The notes under the pieces were generated by a model, which had not been told where the DNA came from, made no database searches, and was given only the letters and a program-made list of their open reading frames with translations. This document shows, in pieces, positions 1-64,000 of a DNA stretch of 64,000 nucleotides. The position numbers were made by a program, and so were the translations under genes. The first letter of the stretch is position 1, and each line of letters starts with the position of its first letter. Source of the DNA: Syncephalis fuscata (taxonomy: Eukaryota; Zoopagomycota; Zoopagomycetes; Zoopagales; Piptocephalidaceae); NCBI GenBank assembly GCA_025786725.1, contig JAHLTZ010000026.1, positions 1 through 64,000 of the forward strand. Reading direction: 5' to 3'.

Positions 1-1
1 T

Positions 2-1168
2 CATAATAACCATTTATATCGTAAAATTCGTAAAAATATTAATAATTTATCTCCACTACTTGTTGTTCAACCATCAGAAGCTCTACAAGCTCTTCAACTT
101 TGTCATCGACAAGCTGGTCATCCTGGAGCCGACGCAACTATTCGACGATTGCAACAATCTTATTATTGGCCCACACTAGCCGATGATACTCGCGCTTATG
201 TTCGTGGTTGCCCCCATTGTCAATTACATCGAAATGAGGCACCTACTGAACCGCTACATCCTATACCTGTTTATTCACCTTTTTACCGATTAGGCGTTGA
301 CCTAGTAGGTCCATTACCTGTATCCGCCCAAGGCTATCGTTTTATTGCCGTAGCTACCGATTATTTAACTAAGTGGTCTATTACTAAAGCCATTCCCGAT
401 AAATCCGCTACTAGTGTTGCCGCTTTCCTGTACAAACGTATCTTTCTGATATACGGCGCGCCACTACACATTCTTACTGACCAAGGACTGGAGTTTAAAA
501 ACCAAATCCTTCGCGAGTTGTGTCGATTATTCGATATTAAACACACGTTTGCTACTCCCTATCGTCCACAGACCAACGGGTTAGTGGAGCGTTTCAACCG
601 AACTTTAGGACAAGCTTTAGCTCGTTCTGTAGCTCTAAGTAAAGATCGAACAACATGGCCGCAGTATCTAGCCTCTATCACATTTACTTACAATATCAAT
701 AAGCAAGCTACTACTGGCTTCTCACCTGCCCAACTGTTACTCGGTTATCAGCCAAAAGGACCTGAGTTACTTACCTTACCTATTGCGCCGTACGATGAAG
801 AAGTTTATACGCGTGAGTTATACGCACGAGGAGCGCAGTTACAACAACAGCACGACGAACAGTTGCCGCTAGCTAAACAACGCATTGAAGCGAAACAACA
901 AAAGCAGAAATCGAAACACGATGCCCGACGTAAGATCGACAAAAATGAACTGACTGTTGGTGATCAAGTCTTTCTACGAAAAGACGAATTGCAGAATCGT
1001 TTCGACGCTAAATTACTACCTAAGTGGGACGGACCGTGCACTATTATTACTAGACACACCCCAGCCGTCTATACGATTAAGATTAAAGGTCAACTTCGTA
1101 AGGTTCATCGTGACCGTCTGAAACCGGCTCACACCTTTGATGCTTTTCCTGACGCTATAGAGGACTAG
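2..1168 (+). CDS. Ty3/gypsy retrotransposon pol, integrase end (5' partial)
   Basis: The frame is open from the left window edge and ends in TAG, giving 388 residues. It inserts element cDNA into host DNA. In order I see an HHCC zinc-binding module (CHRQAGHPG, then CPHCQLH), the catalytic core with Asp in GVDLVGP, Asp in LTDQGLEF and Glu in GLVERFN (the DDE triad), and a basic C-terminal region with a GPCTIITRH/KVHRDRLKP segment resembling the gypsy GPY-type domain. No chromodomain is visible. Reverse transcriptase, RNase H, gag and the 5' LTR must lie left of the window. The visible frame is uninterrupted, so the element may be young. The polypurine tract and LTR follow directly. Confidence 0.93.
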   Translation, partial: HNNHLYRKIRKNINNLSPLLVVQPSEALQALQLCHRQAGHPGADATIRRLQQSYYWPTLADDTRAYVRGCPHCQLHRNEAPTEPLHPIPVYSPFYRLGVDLVGPLPVSAQGYRFIAVATDYLTKWSITKAIPDKSATSVAAFLYKRIFLIYGAPLHILTDQGLEFKNQILRELCRLFDIKHTFATPYRPQTNGLVERFNRTLGQALARSVALSKDRTTWPQYLASITFTYNINKQATTGFSPAQLLLGYQPKGPELLTLPIAPYDEEVYTRELYARGAQLQQQHDEQLPLAKQRIEAKQQKQKSKHDARRKIDKNELTVGDQVFLRKDELQNRFDAKLLPKWDGPCTIITRHTPAVYTIKIKGQLRKVHRDRLKPAHTFDAFPDAIED

Positions 1169-1177
1169 GCGCGTCTT

Positions 1178-1187
1178 AGAAGAGGGG
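1178..1187 (+). other. Polypurine tract of the gypsy element
   Basis: A purine run (AGAAGAGGGG) lies 10 bases after the integrase stop codon and two bases before TGTAACACCC. This is where the plus-strand primer of an LTR retrotransposon sits. Confidence 0.75.
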
Positions 1188-1189
1188 CA

Positions 1190-1440
1190 TGTAACACCCG
1201 GAACTTACCCCGACCTTTTTTTCCCAAGTAATATTAATCATTATTAATGGGAAAATAATGTTAAGTCCGCTCGTATCTATAATCTCTATTTCAGTATAAG
1301 TACTTCACATTCATAACAAATAATAAAAACAGTAGTATTAGTATCATATTAACCTTGACTCTACTCCAACTTTGATTTTATTCTTTATTTTGGTGCCTTA
1401 TCCAATTAGCAATTAAACCATTGTTGTAAAATTAACAACA
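1190..1440 (+). mobile_element. 3' LTR of the gypsy element (right edge approximate)
   Basis: It starts TGTAACACCCGG, the TG-beginning LTR signature seen in many Ty3/gypsy elements, immediately after the polypurine tract. The right edge is a guess: ACAACA at 1435-1440 or GCA at 1443-1445 would both fit a CA end, and MFS coding sequence starts here. The 5' LTR and target-site duplication are outside the window. Confidence 0.6.
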
Positions 1441-2334
1441 GTGCACCAAAATTTACACTATCTTAAAGAGACCCTACCTACTCGTTTAACAAGTCGTTTT
1501 ACAACAGAGGAAGAACAGGGATTGCTAGATAGTCAGCAAACTGTACAACAGCCTATACTTCCTAAACTATACTCTTTTCTGCCGACCATCGATAAAGCAG
1601 GTCTTTATGTTATAGGACCGGTAATTCTGTCCTATACCGCTTATACACTATTGTTTTCCATTTTTGATTCTATTTCTCTGTTATGGATGTCTACAGCCAC
1701 AAATCTTCAAGGACTTGGTTTAGATTCAAGTCAGATTGGCTGGTTATTGACTGCAACAAATGTGGCAGCTTTTCTTGGACAATGGTTCATCTATGTTCCT
1801 GTTCATTATCGCTGTGGATCACTTTGGCTATATCGCTATGCACTGATCTTTTATATTCCATTTTCACTATTGCTTCCACTTTTAGGCCTTATGGTTCATC
1901 GTTCATTGATACCAAGTGATACAGGAAATAGTGTTACAGGTGGTTATTGGCACATGCTTTTAATTCTAATAGCCATTCGAGCTATTGTAAATGTATTTGC
2001 AGTGACTTGTCTACAAATGATGGTAAGCAATGTGTATTAATATAAAATTGTAAAAGATAATACTTATAATTAGGTGGTTAATGTTGGTCTTAAAATCAAT
2101 GCATTGGGCGTAGTCAACGGCATTGCCAATAGTTCAAGCTCGTTAGCTTTAGCCTTGGGACCTATAATTTCAGCGGTCATATGGGATTGGTCTACAAATG
2201 CTTCGGGGCTGTTATATCATGGAGCACTGGCCTGGCTGTTTCTTACGGTTGTTGCGCTGTCTAGTCTACTATTCTCCATCTGGCTTCCGTCAGAGTTGTC
2301 ACCTCGTCAACTTTTAGCAGAAGATGCTGACTGA
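1441..2334 (+). pseudogene. C-terminal half of an MFS transporter, cut by the LTR
   Basis: Two exons, 1441-2022 and 2074-2334 (intron GTAAGC...ATTAG), give about 280 residues. The fragment opens with YLKETLP, typical of the end of TM6 in tetracycline/ZIFL-type MFS proteins. A soluble loop follows, then roughly six hydrophobic segments: PVILSYTAYTLLFSIFDSIS; IGWLLTATNVAAFLGQWFIY; ALIFYIPFSLLLPLLGL; MLLILIAIRAIVNVFAV; ALGVVNGIANSSSSLALALG; GALAWLFLTVVALSSLLFSI. That is half of a 12-TM carrier. The first codon here is GTG, and a stop codon (1414-1416) lies in frame just upstream, inside the LTR. The N-terminal half should lie left of the retroelement. The substrate is unknown. Confidence 0.7.
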
Positions 2335-2779
2335 TAAAGTAATGTTTGGCTTAATCAACTCTAGTGCATTATTAAGTTTTTTGTTATTAATGTTGCATAT
2401 TCAACTAAAAATAATAATTTATAATAATTCTAGCGTATTGAAAACATTTAACTTTGCTGTACTACTATTGTAATGCTATCGATGTGTAATCTATAAACAA
2501 AACATAGTATGAGAACACATTGGACATTTGACATAGATTGGTTATCGTTAAACTAGTAGCCGAACTATAACGCAACAAGCCTTTGCTAATTTATTATCAA
2601 TTGTCTTTATTTATAAAAAGACCAGTCAGGCACGTGAGCACAGCTTTTATTTAGAACCTTCAACTTGTATTCTGCAGTCCCTGTGCTTTTTACTTTCTTT
2701 TCTTCAAATAATTTACCTTCTACATCATTACTAGTTCATCCAACATAATATTAAAAGTACTTGCTATTTAAGCAAAAGT
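2335..2779. other. Intergenic, no gene seen
   Basis: AT-rich spacer between the MFS remnant and the arrestin-like gene. It ends in a pyrimidine-rich stretch (2680-2720) just upstream of the arrestin ATG, as expected of a fungal promoter. No ORF or RNA gene is supported. Confidence 0.5.
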
Positions 2780-4498
2780 ATGCTAGGACTACCGATATTT
2801 ATTAAAGTAAAAATTGAACCAGAGCGTGGTGGACAAGACAATGACGGCGTTACTTCTGTACACTCATTTGTAGAAACGCACTCGCCACCGCCGGGATATT
2901 TACACCGCCAAAGCATAGATCAATTTCTTTTTGATCAACCATCGGAAGATGGACCGGTTGCACCAAATAATAGCAACGGAGAGTTATCGCATCCACTTCA
3001 GTTAAATCCTTACGCTACACGATCAGCTTCTAATTTAGATTCACTTCGGCCACCCGATTACTTTATCAACGATAAGGGTGTATCTAATCGAGATCCGTTA
3101 ATAGTAGGTATGCTTGGTCGAACACCATCTTACATCTGTGGTCGTGTGCGCGTTTCCTGGAAAGCATCCAAACCAACTGGTAATTCTACCAACTCAAGCG
3201 GTCAATGGAGTAGTAGTGAATCGCCCTATCAGCCATTGCAGTTAAAAATACTTTTTTCTGGTGTTTTATACGTATTCGGTTCTAAAAAGTATGTTAATGC
3301 GGAAAATTCATTTATACGAAAAGCTCCTATACGTAAAAATATAATTGATAAAAAGTTTGTTATATGGAAGGAGGGAAGTGCAGAAGGTGCGCGCAATGCT
3401 CATATATATCCTGTATATGATTTTGCTAAAAAACAATACACATTATTGGTGCCATTTAAAATTACTATTCCAGATCCTGTTGCTAATAGCTATGTATCGA
3501 CATTCGCCTTAGTAAGCTATTCGCTAAAAGCCACGCTTAACTATCAATTTAGCAGCTTTTTCTCCAATTCACTTAGTCTTAAAACCTCAAGTTCTCGTGA
3601 TTTGAAGATAAGACGGTGGCCTGGCTTTGAACAGTCTGAAAATGATACATCCGTCGAAGCGCGCAGCATAGGACAGCAGGCGTCACAAATGGGCTTTGTG
3701 TATAATGTTCGTATCCCACACTCATATTATGCTGGTGGTGACACGGCCAAGATAGACTTGTGTGTTGGCCCAGGTCTTATAAGTTTATTGAATACCGACT
3801 CAAATAACAATATTAATAATGTAGATCAAACAGATAATCCATTCCAATCAACATCGCAACAAACATCGGTAATTACAGCACAAAGTAGCCAAAATTCCGG
3901 TGATCTTCCACCAATGCCACCAGCTTACACTGTTGCAGCAGTTAACTCATTAGAGCCAGGAGTAATTGCAGACTTGCAAACACCCGATACGGTAACAGAT
4001 AATTCCGCTGTAAAACCAAGTGTTGAATTAAAACGTATAATTGTAAAGTTGGTGCGTCGAGAAAAGGTTATTTATCTCGATTATTTTGGAAAATCCTCAA
4101 GTACAATGGCTGAAATGTCTTTTGATGCACCACCTTACGATCCTGTAACAAAAACATACAAGCACACAGTATTTCTTACTATTCCCCGGGTTAATTCACC
4201 AACACTTCGTACAGTTGCAATACATACCAACTATTTTATAACCGTAACTATGGTCATGCGTGGGACGTCGAATACAACGGCCGAACTCCCGATAAAGTTA
4301 ATGCCGATTACACGAGATGAACGTCGTATGCCAGCAAACACAGAATATGGCTTGCCACTATGCGCTCAATCTGCAAACGGCCAATCAATAAACGGAGGTG
4401 GTGATAGCAATCTTGCATCATCATCAATGCAGCAATCGTACAGCCAAGGATGGGATACGGCCTACGTTGAACCGCCACCACCTTACTCTGGCGAGTAA
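2780..4498 (+). CDS. Arrestin-like (ART/alpha-arrestin) trafficking adaptor
   Basis: Single exon, 572 residues, ATG start. Alpha-arrestins recruit Rsp5/Nedd4 ubiquitin ligases to plasma-membrane transporters to drive endocytosis. The arrestin N-lobe runs from about residue 110 (YICGRVRVSWKA, later FALVSYSLKATL, a typical arrestin strand). The C-lobe includes ELKRIIVKLVRREKV and YFITVTMVMRG. PY motifs that could bind WW domains are PPAY near residue 378 and PPPPY at the very C-terminus (EPPPPYSGE); an SPPPGY lies near residue 36. Low-complexity linkers rich in Ser, Asn and Gln separate the lobes. The cargo cannot be inferred. Confidence 0.85.
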   Translation: MLGLPIFIKVKIEPERGGQDNDGVTSVHSFVETHSPPPGYLHRQSIDQFLFDQPSEDGPVAPNNSNGELSHPLQLNPYATRSASNLDSLRPPDYFINDKGVSNRDPLIVGMLGRTPSYICGRVRVSWKASKPTGNSTNSSGQWSSSESPYQPLQLKILFSGVLYVFGSKKYVNAENSFIRKAPIRKNIIDKKFVIWKEGSAEGARNAHIYPVYDFAKKQYTLLVPFKITIPDPVANSYVSTFALVSYSLKATLNYQFSSFFSNSLSLKTSSSRDLKIRRWPGFEQSENDTSVEARSIGQQASQMGFVYNVRIPHSYYAGGDTAKIDLCVGPGLISLLNTDSNNNINNVDQTDNPFQSTSQQTSVITAQSSQNSGDLPPMPPAYTVAAVNSLEPGVIADLQTPDTVTDNSAVKPSVELKRIIVKLVRREKVIYLDYFGKSSSTMAEMSFDAPPYDPVTKTYKHTVFLTIPRVNSPTLRTVAIHTNYFITVTMVMRGTSNTTAELPIKLMPITRDERRMPANTEYGLPLCAQSANGQSINGGGDSNLASSSMQQSYSQGWDTAYVEPPPPYSGE

Positions 4499-4907
4499 TG
4501 TTGTTATTTGTCTAAATCTTGTTACCACCCTAATAAAACTAATTAGTACGATAGATACATGGTTGATTGATAGTTTTGTATTCAGATAGCCATGAGATTG
4601 CTATTTATAACACTTTTGCACCATATTTATTATTATTCTACCGGATAATACTACATCCAGTTTATTTGGTATCCCGACTCTACCATAAAAGTAAATTGGC
4701 TAGATATTTATTGATGTCCCAATCTGTATCGATATTCTATCGTGTATAATCACATGTGCGTTCACAACATAGTTGTTTACCATTAAAGGAACCATTTTTC
4801 TATAAATTCGATTGAAATGCGTCCATTTTTTGTATTTGCCAATTAGCCTTCAATACCATTTTTTAAACCAGCTTTATTTTCCAGCTATCAAGCGACCGCT
4901 GATTAGA
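4499..4907. other. Intergenic, no gene seen
   Basis: AT-rich spacer between the arrestin-like gene and the secreted kinase-like gene. Short ORFs here have no coding character. Confidence 0.5.
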
Positions 4908-5885
4908 ATGTTTTCCACTAAACTTACTACTGCTGCAATAGCTATTTGCTTAGCAGTAAACGTATTACTAGCTACACAAATTAGCGCAGCTATACCCAAA
5001 ATATTTAAAAAAAATGGTATAAGTTTATTATTTATTTGATAATAATATATACTAATTGTAAATGGATCTAGGATATGAAATAAACGACCTTTTAAGCTTT
5101 TCGTCCGATAATCAGGGATTAACTAAATATGGGATTAGTCTGACAACGTCTTTTACTTCTTCCGATGGGCTACTACGTGCCAAAGCAAATTATGGCTCAA
5201 TGGCGGTTATGGTTTTGTGTGGCAGTAATGGCGAAAATCAACCCAAAGATCAAGTTTTTCAAATTTACAAGGTAAATAGAATCTAGTAAAACAATCGTAC
5301 TTTAGCCAATTTGCAATATTAACTAAAAAAAAAACATAGAAAATTTACAAGACAACGGTAAAAAGTATAATGCTATCCTACTCGAGCCAGTATCTTTTAC
5401 GACCAAAATCTAGTTTTTCGCTAAAAGACGGTATTTGTTACGTGGTGCCAAGTGAATGTAAAACAACGCTAAAACAACATCTATTAAAGCCTACTAATGA
5501 TACGCCGGAAAAGAAACGTACCTATGCACGTCAACTACTGGAGGATATTTGTCGTGGTAGGTAATTTGAGTTGGCACTATTGAAGTAGCTAATCAACGAG
5601 TAATTAGGTATTGTTTATCTTTTATTGCACGGATGGCTTTACAACCCAAGTTTAACAAGTAAGTACTACTAATGCTAAATCACTTAGGCTTATTAACTGC
5701 CGTTAGATATTTGCATGGATGCAAGCCAACCGTTGTTTATCGACTATACTGATGCTCAATCAGTGACGCCGGGTAAACTTATCAGAGGTAATGCCGTTTT
5801 TGACGAGGCAACTGATTTAAAGTTTGAAGAAAAAGTAACCAAAATTGAAACCGCTATAAATCGAATTTACTTAACCTTTTTGTAA
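4908..5885 (+). CDS. Secreted protein with degenerate protein-kinase-like fold (paralogue 1)
   Basis: Five exons: 4908-5016, 5072-5271, 5340-5556, 5608-5658, 5707-5885; 251 residues. Intron phases are 1, 0, 1, 1. The start is chosen because it gives a clean signal peptide (TTAAIAICLAVNVLLATQIS). C-terminally, GIVYLLLHGWLYNPSLTNIC followed by PLFIDYTDAQ resembles a kinase catalytic loop and DFG region. The HRD motif is replaced by HGW and DFG by DYT, and no N-lobe lysine is obvious. I infer a secreted pseudokinase; the family cannot be named from sequence alone. The gene at 45203-46198 has the same exon plan, including identical 109-nt first and 51-nt fourth exons, so the two are paralogues. 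Confidence 0.72.
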
Positions 5886-6899
5886 ATTGCTCTTATTGTA
5901 ATATGCCAACGTTTACAAAATAAAAAGTTTTTTAATTTAATTTAATTAATAATAATAATATAGAATGATATTCTGAAATAAAACATCAATTATAAGCATA
6001 AATAAGTACAAAGAATATGAGCCAAAAGGTTTAAATATTTTTTATTGATAACAAAAACGAACAATTATATAAATAGATTTTGTTTAAGTAAAGAATGATG
6101 CTTGAAATGTGAATAAAAGTGCGCAATTACAATTATTGGCATTTTTTGTTTAAATTGGTGTTAATTATTACATTTATACCATCGTGAACGAGTTTTATAG
6201 CAGCAATACAAGCCTACAGATCATTTGTCTAATTTTTATTTGAGCTGATGAATAATACAAAATTGCTTTAATTATTAACATTTACATTTTGGAAGAACTT
6301 ATTCACAAGTGATTAACTGAAGTTACAATGTAGTGTTTTCGTTTTCTTATACTTAATTACAGCATATTGATTGGTGATGTTCGACTACTTGCGTTGTTCA
6401 TTCATCCCAATGACATTCACTGTTCATTTTCATCCATCTTGCTTCCTTTCCACTTAATATCCTTTGTCTCTAGCAGTATCATTGACTAGTACGCACACTC
6501 GGTTCATTTAATATACAATTGTTTAACTAGCTAAATTGAATAACATTATAGCCAACATAAAAGTGCCAATTATACAATGTTCAATGATACAGTATCTATT
6601 TCACAACATTGCATACATTCAAGTCAAATGATATAGTAACGTTGTTATATACAATCTATATCGTTCGTGAATAAGCAGTAATTTAGTAGTAGTTTGTGTT
6701 AATCAAATGGCGACTTTATTAAGTAATAATGACTACATACTAATTGCTATTTAAATAACAATGCTATTACAATCACTTTAGTTTACATTGTTCACTAACA
6801 TAGCGTATTTTTACAAGTATATTGTCAATATATTTAATCAATTAATGTTAGTCTTTGTAAGCAAATAGAATATAAACATAGCTATAATAGCTTAATCAA
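5886..6899. other. AT-rich intergenic, no gene seen
   Basis: Very AT-rich with poly-A and poly-T tracts just after the secreted gene. Scattered ATTAATAATA patches are present. No ORF, RNA gene or clear repeat was found. Confidence 0.45.
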
Positions 6900-7163
6900 A
6901 CACAATTAAGATGGAACCACATGTTTATTACTACAAGTTTGCATACTTGATTGTATACAGACAAATACAGACTTGTTGGTAATATAAGAAATCCATCGAT
7001 TAAGGGTTGAATAAACCAGGGCATTGGCTGGGACTTGGTAGCTGAGTGGGCTGAGTGGTGTAGTTGTCAAATGATCTTGATTCTTGCCGAATATATACCT
7101 AAAATATATATAACTCGCAGTCCAATCATACTATCAGTGCCAATATTTTGAATGCGCCAGTTA
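6900..7163 (-). other. 3' flank of microexon gene A, homologous to that of gene B
   Basis: The block around 6908-6960 (TGTTTATTACTACAAG...) and the TTGCCGAATATATA segment near 7086 match, with divergence, the region downstream of gene B (57,660-57,860). This conserved non-coding 3' tail suggests the two genes were copied as whole units. Confidence 0.55.
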
Positions 7164-9045
7164 TTCTATAGTCATGAGCACATATAAAATATTATATGGT
7201 TAGCGTATGAGTTAGCATTATATGATTCTACTTACAATCTATTAATACAAGGCATCAAACACGTAAAGTGTACAGTATATATTTAATGCATCGTCAATAA
7301 TATACAGTATTACTTACGAGCTATTAATACAAGTCATCAAACACAAAGAATATGATGGTTGTTTAACGTATAGCCAATTAATATACAATGCCACTTACAT
7401 TCTATTATGTTAAGTTATTGATAAGCACAATACAAGTATATAATTAGTGTATAGCCAGTTAATATACAATACCATAATTGTTAAGTGAAACCCCCCTCCC
7501 TGTTTTTTAGGTAAAACAATATGCAAGCCAGTTTAAACAAGTAGGTCCAAAAACAAGACCTTGGCCAGAATAGCCAAGGAAAAACAATTAGGACCAACTT
7601 CAAGAGAATAGTGCTGTGTAGCACCATTCAAAAAAAGATGGTCCCGCATGAGATCTATATGGACCGGATTTTGCGCAAAAACGTAGCAGTCCACCCGTTA
7701 AAAGTTTGGAAAAGTCCAAAAATAGTGGGAAGCAGCGCAAATGCTTTAATTATGTGCAGCGGGGGCTCACAAGCTTTTCAAAATAAAATAAAAAATATAA
7801 TATAATATTACTTACTGCCTATTAATAAAAGTCATCAAACACGCAAAATGTACGGTATGTATTTAGTGCATAGTCAATTAATATACAATAACACTTACCC
7901 TCTATTAATACAAGTCATCAAACACGTAAAGTGCACGGTATATGCTTAGTGTATAGTCAATTAATATATAATACTACTTACGACCTATTAATACAAGCCA
8001 TCAAACACACAAAATGTACAAATATGTTTAGTGCATAGTTAATCAATATATAATGCCACTTACCAACTATTAATACAAGTCATCAAACGCAAAAAGTGCA
8101 CAGTATATAATTAATGCATAGTCAACTAATATACAATACTACTTACAACCTATCAATACAAGTCACCAAACACACAAAATGTACGGCATATGTTTAGTGC
8201 ATAGTCAATCAATATATAACATTACTTACCAACTATTAATACAAGTAATCAAACACGCAGAATGTACGGTATATATTTAGTGCATAGTCGAGCAATATAC
8301 AATGTCACTTACAAGCTATTAATACAAGTCATCAAACACGCAAAGTGCACAGTATATATTTAGTGCATAGTCAATCAATGTACGATATCACTTACGAGCT
8401 ATTAATACAGGTTATCGAACACACAAAGTGCACAGTATATATTTAGTGCATAATCAATTAATTATTACTATTGCTATTTACCTCCTATTAATACGAGTAA
8501 TCGAACACACAAAGTGCACAGTATATATTTAGTGCATAATCAATTAATTATTACTATTGCTATTTACCTCCTATTAATACGAGTAATCGAACACACAAAG
8601 TGCACAGTATATATTTAGTGCATAATTAATTATTATTCATATTGTTATTTACCTCCTATTAGTATAGATAGGCAATGTTAGTATCAGCAATATAATTTGT
8701 TTTATATTAAACCTACTTTTAACCAATGGTGCTATTTTATTTGTTTTACATTAAAAACAACAATTAATTATTATGCCAATAACTATGTGCAATCAACAAT
8801 TACCATCTATTTGCCATGTCCATTATTTGGATAACATACGATAAGCGCTGGAATAATGAGTCAATAATTGCGACTTACCATCTAATATTATCGTTGGTTA
8901 AACATAATGTTAGCAAACATTTCAAATTTCAAATTTATGACTACAACATACCACGACGAACCAAAGTTGGCTTAGCATCCACCATGGCTGTACTGGCTAC
9001 AAGGGCCACGAGGACGGTGCAGACGACGGCAATAAAAAGCTTCAT
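7164..9045 (-). CDS. Microexon gene A: secreted peptide precursor built from 3-nt exons
   Basis: Exon 1 (9045-8952, 94 nt) encodes a signal peptide (LFIAVVCTVLVALVASTA) ending KPTLVRR, then one base. Sixteen 3-nt microexons follow, at plus coordinates 8879, 8804, 8653, 8568, 8482, 8396, 8313, 8230, 8147, 8064, 7982, 7899, 7816, 7399, 7318 and 7236 (first base of each triplet). Each is preceded by an AG acceptor, usually TATTAATAG, and followed by GTAAGT, GTAAAT or GTAATT. The terminal exon begins at 7165. In phase 1 the triplets read DDGGGAPFGFGQGKSH, then TAA straddling the last junction. The product is 47 residues, a peptide precursor with a Kex2-type dibasic site. Function is unknown. The splicing model rests on sequence only; one intron carries a ~330-bp insertion. 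Confidence 0.66.
7201..8660 (-). repeat. Tandem array of ~83-bp intron units (gene A)
   Basis: Unit spacing is mostly 81-86 bp. On the minus strand each unit reads donor, a conserved block containing TATGCACTAAATATATAC and GTGTTTGATGACTTG, then the TATTAATAG acceptor, then a variable triplet. The three units at 8482-8655 are nearly identical, so they are recent copies. Spacing differences are not multiples of three and fall within the intron part. Confidence 0.9.
7475..7804 (+). mobile_element. ~330-bp insertion with A-rich tail inside a gene A intron
   Basis: The regular array is interrupted here by unrelated, more GC-rich sequence (GAAACCCCCCTCCCTG..., ...GCAGCGGGGGCTC) ending in an A-rich tail (AAAATAAAATAAAAAATATA). 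The 417-bp spacing replaces the usual ~83 bp, so one intron contains it. An A-rich 3' end suggests a SINE-like retroposed insertion on the plus strand. I see no A or B boxes and no certain target duplication. Confidence 0.45.
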
Positions 9046-9195
9046 GGTGAGATTGATTTGTTAAGACAAACAAGTAGAGTGAACGACAGAGTATGTCAAG
9101 TGCAAAGTAGGTAGAGTGAGTATTTGGCAGAAAGCAGAATGTGATGATGATACTGCTGGTTAGTTGTGTGTATTTTGTAAGCTATTTATATTAAT
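9046..9195 (-). promoter_or_regulatory. Core promoter and 5' leader of microexon gene A
   Basis: A TATA-like element (TATAAATAG on the minus strand, plus 9181-9189) lies about 137 bp before the ATG. Gene B has ATTTAAATAG about 138 bp before its ATG. Both share ACACACAACYAACCAGC and a TCATCATCACA block downstream. Conserved spacing and sequence support a shared core promoter. Confidence 0.55.
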
Positions 9196-9519
9196 ATTTA
9201 TTTTGAAGCACCAGCAATGTATCCTATAGAATATACCATTGAATACAGTGTAAACCAATAAAATGCATTAATATGACGATTTAACAGGCATGGATGAATA
9301 GCTGTAGTGTGCATTCTATACGTGCAACGGTAGTCTTCAAAGGTATTCACATGATGATTTGAAGTATGCGTATAGCAATGTACTAATGACATGCTAATGT
9401 GCAACCATGCCCTTGATTCAACCTGTTTGGCTTTTGCTCAGATGACGCGGCGAACCTAACCACCTGGTACATCTATGGTAGAAATTTGTGTACTATTCTT
9501 TACAATATCGTACATGGTT
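9196..9519. other. Upstream region of gene A, partly shared with gene B
   Basis: Weak similarity to 60,470-60,600 upstream of gene B (for example CAGTGTAAACCAATAAAATGCAT against AATGCAAACCAATTAAACAC). No ORF is supported. Confidence 0.4.
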
Positions 9520-10200
9520 TGAACATGTAATGCAAACCAAATCCATTGATTCTATAGAAGCAATAATGATACGCCTTTGTGTTCTTGCTATTGCTTTTAC
9601 CGAAAAATTAATCCCCAACTTGACCGTAAGATGCAAACTGAAACAACTGGTTCTACAAAAATAATGATGCTCCGTTGTTGTTTCTTTACTTTAACCTGCT
9701 TACCATTTGCACAAAGGACCCGACAATCTCAATCATTCAGTACACCTATGGTAGAAATTCGTGTACTATTCTTTACAATATCGTACATGGTTTGAACATG
9801 TAATGCAAACCAAATCCATTGATTCTATAGAAGCAATAATGATACGCCTTTGTGTTCTTGCTATTGCTTTTACCGAAAAATTAATCCCCAACTTGATTGT
9901 AAAACGCAAACTGAAACAACTGGTTTTACAGAAATAATGATGCTCCGTTGTTGTTTCTTTACTTTAACCTGCTTACCATTTGCACAAAGGACCCGACAAT
10001 CTCAATCATTCAGTACATCTATGGTAGAAATCCATATACTAATATTTACTGCACTATGCATGATTTGACCATACAATACAAACTGAGTCTATTGGTTCTA
10101 TAGAAGCAGTAGTAACACAACAATGTGTTTTGCTGTTGCTTTTACCGAAACATTTTAATCCCCAATATTTGCATCCTTTCAAACTGCGCATAACTCGTAA
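9520..10200. repeat. Two 273-bp tandem repeats plus a partial third copy
   Basis: Positions about 9520-9792 and 9793-10065 are nearly identical (shared GCAAACCAAATCCATTGATT, GCTATTGCTTTTACCGAAAA). A diverged partial third copy runs to about 10190. A related block occurs near 60,680-60,830 upstream of gene B, so the repeat belongs to the upstream region of this gene family. Short ORFs in it are repeats of each other and not convincing genes. Confidence 0.85.
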
Positions 10201-10555
10201 GATAGTGCATTGCCTTTGAACAAACCCCGATATAATCTTTTTGTGGAATTAGGTCTGTTTTGACACCAAACTGCATTCTCTTCATTTTATAGATGACTAC
10301 AAGGTTTATTAATAGTCGGTAAATAAAAGCTATTTATTATTATTTCAAACTGCACAACACATATACAAAAGCAACATTAATAAATTGAGTTTCTTTACAT
10401 ACCTATAATGCTGTGCATAATCCAGTTACAATGATTAAATCATGCAATATATTGGTTGGTTCATGTGACCATTCTACTTGCCATTGCAGCTTAGCTACAA
10501 GAATTACCAATTTATTTTTAGTTTTGTATTACTAATCATTGATACAGGCCTTATC

Positions 10556-10665
10556 GCTATCAGTCAATTCCTGTTATTAATTATTGGCTGCTGCGTAATG
10601 GTATTCCCGATAATGAAGCATTGGGCTCGAGTATTGATGTTGTTGATTTATTGATTATAAAGTAA
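10556..10665 (+). pseudogene. Possible orphan terminal exon
   Basis: After an acceptor-like TGATACAG, an open frame reads PYRYQSIPVINYWLLRNG and continues for about 36 codons to TAA. It looks coding, but I found no upstream exon in the preceding few hundred bases and do not recognise the family. It may be the 3' end of a lost gene. Confidence 0.3.
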
Positions 10666-10871
10666 TGTAAAGACACTAAAATTTATTTATCAGATTATTT
10701 AAGTTAAATATATGTCTATTATTGCTAAAATGGATAGTTTAATTGTGTTTGTATTTAATGATTAACCATAACGTATCAATGGCTACAAAAAAACTTTTTT
10801 TAATTAAAATAAAATTAAATTATAATAGCGATAGCATTAAATAAACTAAACATGTGTACTGTAGAATATTA

Positions 10872-12292
10872 CTACGGAATACGTATTGAGCAAATTACGT
10901 GGTCATTTGTCGGCATCTCTTTTTGTAGATTTATGTAAACTAGTTGATACTGCCTAGCTCTTGATATTTTGATTGTATCACACCGGAAAGCATTAAGCCA
11001 TCGTTGAGGATGTTGATTAAGATCCATGGGCACCGGTATCGCTGGATCGAACAATAGCAGATATTGAGTTCCATTTGCCAGTTGCTCCAGACCTACAATA
11101 CAACGGCTATGTCCTGTAAACAGCTGTATTAATGCCCATTGCTTCAATAACCAATAATACAATACCTTGATGTTGCAAGTAAAGAGGTGGCTTTTGTGTA
11201 TAGTAGATCCTGTTGATGGTTGAGCGCTGTGATAAAGGATGATTGTCTACATCAAAATATTTCTGGACTACACAAAATGGTTCATCATGTTGTCCTCGAG
11301 GACCATTTGGACAATGAAAGTCAATAATATGGCATCTAGTGACAATATTAATATTAGTAATCTTTTCGATTGAACACTGCTTACTTGACGCCAAGATATG
11401 AAAAAAACGTGTACATCTCCGTGGCTCCAATCCATTTGCTTGTTCCTTGTAAATAATAGCCAAGTTGTTGCGCGCCTGCCATATCCCAACCTATTATTGA
11501 GCTGTTTAATGCTGAGCGTAGATTGATTGTCTTTGTGTACCTACCCTGTTGCCATGCTTCCTCGATATGCCGTTGGATTCCTAATATTTCCATTACATGG
11601 GATATTCGCTCGGGGCATAGTGATACCAGTACAGACATAAGCATTTGTATATCACAATAGCCACAGCCCCAACACTGATCTTGACGGCCACTAGGAATGT
11701 GCACTATACCAGTATGACATAGATTTGCTGAGTCTATCAATCATTGTTGCATTACTGGCAGCACACCTAGTAGCATATAAATATAAACATTAAAGTCTAG
11801 CAATTAACATTTTGTTGCCGCTCTGCCTACCTAACTGTCCACAACATTCACAGAGATGAACAGTGGATTTTGATGAAGATACTTGTTCTGAATCTTGTTT
11901 AGTTTTATTATCTTGTGATGTAAATGCATCTCAACATGGAGTTCACGTTTATGCGGTGATTCTGTTAGTGCAAGCTAACATACTGGACATTCAGATATTA
12001 AAGCATTGCAAGCATCTTCTGTGGTTATTATGTCACCCATCATTGATTCTATAATGTTAAATTAATCATTAAACCAAGTGCAATACAATTATATACTATT
12101 CCATTAGTAGTTTTAGAATTCTACTGACCAGAAATTATGGTATCATTATAGCTGGGTCGTTGAAATGCTCGTTAGTATGGTGGAGAAAAGCCGGTTTATT
12201 TCTTAAAAATCAAACTGACATACAGGACATTGCCGCCTATCGCTAGCCTCGTCGGTATTATTGAAATAAAAATGCTTATGCCAATCATCCAT
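10872..12292 (-). CDS. ZUP1: ZUP1-like peptidase C78 (deubiquitinase), damaged 5' end
   Basis: Six exons: 12292-12129, 12048-11831, 11733-11545, 11490-11385, 11335-11166, 11113-10872; about 363 residues. C78 peptidases cleave ubiquitin or UFM1; the ZUP1 branch trims K63 chains. The catalytic part is intact: Cys in WGCGYCDIQM, then WIGATEM, Asp in IIDFH and His in GHSRCIVG. N-terminal C2H2 fingers (QCPVCQFDF...HTNEHF; ECPVC...ELHVEMH; HLCECCGQL) fit ZUP1. The first two exons contain three one-base frame breaks (near 12,205, 12,155 and 11,913) and an in-frame TAG (11,976-11,978) inside the second finger. This region is either badly sequenced or decaying. Introns 2-5 keep consistent phases. Confidence 0.7.
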
Positions 12293-13197
12293 GGTTACTC
12301 TTCTTGATATTATCGCAATTATATACAAACTAAAAAATTAAGTTAATGTAATACTTCATTTTGAACGCTGCAATAGTTGTACTAGTATGTTGAATTGTAG
12401 TCGAAGGGAATAAGAGTGTGATATAGGTCATAGAATATGGCCAAAATATCCCATTCTAAATCAATAAATATATGACTTCAATAAAAATAAAAGGTTTGAA
12501 ATATTGGTTTACAACCAATATCCAGTATAAATAATACTGTGTTACTATTGTAATTACTGTGCAGTCTTTTTGTCTTACTTTTTTCTTTTCTTCTACGTTA
12601 ATCAAGTCAAGCATTGCTGATATTCAATTACTATATTACATCATTTATTTTAACTACTATAATAACAATATTCCATTTTTGATAACATTATAATTGTATG
12701 TGCCACTCATTATTCTAAATAAAATTTATTATAATAAAATAAATATTTGTCAGAATGTAACATATATCGTTTGTTATAAAAGAATATGGTATAATTTTAT
12801 AGCTACTCAAGGACAAAAATAGACAAAATAGCGATGTGCTCATTAGTAATATTGATCATAGTCGACGTAATCATAAATGCTATAATACAATAATGGCCAA
12901 TTAGTTGCCATATCTATATACTAGTACAATCAATTAATTAAAATATTAAAAAAGTGCACGTTATCATCAATTTTCAATTAATATCGGTAACGGTTGTTAA
13001 ATTATCCGATCATTTTATAATAAGAACAGTATACGGATGAAATAAAGGCCTTATTTTGCTTTATTTGTAAATAATCACACGTAGTTTATACTTGTTTTTT
13101 GAGCAGAAATTCAAGCTATTACTAATACATTTGAAGAATAAATAGAACAATTGCTGATAATGTTAAAGCCATAACCTTTTAAATATTCTACACTATC
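12293..13197. other. AT-rich intergenic, no gene seen
   Basis: Divergent spacer between the ZUP1-like gene (minus) and the aldo-keto reductase (plus). It should hold both promoters. No ORF, RNA or repeat is supported. Confidence 0.5.
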
Positions 13198-14135
13198 ATG
13201 GGTCCTCGCACTAGTTTTAAGTTAAATACCGGCGCTACAATTCCGGCAATCGGCTTGGGTACCTGGCAGCCAGACCCGAAAACAGCAGCAACTGCCGTTC
13301 CTCATGGAATAAGTGTAGGCTACCGTCATATCGATACGGCCGCCATCTACATGCAAGAAACTGAAGTTGGAAATGCAGTAAACAATTCCAAAGTGCCACG
13401 AAGCGAGTTTTTCGTCACATCCAAGCTATGGAACAGTGAACACGATCCCAAAGATGTTCCCGTTGCTTTTGAGAAGACGCTAAACAAGCTTGGTCTTGAC
13501 TATATTGATTTATATCTTATGCACTGGCCGATAGAGTTTGAGAAAGATGTAAATACTGGTGAAGTTAAAATGCCCATTGAAGTTGTTGCAAAAAACGATT
13601 TTGCCGATACTTGGCGAGCAATGGAGGTATGTAGCCATTTTATTACTTGTACATATGTACTTATATATCTATATATTAGAATCTATTAGAAACTGGCAAA
13701 GTCAAGGCTATTGGCGTTTCCAACTTTACCATTAGCAATCTGAAGCATCTGCTTGCTAGTGCACGTGTAGTGCCAGCTGTCAATCAAGTCGAATTACATC
13801 CATATTTGCCACAAGATGAACTGGTTGAATTTTGCCATAGCAAAGGCATACACATGACGGCGTACAGTCCACTTGGATCTCAGGGTGCACCATTGCAATC
13901 GGAACCGATTATCGCGTCTATTGCAGAGAAGCACGGCTGCACACCGGTGCAAGTACTTATTAATTGGGCTTTAGCGCGCGGTACATCAGTAATACCCAGA
14001 TCCGCCAATCCAGATCGTATTAAGTCGAATTTTGTTGAAGTGCCACTAGACGACGACGACATAAAGCAAATAGCTGAAATTAAACGACGTGAGCGCTATT
14101 GTGTGTTTCCATGGACAGAGGGTGCCTTTGATTAA
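13198..14135 (+). CDS. Aldo-keto reductase (NADPH-dependent)
   Basis: Two exons, 13198-13626 and 13680-14135 (intron GTATGT...ATTAG), 294 residues, the usual AKR length. It should reduce an aldehyde or ketone with NADPH in the cytosol. The catalytic tetrad is visible: Asp46 and Tyr51 (HIDTAAIY), Lys76 (VTSKLWN), His109 (LMHWP). The family blocks GLGTW, GVSNF, QVELHPYLPQ, YSPLGS and the cofactor-binding VIPRSANPDRI are present. It resembles the 2,5-didehydrogluconate/xylose-type branch; the substrate cannot be set from sequence. Confidence 0.93.
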
Positions 14136-14272
14136 ACATTTAACATGAAATAATAAATAATTATAAGTATATTTGAATGCGTAAAAATAAATGTAATTAT
14201 AATTGTTTAACGTTATTTTGGCACTTTTCTATTATTGATAAAAATTATATAATATTTATTATAACATAGTAT

Positions 14273-17200
14273 TTAATACCATGGCATCCATACACAACTC
14301 ATTTGTGCCATCTTTTGTGGATTAGTTGCTTGAGCAATGAGATCCAGCAATGATTGATCTAATGGAACAATTTCACTAGATGCTACCGGTTGATCCTCCA
14401 GTTCCATGGCATCAGTATCGGACGCAGCTGCAGCTGTTCCAGTATTAATACCATTAACGTTGGCATTAGAAGCAGATGCTTGGTGTGTAGATGTTGTAGC
14501 TAAATGTTTCCATGCCTATTAATGACAGAATATTAGCAAATTAATAGATTAATAGAGAGAGTAACCTACCACATCTCGTTCTGTACGACATGCTAATAGC
14601 TGTATTTTACGCATCAATTGTCCTGTTGCCGCTTTAGCAGCAATGATGGTCGTGTGTCGTTCAGTTGACATATCATCTGATGTATCCATTTTGCCTTCAC
14701 CTCTCTCTTCTGTATCCATAGCCGTGGCCGTATCATTATCGTCATTATCATTATTGATCTTTGGCACTTCTGATGTACCACTCTCTTCTGCTTTATCGGT
14801 CACTTCTTGCGTAATAGCATCAGTCTCTGCTGCTGTAGTATTTGCATCTTTATTTGCCGTCGAATGACCACCTCCAGTCATTGTTGCCGATGATGCTGTA
14901 TTATTCCACGTGTTCAGTTCATCATAAACAAAAATATTTAATAAATCCTCGACTTCCGTCTACATGGATTATATTAGCATTCGTCATTTAACAGCCATTA
15001 TAATACAAACCTTTGATTCAACAAATGCATCGGCAATACATAAAAGTGAAGTAGCAAATACGCCTTCAAGTCCATTAGGTGTCATGAAATGCTGTAGATT
15101 GGGTGTCAATCGGAAAGGTACCGGCTCAGTAATATTGAAATCTTGATCTAATAAACCATATCGTATTAATATTGATGTCCATAAGTTAATAAATAAATAA
15201 GTAACTTACTTGGGAAGAGTTCAGCCGTCCATATATTGCCAGTGGACAATGAAACATGGTACTTGTGTGGATGACGAGCGTTAACACCAAGTACATGAGT
15301 TAGAAAAGTGCTGGTCGCCCATTGAGCAGTGAATCGTTTACGTAACATCCATAGATCGGCCGGTGTCTTTTGACGTGATGAAAAGTAACGAGTCAGTGTA
15401 TCAATTGGTACAAGTGTATTGGCGATAGATTCGACAATCTCGTGTTTAATACTTGGTATCATTGTTTTATCGTCACCAGTCAGCTCAGTAAGTAATTCCA
15501 AGTATTTAAAGACCGGTTCATCCACTAGAACATCCTGTCCATTTAACTGTGTCTCCAATGCTTCATGGAGTGTAACATAGGATGGATCTAGTTGTACCAA
15601 ACGTACTTGAGGGGCCAATGGCACAGTAACCGGTAGATGGAACTGTAATGAACGTCTACGTGTTTCCAAACGTCTTTCCAGCACACTGAGTTCAACCATA
15701 TTAGTGTTATTATTATTAATAAAATATTATTATACAGCTTACCCATTAAGTAGTCTAAATAGCTGCAATAAACGTTCTTCACGACGGCAGAAACGTGGAC
15801 ATGGATGTTGAATCATAAACGGATGAACTGTTCCATTATGACCACGCATAGCAATATGTCTAACAAAACTTGCTTGTTGTCGAATAGTAACTACAGTTGG
15901 TTCAAATCGCTCAATTCTTACAAAGTCATTATTATTATCCTTTAACTAGTAGATTCAATATTATAAATAACTATTACACTTAATAATACTATCTCTACTT
16001 ACTAGAACATATTGTCCCGGTATTTCTACATCATCGAATCGTTGATGTTCAAATTCAGTTAAATAATGTGAATAACTTTCTAGAGGTAATTCCGTTGGTC
16101 GTTCAGCCATCATGGCCACAAATGAATCGCGCCATTCACGTAAACGACGTACATATTGTGGCAGTGTTGGTTGATTCTCTACAAAATCACGTGCAAATGC
16201 CGTCTATACGATATTGATTATTAAATGACACCATGTAACTGCTATTCGCATACCTTTAATTCACCCGATGGTAATATGTCAGCAATACGTTGAATATTCG
16301 ACAATGAAGCAGTTGATAGAGCTGAATCTTTATCGTTATGCGATAAACGTGATGCCAATTGCTATATAACTGTATAAATACCTTTATAATATATACACTA
16401 TCAATAACTTACTTGAATACCATCGGTTAATAGTGCTACCAACAATCGATACATATCCTCTTCAGAAGTTGGCTTTAATCGAGCCAATATTTGATCAATC
16501 ATCGTTTCCATGGTTAGTGCCAGTAATGGATTAGTTGATTTAAGTATTGACATAATATCATCAAGATACTCCCATGGATGCTCACGCTGTAGAACATTTG
16601 TTGTTTGATTTGAAGTAGCTGCCAATGTTTCTGATGATTGCGATAAAGCATTGCCACTATTATTGTCTTTAGCTAGTGCTCCATCATCATCATCATCTTT
16701 ATCTACTTCATCTTTAACTGCATCATCTGTATCCATCATCATAGCACTGTCATCTTCTTTAATAAATCCAGCGGATTCAGCTGGTGTCGCCTCACTTGTT
16801 TCTGTGTCTGTAGCCGTATTTCTTGATAACAAGGTTGTTTTATCATCATTTATGCCATTAAATAAATTTATATTCTTGGATAGATTATTCATAGATGAAG
16901 ATGATTCAGCTGTTAGTGTTGTTGCAGCAGCAGCAGCAGTTGTTGTTGTTGTTGTTGTTGTTGCAGTTGTTGCAGATACAGAAGCTGACGTTGAAGGTGA
17001 TGGTGATACTGATTTTTTACGGGTGGATTTGGCCATTGATGGATTTCTACGTAAAACCATTTCAAATTCTTCTCTCATCGTCCGTAGTTGATAATGCAAT
17101 GCCTATTAAATACATACATATTAATAACTATACCTATAATTAATAGCTATCTAAACAACTTACTTGTGGGAATGATTTGGCAATACGCTCAAGTACTAGG

Positions 17201-20200
17201 CGAGCATGTCTAGCTGTACGGCTTGATAGTTGACTTAATAATTGCGGTATAAATGTAAGCCAGTACCAAATAGCCACATCACCTTTAAACGTTTCAAACG
17301 TTTTGGCCACTGTGCCCTGCTGATCATCCGAAGCAAGTAGCCATAGAATGCGTGCAATATGGCGACGTGATTTAGGACTACGTTGTAAGCAACATGCCTG
17401 TAAGTAGCAGTCCATCGCTCTACTAGCATATTCAATCTGATCAGGATGGTGCTGGAATAATCCATCCAAAAATCGGCCCCAGCTTGACCATGCTTTGGCC
17501 AAACTAAGATCGGCATTTGTGGCGGCCGCATAAGCAACATTTGCCTCATCGTTGCGTTCAAGTCGGGCTAGAAAATCACCTTTTAGCGTAAAGAATTCCG
17601 CCTTTTGTCGTACACCAAAATAGGCCAGATTCGTATTATTAATGACCTCAAGTCCAGAGGTCAATTCGCCCAAGTTCTTTAAATTACACCGTGCCTGTTC
17701 TTTCAATTTAATAAATGCTTCGTGAATTTCAATATTGGGCAGTGTGTAGATACGGGCCAGTTGATTAGTGCACACATCCAGCATGCCATGTTTACGTGCT
17801 ATTCTAGCAAATCGATTAATCATCCAGGCCATTTCATGATAGCCACGATAGGCGAGTGAACTACCCGCCACACCACTCGTCGCAGCATTATTAGCCGTAA
17901 CAGTCGGTGGCAATAATGGGCCCAGCGGTAAAAAGGTACGATTAACGGCACCAAACATCAATTGACGCCATGATACTAGATCACTCCATCGATTCATATC
18001 ATCCCAGTAATTGGGCAGTCGTTCACGCCATGACTGTAGTAGTGCCTTTAATTCTTGGAATCGGGCATCAAAGTTGTTGGCATTGGTGTCGAGTAATAGT
18101 GTACACATTTGACCGGCCTCTTGTAATTCAACAAACATTTGAAATACATGTAGCAACGAAACATGTGATCGATGTACGATAGGCGGTAATGAACGCCATT
18201 GTTGTAAGGCCAATTTCATACCATCGGCACACAATTGATGAAATACACTGGATCGATCTGGTTCACTTACACCACTTTCCTGTAATAGTAAAAATGCTTC
18301 CATACCCTTACGGCGTGGCGATTCAGGTAATACACGTAAACATTTGACCATCGATTCGGCTTCAAATTGTGGACTATCCATTTGACGCCATGCAGCATCC
18401 AGTTGAAGAGCTGGATTGTTTTCATGACGGGCCAAGTCATGTAGAATATCCCATTGCTGTAACTGTTCCGTTGTACGTATCCAATGCTCTTCCCATAGTG
18501 TATACTCGGCCTCAGTAAACGCTTGAATACCGCTACGGGCCTTTAATTGGGCTTGTTCGTACATTTGTTGTGCTACCGGCCATACACTACACTGTTCAAA
18601 AGAAAGTGCATTATTCGTTTCACTAAACATACAACGACGACGCCATAGTCCAAACATTAAATCATCTTCTGATAACTGCGTGTATAGTTCAGTTAGTGCA
18701 TCCAGCGTACTTTCACGTATTAATTCTTCACTACGATTCACTTCATCTAGACCATTTGTATCCATCGAGTGGCCATGTTCAAGATACTCAACGGCAACAT
18801 GCCATGCACCAAAATGTTTAGCAATGTACTTAACAAGCTGTGGTGGTAATCGAACAGCCGGTTGACATAGTGCAGCCGCTTCTAGTAATGCCTGCGGTAC
18901 ATTGGGACGTATGGCCGTTTGTTGCGACTGATACGGATTGGCCAGAAGTGGAATAAGCGATTTTGTAATATCGGTACGCTCTTTAGTCGACAATAACGGC
19001 CAACTATTACTAAATAATTCAATCCATGTATCATAGGCTATGTCATTGTTAAAATGTAACAGCTGTTGTAATGGTCGAATAAGATCAATAAGTGTCAGTT
19101 GACGTAGTTCAGCCATTAATTGGCATTGTTGTTCGACAATTTGCTGTAATGATGTATTTTGTTGCGCATTAGTCGCTATTTTAGCTGTCACTTTAGTTGT
19201 CGTTGTACTATTTGGTAATAAATTCGATAAAGATGATAGTGATAGAATACGTGTCTGGCTCATTAATGGTGCTTCTGGCACAATACCTGCTAATAGTAAA
19301 TCACAAGCTTGGGTAATCCAGAACTGTTTAGCAATAGCATCCCAGTGCTGTACACCTATTAAATAATACAATCGTGGGTAAAGACCACGTCCAGCACTTT
19401 TATGAAAAATAGTGGCAAATCGATTACGTAATTCTGGTTCGTTGAAACAAAGACCGGTAAGAAAGGCGTGTTCTAATCGTACAGTTAATTCAGTACGTGC
19501 AAATAATGGATTTTCATAAATATCAACGACCAATCGAAGGAATTCTTTCATTAATTCACGGTCTTGTCGTTGATCCAATGTCATCAACATTGACATTAGA
19601 TTGGCCTTCTCCTTAGTCGTGGGGAATGCTTCTTGATCATCTTTAATCCATTCGCGTACCATAGTAAGAATGGCCCGTAGTAGTTCTAGATCGGGTGACT
19701 TCTCTATTAACTGTATAAGTGATACGAGTAACCAGCGACGTTGATCGCCCAAATAAGAGACACGTGATTTGAGTAGACGTAATAATAGAATAAGTGCCGG
19801 TACTAAATGTTGATATTCAGGTGATGCTAAATTGGCCGATAAAAGCGATACTGAAGGCATTGTTGTACTGGTAGGACTAACAACAGTCGATAGTGGATTA
19901 CTACCGCTGACTGATATCAACTGAATATGCTCTTTAGTTAGTTTCTGTAATAGTTTACTAAGTGTTGGAATGAAACTATCTAGATATTCTGGTCGTGATT
20001 TACAACATGCTTGTAATAGAATAAGAGCAGCCCGTAAACTTTGACTATTAATACTAATACTTGAACCAAGTGTAGTTGAACCACCATTTGTATTACTGCC
20101 AGTAACAGTACCGGCACCACTCACACTACCGGTACCAGCACCGCCTGTTGCACCACTACTCGTACCACCCAATCCTTCTTGTAAAATAGTATCAATGGCG

Positions 20201-23200
20201 GCATAGAAGGTTGCCACTTCAACTTGAGCCTCATCTGGTGATGGAAGATGAGCGTATAATCGCGTAAGAATAGGAGCCATTGGTTCGCATAAATCAAGAC
20301 GGCCACTTGATAATGCTCGATTAAGTAGTCGTTGTAATAAAGCAATATTTTCAGTAAGCCAATTTGTCGGCTTTCGCTCTAATACAAAATCAAATACTTG
20401 AAGTGCCGCCCCTACACCTGCTACTTTATCTTCTTTAATTTCATCCATATTAGCAACGAGGACTACTTCTAAATAACGTAGATTAATGTCTACTGATTGC
20501 CAAGTAGACAGTTGCATTGCTTCTTTAAGCAAATGTAACGCTCTTGATGACATGTTATTAGGTGTAGCCGATGATGATGATGATGATGATGGTGGTGGTG
20601 ATTCAGCTGTAGCACATGTAAATTGTGCCAAATAATTAAGAATCATTTCTTTAAGCGTAGCATTTGGCGTATATTCATTAGATGGAATAGTTGGTGTAAT
20701 CGACATACTATTCGTATCATTACTATCTGTATCTTCACTTGGTAATGATGCTAATAGTTTCTTCTCCCATCCAAGCATTGTTTCTACTTGATCAAGGGTA
20801 AGTGCACGTGTCTCGGCCGTGGCAGATGGTACTAGTCCAAGTTTCGGTAATGTATTGACCATTTGAGGTAGGAAATATTCACGACAAGCATAGAATTGCT
20901 CAGCATGTCGCACGACTAACTGGTAAATATTGACAAGTTGCGATACGGTGTGGCCATCTTCAATAAGTACTTTACGGGTGTAGCGAGCCCATGTAGGAAA
21001 TCGATGATGATCACCAGGAGCATTGGCTAATCGAGTAGGCAGGGCCGGTGTAAGTACATCTAGTGCTTGTTTTACCAAATGCTTCGCCTCCGATTGATGC
21101 GCACGTAATAGAGCGACAAATATTTGATTAATAATCTTGGGCGGTGTTTCGAATGCTGCAATAAATCGAGCAATTAATACGTAGGCTGCTTGTTTACTCG
21201 TTACATCTTCTAAACGAATATTACCATAGGCGAATTTAATAACATCTTTTCGCATCAATATACGCTGTGGTACATATTGTACCATCATTGCTGTTAATTG
21301 CAATAATTCAATACGTAATGGGTCACCGAAACTCGATCGATCAGCATTGGCTGGTTGATCGGCTAATGGACGCCAGATACGTGTCTGTATCTCTTCGAGT
21401 GTAGGGGCATCCAGTATTTGATCAGCTTGTTGACGTACAAAAGTCGAAAGTAACATCGGATTCACTAGAATACGTAAGGCTTGAGTGCGTATCTCTTGGG
21501 TCTCCGTTAAATGAGCACTATTACTGGCGGATGATTCAAATAAACGTAAAAATCTACGTAAAATGGCCCGTTTACGTTCAGCTGTGCCACGAATGGCCAT
21601 TTCATCACACAAAAATGTTTGTAAAAAGGAGAAATCGACTACACTAGGCGTGGTAAATATATCCAATAAATCAAACAGTAAATCAACTTCATCAGGTACC
21701 CTCTGGCGTAGATCATTAGTGTTTCGGCTAATAAGCGTGATTCTTGTAACCGATGTAGATTCATATGTTCTTCTTGTTGTTGAATACGTATACGGCGAGC
21801 AGGTGTACGCCATAATTCAAGTAATCGATCTACTAAGTCACGATGTTCAACTAGCCATTCTGGATGTACAATACATAATTGATGTACAATAAGTACAAAT
21901 TGGAATCTAACTTCATCTAAATTGGCGCTATCATCGACGGTGGATGGAAATGCTCGAGCAATTAATCGGTCCGGTGATCGAAGCAGTTGCGATCTAAAGG
22001 CCGTTGCTTGTTCCATACCAAGTAGTCCAAGGAATAAGCGGCTCATAGCTGGTTCAGCCAATCGATTTAGGAAATAATCGATTGATTCAGAGGCATATCG
22101 ATTAAGGAATTTGATTAACGGTGCTCTAAATGGACTCGATGCATCTCTACGTAGCATTAATTCCATACGTAATGTTTCAGTTACTAAATCATTAAGGAAT
22201 ATGTTTGATGAAGCTGGCAATAAGTGAAATACATTCATAATAGCCACAATAATCTGCACTTCATGTACTTCAGCAAGCGATTTACCCGCTGCTTCCTGCA
22301 TTACTTGAGGATCGGCCCAACTCTTCATATGATCAAGCAATTTGTTGCCAATTTCTACTTTAAAGTAGCTAATTAGTAGCTCAAGTAATCGGGCCAGTCC
22401 CTCAAGGCCCGGCACCGTTAATCGTTTATGATCGGATAGATTATGTAGAATGGGACGTAGACCGGTTTGTAATAAATCTTTGGGTAATCGATGCTGTTGG
22501 GTAAGTACTTGTTGTAGGCCTTTCTTCGCTGCCTCTACCACTTCAGATGACTTGTTATAAAGTGATTTAAAAAATACTGAAATGATACGTTGTCTAACGG
22601 TACTTTGTCGTGGGGTAAAGAAGTCGGAACACGTCATGGCCGCCGATAGTAAACGTATACAAACAACACGTAAATTGACCAGAGAGGCCGCATTCTTATA
22701 CTGAGATGTACGACTAACAAGTGCTTGATCATCGGCATCGGCCAATGCCAGTGCTTCATGTAATAAACGCAGTAATTCATCATTACACTGTAGGAATGGT
22801 GGTCGTAATGATAAACAATAGGTAACGGCATCAATATTGCCAATTTGCATAGCAAATGGTAAAGCACGTAATGGTTTAGTGAATATAGGCCGTAATAATC
22901 GTTCCCGTACTGGATCAAGTAATTCAGTCACTTCGCACCCAGTAAGATCGGCGAGTAATTGGAATGAGGATTGAATGGTGTCACGTACGGCTGCGTTGGA
23001 ATTCGATAATTCAGTAACGAGTAATCCAACAAGATTGGTAAACTTTTGTTTACGCTCGGCATTCGGTTCACCTTCATCGGGTCGATTACATACTTTAAGC
23101 ACATGAGCTAGTGTTTGAGTGGCTTCTTCAACACCGCTAGTGGATAGTTCAGGTGATGCATCCTTGAGAATATACAGTAAAGCTTTACAGAAATCAAGTT

Positions 23201-26200
23201 CATGCTCAGCATCCATTGGGAGCCAAGATCAAGTTGGGCTGTTAATAGTGAAATACCCAGGCAGCCACCTCGTTTACGGAACCATTGTTGTGTATAACAG
23301 CAGGAACAGAAACGCATAGCCAATTGATGAAAGAATGGAATACGAACGGCCAATTCACGATCTGCATCTGTAAATGGTCCATCGGGTGATTCGGCCACAC
23401 AGTAGAGACAAGTACGATAGAATAATTGAAGGGATGATTCAGCCAAATTACGTAATTCTGTATCTTCATCAGTAATGACTCGAATTAACGTTTCAACAAA
23501 TACACTTTTATCAAGTTGAGTCGGTAATGATCGAGGACCAAATGGACCACCCAGCTTACCACTGGAACTACTCGATGCTTTCCCACTGTTGCTAGTAGTA
23601 TTGACGTCTACATCCATATCTTTATCCGATGATGTATCATTAGATTGGTCATTTAAACTTGATGATTTAGTAGTTGTTTGCGTAACTAGTTCTGCTGCAC
23701 TTAATAAAGCAAATTGTTGCGTTATTCGATCCAACATCGTACTTGCTCTATCTCGAAGCGATTTAGTGGCTGCACATCGAAAGAGTAAAAAGAGTAGACG
23801 GGCCAATTCAGCCTCTTGCGCTTGTTTAATGCGCTGCTGTTCACTATGATTGACTAGTGATGTAGCTGGTAATGATTTACTGGCCGTTGTTTCTACTGTG
23901 TCATTAGTTGAATTACCCGATTGTTGTGATGTTATTCTTAGCGCATCTGTTAATTTATGTGGATTGATGTTGGCATCTGATGTATCAAGCAGTAAAGATA
24001 GACAGCTGCGAATGAATAGATAGGCTTGTTCAAGACTGTGTTCACTCGCTTGTTGATCATCCAAAACAGTTTCTGCTACTGATATGTATCGTTCAATCGA
24101 TAAGGCTAGTCGAATATCATCGGGAAATAGCAGTTCAACGTTAAGTCCACTATCACTGGCTGGTCGGTACGAAAGTACTGGTGGATTAAGTAATAAACGA
24201 CGATTACGGCCGCCTAATTTACCTAGAATCCGCATTGTAGATTGGCTATATTGTTCATTTGTCGTATTAGACTGTAAATGGCTCCACAAAGCACGCATTA
24301 AATCATCAATGACCGGAGCCATAATTGGATCGAGAAAGTCTTGGGTCAAATTGTCAATACACAACTCGAGTGTACGTAATCCTTGGCTGATAAGTTCTGA
24401 ACCAGCTTGTAAGGCAATAACGAGCGGCTTCATAAGGAATGTAAGATAGGGCAATAGTACACTAAGTCGTACAGGTACTGTTAAACAGAGCTCAACGAAT
24501 AATTCACGCATTTCTTGTTTATGAGCCAGTGACAGTAGCGTGTTAAAGCTTTCCAATAGCATTTGCACAAGTGGCAACACCTCTTTGTATAACAGTTCAA
24601 ATCGACCACCACCAATATAGCGAAATAGTGACCGTAATAGTAGGAAATATTTTACGGGATCCTTTGCTTTGGCAGACATTTTCATACTTGACATAATAAT
24701 ATTGCCTAGATGTGGCTGTAATACTTCTTCATTCTGCTGTGGAAACCATGTTACAGCCATAAAGGCAAGTTTTAATAAGCGTAACATCGCTTCAGCACAC
24801 GTAGAATCTGGTCCACCCAATTTATCCAGACGTTCAACCAAAAAGTTAATTAAAATGCCCGAGAAGCTATGTGATACTGATTCATTGGCCAGGAAGCATC
24901 GAGGCACCGCTAGGATGGCTGAATTACCAAGAATACGTTCAAATAAATACGGCATTTGTGCAGTAAATACTTCTTGAAAGATTGCTGGATCAACGGTAAT
25001 AAATACATTGGCAAATTGTTCAAGCGTTTCTTTTTCTTCCTTTGATACTGGACGTGTCCATACGTCTGATATGGCTGATGTAGAAGCTGAAGATGTAGAT
25101 GATGGTAGTGTAGTTGAAGTAAATGTAGTCGTAGTAGAAGATGCAGTGGCGGGTAAACAAGTAGGCAATGGAGAATGAACAGTGGGTGTCATAGCAGTGG
25201 CAGTGGCAGTGGCGGTATTTGCCGTAGCTGTAGATGACAGAGTAGAACTATTTGTATTGCCTTCAGCAATTGACAATAAAGTTGCATCCAATACGTAATA
25301 GTCAAAACAGCGAATACCTTCATGGAATAAACGGCTGAATACGGCCATTTCTTCATGTGAAAACCCAACGGCTACATTGGTATTAGTAACAGCATGGGTG
25401 GTGGTTGTTCCTGTTGGGTTAGTGGCACTAGAGACAGATGGACCCGTTGAGGTAGATGCTGATGCAGGTGGATTTAATGATTTTAATCCAAACATAATAG
25501 TTTTTAATCCTGTAACTAAATTACGGAATAAAAATCGCATATCTATTGATAGATGATTAATATTATGGCATTAATAATATAAAGTGGTACCATCTACCTT
25601 TTAATGTGTCTAAATGACTTTCATTAGACGCTGCAGGTACAGCAATTGATCGATGTGATAGTAAATCTGCTTCAGTTTCTTCAATTTCTATCTTTTTTGT
25701 AAAATCAACCTCCATATGATCGTCAGTTTTGTTTATAGCTGAAGTATCGCGTTCATGTTCCATTGATTTTGAAGAAATTGTTAATGCTGTTTCTTTAGTA
25801 TCTGATTTACTATTAATACTAGAAGATGTTGTTGTTGAACTATTAGAATGAGCCGTAGACAACGTTCTCTAACAATTGGAAATTGAGAATTAAGGGTTTG
25901 GAATTTGTTTGTAAATGTATCAAGTATACGCATTAATAATTGACGACCTATAAATACATAGAATTAATTATTATTCCATTATTATTACTATAGTTCAATT
26001 TACTTACCTTCATTTCGATCTGGTAAATGCATAATACATTCAATAAGATTTAATAGTAATTTGGCACACATTGTCTGAATACTACTGGCCAGCGTATTAT
26101 CGTGCAGGTTACGAGAATACATATATACAGTACGTGACAATTGTGGTAAAGCTAGTTTGGCCCGTACATGATGTACAAGATCTGCCAACATACTGAATGC

Positions 26201-27670
26201 CAATGGTCTATATACATTATACTATATTAATACTCCTAATATAATATTAATCAATTAAAACTTACCGTAGTGTCTCATGAGAGGTGACACCTGTGCCAAT
26301 AAGTACTTTTTCATTCAATAGAATATCCATATGATCAATAAAAGCATTACGGAAATCTGTTGATAAAATATGACGAGTAGCCACCAGTAATTCCTATACA
26401 ATATTAAATTAGCTGTCTAATATCGACATTAATCAAGACTTACCTTGCGTGTAGAAGATGCTTCAGGTGGACAATCTCTTAATAATCGAATAATTGCTTC
26501 TGGAATAACTGATTGATATTGGCGAAGTTGCGCTGCATATCCGCGTAATATATAGGCCAAGAATGAAGCAGTCTAAATAGTGTTAATAGTTAGATGTCTA
26601 TTACTTATTACTATAACACTCTTACTTTAACTTGGGCTATAATGAATTCGGTGTAGACGGCACGATTTTTAATCGATGGACTTACTCCTACAAATACTTC
26701 ACCGCAAGCCGCAGCTGCAGCATGTGCTTCAGTTTGAGGTTTTGCCTGTAAACTAAGCATTTCCATAATAAGTGGAACAAATGATTGGATATTGGCCGCA
26801 ACAGAGCGACGATGTGGTTGAAATAGTAATACCACAATAATGGGACACTCAGTTAACACTTTAAATGAGTGCATACCACGAGCAAGTGATTTGGCAGGTG
26901 CATCACCAAAATCAGCTGGAGAAGATGGACGTGGTGACATTAACATCATCGAACCTGGCTATTTAATACACTTTATATTAATATTATACTATACTATATT
27001 AATTAATTACTTACTGTACCGCCACTTGTAGGGGCTGGTGTACATGGATGATCGAATGTATCAGCCACGGCTTTTGGCATATGACGATACATTTCCATAA
27101 CAATATTAAGAAATGGTTGTACATGTTCTTCAAGTAGTTCCTTATAAGTTCGATGTAGATCAATAATGATCTTTAAACATAATACGGCATTCTCTTCATT
27201 CTCTACTCGAAGTAGACGAAGTAATAAAGCCATTAAATCAGAAGCATGTTGAGCCAAATCGTCATTATGAGGGAATCGATGAATAATCTCCAGTATTGTT
27301 TGTCTTAATCTCTAATATTGTATAACTATTAGCTAAATTTATCTTGTATTATCTGTTCACTTGCCTGTTCTGATGCATTACTACTAAAGGCCGGTTGTCC
27401 ATCGCGTAATATACTGGTAAATACCGGTAATAATAGTGCTAAAAACCGTTTATATTCGACCGATTGAAATATTTCAACTTTATCGCGTAATTCGGTAGCG
27501 ATAGTCACCTTTAATTTAATATCTATGTCAATGATTAATAAAATGGTATAATAATAAGAAGAAGATGTCAAGTTAGATATATTAGTACAGGCTTAAATAA
27601 ACATACCAAGGTGAGGATCGGCCAGTCGCGTTGCGTAAACCTCGCAGTCTGGCACGGTTTGTGCCAGCAT
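14273..27670 (-). CDS. TRA1: Tra1/TRRAP pseudokinase scaffold of SAGA and NuA4
   Basis: Tra1 is the activator-binding scaffold of the SAGA and NuA4 acetyltransferase complexes. Seventeen exons: 27670-27607, 27522-27365, 27311-27015, 26958-26626, 26572-26444, 26393-26266, 26207-26008, 25947-25598, 25542-17164, 17102-16413, 16361-16254, 16203-16003, 15945-15743, 15685-15210, 15147-15011, 14959-14570, 14515-14273. About 4,160 residues, longer than the usual ~3,800 because of Ser/Thr- and acidic low-complexity inserts. HEAT and FAT repeats fill the giant exon; the pseudokinase part includes PVPFRLTPN; the C-terminus ends in a FATC-like tail (MSCVWMPWY). Intron 2 uses GC-AG (GCAAGT). One-base frame breaks occur near 25,870, 23,219 and 21,700; with one base restored at each, total length is a multiple of three. 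Confidence 0.92.
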
Positions 27671-28509
27671 TCTGGCAGTTATACTATACGATAATGTGTA
27701 GTGCAGTACCAGTAGGAATCGTAATAGTACAATAAACGGCGATTATGGTATAACTATGGTTGCTACTCTTATAAGCAATAGCTATTAATAAAGCAATTAA
27801 ATCTATAGATTGTCGCCGCGATTATCGCTATAACAAATAGAGTACAGCGATATAATTGTTAATAGCTTACCTTGTATCAATCACTTTGCTCTAACTATAG
27901 ATCTACAAAAGCGGTGCAATTTCAACACTGTGAACAAATGAAATAATACGTAATATTTGCCAACTACCAGTTGTAGTAAAGAAATTGAATTCAATAAACC
28001 GACAATATAAAGAGAACAAGAGAAAGTGAAAGAGTTGCTGTTATTACGAGCAAATAAGTAAAGTGTAACTTAAAATAGCGCGTACACATAAATACACACA
28101 ATGATTTGACCTTCATCCAATGTGTGGCATCTTGTGCGCAATCTTAATTGTCCCTATAAATTTGGAAACGATTTCATTTCCATAGATTGTTAAGAAATGT
28201 TAATTACTATAGTTTCTAAAGGATTCCATTGGACATTTTCCATCATTTACAACCATTTCCTTATCAATTAGTTTCCAACTGCACAATAAGAAACTAAGGT
28301 TATTTTCTTTACACTGTATATGTAGCAATCATTTGTATGCACTATAAGAACAAACGTTTGACTAAAGTTTATTCCAATCAATAATTATTTAGTTAATTGT
28401 TCTATTTGATTGTAACTAGTGTTGTTGCATTAATATATGGATGTATATATACATGCTATGTACCATTTTATGCTCAACTTTTACTTTTGATACTTGTTAA
28501 TTAAGTTAA
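27671..28509. other. TRA1 upstream region, no gene seen
   Basis: AT-rich sequence upstream of the TRA1 ATG. No ORF or RNA gene is supported. Confidence 0.45.
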
Positions 28510-28830
28510 ACAAACTGCCCTCATCATATAAAATATTGAATAAGTGGGATGTGTAAAGTATATAGAAATATATAAACAATAGAATGTGTCCAATATAGCG
28601 TAGAATGATATATAGTAGTGTGTGATAGAATGGGAGTGATATAGGTGAATAAATATATATAAGTATATTGAGTATATGCATACTGGATAATAAATCTACA
28701 ATGATGAGTATTTTGAACCCTGATGTGAATTACTCCTAGTTTCATGTTCAATAGAAACAAAGTTTAATTTAAAGTGTAAATATTATTAAATGTAGCCATT
28801 TAATCCTTAAATCACAATAAATGGTTAATA
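28510..28830 (+). repeat. Dispersed repeat family X, copy 1
   Basis: It shares the core ATATGCATACTGGATAATAA...GATGAGTATTTT...GATGTGAATTACTCC...TTCATGTTCAATAGAAACAAA with copies at 52,870-53,110 and 55,425-55,665, all in the same orientation. There is no coding capacity. Confidence 0.65.
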
Positions 28831-29752
28831 AATTGTTTAATGTAAAATGGTTATCTTTATTTAATTAATAAATAATGTAATACATACAATTCATAAATAA
28901 AATGGTATTATACATAAAAAACTATAACAAATTGAAATACTAATGAGGGAATTGTTCGAGCGGTAGAATAAAAAAAAGAATAAACATCAATTGCATAAAA
29001 TCAAGTATATTTATAAAACAGTGTCATCATTAAACACTGGCAGCATTACCAAAAAGAGTATTTAAATAGATTATTATTGAAAATCACTATTGCGTAATGC
29101 TTCTAACATACGTAAATGTAACACATTGATACATTTATAAAAGTAAAGCAATGGATTATTGGCTATATAAATAAATAAATGTATTCATTTTAACAAGTCT
29201 AAATCCATTACAATTGTACGCACACACATTTAGATCCTAGTAAATATTTGCAATTTATCGTTTATTTCCAAAAAAGTAAGGGGTCAAAGTAAAATAACAA
29301 CACTTTTAAATAGCGCATTTAATGATCGACCTTATCAGTTTCATAAAAACTGAATGATAGAATGTCAAAAAAGCATCGGTATGTGAATATCCACTGCCCA
29401 CATACACACACATATATACACACACATTGATATCCACACGGAAATCATAATCCCCTTTGACATATTATTTGTAATTCTAGAAAAGCTTGAAGCGTTGCCA
29501 ACCGCCTCCTTTCTTCTTGGCCTCTCTTCTATTACTCGTTTACTTTTTCATTTATATTTTGTCGAGTATTTTATAAGCACTAGTACTATTATTTTCCGCA
29601 ATTATAATCAATATTGTACACGGTTATTACCATCAATTGCGGGCTGACGGCCTTATTAAGGTCTACTCTGTATTGTTCGACAGTTGCTGCCTATCATTTA
29701 TATCGTCTATTTGTATTAGTCGATATCAGCTATTTTGTTGTTTACTCTAGCC
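28831..29752. other. Intergenic, no gene seen
   Basis: AT-rich sequence upstream of the permease gene. It has a CA-rich microsatellite (CACATACACACACATATATAC, near 29,400) and a pyrimidine-rich stretch at 29,505-29,560. Confidence 0.45.
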
Positions 29753-32623
29753 ATGACAATTAAAAAGGATGACAAGCGTGAACTAATAGAGCTTTCTTCT
29801 AACGACGATAGCCAACAATCGGTAGAGGAACAAATGTCAGAAGTGACCAATAACACTAATAACACTACAACGACAGCAATAACCATTGTTGCTAATGATA
29901 ATAGTTTTAATGATAACCATAATAGTGGTAACGCTACTAACAGCATTCAAAATACGGCCAGCAAATTGGCCAATATGTCTAAAGGACAGCAGCGTAAAGC
30001 GCCACCCATTGGTGAAGTATTTCAACTTGGCGCACGCCAGCCAAAGGCAGCCGAGAAATTGCAGAAATTGCGCCGCTCGGTTGAGGCGGATATTGAGCGG
30101 AGAAAGATTCTTGATTCTATGCGTGGACCTGTAACCAATTCTAACTCATGGACATCACGGGCCTCTTCACCTGTATCATCGCGCATTGCATCGCCTAGAT
30201 CACGTCGAGGTGGTGCGTCTATTTCAAGTGGGCCTTCACCTGTATCGCCTACTTCTCAGTCAGCACATCGCCTGCATGGCCGGTCACCGTTGGCACCACC
30301 GTTATCGGCCCAATTAATACCTGGCACTATGACATCACCGCTAAATGCTGCAGCACGCGGTTATCCATCCATGTTTCCATTACATGGTATGAATGGATCG
30401 GACAAGAATCAGTACGGCTATTATAACATGTATTTACCAAAAACGGCGGATATGCATGATTTAGGAATTAATAAACAGCAACAAGCATCGTCAGAACCGA
30501 TAAGACATCGATTACATCGCTCATCATCAGCGCCAGAACTACCTACCTTTTTGACACGTGGTTCAACAGCAACAGCGGCAGCAACAACAGACAACAATGA
30601 TAAGAACACAGAAATGGCCTGGGAGCCACAAAGTGCCAGTGATTTTATGTCACCTAGCATGCTTGAATCAGGTGACTACGTGGTTATTCACGGCCTTATA
30701 ATTACAAATATGGGCAACATGTAATAAATGATATGCCTCGTCGACGTCTATTACATCGACATTCATCACCGCGTATACCGTCACGGTCTTACGTGTGTAC
30801 AGCGGCAGAAGAGCGTGTTTTGGTACGGAAAACAGATCTTCGTCTTATTCGTAAGTTCTTATTGCCTATTATACTATTATACAATGCTGACCAGTTATTA
30901 AATAGCATTTTTATCAATGCTTTATTTATGTTCATTTTTGGATCGTATTAATATTGGTAAGTAGTTTATTTGAGTATATTAATTAATACAAATAACTAAT
31001 ATATTGAATGAATTAGGTAATGCACGAGCTGCCGGTCTACAAGATGATTTAGGTCTATCAGATGAACAATTCAAGTAAGTTATACGTGTTACGATTAACT
31101 GGCCTAACACTGAAATGTAGTTGGGGATCGGCTATTTTTTTCTTTGGCTATGTCATTTTTGAAGTGCCATCCAATATTTTGCTTGATCTATGGCGTCCTT
31201 CAAAGATTATTGCCTTATCGATGATAGCATGGGGTGTCATTATGCTCTTGAGTAAGTAGAAAGAACATACTGTATTTGTGCAATGCTAATGGTTTATGTA
31301 TAGTGGCCAGTATAAACAACTATTCTGGACTACTCTCTACACGCTTCTTTCTTGGTGTAGCCGAGGCTGGTCTATTTCCTGGTGTCGTCTTTTATCTATC
31401 AATGTGGTATACACGTGCTGAACAGGTAAGCTAAATAGTTAATAATAGGCTGTATATATATCATTAACTAATGATGTTGCTACAGACAGTACGCATGGCA
31501 TTATTCTTTGGTGCTGCCACCTTAGCTGGCGCATTTGGCGGTCTAATTGCCTATGCCATTCTTAAATTAGAAGGCGAAAATGGCCTTACTGGTTGGCAAT
31601 GGATATTTGTTATTGAAGGCTTGGCCACCGTGCTTATTGCCTGTTCTGCACTGTAAGTGCTACTTTCTAACGATTAATGTATATAGCAATAGAGCTAACA
31701 GCAATAATAATAATTAGATATTTTTTACCAGACTTTCCAGAAGGTGAAAATGCTACATTTTTAACGGAACGTGAACGAGCTTTGGCTATTGCTCGATTGG
31801 CTAAAGATGTAACAGAGGCACACAACGGACGAATGGCATCGGGTCTGACCAACTATGAACACTTTTTTCAAGTTGGTCAAGTACTTGGTGCATTTAAAGA
31901 TTGGAAGGTGTATATGTACGCTTTAGTGCATATACTTGGATCGATGCCACTTTATTCGTTTGCGCTGAATTTACCATCTATTTTACAGGTAAGTCATCAA
32001 ATCACATGTACTGCTTGTATAACTAATAAAAAATGATGTGTTTTACTGTACAGGGACATGGCTATGATGGCGTGACATCACAATTGTTATCTGCACCACC
32101 GTACATGTTTGGCTGTATTGTTCTTTTGGCCGTCTCGCATAGCAGTGGTGTGCGAGGAGAGCGCGGCTTTCACGTGGCTGGTGCGATGTTACTTGGCGCT
32201 ATTGGCTTTCTTATTTTAGTATTTGCTCGTAACACGTCCGTTCAGTATACGGCGGCCATTCTTGCCTGTATGGGTGTATTTGCCCAACTGCCACCTGTGC
32301 TATCGTGGTTTTCCAATAATCTTGGCGGCCATTTAAAACGAGCTGCTGGTACGGCTGTCATCATCAGTCTTGGTAATCTTAGCGGTGCACTTGGTGCTCA
32401 TCTTTACCAGGACGACGATGCACCTAACTACGCATTGGGACACACTATATCGGCCTTTTCGCTGTTGGCCGGTGCTGTAATGTCGCTATCGCTCAAATGG
32501 CTACTACATCGTGAAAACAACCGACGAAGGAAAATGCCGCCTGATGAGCGCTACGAGCTGGTAAATAGTGCTGAGTCAGCACTACTTGGCGACAATCATC
32601 CCGACTTTCATTATATTCATTAG
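29753..32623 (+). CDS. Dal5/TNA1-type MFS permease with long N-terminal extension
   Basis: Eight exons: 29753-30850, 30906-30956, 31017-31074, 31121-31251, 31304-31425, 31486-31652, 31718-31988, 32054-32623; about 822 residues with one base restored. Anion:cation symporters of this family import allantoate, nicotinate or similar organic anions. Signatures are VRKTDLRLIPFL, FLDRINIGNAR, FEVPSNILLDLWRP and RFFLGVAEAGLFPGV. The first ~325 residues are a disordered Ser/Pro/Asn-rich region containing RKAPPIGEVFQLGARQPKAA. This ORF ends at 30724 and the MFS frame is displaced by one base near 30,682. If the break is real, these are two genes: an unknown Ser-rich protein (29753-30724) and an MFS starting at 30733. 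The shared direction of frame breaks in this window favours one gene. Confidence 0.75.
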
Positions 32624-32879
32624 ATGATGTTACTGTCTTTAATTGTTTACTAATTGTATTGCGCGTGCTTTTTTGTTACACATAGTTTATGAAATGTAGT
32701 TTGTTATTTAATATTGTTCACACAAATACACACCAATGTATATATTGCACAATGGCAAGTAACGACAAATTAATAATAAGCAAAAACAAAATTAATGTCG
32801 TGTTTACATATCAGTATTGTATTTATTTAGTATGAATAAATTGGGTTCATTACTAATATTATTGCTAGGAGAAGTATAG

Positions 32880-33919
32880 TTATTTTTGTGGTACCTCTAC
32901 ACCTAGATGTTCACCGACGACACAGTCGGAAAGTGTATTATAAGTAGCACGGGCCACCAAGCTGTGGCAGTAGTCTCTATCGGCCGCCGTGATGACAACG
33001 GTCATTTCGTCATCATCGTCGCCGCCGTTGTTGCCATTGTCGTTCTTGTCGTGCTCGTTGTAGTAGTTATGCTTTGGCTCCTCCTCCTTATAAGGCTTAG
33101 TTTCGTGCGATTCTTCCTCATGGTATGGCTTAGTTTCGTGCGATTCTTCCTCTTGATATGGCTTAGGTTCGTGTTTCTCTGGCTCACTGGTTTCTTCATA
33201 AGGCAGCACACCAGCTTCATCTTCATCCTTGGCCTTCTTGTGATAGTAGTAGCCGTATGAGTGCTTTGGTGAATGTTTAGGATGCTCCTCCATCGAGTGT
33301 TCTTCATATGGTAGAACACCAGTGGGTGGTGCTGTCTCTTCATACTTGGGCTCTTCTTTGTATGGCTTTTCCTCAGTCTTTGGCTTTTCATACTTAGGCT
33401 CTTCCTTGTATGGCTTTGGCTCTTCTTTGTATGGCTTTTCCTCAGTCTTTGGCTTTTCATACTTAGGCTCTTCCTTGTATGGCTTTTCCTCCTCCTTGTA
33501 TGGCTTTGGCTTTTCATATTTGGGCTCCTCTTTGTATGGCTTTGGCTCTTCTTTGTATGGCTTTTCCTCCTCCTTGTATGGCTTTGGTTCTGGAGCTGCG
33601 GTCTCCTCATAAGGAAGTACACCTGATGGATTTTCCTGATTATACAAATCATCCTCAGGCTCTTCATTATGTGGCTTTGTGTTATAATAGCCAGATTTAA
33701 CGTTAGTCTTGTGGACTAGGTGGTTATCTTTGGTTACTGAAAGCTTGTGGGCTGTTGGTCGTGCAATTCGGGAGACTTTGGCTTTGCCATGATGTTGTGG
33801 CAGTGCTAATTTGCAAATATGTCAGTAAAATGCTTAAATGTGGCTTAGTTATAATTACCCGTGGCACTTAACGCCGCCATGACCACGATAGTTGCAACAA
33901 ATAAAACATATTGACGCAT
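32880..33919 (-). CDS. Secreted or cell-surface KPYKEE-repeat protein
   Basis: Two exons, 33919-33859 and 33805-32880, 328 residues. The signal peptide is encoded almost entirely by exon 1 (VLFVATIVVMAALSAT). A basic linker (KVSRIARPTAHKLS) follows, then a highly charged array of KPYKEE/EPKYEKPK/KTEEKPY repeats bounded by GVLPYEE motifs, a second array of EESHETKPYHEE repeats, an acidic Asp/Asn-rich stretch, and a short C-terminal segment with two cysteines (DYCHSLV, LSDCVV) that could form a disulfide. I do not recognise the family. The repeat DNA is a coding minisatellite, so length may vary between strains. A wall, capsule-like or matrix role is inference only. Confidence 0.8.
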
Positions 33920-35319
33920 TTTAATGGTTTTAAATAATAGTAGTATTATGAGTGATACTTGGTATAGATAAGTTAAAAAACGCAGTAACAATGTGGATAC
34001 TGGTAATAATTTAGTAGTAGCGCTTTTACAGCTGTGTAAATAGAAATAGCTCCTAGTAAGTATGAGAAATAAGAGTAGTGTTCGGTAGACTAAGTGAACT
34101 ACAGATGTAATGTTAGTGCCGATACATACATTTCTGTTCGCAATTTATTCTATTTCATGAGTTCAGGAGATAGAAAACAATGTATATATCCCTTGGCAAT
34201 AACATTTCAAAAGGGGATTGTACAGCCATGCAATAGGTGTAAACCAATTTTCCTAACCAGGTTAGCCTCATCTATTATTTGTTAAAAAAAACGTGCTTCA
34301 GACATCAGGGTGTCTATATTGCATCATTGAAATTATTATGCAGGCGGAAGCTCCTTTTATTGTTAGCAAGTAGCGCCCTTGCATAAAATCTAACCAGTTG
34401 TAAACCCCCTTTATTCTTGTATTGCCGGTCGGTGTCAGTACAAACTCAACGCCAATAGTTAGCCGTGTTGTTCAATTCAAGTCTGCACGTTGTATCCCAT
34501 CAAATTATAAGTATTTTATTACTGTATATTAATTATTACTAGCGTAAGACTATCAACAAATAGATTTACATTAGTATATATATATATTAAAAACATATTA
34601 TCCACTAAATTAATATTAATAAAATGTAAGATAAAGCAGCTTTTGTTTATAATTGTATTAAAACATTTAGATTGTGGTTAGTTTAAAATGAATTAGTATT
34701 TATTAGCACGATACATATTATAATGTTACCATTATTTTTCAAAAGTATCGGAAACCGATTTAGCTTTGAACAATTATTGACTAATGCCTAGCCCACTGCC
34801 ATTTGATTTATAAATAAAAGCTACAGTATGACTAATGACCGGTGGCACCAGAAAGAATAGCATGCTTTATGATTGAAAAATGCTGTGATGCATTACGCTG
34901 CAAACAGTGCCTGCTATACAACTAATTTTCTACGGCTTTTAGCAGACTGCCATTTGAAATAGCAGTGTTCGTACAATGTGTACAATAATATGTTCAGATA
35001 CAATTCTGTAAATTCAAGGCGATGCTAGTCTTCTGCAGCGTGATCGCAGCATCAATTGAATATCACATGAGTCAATCAGTATATCTCATGATTTAAAAAA
35101 CTATAAATGGTTTACGCACAGCACTATATATTCATACAAGTCATATTATTTAATGCATTAATATTTCAACAATATAATAATGCTTTATTTATGGTGCATG
35201 TAAATATGATCATTATACTTTTCAAAAAGGAGAACAAAAACTCAATGATTTTATTTTTATTGTTTCTATAAGAATCGTATGTTTATTTTGCAATAGTATA
35301 ATACAAGTCAATGTATATT
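33920..35319. other. Intergenic, no gene seen
   Basis: AT-rich sequence with short non-coding ORFs only. It is bounded on the right by the inverted gene B fragment. Confidence 0.45.
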
Positions 35320-36038
35320 CAATAGCCTGCATCAATAGATAGTAAGTAAAACTGTGTATTGACTATCCGCTCTAAACATATACCATGCATCTTGTATGTT
35401 TGATATCTTGTAATGATAGATCGTAAGCGACATTGCATATTGACTGACTATGCGCTAAATATATATATCGTGCATTATGTGTATCTAATAACTTGCATTA
35501 ATAGCATGTAAGTGGCATTATGTATTAGTTTTCATACTCTAAACACGTAGCATTCAATGTGCGTGTTTATTTTTTATTAATAGCATGTAAGCGGTATTAT
35601 ATATTAATTGTTTCTATACTAAGCATATATCATACACTGTTTGTGTCCTAATATTTATATTACCAGTCTGTAAGCAATGTTATATATTCCTGATTTATAC
35701 ACTAACTAGATGTGATATGTTGTGCATATTCATAAACACAGTCTAACGGGCTTTTCAAGGCATTGGTATTGGCAATGTGATTAGACGACTAGTTTGACAC
35801 ATTCCAGCTATACATTCGGCAAAACTCAAATCCATTGGCAATTGCCGTTCAGTCCATTCACATATCAAATTTTTAGCAATATTTTGGTTTATCCGCTTTC
35901 AACCAATAGCGCGATTATATTACTGGCAAACCTGCATTCAATTGTACCTATTCAACTATGCTAGCTTGTAGTAATAAACATATGGTTTTATTTTAGCTAT
36001 AATTGACTGAGTTTTCACAACCATGTTTACGGTTTATT
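35320..36038 (+). pseudogene. Inverted 3' fragment of microexon gene B
   Basis: This ~715 bp is a near-identical reverse complement of 57,623-58,340. On the plus strand it keeps the last five microexon units (donors after 35,351, 35,432, 35,514, 35,594 and 35,675 approximately), the terminal-exon start (CACAG then TCTAAC) and the 3' tail. Exon 1 and the first 21 units are missing, so it cannot make the secreted peptide. The near-identity points to a recent duplication. Confidence 0.85.
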
Positions 36039-36696
36039 TTAATTAATGATTAACAAATATTAATCACTTAAAAATGCCAATATTAAACCTGTGCAAATAT
36101 ATTGTTTTAGTTTTCAAGATATTCTGACTTATTTGTAGCAACATTCTTATTTAAATAATAATTTATTGTGTGATATTTTAGCCATGCATATCTACAATGT
36201 AGTAAAGTGTATTATTAATAATATCAAATCTATTATCATACAGCCAGTATCACTTTATATTGGCATTATTATATTAACACTTCAATTTCCAATAATTGAA
36301 CGGTACATACTGCCATTTCATTGCTGCTGAGTGAACTAAACAGTATAATAGCATTATAAAAATCTAAATATAAACTAATTAGTAAAAAGTTTGTTACTAA
36401 ATTTCTATTCATTTCTAAATGATGTGGATTGTTTATAGTACAATTAAAATGAAGCACCAATATTGTTTATTATTTACTTTGGCTGTACATATTATTATTA
36501 AACAAAAGCTATTATGAGACCAAAAATAATGAGCAAAGAATAAACAGCGATTATAATAATTAAATTGGTTTCCTTAAATATTTCTGAATATTACATTATA
36601 GTTGCAAGTTATGGAAGTAAATGATGTATTTTAATAATAGTAGATTATTGATATATGCGTTTGCTAATAACTGATAGCTTCATAGCTTGATAGCTT
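36039..36696. other. AT-rich intergenic, no gene seen
   Basis: Similarity to the gene B 3' flank stops abruptly near 36,038. The rest is low-complexity AT with no supported gene. Confidence 0.45.
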
Positions 36697-39600
36697 TTAA
36701 TGGGCAAAGTCCAGCAGAAATAGAAATTCTGGTGCACGCATCTCCCATACTACGACGTGTGCAGCCGAGGTCCAAAAACGACGATTGGCCGCAGGACGTA
36801 ACGGGAACGGACCTCGTCGATGTCCATTAATACCATCAATTAGCTCGTATTCAATACCGTGTTCCAGGTGGCCATGAGACGTCGTTTCTTGGTTCTTTTC
36901 CTTATCTCGATTGGCTACTGGATGAACTGCTTCGCCCCAGTGAAGTCGACCAATAATTGGCTCGGGTGGATAAGAAAGGCCGTCGCCACGGGAGAATTGT
37001 GGCGTGTAGGCATAGGCTATATCTCTTCCGGTGTGAGCACCCGTCAAAGCCCAGCCATCATCTTCGTGCAAAGCAATAAGATCTGACGCAGAAATAGCCC
37101 GAATATCTATGATACCCGTACGAGTGCACTCCCATAGTAATTGTCCACGGCCCACCAAATTAATTGTACACAGCCAAGTTGGCTGATCAGGATCAGTGTA
37201 GATTGGGTGGATTAAAACACGGCCCATACCAATGGTTTGTGTGCACAACATATCACCAGTCAACCAAGCAGGTGCACGTTTAAGCGAATGTTCACCCTCA
37301 CGCAACACTCGAGTAGGATTATTTACAACAGACGCATCAATGGTGATGGCCGTTTGACATGGCTTAGGCGTGGCAGTTGAGCGTGGAATGTCTATATCTA
37401 TACTGCTAGCAATGGTGATATCAGCGTCAGGTTCTGGTAAGCCGTAGAATGGTGTAGGTAGATTTGCAATGCTGTTAATAATATTGTCATCTACAGTAGT
37501 AGTTTCATCATTAGATTTAACCTCATTAAAATCTAATCCAGCCAATTGATGCTGATCCAATTGAGCAATATCAGCCGTTATAGATTCAACAATGGATTGA
37601 GTATCAGATGAATGATCTAGCGTAATATTGTCTTTATGTATCGATGCATAAACAGCATTGCTCGATTCTTGTTTCAACAAATCAACTTGTTCGTAGCTCT
37701 ATTTTGTTTATCAGTTAGTCAGCCAGCCTATATCTACTATCACTATCTAGTATCTTACCGAAACTGTTTCATTGTGACAAATGTTGAATGGCCGTGCAGT
37801 GATTTCTACATATTCATACTTTAGCGAACCATTTACCATATCGCATTTGAACACACAAATGCGTCGTTGTCGCGGTTCGTCTTGTGTTTGCGAAGCCAGA
37901 AATGATGTTTCGAATCTTTCCAAATGACATGCTTGGCTAATACCCGATAGTGGATAATGTCTAAATCCAATATTAAGTGGCTCACAAAGATCATAGACCA
38001 CGCGTTTAGCGGCATCCATATCCATTGATCGGTGGCGTGTCGCTAATAGCCATCCATCACGTAATTCTTGAACGCTTACGTAAGGTAGCGTTACATGATT
38101 GTTATTATTGTTGGCGATTAATGTTGCTATCGACCAAACACACGTCATAGGTTGAGAATCTGCCGAATTATTACTAGTGTTCATCAAACTGTTTAATCCT
38201 TCCAATGTGGCACTAAGCTTTCTAGACTTTACACTTGGATGATAAGTTATCGCAACAAATTGGTCATCCATTAAAACTTGATCAATACTAATAGGAGAGT
38301 CTACATCGATAAGCAGCTCAATTGGTACATAGGCAGATCTGTAGCCTAGCGACAATGTAGATACATAGTAAAACTTATCGGGAGTAACAACACCCTCTTC
38401 TAGTATGTCATGAGAAATCGATGCAGATGTTGCAAATGTTGAATGAAACTGATGACGCGCTCTAGCTGCAGCTTGGGCCAAAAGTGTACGACGAGGTGCG
38501 CCATGCATCGACGTGTTGCGGCGACTAAAAGCATGGCTTTGTTGATCATCCCAATCAGATTCCACATCTGCATCTCCAGTATCATCGTCCGTAAAACGGG
38601 TACTATCGAGGAAAGACGGCATGGCGTCAGTTGAAGCAAATTCAGGCTTTCGTCGTTTAGTGGATGGTATTCTCGAGTTTTCTGACAAAGAATAGTCCAT
38701 ATCACTATCGCTCCAATCATCGCCTGTTGTATGTGCGTTGAACGAGCTATTCACAGCAGTAGTTGACGATTTGGCACGTGTACGGCTAACTCGAATAATA
38801 AAGCCCCAAATATTACTTAATAATACTTCAACCGACATCTCTGGCTCTTCTAACGGCTTTTTATCCAGTGGAGATGTAGGGGTTAAATTATCAAGTAATT
38901 CGCTAGCAATACCAGTGGCCAAGTCTGATGATGGACCAAAGCTATCCATGTCCAATATGGGCAATTGGATAGTTCGGCTGTTATTCTGACCCTGACACCA
39001 ATTCACTTCTAGCTGTCTCCTTTGCTGATAGAGACAATACCAATCATTGCCCATTTGGTGATATGCCTTTGTATCAAGCTTTCCTCTGGAAAAGAAGCTT
39101 CTTTGGCGAGATAATAGCATACGCGCCTTACACCAACGTAGCCAATCAATTTCTTCATTGGTCAATGGAAAGTGCATCACATAGGATTGCTGCCAGCGAT
39201 AATTATCTCGGCTAACCTTCTGATGTAATCCTTGACAAGTCAGCGCAAGAGATACAGCTGTGGCATCTGCTGCAAAGTGAGCCACTCTTGCCAAGATAAA
39301 AAGTGGCAGAGGTCTAGGTTTCCACAAAGCTACACGGGCCTCCCATGGATTGACTCTTTTGGCAGCAGTTGGTCGACGGTTGGAAATGGAGCGACCTGGT
39401 AAAGAAAATCTATCTTCACTATAAGACCGGCCACCTTCGTCGGATGTGTGACTGAATATGGAGATACCTGGCGATGATGGACCTGAAGTGCTAGATACTT
39501 GGCCAAATGCCGAAAGTCCACCTGGTACCATTAATCGACCTGAGGCGCCTTCAGATCGTGACATAGCCAAAGAAATGCTAGTATCGGTTACAATAGTCTC

Positions 39601-41250
39601 TGTTGAGAGAGATTCTTGTACAGAAATGGCAATTTGAGATGCTGAATCCATAATCTTTAGTAAATCTTCTTCTGTTGCCGCTTCAGATAAATGAATTTCA
39701 ACAGTTGTTGTACTTTCTTCTGTTGTCATTTCATCATTCACCATTAAAGTTACTGTACTATCAGTATTTAATCCAGTTTCTTCTTTTTCACTGACATTTA
39801 CTTCAATTGATCTGCTGTTCGCTTCTATCTCTTCAATTATTATTCCTTCAGATAAATGAGTTTCAATTGCTGTTACACTCTTTTCTACGGTCAAGTCTGT
39901 CTGATTATCAATATCCAATTCAAGTGCTTCTTCCTCACTGACAGCTACTTCAATGGATTCACTGTCTATTATTACCATTTCTTCAGCTGTCGTTACGCTC
40001 TTCTCTCCTGCCACTTCTTCATTTACTATCGAAACTGCTTGAACATTTGTATTTAATTCAAGTTCTTCTTTCTCCTCAATATCCACTTCAGCTGAATCGT
40101 TATTTACTTTTACTATTTCGTTGACTACAATTGCTTCTGTTACTATTATATTAGATAAATAATTTTTGACTATTATTGCACTTTACCTTCAATTATTTTG
40201 TCATTTGCTATTAAGTTTACTTGAGCATTGGTAACTAATTCAGACTTTTCTTTTTCGCTGATAGTTATTTCAGCCGATTCATTATTTACTTCAACTATTT
40301 CCTCAGCTGTTACTTCTTCAATTGTTATCTCTTCAGCTGTTACTTCTTTAAAGTGAGTTTCAACTATTGTTGTACTTGATTCTACTATTGCTTCCTCGTT
40401 TAACATTAAATCTTCTTGGCTATTGATATTTAATTCAAGTTCTTCTTTCTCCTCAATATCCACTTCAGCTGAATCGTTATTTACTTCTACTATTTCGTTG
40501 ACTACAATTGCTTTTGTTACTATTATATTAGATAAATAATTTTTGACTATTATTGCACTTTACCTTCAGTTATCTTGTCATTTGCCATCAACTCTATCTG
40601 AACTTTGGTAACTAATTCAGATTCTTCGCTCTCATTAACATTTACTTCAACTGATTTATTATTTACTTCTACTATTTCCTTGACTAGTATTTCTTCTGTT
40701 ATTACTACACCAGATAGATGACTTTCGGTTGTTATTACGCTTCTCTCTACTATCACTTCTTTATTTACTACCAAATCTGCCTGGTCATTGGTGTTTAATT
40801 CAGACGCTTCTTTTTCATTAACATCTATTTCAGCCAGTTCACTATCTATTTCTACCAGCATATCTGCAGATAATACTGGTGAACCTGGTGGAGATGGTGG
40901 CAACGGTATGTGCAACCAAATTGATGCCATTATTTCGGTATCTTGTTCAATTGATACCATTGAACTAGTTTTATCTACGTTTAGTAATATTAAAAATTTA
41001 TGAATTGAAATATGTTTATTTTTAATAATAACTTACATGGCTCTGGAAGAGTCTCCTTACAGTCAGCAAGTAATTCATCTTCATGGTTATCATCTTCGCT
41101 GATGAGTGCAGTTTGCGGCGGTGTTCGTGCGTTGGGAATGGATGATGGCTCATTGGCTATTGGTACTTCATCCTGCTTACTCTCTAGTGCTGGCGCAAGT
41201 ATAGCTTCATCATTTGGTATAATATCTACGGGCAAAGCCGTATCAGCCAT
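36697..41250 (-). CDS. F-box-like protein with acidic N-terminal repeats (paralogue 1)
   Basis: Five exons: 41250-41037, 40974-40564, 40519-40187, 40142-37759, 37698-36697; 1,447 residues. The N-terminal third is an acidic repeat region with variants of VEVNVSEKEESELVT and IVETHLSE. Exons 2-4 are tandem copies separated by two 44-nt introns of virtually the same sequence. A Ser-rich linker follows, then a putative F-box near residues 600-650 (LPLFILARVAHFAADATAVS, LTCQGLHQ). The C-terminal half has repeated WLCTINLVGRGQLLWECTRT-like strands that could form a beta-propeller. F-box proteins pick substrates for SCF ubiquitin ligases; that role is inferred here. The neighbour at 42223-44593 aligns in its RRQLEVNWCQG and C-terminal W-rich regions. 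Confidence 0.68.
40143..40563 (-). repeat. Tandem exon-intron duplication inside the F-box-like gene
   Basis: Introns 40563-40520 and 40186-40143 are each 44 nt and read the same (GTAAAGTGCAATAATAGTCA..., ending TATAATAG). The following exon starts are also the same (TAACAAAAGCAATTG against TAACAGAAGCAATTG). The unit is about 377 bp, phase 1 on both sides, so added copies stay in frame. Confidence 0.85.
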
Positions 41251-42222
41251 GATGATTGGATGATTATTTGATAACTATACACAAATATGTTGTAACTCCG
41301 CCGATATCAAGTAAGTGCTATTCAATACACTTGTTGTGTTAAACTGCTATATACGTGTTATAAACTGGTACTTTTGCACAATACCAATAAAAGAATACGA
41401 GAATATAAGAACGATGATAGTTTGGCTATAGGGAAGGTAGTGTGCAGAGAAAGAATAAATGAAGGATACAAGGATCAAATATGTAAACACAGAAACGTTC
41501 AAAGTTTAAGGGTGCACTACAAACAATACAATAGTACAACACTGAGCTTCGTTGGATCAAAGGGAAGGAGAAACGAGAGTGAGAGACAGTTGTAAAAGAT
41601 AGGAACATGAACGACTTATTTGTCTGTTTGTGTGAGTCCGGGACTACGGCCGTGCGTGTGTCCGCGTCAGCATCCATCCGAGTCCAAGGCGTGCCGTGCG
41701 TGTTTGTGTGTGGATGTGCTTGTGTGTGTCATTGGCAAAGATGACCACGTGGTCTCCGTTGTTGCCGGTTGATCCATATGGAAACTAACCAATGCCAATA
41801 GTCCTTGTGCACTAAAAGCAGCCTACTGGTTGCTGTTAATGTCAACGTGCATGCACTATTTTGATAAGACGCAACCACTTTTATTTATCACTTTTGTTTA
41901 CTACTATTCAACTGTAGCGAAATTTTAATATATATATAAAATGATAATACTAATAACAGTAGTAATAATATTTCTAATAATTAAAGTCAAGTTTTAGGCA
42001 AATAAACGATTTGGTATAGTAGCATATCAAACACTTTATCGGTTTAAAAAAATCATGTGCAATTGTTTGGTACAATAAACGCATTCTTGTTTATAATTAT
42101 GTAGATAGTTTATGTTGATTGTTTTAATAAAATAAAGTAGCATAAATAGTAATAATTTAGCGTAATTAATTATTTGGATAATGCAATTTGAAATAAAAGT
42201 AGATATCAAAAATTTTATTTAT
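41251..42222. other. Intergenic between the two F-box-like genes
   Basis: AT-rich, with a GT/CG-rich stretch at 41,640-41,760. Short ORFs lack coding character. Confidence 0.45.
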
Positions 42223-44593
42223 TCAGTTTAGTGTATTTTGTTCAAATGGCTGGCAAGTGGCGTCTAGGAATACATAGCGAGGTAAACGGCGCTGTGGTCG
42301 CATCTTCCATATGGCGCTGGATAGTAGTTCACGTGGCCCCACTCGTCCCTCTTTTACTGAACGCGGCTGTGCGGCCCATTGTGTTAATTCGGCCGATGAA
42401 CGAGAGCGATAGCAGTCTTGTCGATTAGTATTAATGGAGGCTCGTATGTTAGGCTGACTTGCTTCCTCTCCTGCGTTGTAGTTTCTATATGTTTCTTCAT
42501 AGCTTGGTTCAAATTTTCGGGCTGCTTTTGCCCATAAACGCCATTTTAAGTTGTGTGGGGGTTTGATAGGCAAACATATGTGCGTAGAACTGCAATAAAT
42601 GCCTACCGGTTTTTATGAGTTATTGTAGCCGATCGTTTTGCTGTCGATAATGAACGGACTATGTATACCGGTGTATAGTTACTATTTTTAGATGTGTTTC
42701 TAATCATTTGTTGGCCATTATCATTATTATTAGCGGTAAGTAAGCATTTTAGTTCTCCAGTAAGTGCTTTGGCAATTTTGTACTCGCCACCATCCATTTG
42801 ATCAATCTGTATACCGCACTGTAAACCGCCAATAATCATAAAAGTTGAATTTGCTGTGTTCATAGTTGGCCAAATAGAGGTGTAACTGTGAATCATATTT
42901 CCATTTTGTAAACTCAGCACCAATGTTTTATCGTCTGAACTACGAGCTATAATAACGCCACGCTCTGCTATCACGTCTACAGTACAATAACTGGCATAAT
43001 GTTGCCAAACTATACCGTTACTTGAATGGTTCATTGGCACGTCTTTTGTGTTATTGATTGTTAACGTATCCACTGATACATGCTTATTTGTCAAAGATAC
43101 ATCCACCAAAGCCAGCCAGCTTCTACGGTTTATTGCATGATTTCGAATATAAATCACCAATTGATTGTTGTTGCCGCGCAACAACATAACTTTATTGGCT
43201 GTAGGGAGTTTAGTGCGTCGTTTGATGTGTTTTCCTTTGCTTCTGTTGTTTTGTTTTTCACAATTTATAAAGCTAGTGGTTAAAGATGGCTGAATATCAA
43301 ACTGATTGCTAAACAAGATAGTGCAGCTAATAGCTACATCACCATTATTCGTGTTTCGTTCAAAGCAAACTACGTGCCATGAAAACTGTATTTCATTCGA
43401 TTTTTCTTGCCATAAACGAACCACTTGCAATGATGTATTTGTAGAGCTGAGAATAAGCGTTTGACCACGCATGCGGTATGGAAAATGTCCATAGTTTAGA
43501 CGAGTGCCATCATAGTCTTCATTAGTTCCATTTGTTTGCCTCAAGTAGTATACACATAGCTGGAATCTATCATGGTGATTGGCAGAAATGTCTGTCCATA
43601 CGAGCCAGTGCGTAGATATACCGGCTATAATTGCATGCTGACTAACGGATAAAGAAGCACAGGGATCTACTTTAGCAGCTTGCCAAACACAGATACAAGC
43701 TGTAGTATTAACAAAATGGCGCGGAATAACCGCTAAATACATTGAATTTGCCGCTGCTTGGCGAATATAGCTGAATTTTGTCCATTCTTGTGGCAAATAT
43801 ATATCGATTAAATGACAAGTTGCTAATGAATCCTGACTGATTTGTGGCCCATATCATCATTACAATCAGCTTCCTTATTGTGTCTTTTCTTCAAGCCTGG
43901 AATACCAATTGATTGATATTGATTCGCTACCGGTGCAATAAGCAGCCGATGCTGACCTTGTAGCTCGAATGCAGTTCCCCATGTAGCCGATACCAATGGA
44001 AGCAATTTCGAGTGGCGTTGCTTCACCATGATATTTATTTGTTTCATACGTTTATAAATTGAACTTTTTACAAAAAATTGGGAACCTTTTAAGCCTTTTG
44101 CATTTTCCACTGTGGAGTATGGCGTTAATGGTATATTTGATGGATGGACTGGTTTGTCTGAGCTATGGGGTGGCACATGAAGTTCGCGAATTTGGATTGT
44201 ACCATGGCACCATCGTTGTTCAAGCTCTTCTCGCCATTGAAAAGCATTTTTCCATGTCTGGCTCGAGGAATATTTGGGAATAGCCAATGGTGCTGATCTT
44301 AATTCGTAGTCGTTAGAAGCCGGCAATGCAGTAGATGCAAATGGCTGTGACAGTGGAATTAAGGCCAAGCTTTGTCCTATGGCCCAGTCCAACCATTCAG
44401 CCTCTCTTTCTCCCGGAACAACCGGGTACTGAGCCAAATAGCGCTTTTGCCAATAATCATCCTCTAGTAGACCAGTCATAGCGGTACTTATTAGACTATT
44501 TTTACATAATGCTTCGACAGTTGATATATTTGGGAAGCGTTCCTTTTGTTGCTGCTTAGAAAAACTGGACCACCACTTGTTTAATGAGTTCAT
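42223..44593 (-). CDS. F-box-like protein (paralogue 2)
   Basis: No intron is evident; 790 residues once one base is restored at each of two frame breaks, near 43,854 and 42,607. The start is the ATG that gives MNSLNKWWSSFS. The N-terminal region (VEALCKNSLISTAMTGLLED, then YWQKRYLAQYP) resembles an F-box helical segment. FQWREELEQRWCHG matches YQQRRQLEVNWCQG of the upstream paralogue. The second part has beta-propeller-like repeats (NSMYLAVIPRHFV, HWLVWTDISANHHDRFQLCV). At the C-terminus, ELLSSAIWKMR and RYVFLDATCQPF parallel the W-E/M-R plus FLFLLD end of paralogue 1. Function is inferred as an SCF substrate adaptor. Confidence 0.6.
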
Positions 44594-45202
44594 ATTGAAT
44601 AAATATTTGCACAATTGTATATATCGGTTAAAAATAATGAAATGGAATTAAGGCGGTTGTAAAAACGATAAATGTGGCTGTCTGAACACAAGCATGTACT
44701 ATGCACAACAACTCCAAAGGATATAGCCACATATAACCGTTAATGATTGGTTTCAGGTCGACTGGTATGCATATCGAGCCTTGTGATTCACAGTCAACTT
44801 GAGTATTTTAGCAACGCAGTAATACCATTATTAGTGATAATTTATTCATATTCATAAGCAGCACACATAATTGGCGACAATAGCAAAATAGCAAAGGCGG
44901 GCTGTATGATAATTTATACGTGCCGTAATAATGAGTTCTAATACAGATGCTATTATAATCTAATAGATTATATTTAATCTACATTAATTTGTTGCTAATT
45001 AACTAATAAAATTCATAAACTAATCATTTTTAAATCCAAGCTAGATAGTGTATAGTTTATTAAATTTAGCTTTATGTTCAGGGTCTATTTTGGAGAGATT
45101 CATAAGAAGGTGGCATTTGTTGATTAGTTGATGAACTTTGTGCATTATCAGGAAAGATGAGTGAGTCACTTTCACTATTTTGATACGACGGCAGATTTTC
45201 TG
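44594..45202. other. Intergenic, no gene seen
   Basis: Spacer between the second F-box-like gene and the secreted kinase-like paralogue. No supported feature. Confidence 0.45.
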
Positions 45203-46198
45203 TTACAAACAAGTCCCAAGTTCTTCTTCAATTTGTTGATATGTAGCAGGGACTTGTTGATTCGGGTAGATAAGATGATAGTAAACACTAAACTGTGCTT
45301 TTATATTTTCTTTGATTGGCTCGCGCATATTTATTCCAACCAATGAATTAAAAAAGCCAGTTTCTGTAGCGAATGCATTTTCAAATCCTCTGATTAAAAC
45401 CTTAATTCCCGAATTAATACATATGCCTAGTAAAAATAAGTATTATAATAAGCAAACTGCTGTTTTAACTCACCTTCACCATGCATATAGTATACGATTC
45501 CAAGTTTTCTCAAGTAACGCAAACCTAATTTACATTTAATTAATGTGTATTTACTACGATTGAATACATACCACTGGCCGCTTGATTCAATACACTTTCT
45601 GCTATTGGTTTGCTTTCTTTGTCTTTTAGCTTAAAGAGATCAAAAGCAAAGTCTTTGAAGGTTCTATCACAACGACTTGGAGTAACATAACAGTGATATT
45701 CATCTACAGAAAAATGGTCTATCGGCCCAGCAATGTTTTGCTTAAAGTTTATCCTCCAATCGTCTAAAGCAAGTGAACGAGTTACAAGATACTATCGTCG
45801 ACATTATTAGCTATCAAATAAATAGTGTTACAAAGACTTACTTTGTACGCTATAAGGCTATTATATTTTCTATGTGCCTCTTCATTTCCACATGTAACTA
45901 CAACATCATTTCCTTCGCGTATTCCTTTTGCGTAACTAACGGATCTCTTACTGCTTGATCCTTCAATGATTTCAATACCGCGTTTAAAAAATGGACTATC
46001 ACTATTTTTTGCGTAGCCAAGAAATGACGTTTCTTATAGATAGCGTTAGTATTATGTTAAAATATTCAAATGAAAATTGCCAAACCTACTTGTGTGAATT
46101 TCATTGGATAAGGAGGGCAATGCATCAATAGCATGGATAGTTGATAAGACTATCAGGGCAAAAGCAGCCGATAAAGCAGGGAATCGTAAAGTAATCAT
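45203..46198 (-). CDS. Secreted protein with degenerate protein-kinase-like fold (paralogue 2)
   Basis: Five exons: 46198-46090, 46032-45842, 45791-45572, 45524-45474, 45426-45203; 264 residues; intron phases 1, 0, 1, 1. The signal peptide is FPALSAAFALIVLSTIHAID. GIVYYMHGEGICINSGIKVL followed by IRGFENAF resembles a kinase catalytic loop and DFG segment, with HRD read as HGE and DFG as RGF, so catalysis looks lost. Cysteines in VVTCGNEE, EYHCYVTPSRC and GICIN align with VLCGSN, GICYVVPSEC and NICMD of the gene at 4908-5885. The shared intron phases and equal exon 1 and exon 4 lengths show common descent. Host or prey interaction is a guess. Confidence 0.75.
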
Positions 46199-46867
46199 CA
46201 AATTTATAGGCGTTATTTAATCAACTCTGTCGAGCGTTATGACTCTAAAACTAAATTGTATTTTTAAATGCGAACTAGAAAATAAGAAACAGAAAAATGG
46301 ATTGTTAAAAAATAGTATGATTTATAAAAGGCGACGACACGTGGCCATCACGATTTTATTGTTTTATATGGATATATATACATATATTCGTTGGTACAAA
46401 TATGGGGCCAGAAAAGCCAAGTCCGAACTGCTACTAAAACGGATAACTCGTGCCACATCATCGTAGATTTTGTACAAATTCAACACCTGGTGTTTGATAT
46501 TTTACTCTATATTAGTATTTTTATAAATGGTATAAAATAATGACCAATTAATTAGGTAGTCGGCGCAAAGAACTGAAACTCTGCTTATTTTGATTATAAC
46601 TGGGTATTCGCTGCATCTAAATACAATGTATTTAACATTGCAAAGTAAATAATAATTTAGAAAGCATATTAGTATTTACTAATTGCGCAATACTTCGTAT
46701 ATATAGTTAATCCAACTTTTAAATTATTTTTAACAATGTTTATTAGTCATCTATACAGCAAAAACGTATACACGTAGTTGCAACTTGTCGACTAAGCATT
46801 CCATTTTACCACAAACTACACAAACACACACACACACAGTGGTGTACATACAGATAAAGTTTGCTTT
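46199..46867. other. Intergenic, no gene seen
   Basis: AT-rich spacer with a short CA microsatellite (46,825-46,840). No supported gene. Confidence 0.45.
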
Positions 46868-49400
46868 CTATCGTTTCCACGATCGTTCACTATCTTCCAT
46901 GGCGTCAAAATCGCCATCTTCATCCATGGCCGCGTTAGTAGATGGTGCTGCGGCTTCTGGTGTTGGTTGTGCAGGTGCTGACTCGTTATACCATGACATT
47001 TTAAGTGTACCAACTCCCTCCATTTGCGCACCACCAAAAGCGGCTCGTTCTGCTTCGTGTCGCGCTTCAAATGTTACGATGGCTCGGTTTTCGGCATCAT
47101 GGTATCGATGGCCGATATAGAACCAAATTTCTATATAAACTGTTATTCCATTTGTATAATGTGTATTATTAGCTATACTTACTGAAAAATGTTCTTGTAG
47201 CCGACCTTTAATATCATCGGTAAGATCGCGTACTTGTATTTTAGTAGTACGATTATCAAGTCGGAATGTTGTCGGGGCGGCTGGAGCAGCAGCACCTGAT
47301 GCCATAGAAGGTGTCCATGTCATGCTACCACGGCCACGGCCACGACCACGCCATCCACCGTAGCTACCACGTCCACGTCCACGTCCGTAGTAGCCACCAC
47401 TTGTATAATCGTATGCACCTGTGCCATCTACGCCCATTCCTCTGCCTCTTTTTGGAGTTTGGCTAGCTTTGCACGTAGCATAGCCTCTTCACTTTCTGGC
47501 TCGCCTTCCTGAGCTATTGCGTTATTGTTGCTCAGTTCTGATTCACGCTGCATATTATCCAGTTCGTTATCCAGCTGTTTACGCTGCAGTTGTTCAGTAG
47601 TTAGATTAGCGTTGTTGATTGCTTCCTGCTGCTGTGTACGCAAATGTTCAGTTTCTGCTTGACTTTCCCTAACCGTTGCCGCCATTTTGTCCAATGCCTG
47701 TTGTAGTTCTGCACGATCATTATCATTCAAATCCGAACGACTAAGCTGAGATTCCAGTAGTTGCTGCTGTTCAAGCTGCATTTGTAATAGCTGCTCTTTT
47801 TTGCGTTGAATATCAAGAATCTGCTCCAGCTTAGCTTGTCTCTGTCTTGCCTTTACGTCAGCCTCTGATTCTGGATTAGCCAATGAATCACTGGCGCCTT
47901 CATTACCCGTTTCGTCACCTTGCCAGCTATCATTATGAAGTTTTTCATGCCAAAACACTTTTACAAATCGATTACCAAATACTGCATCTTGACAACTGTA
48001 CGCTGAGTAAGCTTCAGCATTTGAGCTGAATTGTACTAATGCCTGGCCATTGGGCGGATCAACTTGGATATTAACAATGGTACCGAATCGACGGAAATAC
48101 TCATTAATCTTGTCAAGCGCACATTGCTCTGGCGATATGCTTTCTACGCGTAGTATTGTACGTGAAGTTGCATTGCTGGCATTCGCGTTAAAAGTGTCAA
48201 ATGCGCCACCGCCACGTCCGCCACGACCGCGACCACGGCCCATACGTGCTCCACCACGACCACGAGCTGATGCAAATGCATCTGTCGCATCAGCACCACC
48301 ATTTAAAGAACCTGGATTTTCTGGTGAATATCCAATTACTTCCGGTGTACCGGTAGCTGTATTGGCCGGTACATGCTCGTATGGACAAGTCTCGCCACGC
48401 GAACAGTAACCTTTCTGATCGAATTGATGACAGCGACCGCGTCGATAGCCACTTCGTGCACCAGGTGCACCCGAAGGTATATAATTCACTGCTGGATAGG
48501 CTAGCATACCTGGCATACCCACACCTGCTACCGATCCGGCCAGTGGATTGGGTGTTGCTCCCCAGACTGGAATAGGGCCACCAGTCGACATAACTGGTGT
48601 AGATGATGTGCCTTGTGTTGAACCAGCTATAGAACGTGGCTGATTTTGCCGTGGTGGCAATCGGTCACGTCGCTTTTGCGAACGACGGTCATCGTAACTG
48701 CCATGGCCGTCACGATAAGTATCGCGGCCCATTCTCGAACTAGGCGAGGCAGATCTTCGCCTAGTCGGGCTACGTGTCCAGTTGCGATCCCGTGTTGGTG
48801 AGCCGTGTCGACGATCTCGTCTGGAGTTACGATCGCTATCAGTCCCGCCCATAACTTCGTCATTATCATGTCGACCTCTGGCTCGTGTATAATCATCACG
48901 TTGTGTTCTTTCACGTCCTCGGTCATGTTCCGATGAACTGTAAGTATTTTGTGATTGATTATACTGATGAGAAGTATCTGGTATAAACTTTTGTCGAACT
49001 TCACGTGGTAAAAAATCCAATGTATCCATCATATTTAGTAAATTATCAACAAATGGCGCCGTATCTATCCACAGTAAACGTTTAGTTGGTTAACATACAT
49101 ACATACGCGCTAATATATCATTTAATTAACCTACATTCACTAAGAAAGTCCTCCAGTTGACTGATACATAGCACGCGCATTTCGTCACGTGGTTTGCCAT
49201 TTTTTATCAGTGCAATCACGTAGTCGGCTAGCACAGCAGGTTCGGCATCACACCTATAGATTCATGGCAATACTGAATATTAGCACTTAAGCGACATAGA
49301 TCCCGTTAACCTACAGTGGCTCGAGCTCCGATGCCAACCAGTCCTTAAGGTACTGAATCGCCGTGGCATCATTCAATACGGCCGCTGTCGATTGCGCCAT
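46868..49400 (-). CDS. RBM26/27-type RNA-binding protein (PWI-like, CCCH, RRM)
   Basis: Four exons: 49400-49315, 49253-49135, 49064-47183, 47130-46868; 783 residues with one base restored at two breaks (near 47,437 and 47,110). RBM26/27 proteins act in nuclear poly(A)-RNA surveillance. In order: an N-terminal PWI-like helical domain (LKDWLASELEPLCDAE, LADYVIALIKNGKP, QLEDFL); an RS/RD-rich region; a CCCH zinc finger (CHQFDQKGYCSRGETCPYEH); RGG stretches; an RRM (TILRVESISPEQC... ALVQFSSNAEAYSAY); a coiled coil rich in Gln/Glu; a second RGG region; and a C-terminal RRM-like domain (IVTFEARHEAERA). It is divergent from the Rab5 gene. Confidence 0.85.
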
Positions 49401-50353
49401 AATACACGAGGACAAGATCCAGCAACGAGGCCGGTCGTTACAGCAATCAGTCCGCTTGAAATGCACACAGATATACTAGTGCAGATCCAATCGTTTACTA
49501 GTCTGTAGAGTTTTGTCGACTACAACCTAGAAGAATTGAGGTATACAGTAAATTAGGATGACTGTATGAAAAAAGAACCGCTAGCTGCAAATTCAGTCCA
49601 ATTTTTGTCTTTGTAATTAATCTGGCAAGTAAACTTAATGTTTAACTATTCGGCATTCACACCAGCGAACGTAGAGTGACTACGACTATACATCTTGTAT
49701 GTAGTCATCGTTTGAATATCATGTTGTCGATGATCACACGTACACCACACCATCATGGACATGCACATCGTTATTCCCTGAAGAAGTGCACGTGTATAGG
49801 CGTGTGTATGCTGTTCAATCTACAAGATAGCATAGATGGCAAAGCGCTCTAAATATACCTTTATTTAAGGATGGCCTTGTAGTGTTGTTATTGCTCATCG
49901 GCTGACTGTGTCATATTAGTCAATTCAGATATATTTACATTTTAGAACTTCTTATTTTTCCCCTTTCGTTGCTTTATTACTACGCTGCAATTATCAACAC
50001 ACTACCACTGTTGTTATAACATTACTAAACTTTTATTACCACCAACACCATCACAGTTACTGATATCAGTGTTGATATCAACAACAACAACAATAGCTTA
50101 CTGCCACTATACCGTTCTTCTTTTTGTTCTCTAACCGTCATACTGTCCACTCACTCGCTCACTTGCCTATTTTCACTCGCACTCATTGCTCGTCCACACA
50201 CCACACCATTACCACCGAGCTGGCTGTTGTTCGATCTTTCTTTAAGTTTAAAAGTTCCATCGTTTGAGGCTTTTCTTCGTTCCATAGCATTTCATCTTTT
50301 TACTGTGTATTCATCGACAACTGTTCCATAAACACACGCAATCCTCAACAGCT
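49401..50353. promoter_or_regulatory. Divergent intergenic region between RNA-binding protein and Rab5 genes
   Basis: About 950 bp shared by two divergent housekeeping genes, so it should hold both promoters. It includes CA/CT-rich tracts before the Rab5 ATG (50,150-50,340) and a GATATC-containing imperfect repeat near 50,060-50,085. No ORF is supported. Confidence 0.45.
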
Positions 50354-51540
50354 ATGGCGCAACAACGAGACTTGGGCGGCAAAGCTCTCCAATTTAAATT
50401 GGTGTTGCTAGGTAGGTTCATCTGTGTCTATACTCTATAGTCCCGTTTATTGCAGCCTATTTGTCCTGACAACAACAATAACCACAACAAAACATGCTAA
50501 TTATTTGATTGATACCAATAGGCGAATCAGCAGTAGGCAAGTCTAGGTAGGCTTCTATATCCGCCGACTATATGTACTTACTTATTCCTGTGTTCAGTCT
50601 AGTACTTCGATTTGTCAAAGACCAATTTGACGACTATAGAGAAAGTACCATTGGCGGTAAGTCGCTTATAGTCTATACAACCACGAGTACAATACTAACA
50701 AACAAACCATTGTTATTGTATTCAATACGATAATTAATATGAATAGCGGCATTTCTATCCCAATCACTTCATTTGGAGTCAGGCTTGAAAATAACATACG
50801 AGATTTGGTAATTAATATGTAAGCAATAACCAGTATTGTTACTAACTGTAGTGTATCGATAGGGATACCGCTGGACAAGAACGCTACAAGGTAAACAAGC
50901 GTATATCATAATAATGATGGTAGTAGCAATAATGACAGCTAACCTTTAACTTAATATAAAATAGAGCTTGGCACCCATGTATTATCGTAATTCCCACTGT
51001 GCCGTGGTCGTGTACGATATTACTCAAATGGTGTGTACATTGTGTATTTATTCCGTTGATTATCGTTGCTAATGATGACGTATGGTCAATATACAGAGTT
51101 CACTTGAAAAGGCCAAATCCTGGATTGAAGAACTACACAGACAGGCTGACCCTAATATTGTCATTGCACTTGCGGGTAACAAAGCCGATTTGTCAGCTCG
51201 TCGTGCCGTGCCAGTTGAGGTGAATACTAATGCTATACTACTATTGACACTTTTAATAATACTTTTGTTTGCTATTAGGTTGCAAAGGCATTTGCCGAGG
51301 AGAATAATCTATTATTCCTAGAGACGTCGGCCAAGACCGCCGAGAATGTGCAAGAACTGTTTACAACAATTGGTAAGTGGGCCATAACGATCAACTAGTT
51401 GACTGATTAACATATTGATTAATATTTGCTATTTAGCTAAAAAGCTACCAGTGAATGACATGTTAAAGACTGGATCGGGTGTCCGTCCATTATCTACTAT
51501 TGATATGGATGCGGCGGCACGCGGTAACTGTGCATGCTAA
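50354..51540 (+). CDS. RAB5: Rab5-family small GTPase (Ypt5/Vps21-like)
   Basis: Nine exons with eight introns of about 45-90 nt; about 205 residues, the usual Rab size. Rab5 controls early-endosome fusion and endocytic traffic. All G motifs are present: P-loop GESAVGKSS, switch I with the Rab5-type [25 protein letters not shown] and ETSAK. The C-terminus CAC is a double-cysteine geranylgeranylation signal. Exons 1-3 end in GTAGGT, GTAGGC and GTAAGT donors, with the P-loop split over the first intron. It is intact, with no frame break. Confidence 0.95.
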
Positions 51541-51747
51541 TATGGACTCGATAGACATGATCTTTATCAGTATGACCCATCCTATTTCTATCGATGAACT
51601 ATCGTATCAGTACCGTATAGTTACTTTATCTCTTTTATCCTATGCTTTCTGCATTACTTTATATCTTTACACTGTTATCTTATAAACTTGGATATTCATC
51701 AAGTGTAATTATATGTATTATCATGTTTTTTTGGTTTATTAAACTGC

Positions 51748-52140
51748 TTAACAGGCTACATTATTTTGTTGCCAAAAACTAAGAAATATGGCACCTTGAC
51801 GTGCCTCGCACCATCGATTAGATTGAATGCCATTTAGATTGATATATACGCTTAATGCACTGACAAGGTTTAAGTAATTGGCTGGGATGAATTCGCCGCC
51901 GCCATCTTGAGCTATCCGTGCGCAGGAAAGCCACTCGCAGTGCATTACTTGTTTAACTGGTGTTTTAGTCGCGGCCATACTTTCTCTGATACGATTTACG
52001 GCCAATGTTGTGTCTGAAACGGAATTAAAAGCGCAAAACTTGCCATTACCACAAACAATGTCTTGGGCGTTGACTAAGAGGGTAGATAAGCCTGTACAAA
52101 GCAGGACACAAATAAGAATAATGCTATTAATGATATTCAT
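51748..52140 (-). CDS. Small Cys-rich secreted protein (paralogue 1)
   Basis: Single exon, 130 residues. The start is the ATG that gives a signal peptide (IINSIILICVLLCTGLSTLL then VNAQ). The mature part has VCGNGKFCAF, HCEWLSCARI, VYINLNG and SFWQQNNVAC, with six or seven cysteines probably in disulfides. It shares these blocks with the protein at 61134-61801 (HCSWRTCASI, VYINLYG, RYWQQVPEAGNC). The family is unknown to me. It could be an extracellular effector or adhesion factor, without direct evidence. Confidence 0.75.
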   Translation of the reverse strand: MNIINSIILICVLLCTGLSTLLVNAQDIVCGNGKFCAFNSVSDTTLAVNRIRESMAATKTPVKQVMHCEWLSCARIAQDGGGEFIPANYLNLVSALSVYINLNGIQSNRWCEARQGAIFLSFWQQNNVAC

Positions 52141-52869
52141 CGTATTTGGAAAGACTATATTGCAGTAGATGAAAGGGAAAACTGGTACTGGCATAATTGT
52201 ATGGCTTGTGCTATTCGATGAATATATAAATAGACAGACAGACAAATAATTGATGTGTAAGTTTTGCAAATGACTCCGCAAGAGAAAATACTCTCATTCT
52301 CGTGACCAATAGCAGTAACAATGGTGTTTAATAATAATAACATTTGTAGCAGAGTTAATGTAAAATTCCCAAGCTGTGACAGTTACATAGTAGCCAGTCA
52401 TAGCAAAGGTAAACACTGTTTTTTTGAATCATTAAATACAATAACTAAATACTCTACAACAATAATGCTTATATATATTAACATTATTAATATTGTTTAT
52501 CTATCTATTGATTATGGCTATTACTAAAATAATAAACCATTTATTGTCCAGTATGTATATATCCTCTATCCACCTATATCATTCCTATTCTATTTCATAT
52601 TGCTATATATCATTTTATGCTATACCGAATACATTATATTGTTATAGATTTAAAATACATTTAGCTTGTTAAACGAATAAAGTGAATAAGTTGAGATTCA
52701 TAAATAAGAAAGCTAGAACCAAATAAAATTGTTTTAAATAGAGAAAGTATAGAAGAATATAAAACGATATGGAATAGAATGAATATACAATGGGAAAATA
52801 CAATAAATGGTCTTGAAGCTATAGTACATATAGCGCAATGAGGAAAATGAGTAAATTATACTAGAACAT
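52141..52869. other. AT-rich intergenic, no gene seen
   Basis: Upstream region of the Cys-rich gene, then low-complexity AT sequence. No supported gene. Confidence 0.4.
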
Positions 52870-53110
52870 ATAATAAATAAAACGTGTCTAGTGTATCATA
52901 AAATGACATGTAGTAGCGTAGAAATACAATTGGAGCATATAGGTAAATAGAGAATATATGCATACTGGACAATAAATCTGATGAGGAGTATTTTAGACTC
53001 TGATGTGAATCGCCACCCAGTTCCATATTCAATGGAACAAATTTGTAGTTCAGCTATGTGAATATTGCTAAAAATGGTTGTTTAGCCCCCAAATCATACT
53101 AAATGCGATG
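52870..53110 (+). repeat. Dispersed repeat family X, copy 2
   Basis: It shares ATATGCATACTGGACAATAA, GAGTATTTTAGACTCTGATG and CACCCAGTTCCATATTCAAT with copies 1 and 3. A short partial echo (CCGCCCGCTCCATACTCAATAG) lies near 53,137-53,158. Confidence 0.65.
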
Positions 53111-53508
53111 ATTTGAGCACGAATATCATTTACCGCCCGCTCCATACTCAATAGAACAAATATACAATTTAATTAAGCATAGCACTGGATGGCGAGTAAT
53201 ATCAAGTATCAAAATAATTAACTGACCAGTAGTTATTAATAATTCCATCGGTGCCAAGACAAGATTTGAATCCAATCAATTGGACAATAATGGTCCTAAA
53301 ATAATAAAGATTTGCGTGCACATATTACCTTTTTCCTTATCGTGCCACATCTATGATTACCAAGGTTGGCTACTGGCCTCGTTGTTACTTTTATTTTGCT
53401 ATTTCATTCCATCTTTTCTTTTGCATCATCTTCCGCTAGTCGGAATTCTCCTCTAACTTACATTATCTGACCACTATATTGCTACTGAGCAGCACTTTCC
53501 TTTTTACA
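53111..53508. other. GDT1 upstream region
   Basis: A pyrimidine-rich stretch (53,380-53,500) precedes the GDT1 ATG, as expected of a fungal promoter. No gene is supported. Confidence 0.4.
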
Positions 53509-54766
53509 ATGCGACTTTTATTGAAGGATTTCATTCAAACTGACAACAAAGGTCGTAGAAAATACTCAAATTTAATTATACTGGTAGGAATACTACTAGT
53601 GTTATGCTGCTGTTTTGCCAGTATCAAAGAGGTAACTATATTATAAATTAGCAACAAATACAGTACTTATACGACAAGTAGGTATCAGCCTTGGAGCGTC
53701 GTTCAATTGTTACAGAGCAGAATTACGACGCTTCTTTGACAGCAGTTGAAGCAGTACCAGCCGTTATAACCAATAGGCCATTACATGTTACACGGGAAAG
53801 TTCAGAAGATAGCAAAGAGACGTTTAGGCAAGAAGAGAAGCTACAGGCACACGATCAGCTTCATCATATTGCAGATGCAGATAAAAATGATCAATCTAAC
53901 CAACGTGCTACTGAATCAACAAGTGCACAATCGGTCAATTCGCCCATGCGTGATCTTACACTGTCATTTTTAATGATTTTGGGATCAGAAATTGGTGATA
54001 AAACGTTTTTAATTGCTGCAGTATTGGCAATGCGTCAACCGCGCCTTCTTATCTTTACTGCTGCCATGACAGCTATGATTGTTATGTCGGTGTTGTCAGC
54101 GCTATTAGGACATGTATTGCCTAATTTATTACCACGAAGAGCGGTCGATCTTGGTACAGGTATATTATTTTTGATATTCGGTGTAATGATGCTACGAGAA
54201 GGATGGGACATGGAAGCCGATGAACAACAAAAAGAGCTAGAAGAAGTACGTGCTGAATTGGAGGAAGGAGAATGGAACAACGATGATACAAAAAAAACAC
54301 TAGATATGGAGTCGGGAGATAGCCACAGTAAATTAAAAACCACTGGAAAATCAGAACTACATATAGTTGCCCGAAGATTATTGTCGCCAGTATTTGTTCA
54401 AACATTTATTCTTGTTTTTCTTGCCGAGTGGGGAGATCGTTCGCAGTTTGCAACAATTGCTATGGCCGCCGCACAGGTAAGCTAGTGAACAAATACAGTG
54501 CCGTTTTATTTTACTGATAATGTAATAGGATGTTACACTTACGATTATTGGTACCATAGCTGGCCATTCCGTTTGCACTGGTATAGCCGTCGTTGGTGGC
54601 CGTTTTCTTGCTCAGCGTATATCAGTGCGTACAGGTAAGCACAACAAACAATTGCATTGTAATAAAAGCTTACTATAGTCTATCGCCCATAGTAACTATA
54701 GCTGGAGCAGCGCTTTTCTGTTTGTTTGGTTTAATATATATTGTAACCAATAGCAACATAGACTGA
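53509..54766 (+). CDS. GDT1: Gdt1/TMEM165-type cation (Ca2+/Mn2+) transporter
   Basis: Four exons: 53509-53631, 53682-54476, 54529-54634, 54693-54766; 365 residues. Gdt1 proteins exchange Ca2+ and Mn2+ for protons in the Golgi, supporting glycosylation. Both hallmark motifs are present: E-x-G-D-[KR]-[TS] as SEIGDKTF and AEWGDRSQ, each followed by a hydrophobic core. An N-terminal signal anchor (SNLIILVGILLVLCCCFASI) is encoded by exon 1. An acidic cytosolic loop (EQQKELEEVRAELEEGEW) links the two halves. The last exon adds the final membrane span. Intact. Confidence 0.92.
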
Positions 54767-55424
54767 TTTGATTATAAATATACGTTTTTGCTAATGATCA
54801 ATTATTAGCAAAATATTACGTATCTTAGTATTGTAACCACTCCGCTTAAGTGACTATCGTTTGCTTATGCTTACTCGTATCGCTTATGCATTAGATAATT
54901 AATAAAATAGCTGCTTCCTTAGCACAACATGAACCCAATGCTATGATAAAGTAAAAATTAAGCAATTTTTGTTTTTAGGTATCAATAATTACAGTTCAAT
55001 TATAATAAATTGAATAATAGTTGTAATTAAAGGAAAGAAATGTATATATATAACCAAAATAAATTTTGTTTATTATTGTTCCAATAAAGCTAGTATTTTA
55101 CTGTTGTAGGATGGGTATGTATGCTCATATAGCTACTTGAGCATAAGGACTAACACAATATTAATAGTTTATTTAGCTGTTTATTTATTATGTCGTTGGT
55201 ATTACATTGTACTCATCCCCCCATTACATTATATGTATTATAGCTTTAACATTGTTTTATATGCCTTCCCACCGTACATTTATCATTTTATATATCATTA
55301 TATACTCGCATAACCTCGCTCTATACAAAACTGTTTTTGTTTTTGTTCTAGTGCTTTTTTAATAAACCTCAGCTCATTTACCTCATTTATTTAATAAGCT
55401 ATATGTCATTAAAACTTATAACAA
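54767..55424. other. AT-rich intergenic, no gene seen
   Basis: Low-complexity spacer after GDT1. No supported gene. Confidence 0.4.
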
Positions 55425-55665
55425 GTAAAATGCGTCTAATATAACATAATAGTATATATAATAGTATAGGCATGCATTGTTAGCGATATAAATGAATAGA
55501 GTATATATGCACACTAGATAATGAATTTATGATGATGAGTATTTGATGGTTGATGTCACTCACCACCCAGTTCCATGTTCAATAAAAAGAAAGTTAGCTT
55601 AATTGTGAAATTGTTATCGATTGCAGCTATTCAATCGCTAAATCACGCTAAGATTTGTCAATAGA
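55425..55665 (+). repeat. Dispersed repeat family X, copy 3
   Basis: It shares GATGATGAGTATTTGATG and CACCCAGTTCCATGTTCAAT with the other copies in the same orientation, and lies about 160 bp before the GDT1 fragment. Confidence 0.65.
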
Positions 55666-55825
55666 TTGTTTAATGTTAAAGAAAATAAACAATAAAAATA
55701 ACTAAAAACAGTAACAGCAATTAAAATATACTGTAAATTATAAAGTTACGCTTAGCATGATAATTAAATATTCATTAGGTGTAATAAACTACAATTGAGT
55801 AGTTGTATGATGATTGCTTTATCAT

Positions 55826-55945
55826 AGTCAATGTATATCAATGTATACAGGTAAGCACAACAAATGATCATATTGTAACATTAGCTTACTGCAGTCTATT
55901 ACCCATAGTAACTATGGCCGGTGCAGTGCTTTTTGTTTGTTTGTT
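55826..55945 (+). pseudogene. Duplicated 3' fragment of GDT1
   Basis: It repeats, with substitutions, the end of GDT1 exon 3, the whole third intron (ACAGGTAAGCACAACAAA...) and the start of exon 4 (CCATAGTAACTATGGCCGG). It cannot encode a transporter. It lies about 1.2 kb downstream of the real gene in the same orientation. Confidence 0.8.
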
Positions 55946-56333
55946 TAACATGTTTTTATTCGTTTATGGCGACATATAATAGCATTTTAAAAGCTGCGTC
56001 ATCATCACTCGGTGCTTAATTACAAGTATTCTCATTAATGGCAATAATAGTTTTTAATAAATGGATAATTTTTACTATCTCAGCTCCATACGTTACCATG
56101 CCACTCAGAGGTAAAGTTTAAAGTATGCTACCAAGGAAGCACGCTGGTAGTAACAAGGAAAATGACTGTTGTCTTGGAATTTGTCCTCATGGCAATCGGC
56201 TACTTTTCTATATGAATAAAAACATATAAAAGTTGTAAACAATTTATTTACAGTATCATTATTTTTGCTTAAAGTTGTCTGCATTTGCATATTCTATTTT
56301 ATAGAAATATTTTATATCAACTAGTAGTTAAAC
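55946..56333. other. Upstream region of the CAP-domain gene
   Basis: AT-rich. I looked here for an upstream signal-peptide exon and found none that splices convincingly. Confidence 0.35.
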
Positions 56334-57149
56334 ATGGCTATGATTGGAACAGGACTAGGCATAGCGAGCAATTTCAGTCCCGCGCAACTTGTTTGTATAA
56401 TCAATAAGGAGCGTGTAAACTATGGACTTAATCCATTGGGACTATTGCCTGGTTTGAATAGAGCTGCGGAATACCATAACGGCTTTATGGTTAAAAATCA
56501 TAATTTGGCCATTCAGCTACCTGGAGAAACAAACTACATTGACGAAATTATACAAAAAACGCCCAATTTGTCATGGCAACGCTTTGGCATTTTGGTGGGT
56601 CAAGGATTTCCCAATGAGGCTAATTATGTAAAGTATATGTTGCAAGACGAATTGTCACGCCCAGTTATTCTAGGCGACTTTTCACACTATGGTGCAGCCA
56701 AGATTGATGCTCAAGATGGCCCGTGGTGGACGCAAGAATTTACAGATGATGGACGTCAGCACGACTTCCCAGTTTGTCCTGGGCTATCGGATGTTCCGAT
56801 AGCTACTCCTATCATTGAGCCAGCACCGTTGCCATCACCTACACCTACACCATCACCACCATCACCACCTGCACCAGTTGCTACATCTGTCCCTCTTACT
56901 CCCGAGCCCGTAGCTCCCAATCCAACAGCAACACAGCCGGCCAAAGAGCCAGTAAAGACGCCAGCTCCAGATACTACTGAGCCATCACCACCACCACCGC
57001 CACCACATTCACGCCGCATTCACTTCCCTCCGTCTGCGCTTCATGCTTCATCCTTCGCAGGTTCTTCAAAGAACAAGAAAGTAGACACAATGGCAGAAAC
57101 GACAAATACTCACAATCGGTGGATTAAAAGAAAAGGCCACAGAGGATAA
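56334..57149 (+). CDS. CAP-domain (SCP/PR-1-like) protein with proline-rich tail
   Basis: Single exon, 271 residues. The CAP domain covers about residues 1-150: VCIINKERVNYGLNPLGLLP, GLNRAAEYHNGFMV, an FSHYGAAKI block and WWTQEFTDD. CAP proteins are mostly extracellular and bind sterols or ligands. The central tail is very rich in Pro, Thr and Ala; the end is basic (NRWIKRKGHR). No signal peptide is visible at this ATG, which is odd for the family. Either an upstream exon is missed or the protein stays inside. Confidence 0.82.
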   Translation: MAMIGTGLGIASNFSPAQLVCIINKERVNYGLNPLGLLPGLNRAAEYHNGFMVKNHNLAIQLPGETNYIDEIIQKTPNLSWQRFGILVGQGFPNEANYVKYMLQDELSRPVILGDFSHYGAAKIDAQDGPWWTQEFTDDGRQHDFPVCPGLSDVPIATPIIEPAPLPSPTPTPSPPSPPAPVATSVPLTPEPVAPNPTATQPAKEPVKTPAPDTTEPSPPPPPPHSRRIHFPPSALHASSFAGSSKNKKVDTMAETTNTHNRWIKRKGHRG

Positions 57150-57640
57150 TTGTATTTAATATTGCTACCGTTGTTGCTGCTTATAGATATTAAAATAAAA
57201 AATAACATAAAGATAGATCTTGTTGCTTTATAATAATTATAAATTAACGACAACCATTAAGTAATTATAGCAAAATTTTCCATTATGACAATGTTTAAAT
57301 GTATTATAGCAATAACTTTTATTTAAATAATTATCAATATTAGCTAATCATTAATCTAGCATGTTTTATTAAATTGTACTAATGTATATATGCTGTTGCG
57401 ACTGAGATCACATATGCTTATAGCAATAAGTTTGTAGGTTCTTGTGATTATTTTAAATAAAATTGATGTTTACGTTAATTCATTAATTTGCAAACAAACT
57501 GAGTTGTTACGTTTTTTAAAACCAATAAATATGATATTATCCATAGTATAGCTGCAAATGAATACCACTGATTACATTGCTAATATGCATTGTTACAATT
57601 TCCAAATTCATAGTTACGAGTTGAATAAAAATAAACCGTA
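57150..57640. other. AT-rich intergenic, no gene seen
   Basis: Spacer between the CAP gene and the 3' flank of microexon gene B. No supported gene. Confidence 0.4.
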
Positions 57641-58340
57641 AACATGGTTGTGAAAACTCAGTCAATTATAGCTAAAATAAAACCATATGTTTATTACTAC
57701 AAGCTAGCATAGTTGAATAGGTACAATTGAATGCAGGTTTGCCAGTAATATAATCGCGCTATTGGTTGAAAGCGGATAAACCAAAATATTGCTAAAAATT
57801 TGATATGTGAATGGACTGAACGGCAATTGCCAATGGATTTGAGTTTTGCCGAATGTATAGCTGGAATGTGTCAAACTAGTCGTCTAATCACATTGCCAAT
57901 ACCAATGCCTTGAAAAGCCCGTTAGACTGTGTTTATGAATATGCACAACATATCACATCTAGTTAGTGTATAAATCAGGAATATATAACATTGCTTACAG
58001 ACTGGTAATATAAATATTAGGACACAAACAGTGTATGATATATGCTTAGTATAGAAACAATTAATATATAATACCGCTTACATGCTATTAATAAAAAATA
58101 AACACGCACATTGAATGCTACGTGTTTAGAGTATGAAAACTAATACATAATGCCACTTACATGCTATTAATGCAAGTTATTAGATACACATAATGCACGA
58201 TATATATATTTAGCGCATAGTCAGTCAATATGCAATGTCGCTTACGATCTATCATTACAAGATATCAAACATACAAGAGGCATGGTATATGTTTAGAGCG
58301 GATAGTCAATACACAGTTTTACTTACTATCTATTGATGCA
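57623..58340 (-). repeat. Gene B 3' segment duplicated in inverted orientation at 35,320-36,038
   Basis: This stretch contains the last five microexon units, the terminal exon and the 3' tail of gene B. It matches the reverse complement of 35,320-36,038 almost base for base. The pair makes a ~715-bp inverted repeat about 21.6 kb apart. Confidence 0.85.
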
Positions 58341-60303
58341 GGTTATTGGATATGCATAGTTCATATCACATGGTTAGCGTATAGTTAATTAGTAGACTGT
58401 GTCGCTTACTAGCTGTTAATACAAGTTGTTAAACACACAGATCGTATAATGTATGCTTAGTATATAGCTAGTGAGTATACAATGCCACTTACAATCTAAC
58501 AATATAAGGTATTGGCCATACACAATGCATGGCATGTACTTAGCATGTAATTAGTGAATATATAATATCACTTACTAGCTATTAATATGTGTATTAAATA
58601 CACGTGGTTCATGGTATGTGTTTAGTATATAGGTAGTTATTATACAAATACACTTACAAACTATTGATATAAATTATTAGACACGCACAATGCATGGTGT
58701 ATGTTTAGTATATAGTCACTAATATACAATGCCACTTACTCCCTATCAATACATATTATTAAATATACATGGTGCATGGCATATGCTTAATATATAGCTA
58801 TTGCATACACAATGTCACTTACCAGCTATCAATACAGGATGTTGGGCATTATATGCCATGTCATATGTTTAATGTATAAATAAATGATATACAGTATCAC
58901 TTACGAGCTATTAATACAAGTTGTCAGACACAAACAGTGTATGGCATGCGATTAAAGTACAACTCGTTAATATACGATTCACTTACAAGCTATTAATCAA
59001 AATGATTGAACACACACGATACATGCCATATATTTAGTGTATAGTTAGGTAATGTACAATGCTATTTACCATCTATTAGCACAGATATTGCACACACACG
59101 CAATGTATGATATATTAATATTGTATAGCTAATTAACATACAATATCACTTACTTTCTATCGATGCAAATTATTAACCATATAATGCACGCCATTTTTTA
59201 GTAGATAGCTAATAGTATGCAATGTCACTTACGAGCTAATAATCCAAAGTATTGACCACATATGGCACATAGTATATGATTAGTATATAGCTATTAGTTA
59301 TAGAGCACAACTTACGGGCTACATTGCAAGTTATTAAACACAAACCGTGCATCTTATGTGTTAGTATTAGTTAATTAGCATGAAATGCCACCTACTGGCT
59401 TTGATACAAGTTGTTAGACACGCACAGTGCATAAAATATGTTTAATTTTATAATTAGTTAATACACAATGCTATTTACCATCTAGTGACATAAGATTTGA
59501 ATTATTGTAGCACATTTCATATGTTCAGCACATGGCTGACCAATATGGGATGCCACTTACCAGCTATTAATACAAGTTGTTAAAAGTTACAACACATGTC
59601 ATATAGTTGGCGCATGTCTAATTAGTATACAATTCCGCTTACCTCCTATTAATAAAGTCATTAGAGATTACATCACATGCCATATATTCAGCACATGGCT
59701 GCTTAATACAAATACTACTTACCAACTATTAATACAGGTTGTTAGGCATAAACAGTGCATGGCATGTAGTTAAAGCATAGATAGCCAATATACAGTTCAC
59801 TTACAGGCTAATAATACAAGATATTAAACATATATGGTGCATGGCATGTATTTAATATGTAGATAATAAACATACACTGCCACTTACATGCTATTAATAC
59901 GAGTTAGTAAACACACATCATCACATAGCTTATGCTTAGTGTATAGCCAAGTAATATATAGCGCTACTTACATTCTAATGCTGTTTTATTAAACGCACAC
60001 GTTGCATGATATGTGTTTAGTGTATCATTAATTAGTATATAGTTATACTTACCCACTATTGATGCAAGTTATTAGACATACAAAATAAATAGCGTATAAT
60101 TAGCGCATAAATGATTAGTACATAATGCTACTTACTTTTTATTAGTGTTATTTAGTAATGTAATAGCGTTTAACTAAATGAATAACTATCTTTTGTAATG
60201 ACAACATACCGCGACGAACTAGGACTGGTGTAGCATTCACCATGGATGTAGTAGCCACAAAAACTACAATGATAGTACAAACGGTGGCAATAGAAAGCTT
60301 CAT
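57922..60303 (-). CDS. Microexon gene B: secreted peptide precursor built from 3-nt exons
   Basis: Exon 1 (60303-60210, 94 nt, same length as in gene A) encodes a signal peptide (SIATVCTIIVVFVATTS) ending TPVLVRR. Twenty-six 3-nt microexons follow, first base of each at plus 60053, 59972, 59888, 59805, 59723, 59643, 59561, 59479, 59396, 59316, 59233, 59154, 59070, 58987, 58905, 58823, 58740, 58658, 58576, 58493, 58410, 58327, 58246, 58161, 58082, 57999. Each has an AG before and GTAAGT, GTAAGC, GTAAAT or GTAGGT after. The terminal exon starts at 57926. In phase 1 the triplets give 27 stop-free residues opening VESSFGAD, containing an N-A-S glycosylation sequon and ending NNPSFF, then TAA. Total 58 residues. 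A decayed unit at 60,130 lacks its acceptor. Splicing is predicted, not shown. Confidence 0.7.
57990..60140 (-). repeat. Tandem array of ~82-bp intron units (gene B)
   Basis: Twenty-six complete units and one decayed unit, spaced 79-85 bp, each carrying donor and acceptor sequences around a variable triplet. The units are more diverged than in gene A but keep the same internal order of blocks (ACTAAAC/AATATAT, then GTGT, then TATTAATAG). Confidence 0.9.
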
Positions 60304-60460
60304 GGTAATACTAATCTGCTAAAATAAACAAGCGAGATAGACGATAGACTGTGGCTGGCAAAGAGTAGATAGTAGCGAGTATTTGGCAAACAGTAGAGTG
60401 TGATGATGAGGCCGCTGGTTGGTTGTGTGTATTGCATAGACTATTTAAATTGATGCTATT
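60304..60460 (-). promoter_or_regulatory. Core promoter and 5' leader of microexon gene B
   Basis: On the minus strand ATTTAAATAG (plus 60,441-60,450) lies about 138 bp before the ATG. It is followed by ACACACAACCAACCAGC and TCATCATCACA, matching gene A in order and spacing. Confidence 0.55.
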
Positions 60461-61133
60461 CTGGAGCATTAAAAAATATGGTGCATGAGGTATACCTTTG
60501 AAGTACAATGCAAACCAATTAAACACATGTATATTGGTAGAGCAGTGATATGATAGTATGTAGTCTAGCCCTTTGTTTAAACCCGTTCGGTATGTACACA
60601 AAAGATACGGGTAATAACATCCATTTTATCCATGTGTAGCAGCAATCCATATAGCAATTTTCATAATATTGTTACACAGCTAATCATGCGGTCTAAACCA
60701 AATCTATTGGCTGACTGCAAAAACATAGAGACTGCACAGCTGTGCCTTTGCTGTTGTTTTCACTGACAATCTCAATTTCCAGCATTTGCATGTACTTCAG
60801 ACAACGCTAAACATCAATGCGATACCAAACTAATACGCAGAAATTGTACTATGCGAACATCTACTACGTGAATAAAACAACTGCATTTATTTAAACTATA
60901 AAAATATTAATTGGTCTACATGTGCGTTCAATCTGACATTAAAATTATTGTTACAGAGATGAATAGCATATTTAATTTGCAAAAAATTATATTTTTACAT
61001 ATCATAAAACACGCCATACAATTATCAACATTTAAAATTGCTTTTGAAATTAGTCATTACACAATGTCACAGCTTTTCTACATTGATTTGTATTATATTA
61101 ATAAAAACACAAGTTTATTTTCAGCTGAATCGT
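60461..61133. other. Upstream region of gene B, no gene seen
   Basis: 60,680-60,830 resembles the 273-bp repeat upstream of gene A (AAACCAAATCTATTGGCTG, CCTTTGCTGTTGTTTTCAC). The rest is AT-rich. Confidence 0.45.
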
Positions 61134-61801
61134 CTAGCAGTTGCCGGCTTCGGGTACTTGCTGCCAGTATCGCACTGTCAAGCCATATGTTGAGGCGATA
61201 TCAGTTGCATGAGTGCTAGGATTGACTGGTGCACCACCCGTTGTATCACACGAATCAGAGGCAATACGGCCATATAGATTAATGTAGACCATCATTACAC
61301 GAATTCTTTCGGATGCAGCAGTTATAATGGCGTGTTCATCGCCAGTGCGGCGTTTGTCTGGCAATGGTTTCCTTAAACGAATAGAGGCACAAGTACGCCA
61401 GGAGCAGTGGAAAAAGGTATAAGGTGTTGTGCCTTGCATTTCATTTTTTTCTGTTTCGCCGCTGAATTTTGAAGGACTGCCACGTAGCATCACTAGAATA
61501 TCCTCAACTGCTTCTGACGGATTTAAGCCAGTATAAGGCGGTGGCAATGAAGGATCATTTGGAGATGGATTGATAATAGACAGCAACTGTTTTTCAAGAC
61601 CTTCGAGCGCCGAACGCGTATCTTCAATACGGTTTGGAATGCAAATGGCCAAATGGTCATTGCATCGTAGCTGTGGTGGAGGTGTGCCAACAATCGTTCG
61701 TCGTATTAAACTGGCCGCCCATTCTGTGCGAATAAAACGGCTACTGCACAGCCAAGTAGCACGCTGGCTTTTAGCCATAGATTTAGAAGCGAGTTATTCA
61801 T
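61134..61801 (-). CDS. Cys-rich secreted protein (paralogue 2)
   Basis: 222 residues with one base restored near 61,718. The ATG at 61801 gives a signal peptide (LWLKASVLLGCAVAVLFAQ) in one frame; the rest of the protein lies in the next. Blocks LRCNDHLAICIPNRIEDT, FHCSWRTCASI, VYINLYGRIASDSC and RYWQQVPEAGNC align with those of 51748-52140. It is longer than that paralogue by a Pro-rich linker (SLPPPYTG). Family and function are unknown. If the break were real, the secreted product would stop after about 31 residues. Confidence 0.68.
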
Positions 61802-63313
61802 TGGGATTTGCAACAGGATCGGACAAGCACCGCAAGCCTTTGATCTGTGATGCTGATAATGATGGCGGTGATGGAACTAAGTGATACTAATAATTGCCGG
61901 AAGGTTTAATGATATTGGCAATTATAATACAGCACGACTGGATGCTTATAAACTAGAAGAGACAAAGACTAGCTATAATAACAATGTGCAGAGCTATGGA
62001 AGAAAAGAAAGAAAAAGGCTAAAGACACGGCTTTATTTGTAGCATCAGGCATTGTCTGGCAAATGCTGTCCACGCTGTAACGAGAATGCGTGGTATACAA
62101 TCCCTGGACATTGCCTTTGTCTGTTTCAATGGCCCATTTCTTTTTAGTCGCCTAAACTTTTTGTACAACGCGTTAATTATTGGACAATGAAGTCAATAGA
62201 ACATGCGTTGTATCACGCTGCTTTCTATGGCCCAAAATAGGCGATGATCCAGGGCGTCATGTTAAAATCGTTTGCCTTTTTTTTATAATTTTCTTTTATA
62301 GTATATCGTTAAAAATCTAAACGCTTTATTATACCGTTCATAAATCCTTATTACCATAATGATATAAAGTATCATAAGCATTAACATTGTGTAGATTATC
62401 AAACAAGTTACTGGTTTCAACTTTGATTTCGTATAACATCATCGACCTTATTCGTAATATTATTGCTACTGTATTTCAATTACTATCTATTCTCACATTG
62501 CTAGATAAAGTACTATTTCTGAAATAAATATGTTTATACAATTCGAATTACACGGACTAGTATACTCATTAATAGCATATAGCTATAAAAACAGACTCAG
62601 CCACAAATGTATGATTGAATTTTATTATGATGAATAGCACAATGCTATAATTATAAACATGTACAAAAACGTGCATACTTAAAGCCAGTCAGCCTTGAAT
62701 ATCATATTCTATGCACTGTTCCATTTTTAAACAGTGTAACCGTCAGCTATACGGCTATTTTAATAAACCAAACGAGCAAACAAAGCGATTGGCTAAAACT
62801 TTATGTATTCGTTACTGTTTTAATAATACTGGTATGTCTAATAAATACGTCATCAAAGCTAGTACAACGTCAGTTACATTTTACCTGTGTTGCATAAATC
62901 TATTATAGGTATAACTGCCAGTTGACATCATTACACCATATTAATAGAATTAATGGCAATCCGGTTAAACTAAAAAGTATTGTAGTTATCAAATAATGCA
63001 AAAATATTCTAAATTAGTATAGAAATTTCTGATTCTTGTACATTGTTCGTATAGTTACAACGATTATCAATACAAGCTACAACACGATTTGAACGCCAAT
63101 TAGAATATCAATATACTTGATTCTATAACGTTATTATCAATTACTTTATAAAAAACTAATAAAATGTTAATTAATTATAATATACTAATTTAGAATGTAC
63201 AAAATAGCCCAATATACATATTTATTAATAGTTAGGCGGTACACTTTTACGAATAAAAGTGTTTATACAAAATTGATTATGCAAAATGAAATTGATGGAA
63301 AAAAATGTTAAGA
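61802..63313. other. AT-rich intergenic, no firm gene
   Basis: A short frame at 62,039-62,150 reads SGKCCPRCNENAWYTIPGHC after an acceptor-like TTGTAG and ends in TAG. It has a CxxC look, but I found no partner exon. The remainder is AT-rich without features. Confidence 0.4.
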
Positions 63314-64000
63314 TCACTCGCTGTCCTTTGTTGAAACGGTGATGGTGGTCGTAATTGTGGTTCTTGTATCTTTACCACAACTTGTGTAATTGATCGCTGT
63401 ACCATAAACTGCTCTATCGTTTGTTACTTCTGTTTCTAATAATTGACCTGCAAAGCTATCATCATTGTCGTCTAATGTATATAACCATTGGCTATTTCTT
63501 CTTTCAAGTCATTATTCGATTTACATACATTGCTGGTAGAATACTCATGCTGTCTTTTTCCTACAACTTTAGATGGGTAATCGTCATGACTGTTATTAAT
63601 CAAACATGGAGACGTTGAAACACGTCTTAATTGCTGATGCAGTTCGTGGCCATGAAGAGCCCGCCTATCATTGGTATAACTTGTGATAGTGCTAGATGAT
63701 GTAGCAGTTGTCGCTGTCGCTGTTGTTGCCGCTGCTGTAGCCATCGTTATTGTTTCAATGGTCGGTGGATCTTCTTGAATTAATACATAACCAGCACAAA
63801 TGGTTACCTATGGCAAAAACAGTTTATTATTATTATTATTATTATTATATAATATTATTAATTATAATAGCTTACTACTAGAAACAGGATCCAATTGGTA
63901 GCAACATATTCACTAATACCGGCAATATTAACTTCAATCTCCTCGACTATTATTTAAATAGTAAACATTAATTATATATGTCTATTCATTTAACACTGAT
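63314..64000 (-). CDS. C-terminal part of a membrane protein (5' end beyond window)
   Basis: Exons 63946-63876 and 63807-63314 join in phase 0 across an intron with an ATT microsatellite. A membrane span (NWILFLVVTICAGYVLI) crosses the junction. An Ala/Thr-rich stretch follows (MATAAATTATATTATSSS), then a polar tail containing LYTLDDNDDSFAGQLLETEV, ending in TGA at 63,316-63,314. A one-base frame break lies near 63,488, in the usual direction. The upstream part is outside the window and the family is not recognised. Confidence 0.6.

Follow-up and report, generated by a model that had tools for sequence, protein, structure and literature searches.

A gene on the minus strand of the window (the whole 64,000-nucleotide stretch of DNA analysed here, positions 1-64000 of contig C179 within the 28.95 Mb assembly of Syncephalis fuscata) belongs to a large family whose tandem arrays are, with a probability of about 0.93 in our estimate, real chains of spliced one-codon exons making secreted prepropeptides. 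In such genes exon 1 would be the export and processing module and the microexons the variable payload. The earlier note on this DNA had proposed a secreted-peptide gene of one-codon exons, a proposal now supported by an exon 1 shared genome-wide and by stop avoidance that is specific to one phase. The window locus alone was insufficient because 27 stop-free codons are not rare, and the genome was needed to decide. The anatomy of the genes, the homology of their ends, phase-specific selection on codons that span introns and the exclusion of AG upstream of acceptors are direct observations; from that selection we infer splicing itself, and processing, secretion and biological role are likewise predictions from sequence.

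Anatomy of the window gene

The gene runs from 60303 to 57922 and consists, in order, of a 94-nt ATG exon 1 with donor GTATGT, 26 units of the form AG-NNN-GTARR and a terminal acceptor with its exon start, AG/TC-TAA:

60210..60303, minus strand: exon 1, 94 nt, putative signal peptide and short pro-region ending VLVRR, donor GTATGT, phase 1; a homologous exon was matched at all 150 places scored genome-wide, an initial look giving 342 candidates
60053..60055, minus strand: microexon 1, TGG
59972..59974, minus strand: microexon 2, AAT
59888..59890, minus strand: microexon 3, CAT
59805..59807, minus strand: microexon 4, CCT
59723..59725, minus strand: microexon 5, TTG
59643..59645, minus strand: microexon 6, GAG
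59561..59563, minus strand: microexon 7, CTG
59479..59481, minus strand: microexon 8, ATG
59396..59398, minus strand: microexon 9, CCA, weak sites (AAAG / GTAGGT)
59316..59318, minus strand: microexon 10, CCC, weaker acceptor
59233..59235, minus strand: microexon 11, CTC
59154..59156, minus strand: microexon 12, AAA
59070..59072, minus strand: microexon 13, ATG
58987..58989, minus strand: microexon 14, CTT
58905..58907, minus strand: microexon 15, CTC
58823..58825, minus strand: microexon 16, CTG
58740..58742, minus strand: microexon 17, GGA
58658..58660, minus strand: microexon 18, TTT
58576..58578, minus strand: microexon 19, CTA
58493..58495, minus strand: microexon 20, ATT
58410..58412, minus strand: microexon 21, CTA
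58327..58329, minus strand: microexon 22, ATA
58246..58248, minus strand: microexon 23, ATC
58161..58163, minus strand: microexon 24, CAT
58082..58084, minus strand: microexon 25, CAT
57999..58001, minus strand: microexon 26, TCT
57922..57926, minus strand: terminal exon start TC-TAA, with the final codon and the stop; most other members whose terminal exon was recognised have a homologous NN-TAA
57690..57921, minus strand: 3' UTR, with an AATAAA seen by eye at 57695-57690; all 40 scored places match the 3' UTR of paralogue L019 (255 candidates)

This agrees with what had been claimed from the letters alone: 26 units with exactly three bases between AG and GT, a 94-nt putative signal-peptide exon ahead of them (60303-60210) and an in-phase terminal TC-TAA (57926-57922). 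Two of the 26 units have weaker sites: CCA has AAAG as its acceptor and GTAGGT as its donor, and CCC has the acceptor GTAG. Both were skipped by the gene-model program, and the reading frame is unaffected. Units lie at 60055 to 57999, spaced by 79-85 bp without regard to threes, as the earlier note had said (mod-3 classes 4/10/11 among 25 spacings). The first intron, of 154 nt, holds a unit-like stretch in which AA replaces AG. The joined exons make up 177 nt, only 177 of the 2382 bases from ATG to stop, and read MKLSIATVCTIIVVFVATTSMVNATPVLVRR VESSFGADATPQNASPGISNSNNPSFF followed by a stop; the peptide is polar and Cys-free, and the stop-free chain and N-A-S glycosylation sequon that had been read in it hold.

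Exon length across the genome

The pattern GTAAGT-N(55-85)-AG-NNN-GTAAG has 3342 matches in the whole assembly versus 50 for the reversed pattern. At other exon lengths the same pattern gave, against its control, 67/49 (k=2), 48/63 (k=4), 54/50 (k=5) and 129/47 (k=6), hence close to control at k=2, 4 and 5, where some matches are visibly array units, and raised at k=6. For YAG-Nk-GTA[AG]G, counted in L001-L028 and the window (with some overlap), there were 658 matches at k=3 and 5-54 at each other k from 0 to 30; the highest of these others, k=15, partly fits the 15-nt exons of L021 and L025. When a chaining program was left free to choose exon lengths of 1 to 30 nt, 355 of 360 exons came out at 3 nt (15 gene models, four near-identical pairs included), the five exceptions being 2, 2, 7, 21 and 22 nt. 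Since both this and the 3342 versus 50 matches point the same way, an array arising by chance is excluded. A PWM of 315 distinct units has exactly three uninformative positions flanked by conserved sequence; these units were pre-selected for TAG...GTAAG, and the information therefore lies only in the three free positions and in the remaining bases of the flanks.

Looser chaining thresholds added exons of 1-29 nt, which were judged false (one run already penalised lengths other than 3). The final gene models (n=29) allow only 3, 6, 9, 12 and 15 nt, with thresholds set after translations had been seen, and are therefore no evidence on exon length. 'Exon' units of 1 or 2 nt occur in L009, L018, L036, L052, L053 and L056; dropping them in L036, L053 and L056 restores the frame to the terminal stop, and such units are probably skipped in splicing.

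Introns and splice sites

Array introns have a mean length of 77 nt (n=510, kept at 60-92 nt), the longest called in the final models being 243 nt. Between -30 and -4 of the acceptor, these 510 introns contain 12 AG, compared with 372 expected from column shuffles (minimum 333). Over a wider intron block the ratio to expectation is 0.09 for AG, 0.37 for GG, 0.58 for GA and 1.63 for TG. Donors are almost all GTAAGY, with some GCAAGT or GTAGGT; so strong an intronic donor fits the lack of an exonic contribution, because the three exonic bases show almost no constraint on composition. Among 8 paralogue pairs, 0-3.7% of the splice dinucleotide sites differ. Judged by these features, the array introns look functional.

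Shared ends of the family

The arrays sampled came from 20 regions fetched around pattern and DNA matches, plus the window, chosen without regard to stops or Cys and not at random. A homologous exon 1 (at least 17/31 residues) lies upstream in 18 of the 22 arrays of at least 5 units, no more than 485 nt away in 17 of those 18 and at 1247 in L024. The four arrays that lack an intact homologous exon 1 are L013, L028, the truncated copy in the window and L017, where it is recognisable and broken. The exon-1 peptide is of a hydrophobic MKLSIAVVCTIVVALVA...ALVRR type, and a search with it matched at all 150 places that were scored, an initial look giving 342 candidates; such numbers for the family are no more than bounds or candidates, and haplotype copies may be among them. 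Phase 1 is fixed by the length of exon 1, 94 or 97 nt.

At the other end, a terminal acceptor was recognised in 18 of the 29 models, by patterns written from tails already seen, and a phase-1 stop follows within the first two codons in 16 of these 18, which include two near-identical pairs. L014 and L052 have the stop a few codons later, and the L038 model stops already inside the array after DPCDPFHPCTS, which resembles the ELCDPRNPCKP plus stop of L037. Downstream of the terminal exon, a 3' UTR is conserved across members. Broken or interrupted copies also occur (L009, L017, L027, L039, L055); L009 looks broken. Fetched loci that yielded no model of at least 4 units had no intact exon 1 (L013, L017, L028), too few units (L024, L039, L043, L048), no GT after exon 1 (L055) or no array (L023); L045 and L046, with 4 units each, fell below the limit of the phase test described below.

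Codons assembled across introns

Nearly every codon in the phase of exon 1 spans an intron, and shuffling the order of units within a gene is therefore a fair null. The test set consisted of models of at least 6 units from which the second of five near-identical pairs was dropped (L009, L012, L014, L025, L027), giving 22 genes and 641 codons. Phase 1 held 2 stops in 641 codons against a shuffled mean of 25.8 (minimum 13 in 2000 shuffles), and 63 Cys against a mean of 33.3 (maximum 47). Phase 2 codons, which also span introns, were like the shuffled ones (49 stops versus 49.6, 24 Cys versus 23.1); phase 0 lies within units, outside the reach of a unit shuffle.

Because the models had been tuned with translations in view, the stop test was repeated on unit chains fixed before any array was translated (20 chains, 311 units, 291 junction codons). 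Phase 1 had 2 stops in 291 codons versus 13.8 (minimum 5 of 2000) and 20 Cys versus 13.4 (P 0.011), and phase 2 had 24 stops versus 25.0. Taking out L017, L018 and L021 left 1 stop versus 9.8 (minimum 2) and 19 Cys versus 13.0 (P 0.014). For the 11 all-3-nt genes without L018 and L021 there was 1 stop versus 6.4 (P 0.0025), and their Cys excess was not significant (12 versus 8.6, P 0.08). Stop avoidance is robust and the Cys excess varies with gene choice: adjacent triplets are joined and translated in order, now or recently. L017, with its broken exon 1, has 0 stops in 22 junction codons, and this stop-free array may reflect recent breakage.

Predicted peptides and intronless relatives

Following the RR, L010, L015, L026, L041, L052, L053, L054 and L056 spell short Cys-rich peptides (L026 from 39 three-base exons and one doubtful 12-base exon), and L019, L037, L038 and L040 spell two-Cys peptides. 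L018 has 83 three-base units that read as an extended, helix-like chain in which a single stop occurs close to the end. L021 and L025 contain a long TPTPISIWTP repeat with in-frame 15-nt exons; a repeated block of four exons (3, 3, 3 and 15 nt) would yield TPTPISIW(T/K)P many times over, duplications of the block giving protein repeats across introns.

Intronless members also belong to the family; they share exon 1 with the array genes and, for the most part, the 3' end as well, and 11 of their sequences were used. One of them, L029, reads GGKSPQCTSCMATKCKKGMNASICNDICKKECSA before its stop, and its six-Cys pattern is shared with the array peptides GLEECWACMDECTTIYTTAECRKNNYCAKQCRK of L054 and DPIQCAACVENCKKTGSKKCRHDCNRYVGDCE of L056, each likewise closed by a stop. 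An HMM of the six-Cys type, built from 7 of the 11 intronless sequences picked for that pattern, scored 5 of 21 array peptides higher than their own unit shuffles (L015, L052, L053, L054 and L056; P 0.02 or less each, uncorrected); the other 16 of 21, the window gene included, were not above shuffles with this HMM of seven intronless peptides. In a tree built from exon 1 together with the 5' flank and the 3' UTR (18 array and 11 intronless sequences) the two forms are intermixed, intronless L050 grouping with arrays L041, L056 and L037 (support 0.97) and intronless L031/L047 with array L052 (0.92). On the simplest reading, the intronless members probably arose repeatedly, as cDNA-derived copies that lost all introns. 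Microexons were more diverged than introns in the two most diverged of 8 paralogue pairs (0.48-0.66 versus 0.24-0.25), which we do not use as proof of fast evolution because the unit register may be shifted in the alignments.

Further copies and neighbours in and near the window

The window holds a second member of the family:

8952..9045, minus strand: exon 1 of the second member (MKLFIAVVCTVLVALVASTAMVDAKPTLVRR)
7161..8881, minus strand: its array, with one-codon exons between 8881 and about 7241, an insertion that interrupts them at about 7490-7805, and a terminal AA-TAA located by eye at about 7165-7161

The inserted element, TTTTGAAGAGCTTGTGAGCCCCCGCTGCGC... at about 7490-7805 of the window, adjoins a T-rich stretch and is also found, whole or in part, inside array-gene introns of L009, L016, L027 and L039. 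At approximately 35311-36040 (plus strand) lies a 730-bp truncated copy, 99.5% identical to the 3' end of the window gene and in the opposite orientation, with the last five units and the terminal exon and without exon 1. Copies of the window gene also occur at L003 (C179 near 86380) and L004 (C117 near 8441), 98.6% and 98.4% identical along about 2.18 kb; the 22 triplets that were compared agree apart from a change of ATT to ATC in L003. A neighbouring gene at 2777-4498 (plus strand) is 99% identical to a deposited S. fuscata protein located on contig C57 (571,950 bases), not C179; near-identical stretches are therefore present more than once, and some family copies may be uncollapsed haplotypes, in which case counts could include one locus twice. 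Open frames lie beside the window gene at 56328-57149 (plus strand) and 51748-52293 (minus strand), the latter with a hydrophobic stretch. Pfam gave no family for 4 of 6 window proteins, these two frames included, and Rfam at gathering thresholds found nothing in the 64-kb window.

Alternative explanations

The arrays could be vestigial, exon 1 being normally spliced straight to the terminal exon and the units being leftover tandem intron duplicates. Such splicing would be tolerated, given that exon 1 ends in phase 1, that NN-TAA is in frame even with zero microexons and that skipping single units shifts no frame. However, selection is seen on codons that exist only when adjacent microexons join, splice dinucleotides differ at no more than 0-3.7% of sites in the 8 paralogue pairs, AG is excluded upstream of internal acceptors and the arrays spell six-Cys peptides, all of which makes vestigial arrays very improbable. 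That the units are tandem, about 80 bp long and alike within genes would also suit a satellite or tandem repeat that codes for nothing and owes its conserved AG-NNN-GT block to recent duplication, but a satellite does not account for three free positions amid otherwise conserved sequence, for a phase-specific coding signal or for arrays bounded by a homologous exon 1 and a terminal exon. This explanation was rejected, the phase-1 stop depletion being a coding constraint, and we give it next to no credence.

Two further proposals bear on how the arrays are used and how they arose. Each 3-nt exon is a frame-neutral cassette and, as 1- and 2-nt units are probably skipped in some genes, one-codon exons might be individually optional, so that one gene gives many peptide variants; the order-dependent stop avoidance points instead to a dominant full chain, and we think general optional inclusion unlikely. 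We are just as doubtful of its bolder form, in which well over a hundred loci would be reprogrammable peptide cassettes, their intron-plus-codon units gained, lost, duplicated or skipped with the frame intact, and regulated single-codon inclusion would produce combinatorial secreted peptides. As to origin rather than present function, introner-like elements might have invaded an intronless gene codon by codon, as opposed to growth by tandem units: introns within a gene resemble one another, intronless members exist and such elements are reported in fungi (PMC4457414). Against this, 18 of 22 arrays follow the same exon 1 and none of the remaining four has it intact, L021/L025 show multi-unit tandem duplication, intronless members nest among array members and 23 of 45 gene pairs show positive collinearity of their best-matching introns (p<0.05, uncorrected); invasion codon by codon is a possibility to which we attach little weight.

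A model for one-codon exon chains

We thus favour serial splicing of the one-codon exons into one full chain. Counting against it are the lack, by eye, of any predicted array peptide in the 16 deposited relatives, the 16 of 21 array peptides that do no better than shuffles with the HMM, the weaker Cys excess in the chains fixed before translation, the units with 1- or 2-nt exons and the broken or interrupted copies. Exon 1 would encode a signal peptide and a pro-region ending, in most members, in a dibasic RR, which we take by its motif to be a Kex2-like site. As the dibasic site lies at the end of exon 1 or one codon earlier in most members, the microexons would encode the mature peptide almost exactly. 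This peptide, strongly variable among members, would be spelled by exons of 3 nt (occasionally of 6 or 15 nt), between which lie introns of about 78 nt whose GTAAGT donor is near-perfect, and, the introns being in phase 1, each codon would combine the last base of one microexon with the first two bases of the following one. The two sides of the spliceosome can hardly bind at the same time to sites only three bases apart, and the introns would for this reason be removed successively, each step leaving NNN before the next GTAAGT. We hypothesize that splicing proceeds by intron definition: once an intron is gone, the three exonic bases would abut the next GTAAGT, in a ratchet-like manner. Array length would change through gain or loss of intron-plus-codon units with the frame kept. 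Fungi of the genus Syncephalis live as parasites of other fungi, and the variable peptides may serve this mycoparasitic life.

If this model is true, these would be extreme split genes, with 10 to 80 one-codon exons in series across a large family and dozens of introns that must go to spell one short peptide, posing a challenge to a spliceosome that would have to pair sites three bases apart dozens of times consecutively. Added or lost units cannot break the frame, which suggests a possible route of secreted-peptide diversification, and a mycoparasite seems to maintain many secreted-peptide genes of this kind. Intronless sister genes are available for comparison with the array genes.

Deposited annotation

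The annotation seems to have missed much of the family, as 16 deposited relatives compare with at least 150 exon-1 places, some of them maybe haplotype copies. Checked by eye, these 16 contained no predicted array peptide, and only four were matched to a locus or reading: P0004 is intronless L049; P0005 matches intron-like sequence of L041, L052 and L055 and therefore looks like read-through; P0010 carries, beyond exon 1, DGKSQLLTHYSSAYRM, the sequence obtained when exon 1 is joined to microexon 1 and reading runs on into the following intron (judged against the second gene of the window), a point in favour of the model; and P0013 maps in part to L048, downstream of its exon 1. P0015, P0017 and P0018 share the exon-1 peptide and differ widely in the mature sequence attached to it, which suggests that exon 1 is a common export module.

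Comparison with known systems

A search of open-licence PMC papers found no report of 3-nt exon chains or of the S. fuscata peptide family. Schistosoma micro-exon genes (MEGs) have symmetric exons and a 5' signal-peptide exon. The earlier note had brought up these genes, aptly as analogy and not as kinship: a profile search with 8 family proteins, which needs shared 5-residue words, returned 16 proteins, all from S. fuscata, and no kinship with MEGs. Secreted products (predicted here), chains of short exons and variable proteins are common to both. The chain of short symmetric internal exons is present in the S. fuscata arrays (355/360 exons of 3 nt), and the 5' signal-peptide exon has a putative counterpart in the hydrophobic MKLSIAVVCTIVVALVA... 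exon. In contrast, S. fuscata internal exons are nearly all exactly 3 nt and the arrays are tandem repeats, whereas PMC10526429 gives MEG exons of 3-81 bp in 35 genes; MEG introns reach 5 kb, a long-intron trait absent from the arrays with their introns of about 78 nt.

Aphid bicycle genes have about 17 exons on average, in phase 2, and one megacycle gene exceeds 100 microexons, according to PMC9168663. They too are a fast-evolving family of putative effectors with many small exons of the same phase. The phase differs, exon 1 of the S. fuscata arrays setting phase 1 and not phase 2, and the fungal exons are single codons that would spell a short mature peptide, six-Cys in several members.

Introner-like elements sit in many different genes, whereas the S. 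fuscata introns, in the 22 arrays examined, are serial within one gene family. Such elements are reported to form families of multiplying introns in fungal genomes (PMC4457414). Finally, spliced exons of 1-3 nt are reported for Arabidopsis APC11 (1 nt), homothorax (3 bp) and Fusarium CYP621A (1 nt) (PMC4674806, PMC7392893, PMC12940212). Those ultra-short exons are single and belong to ordinary genes, whereas in S. fuscata dozens in series would carry the mature product itself.
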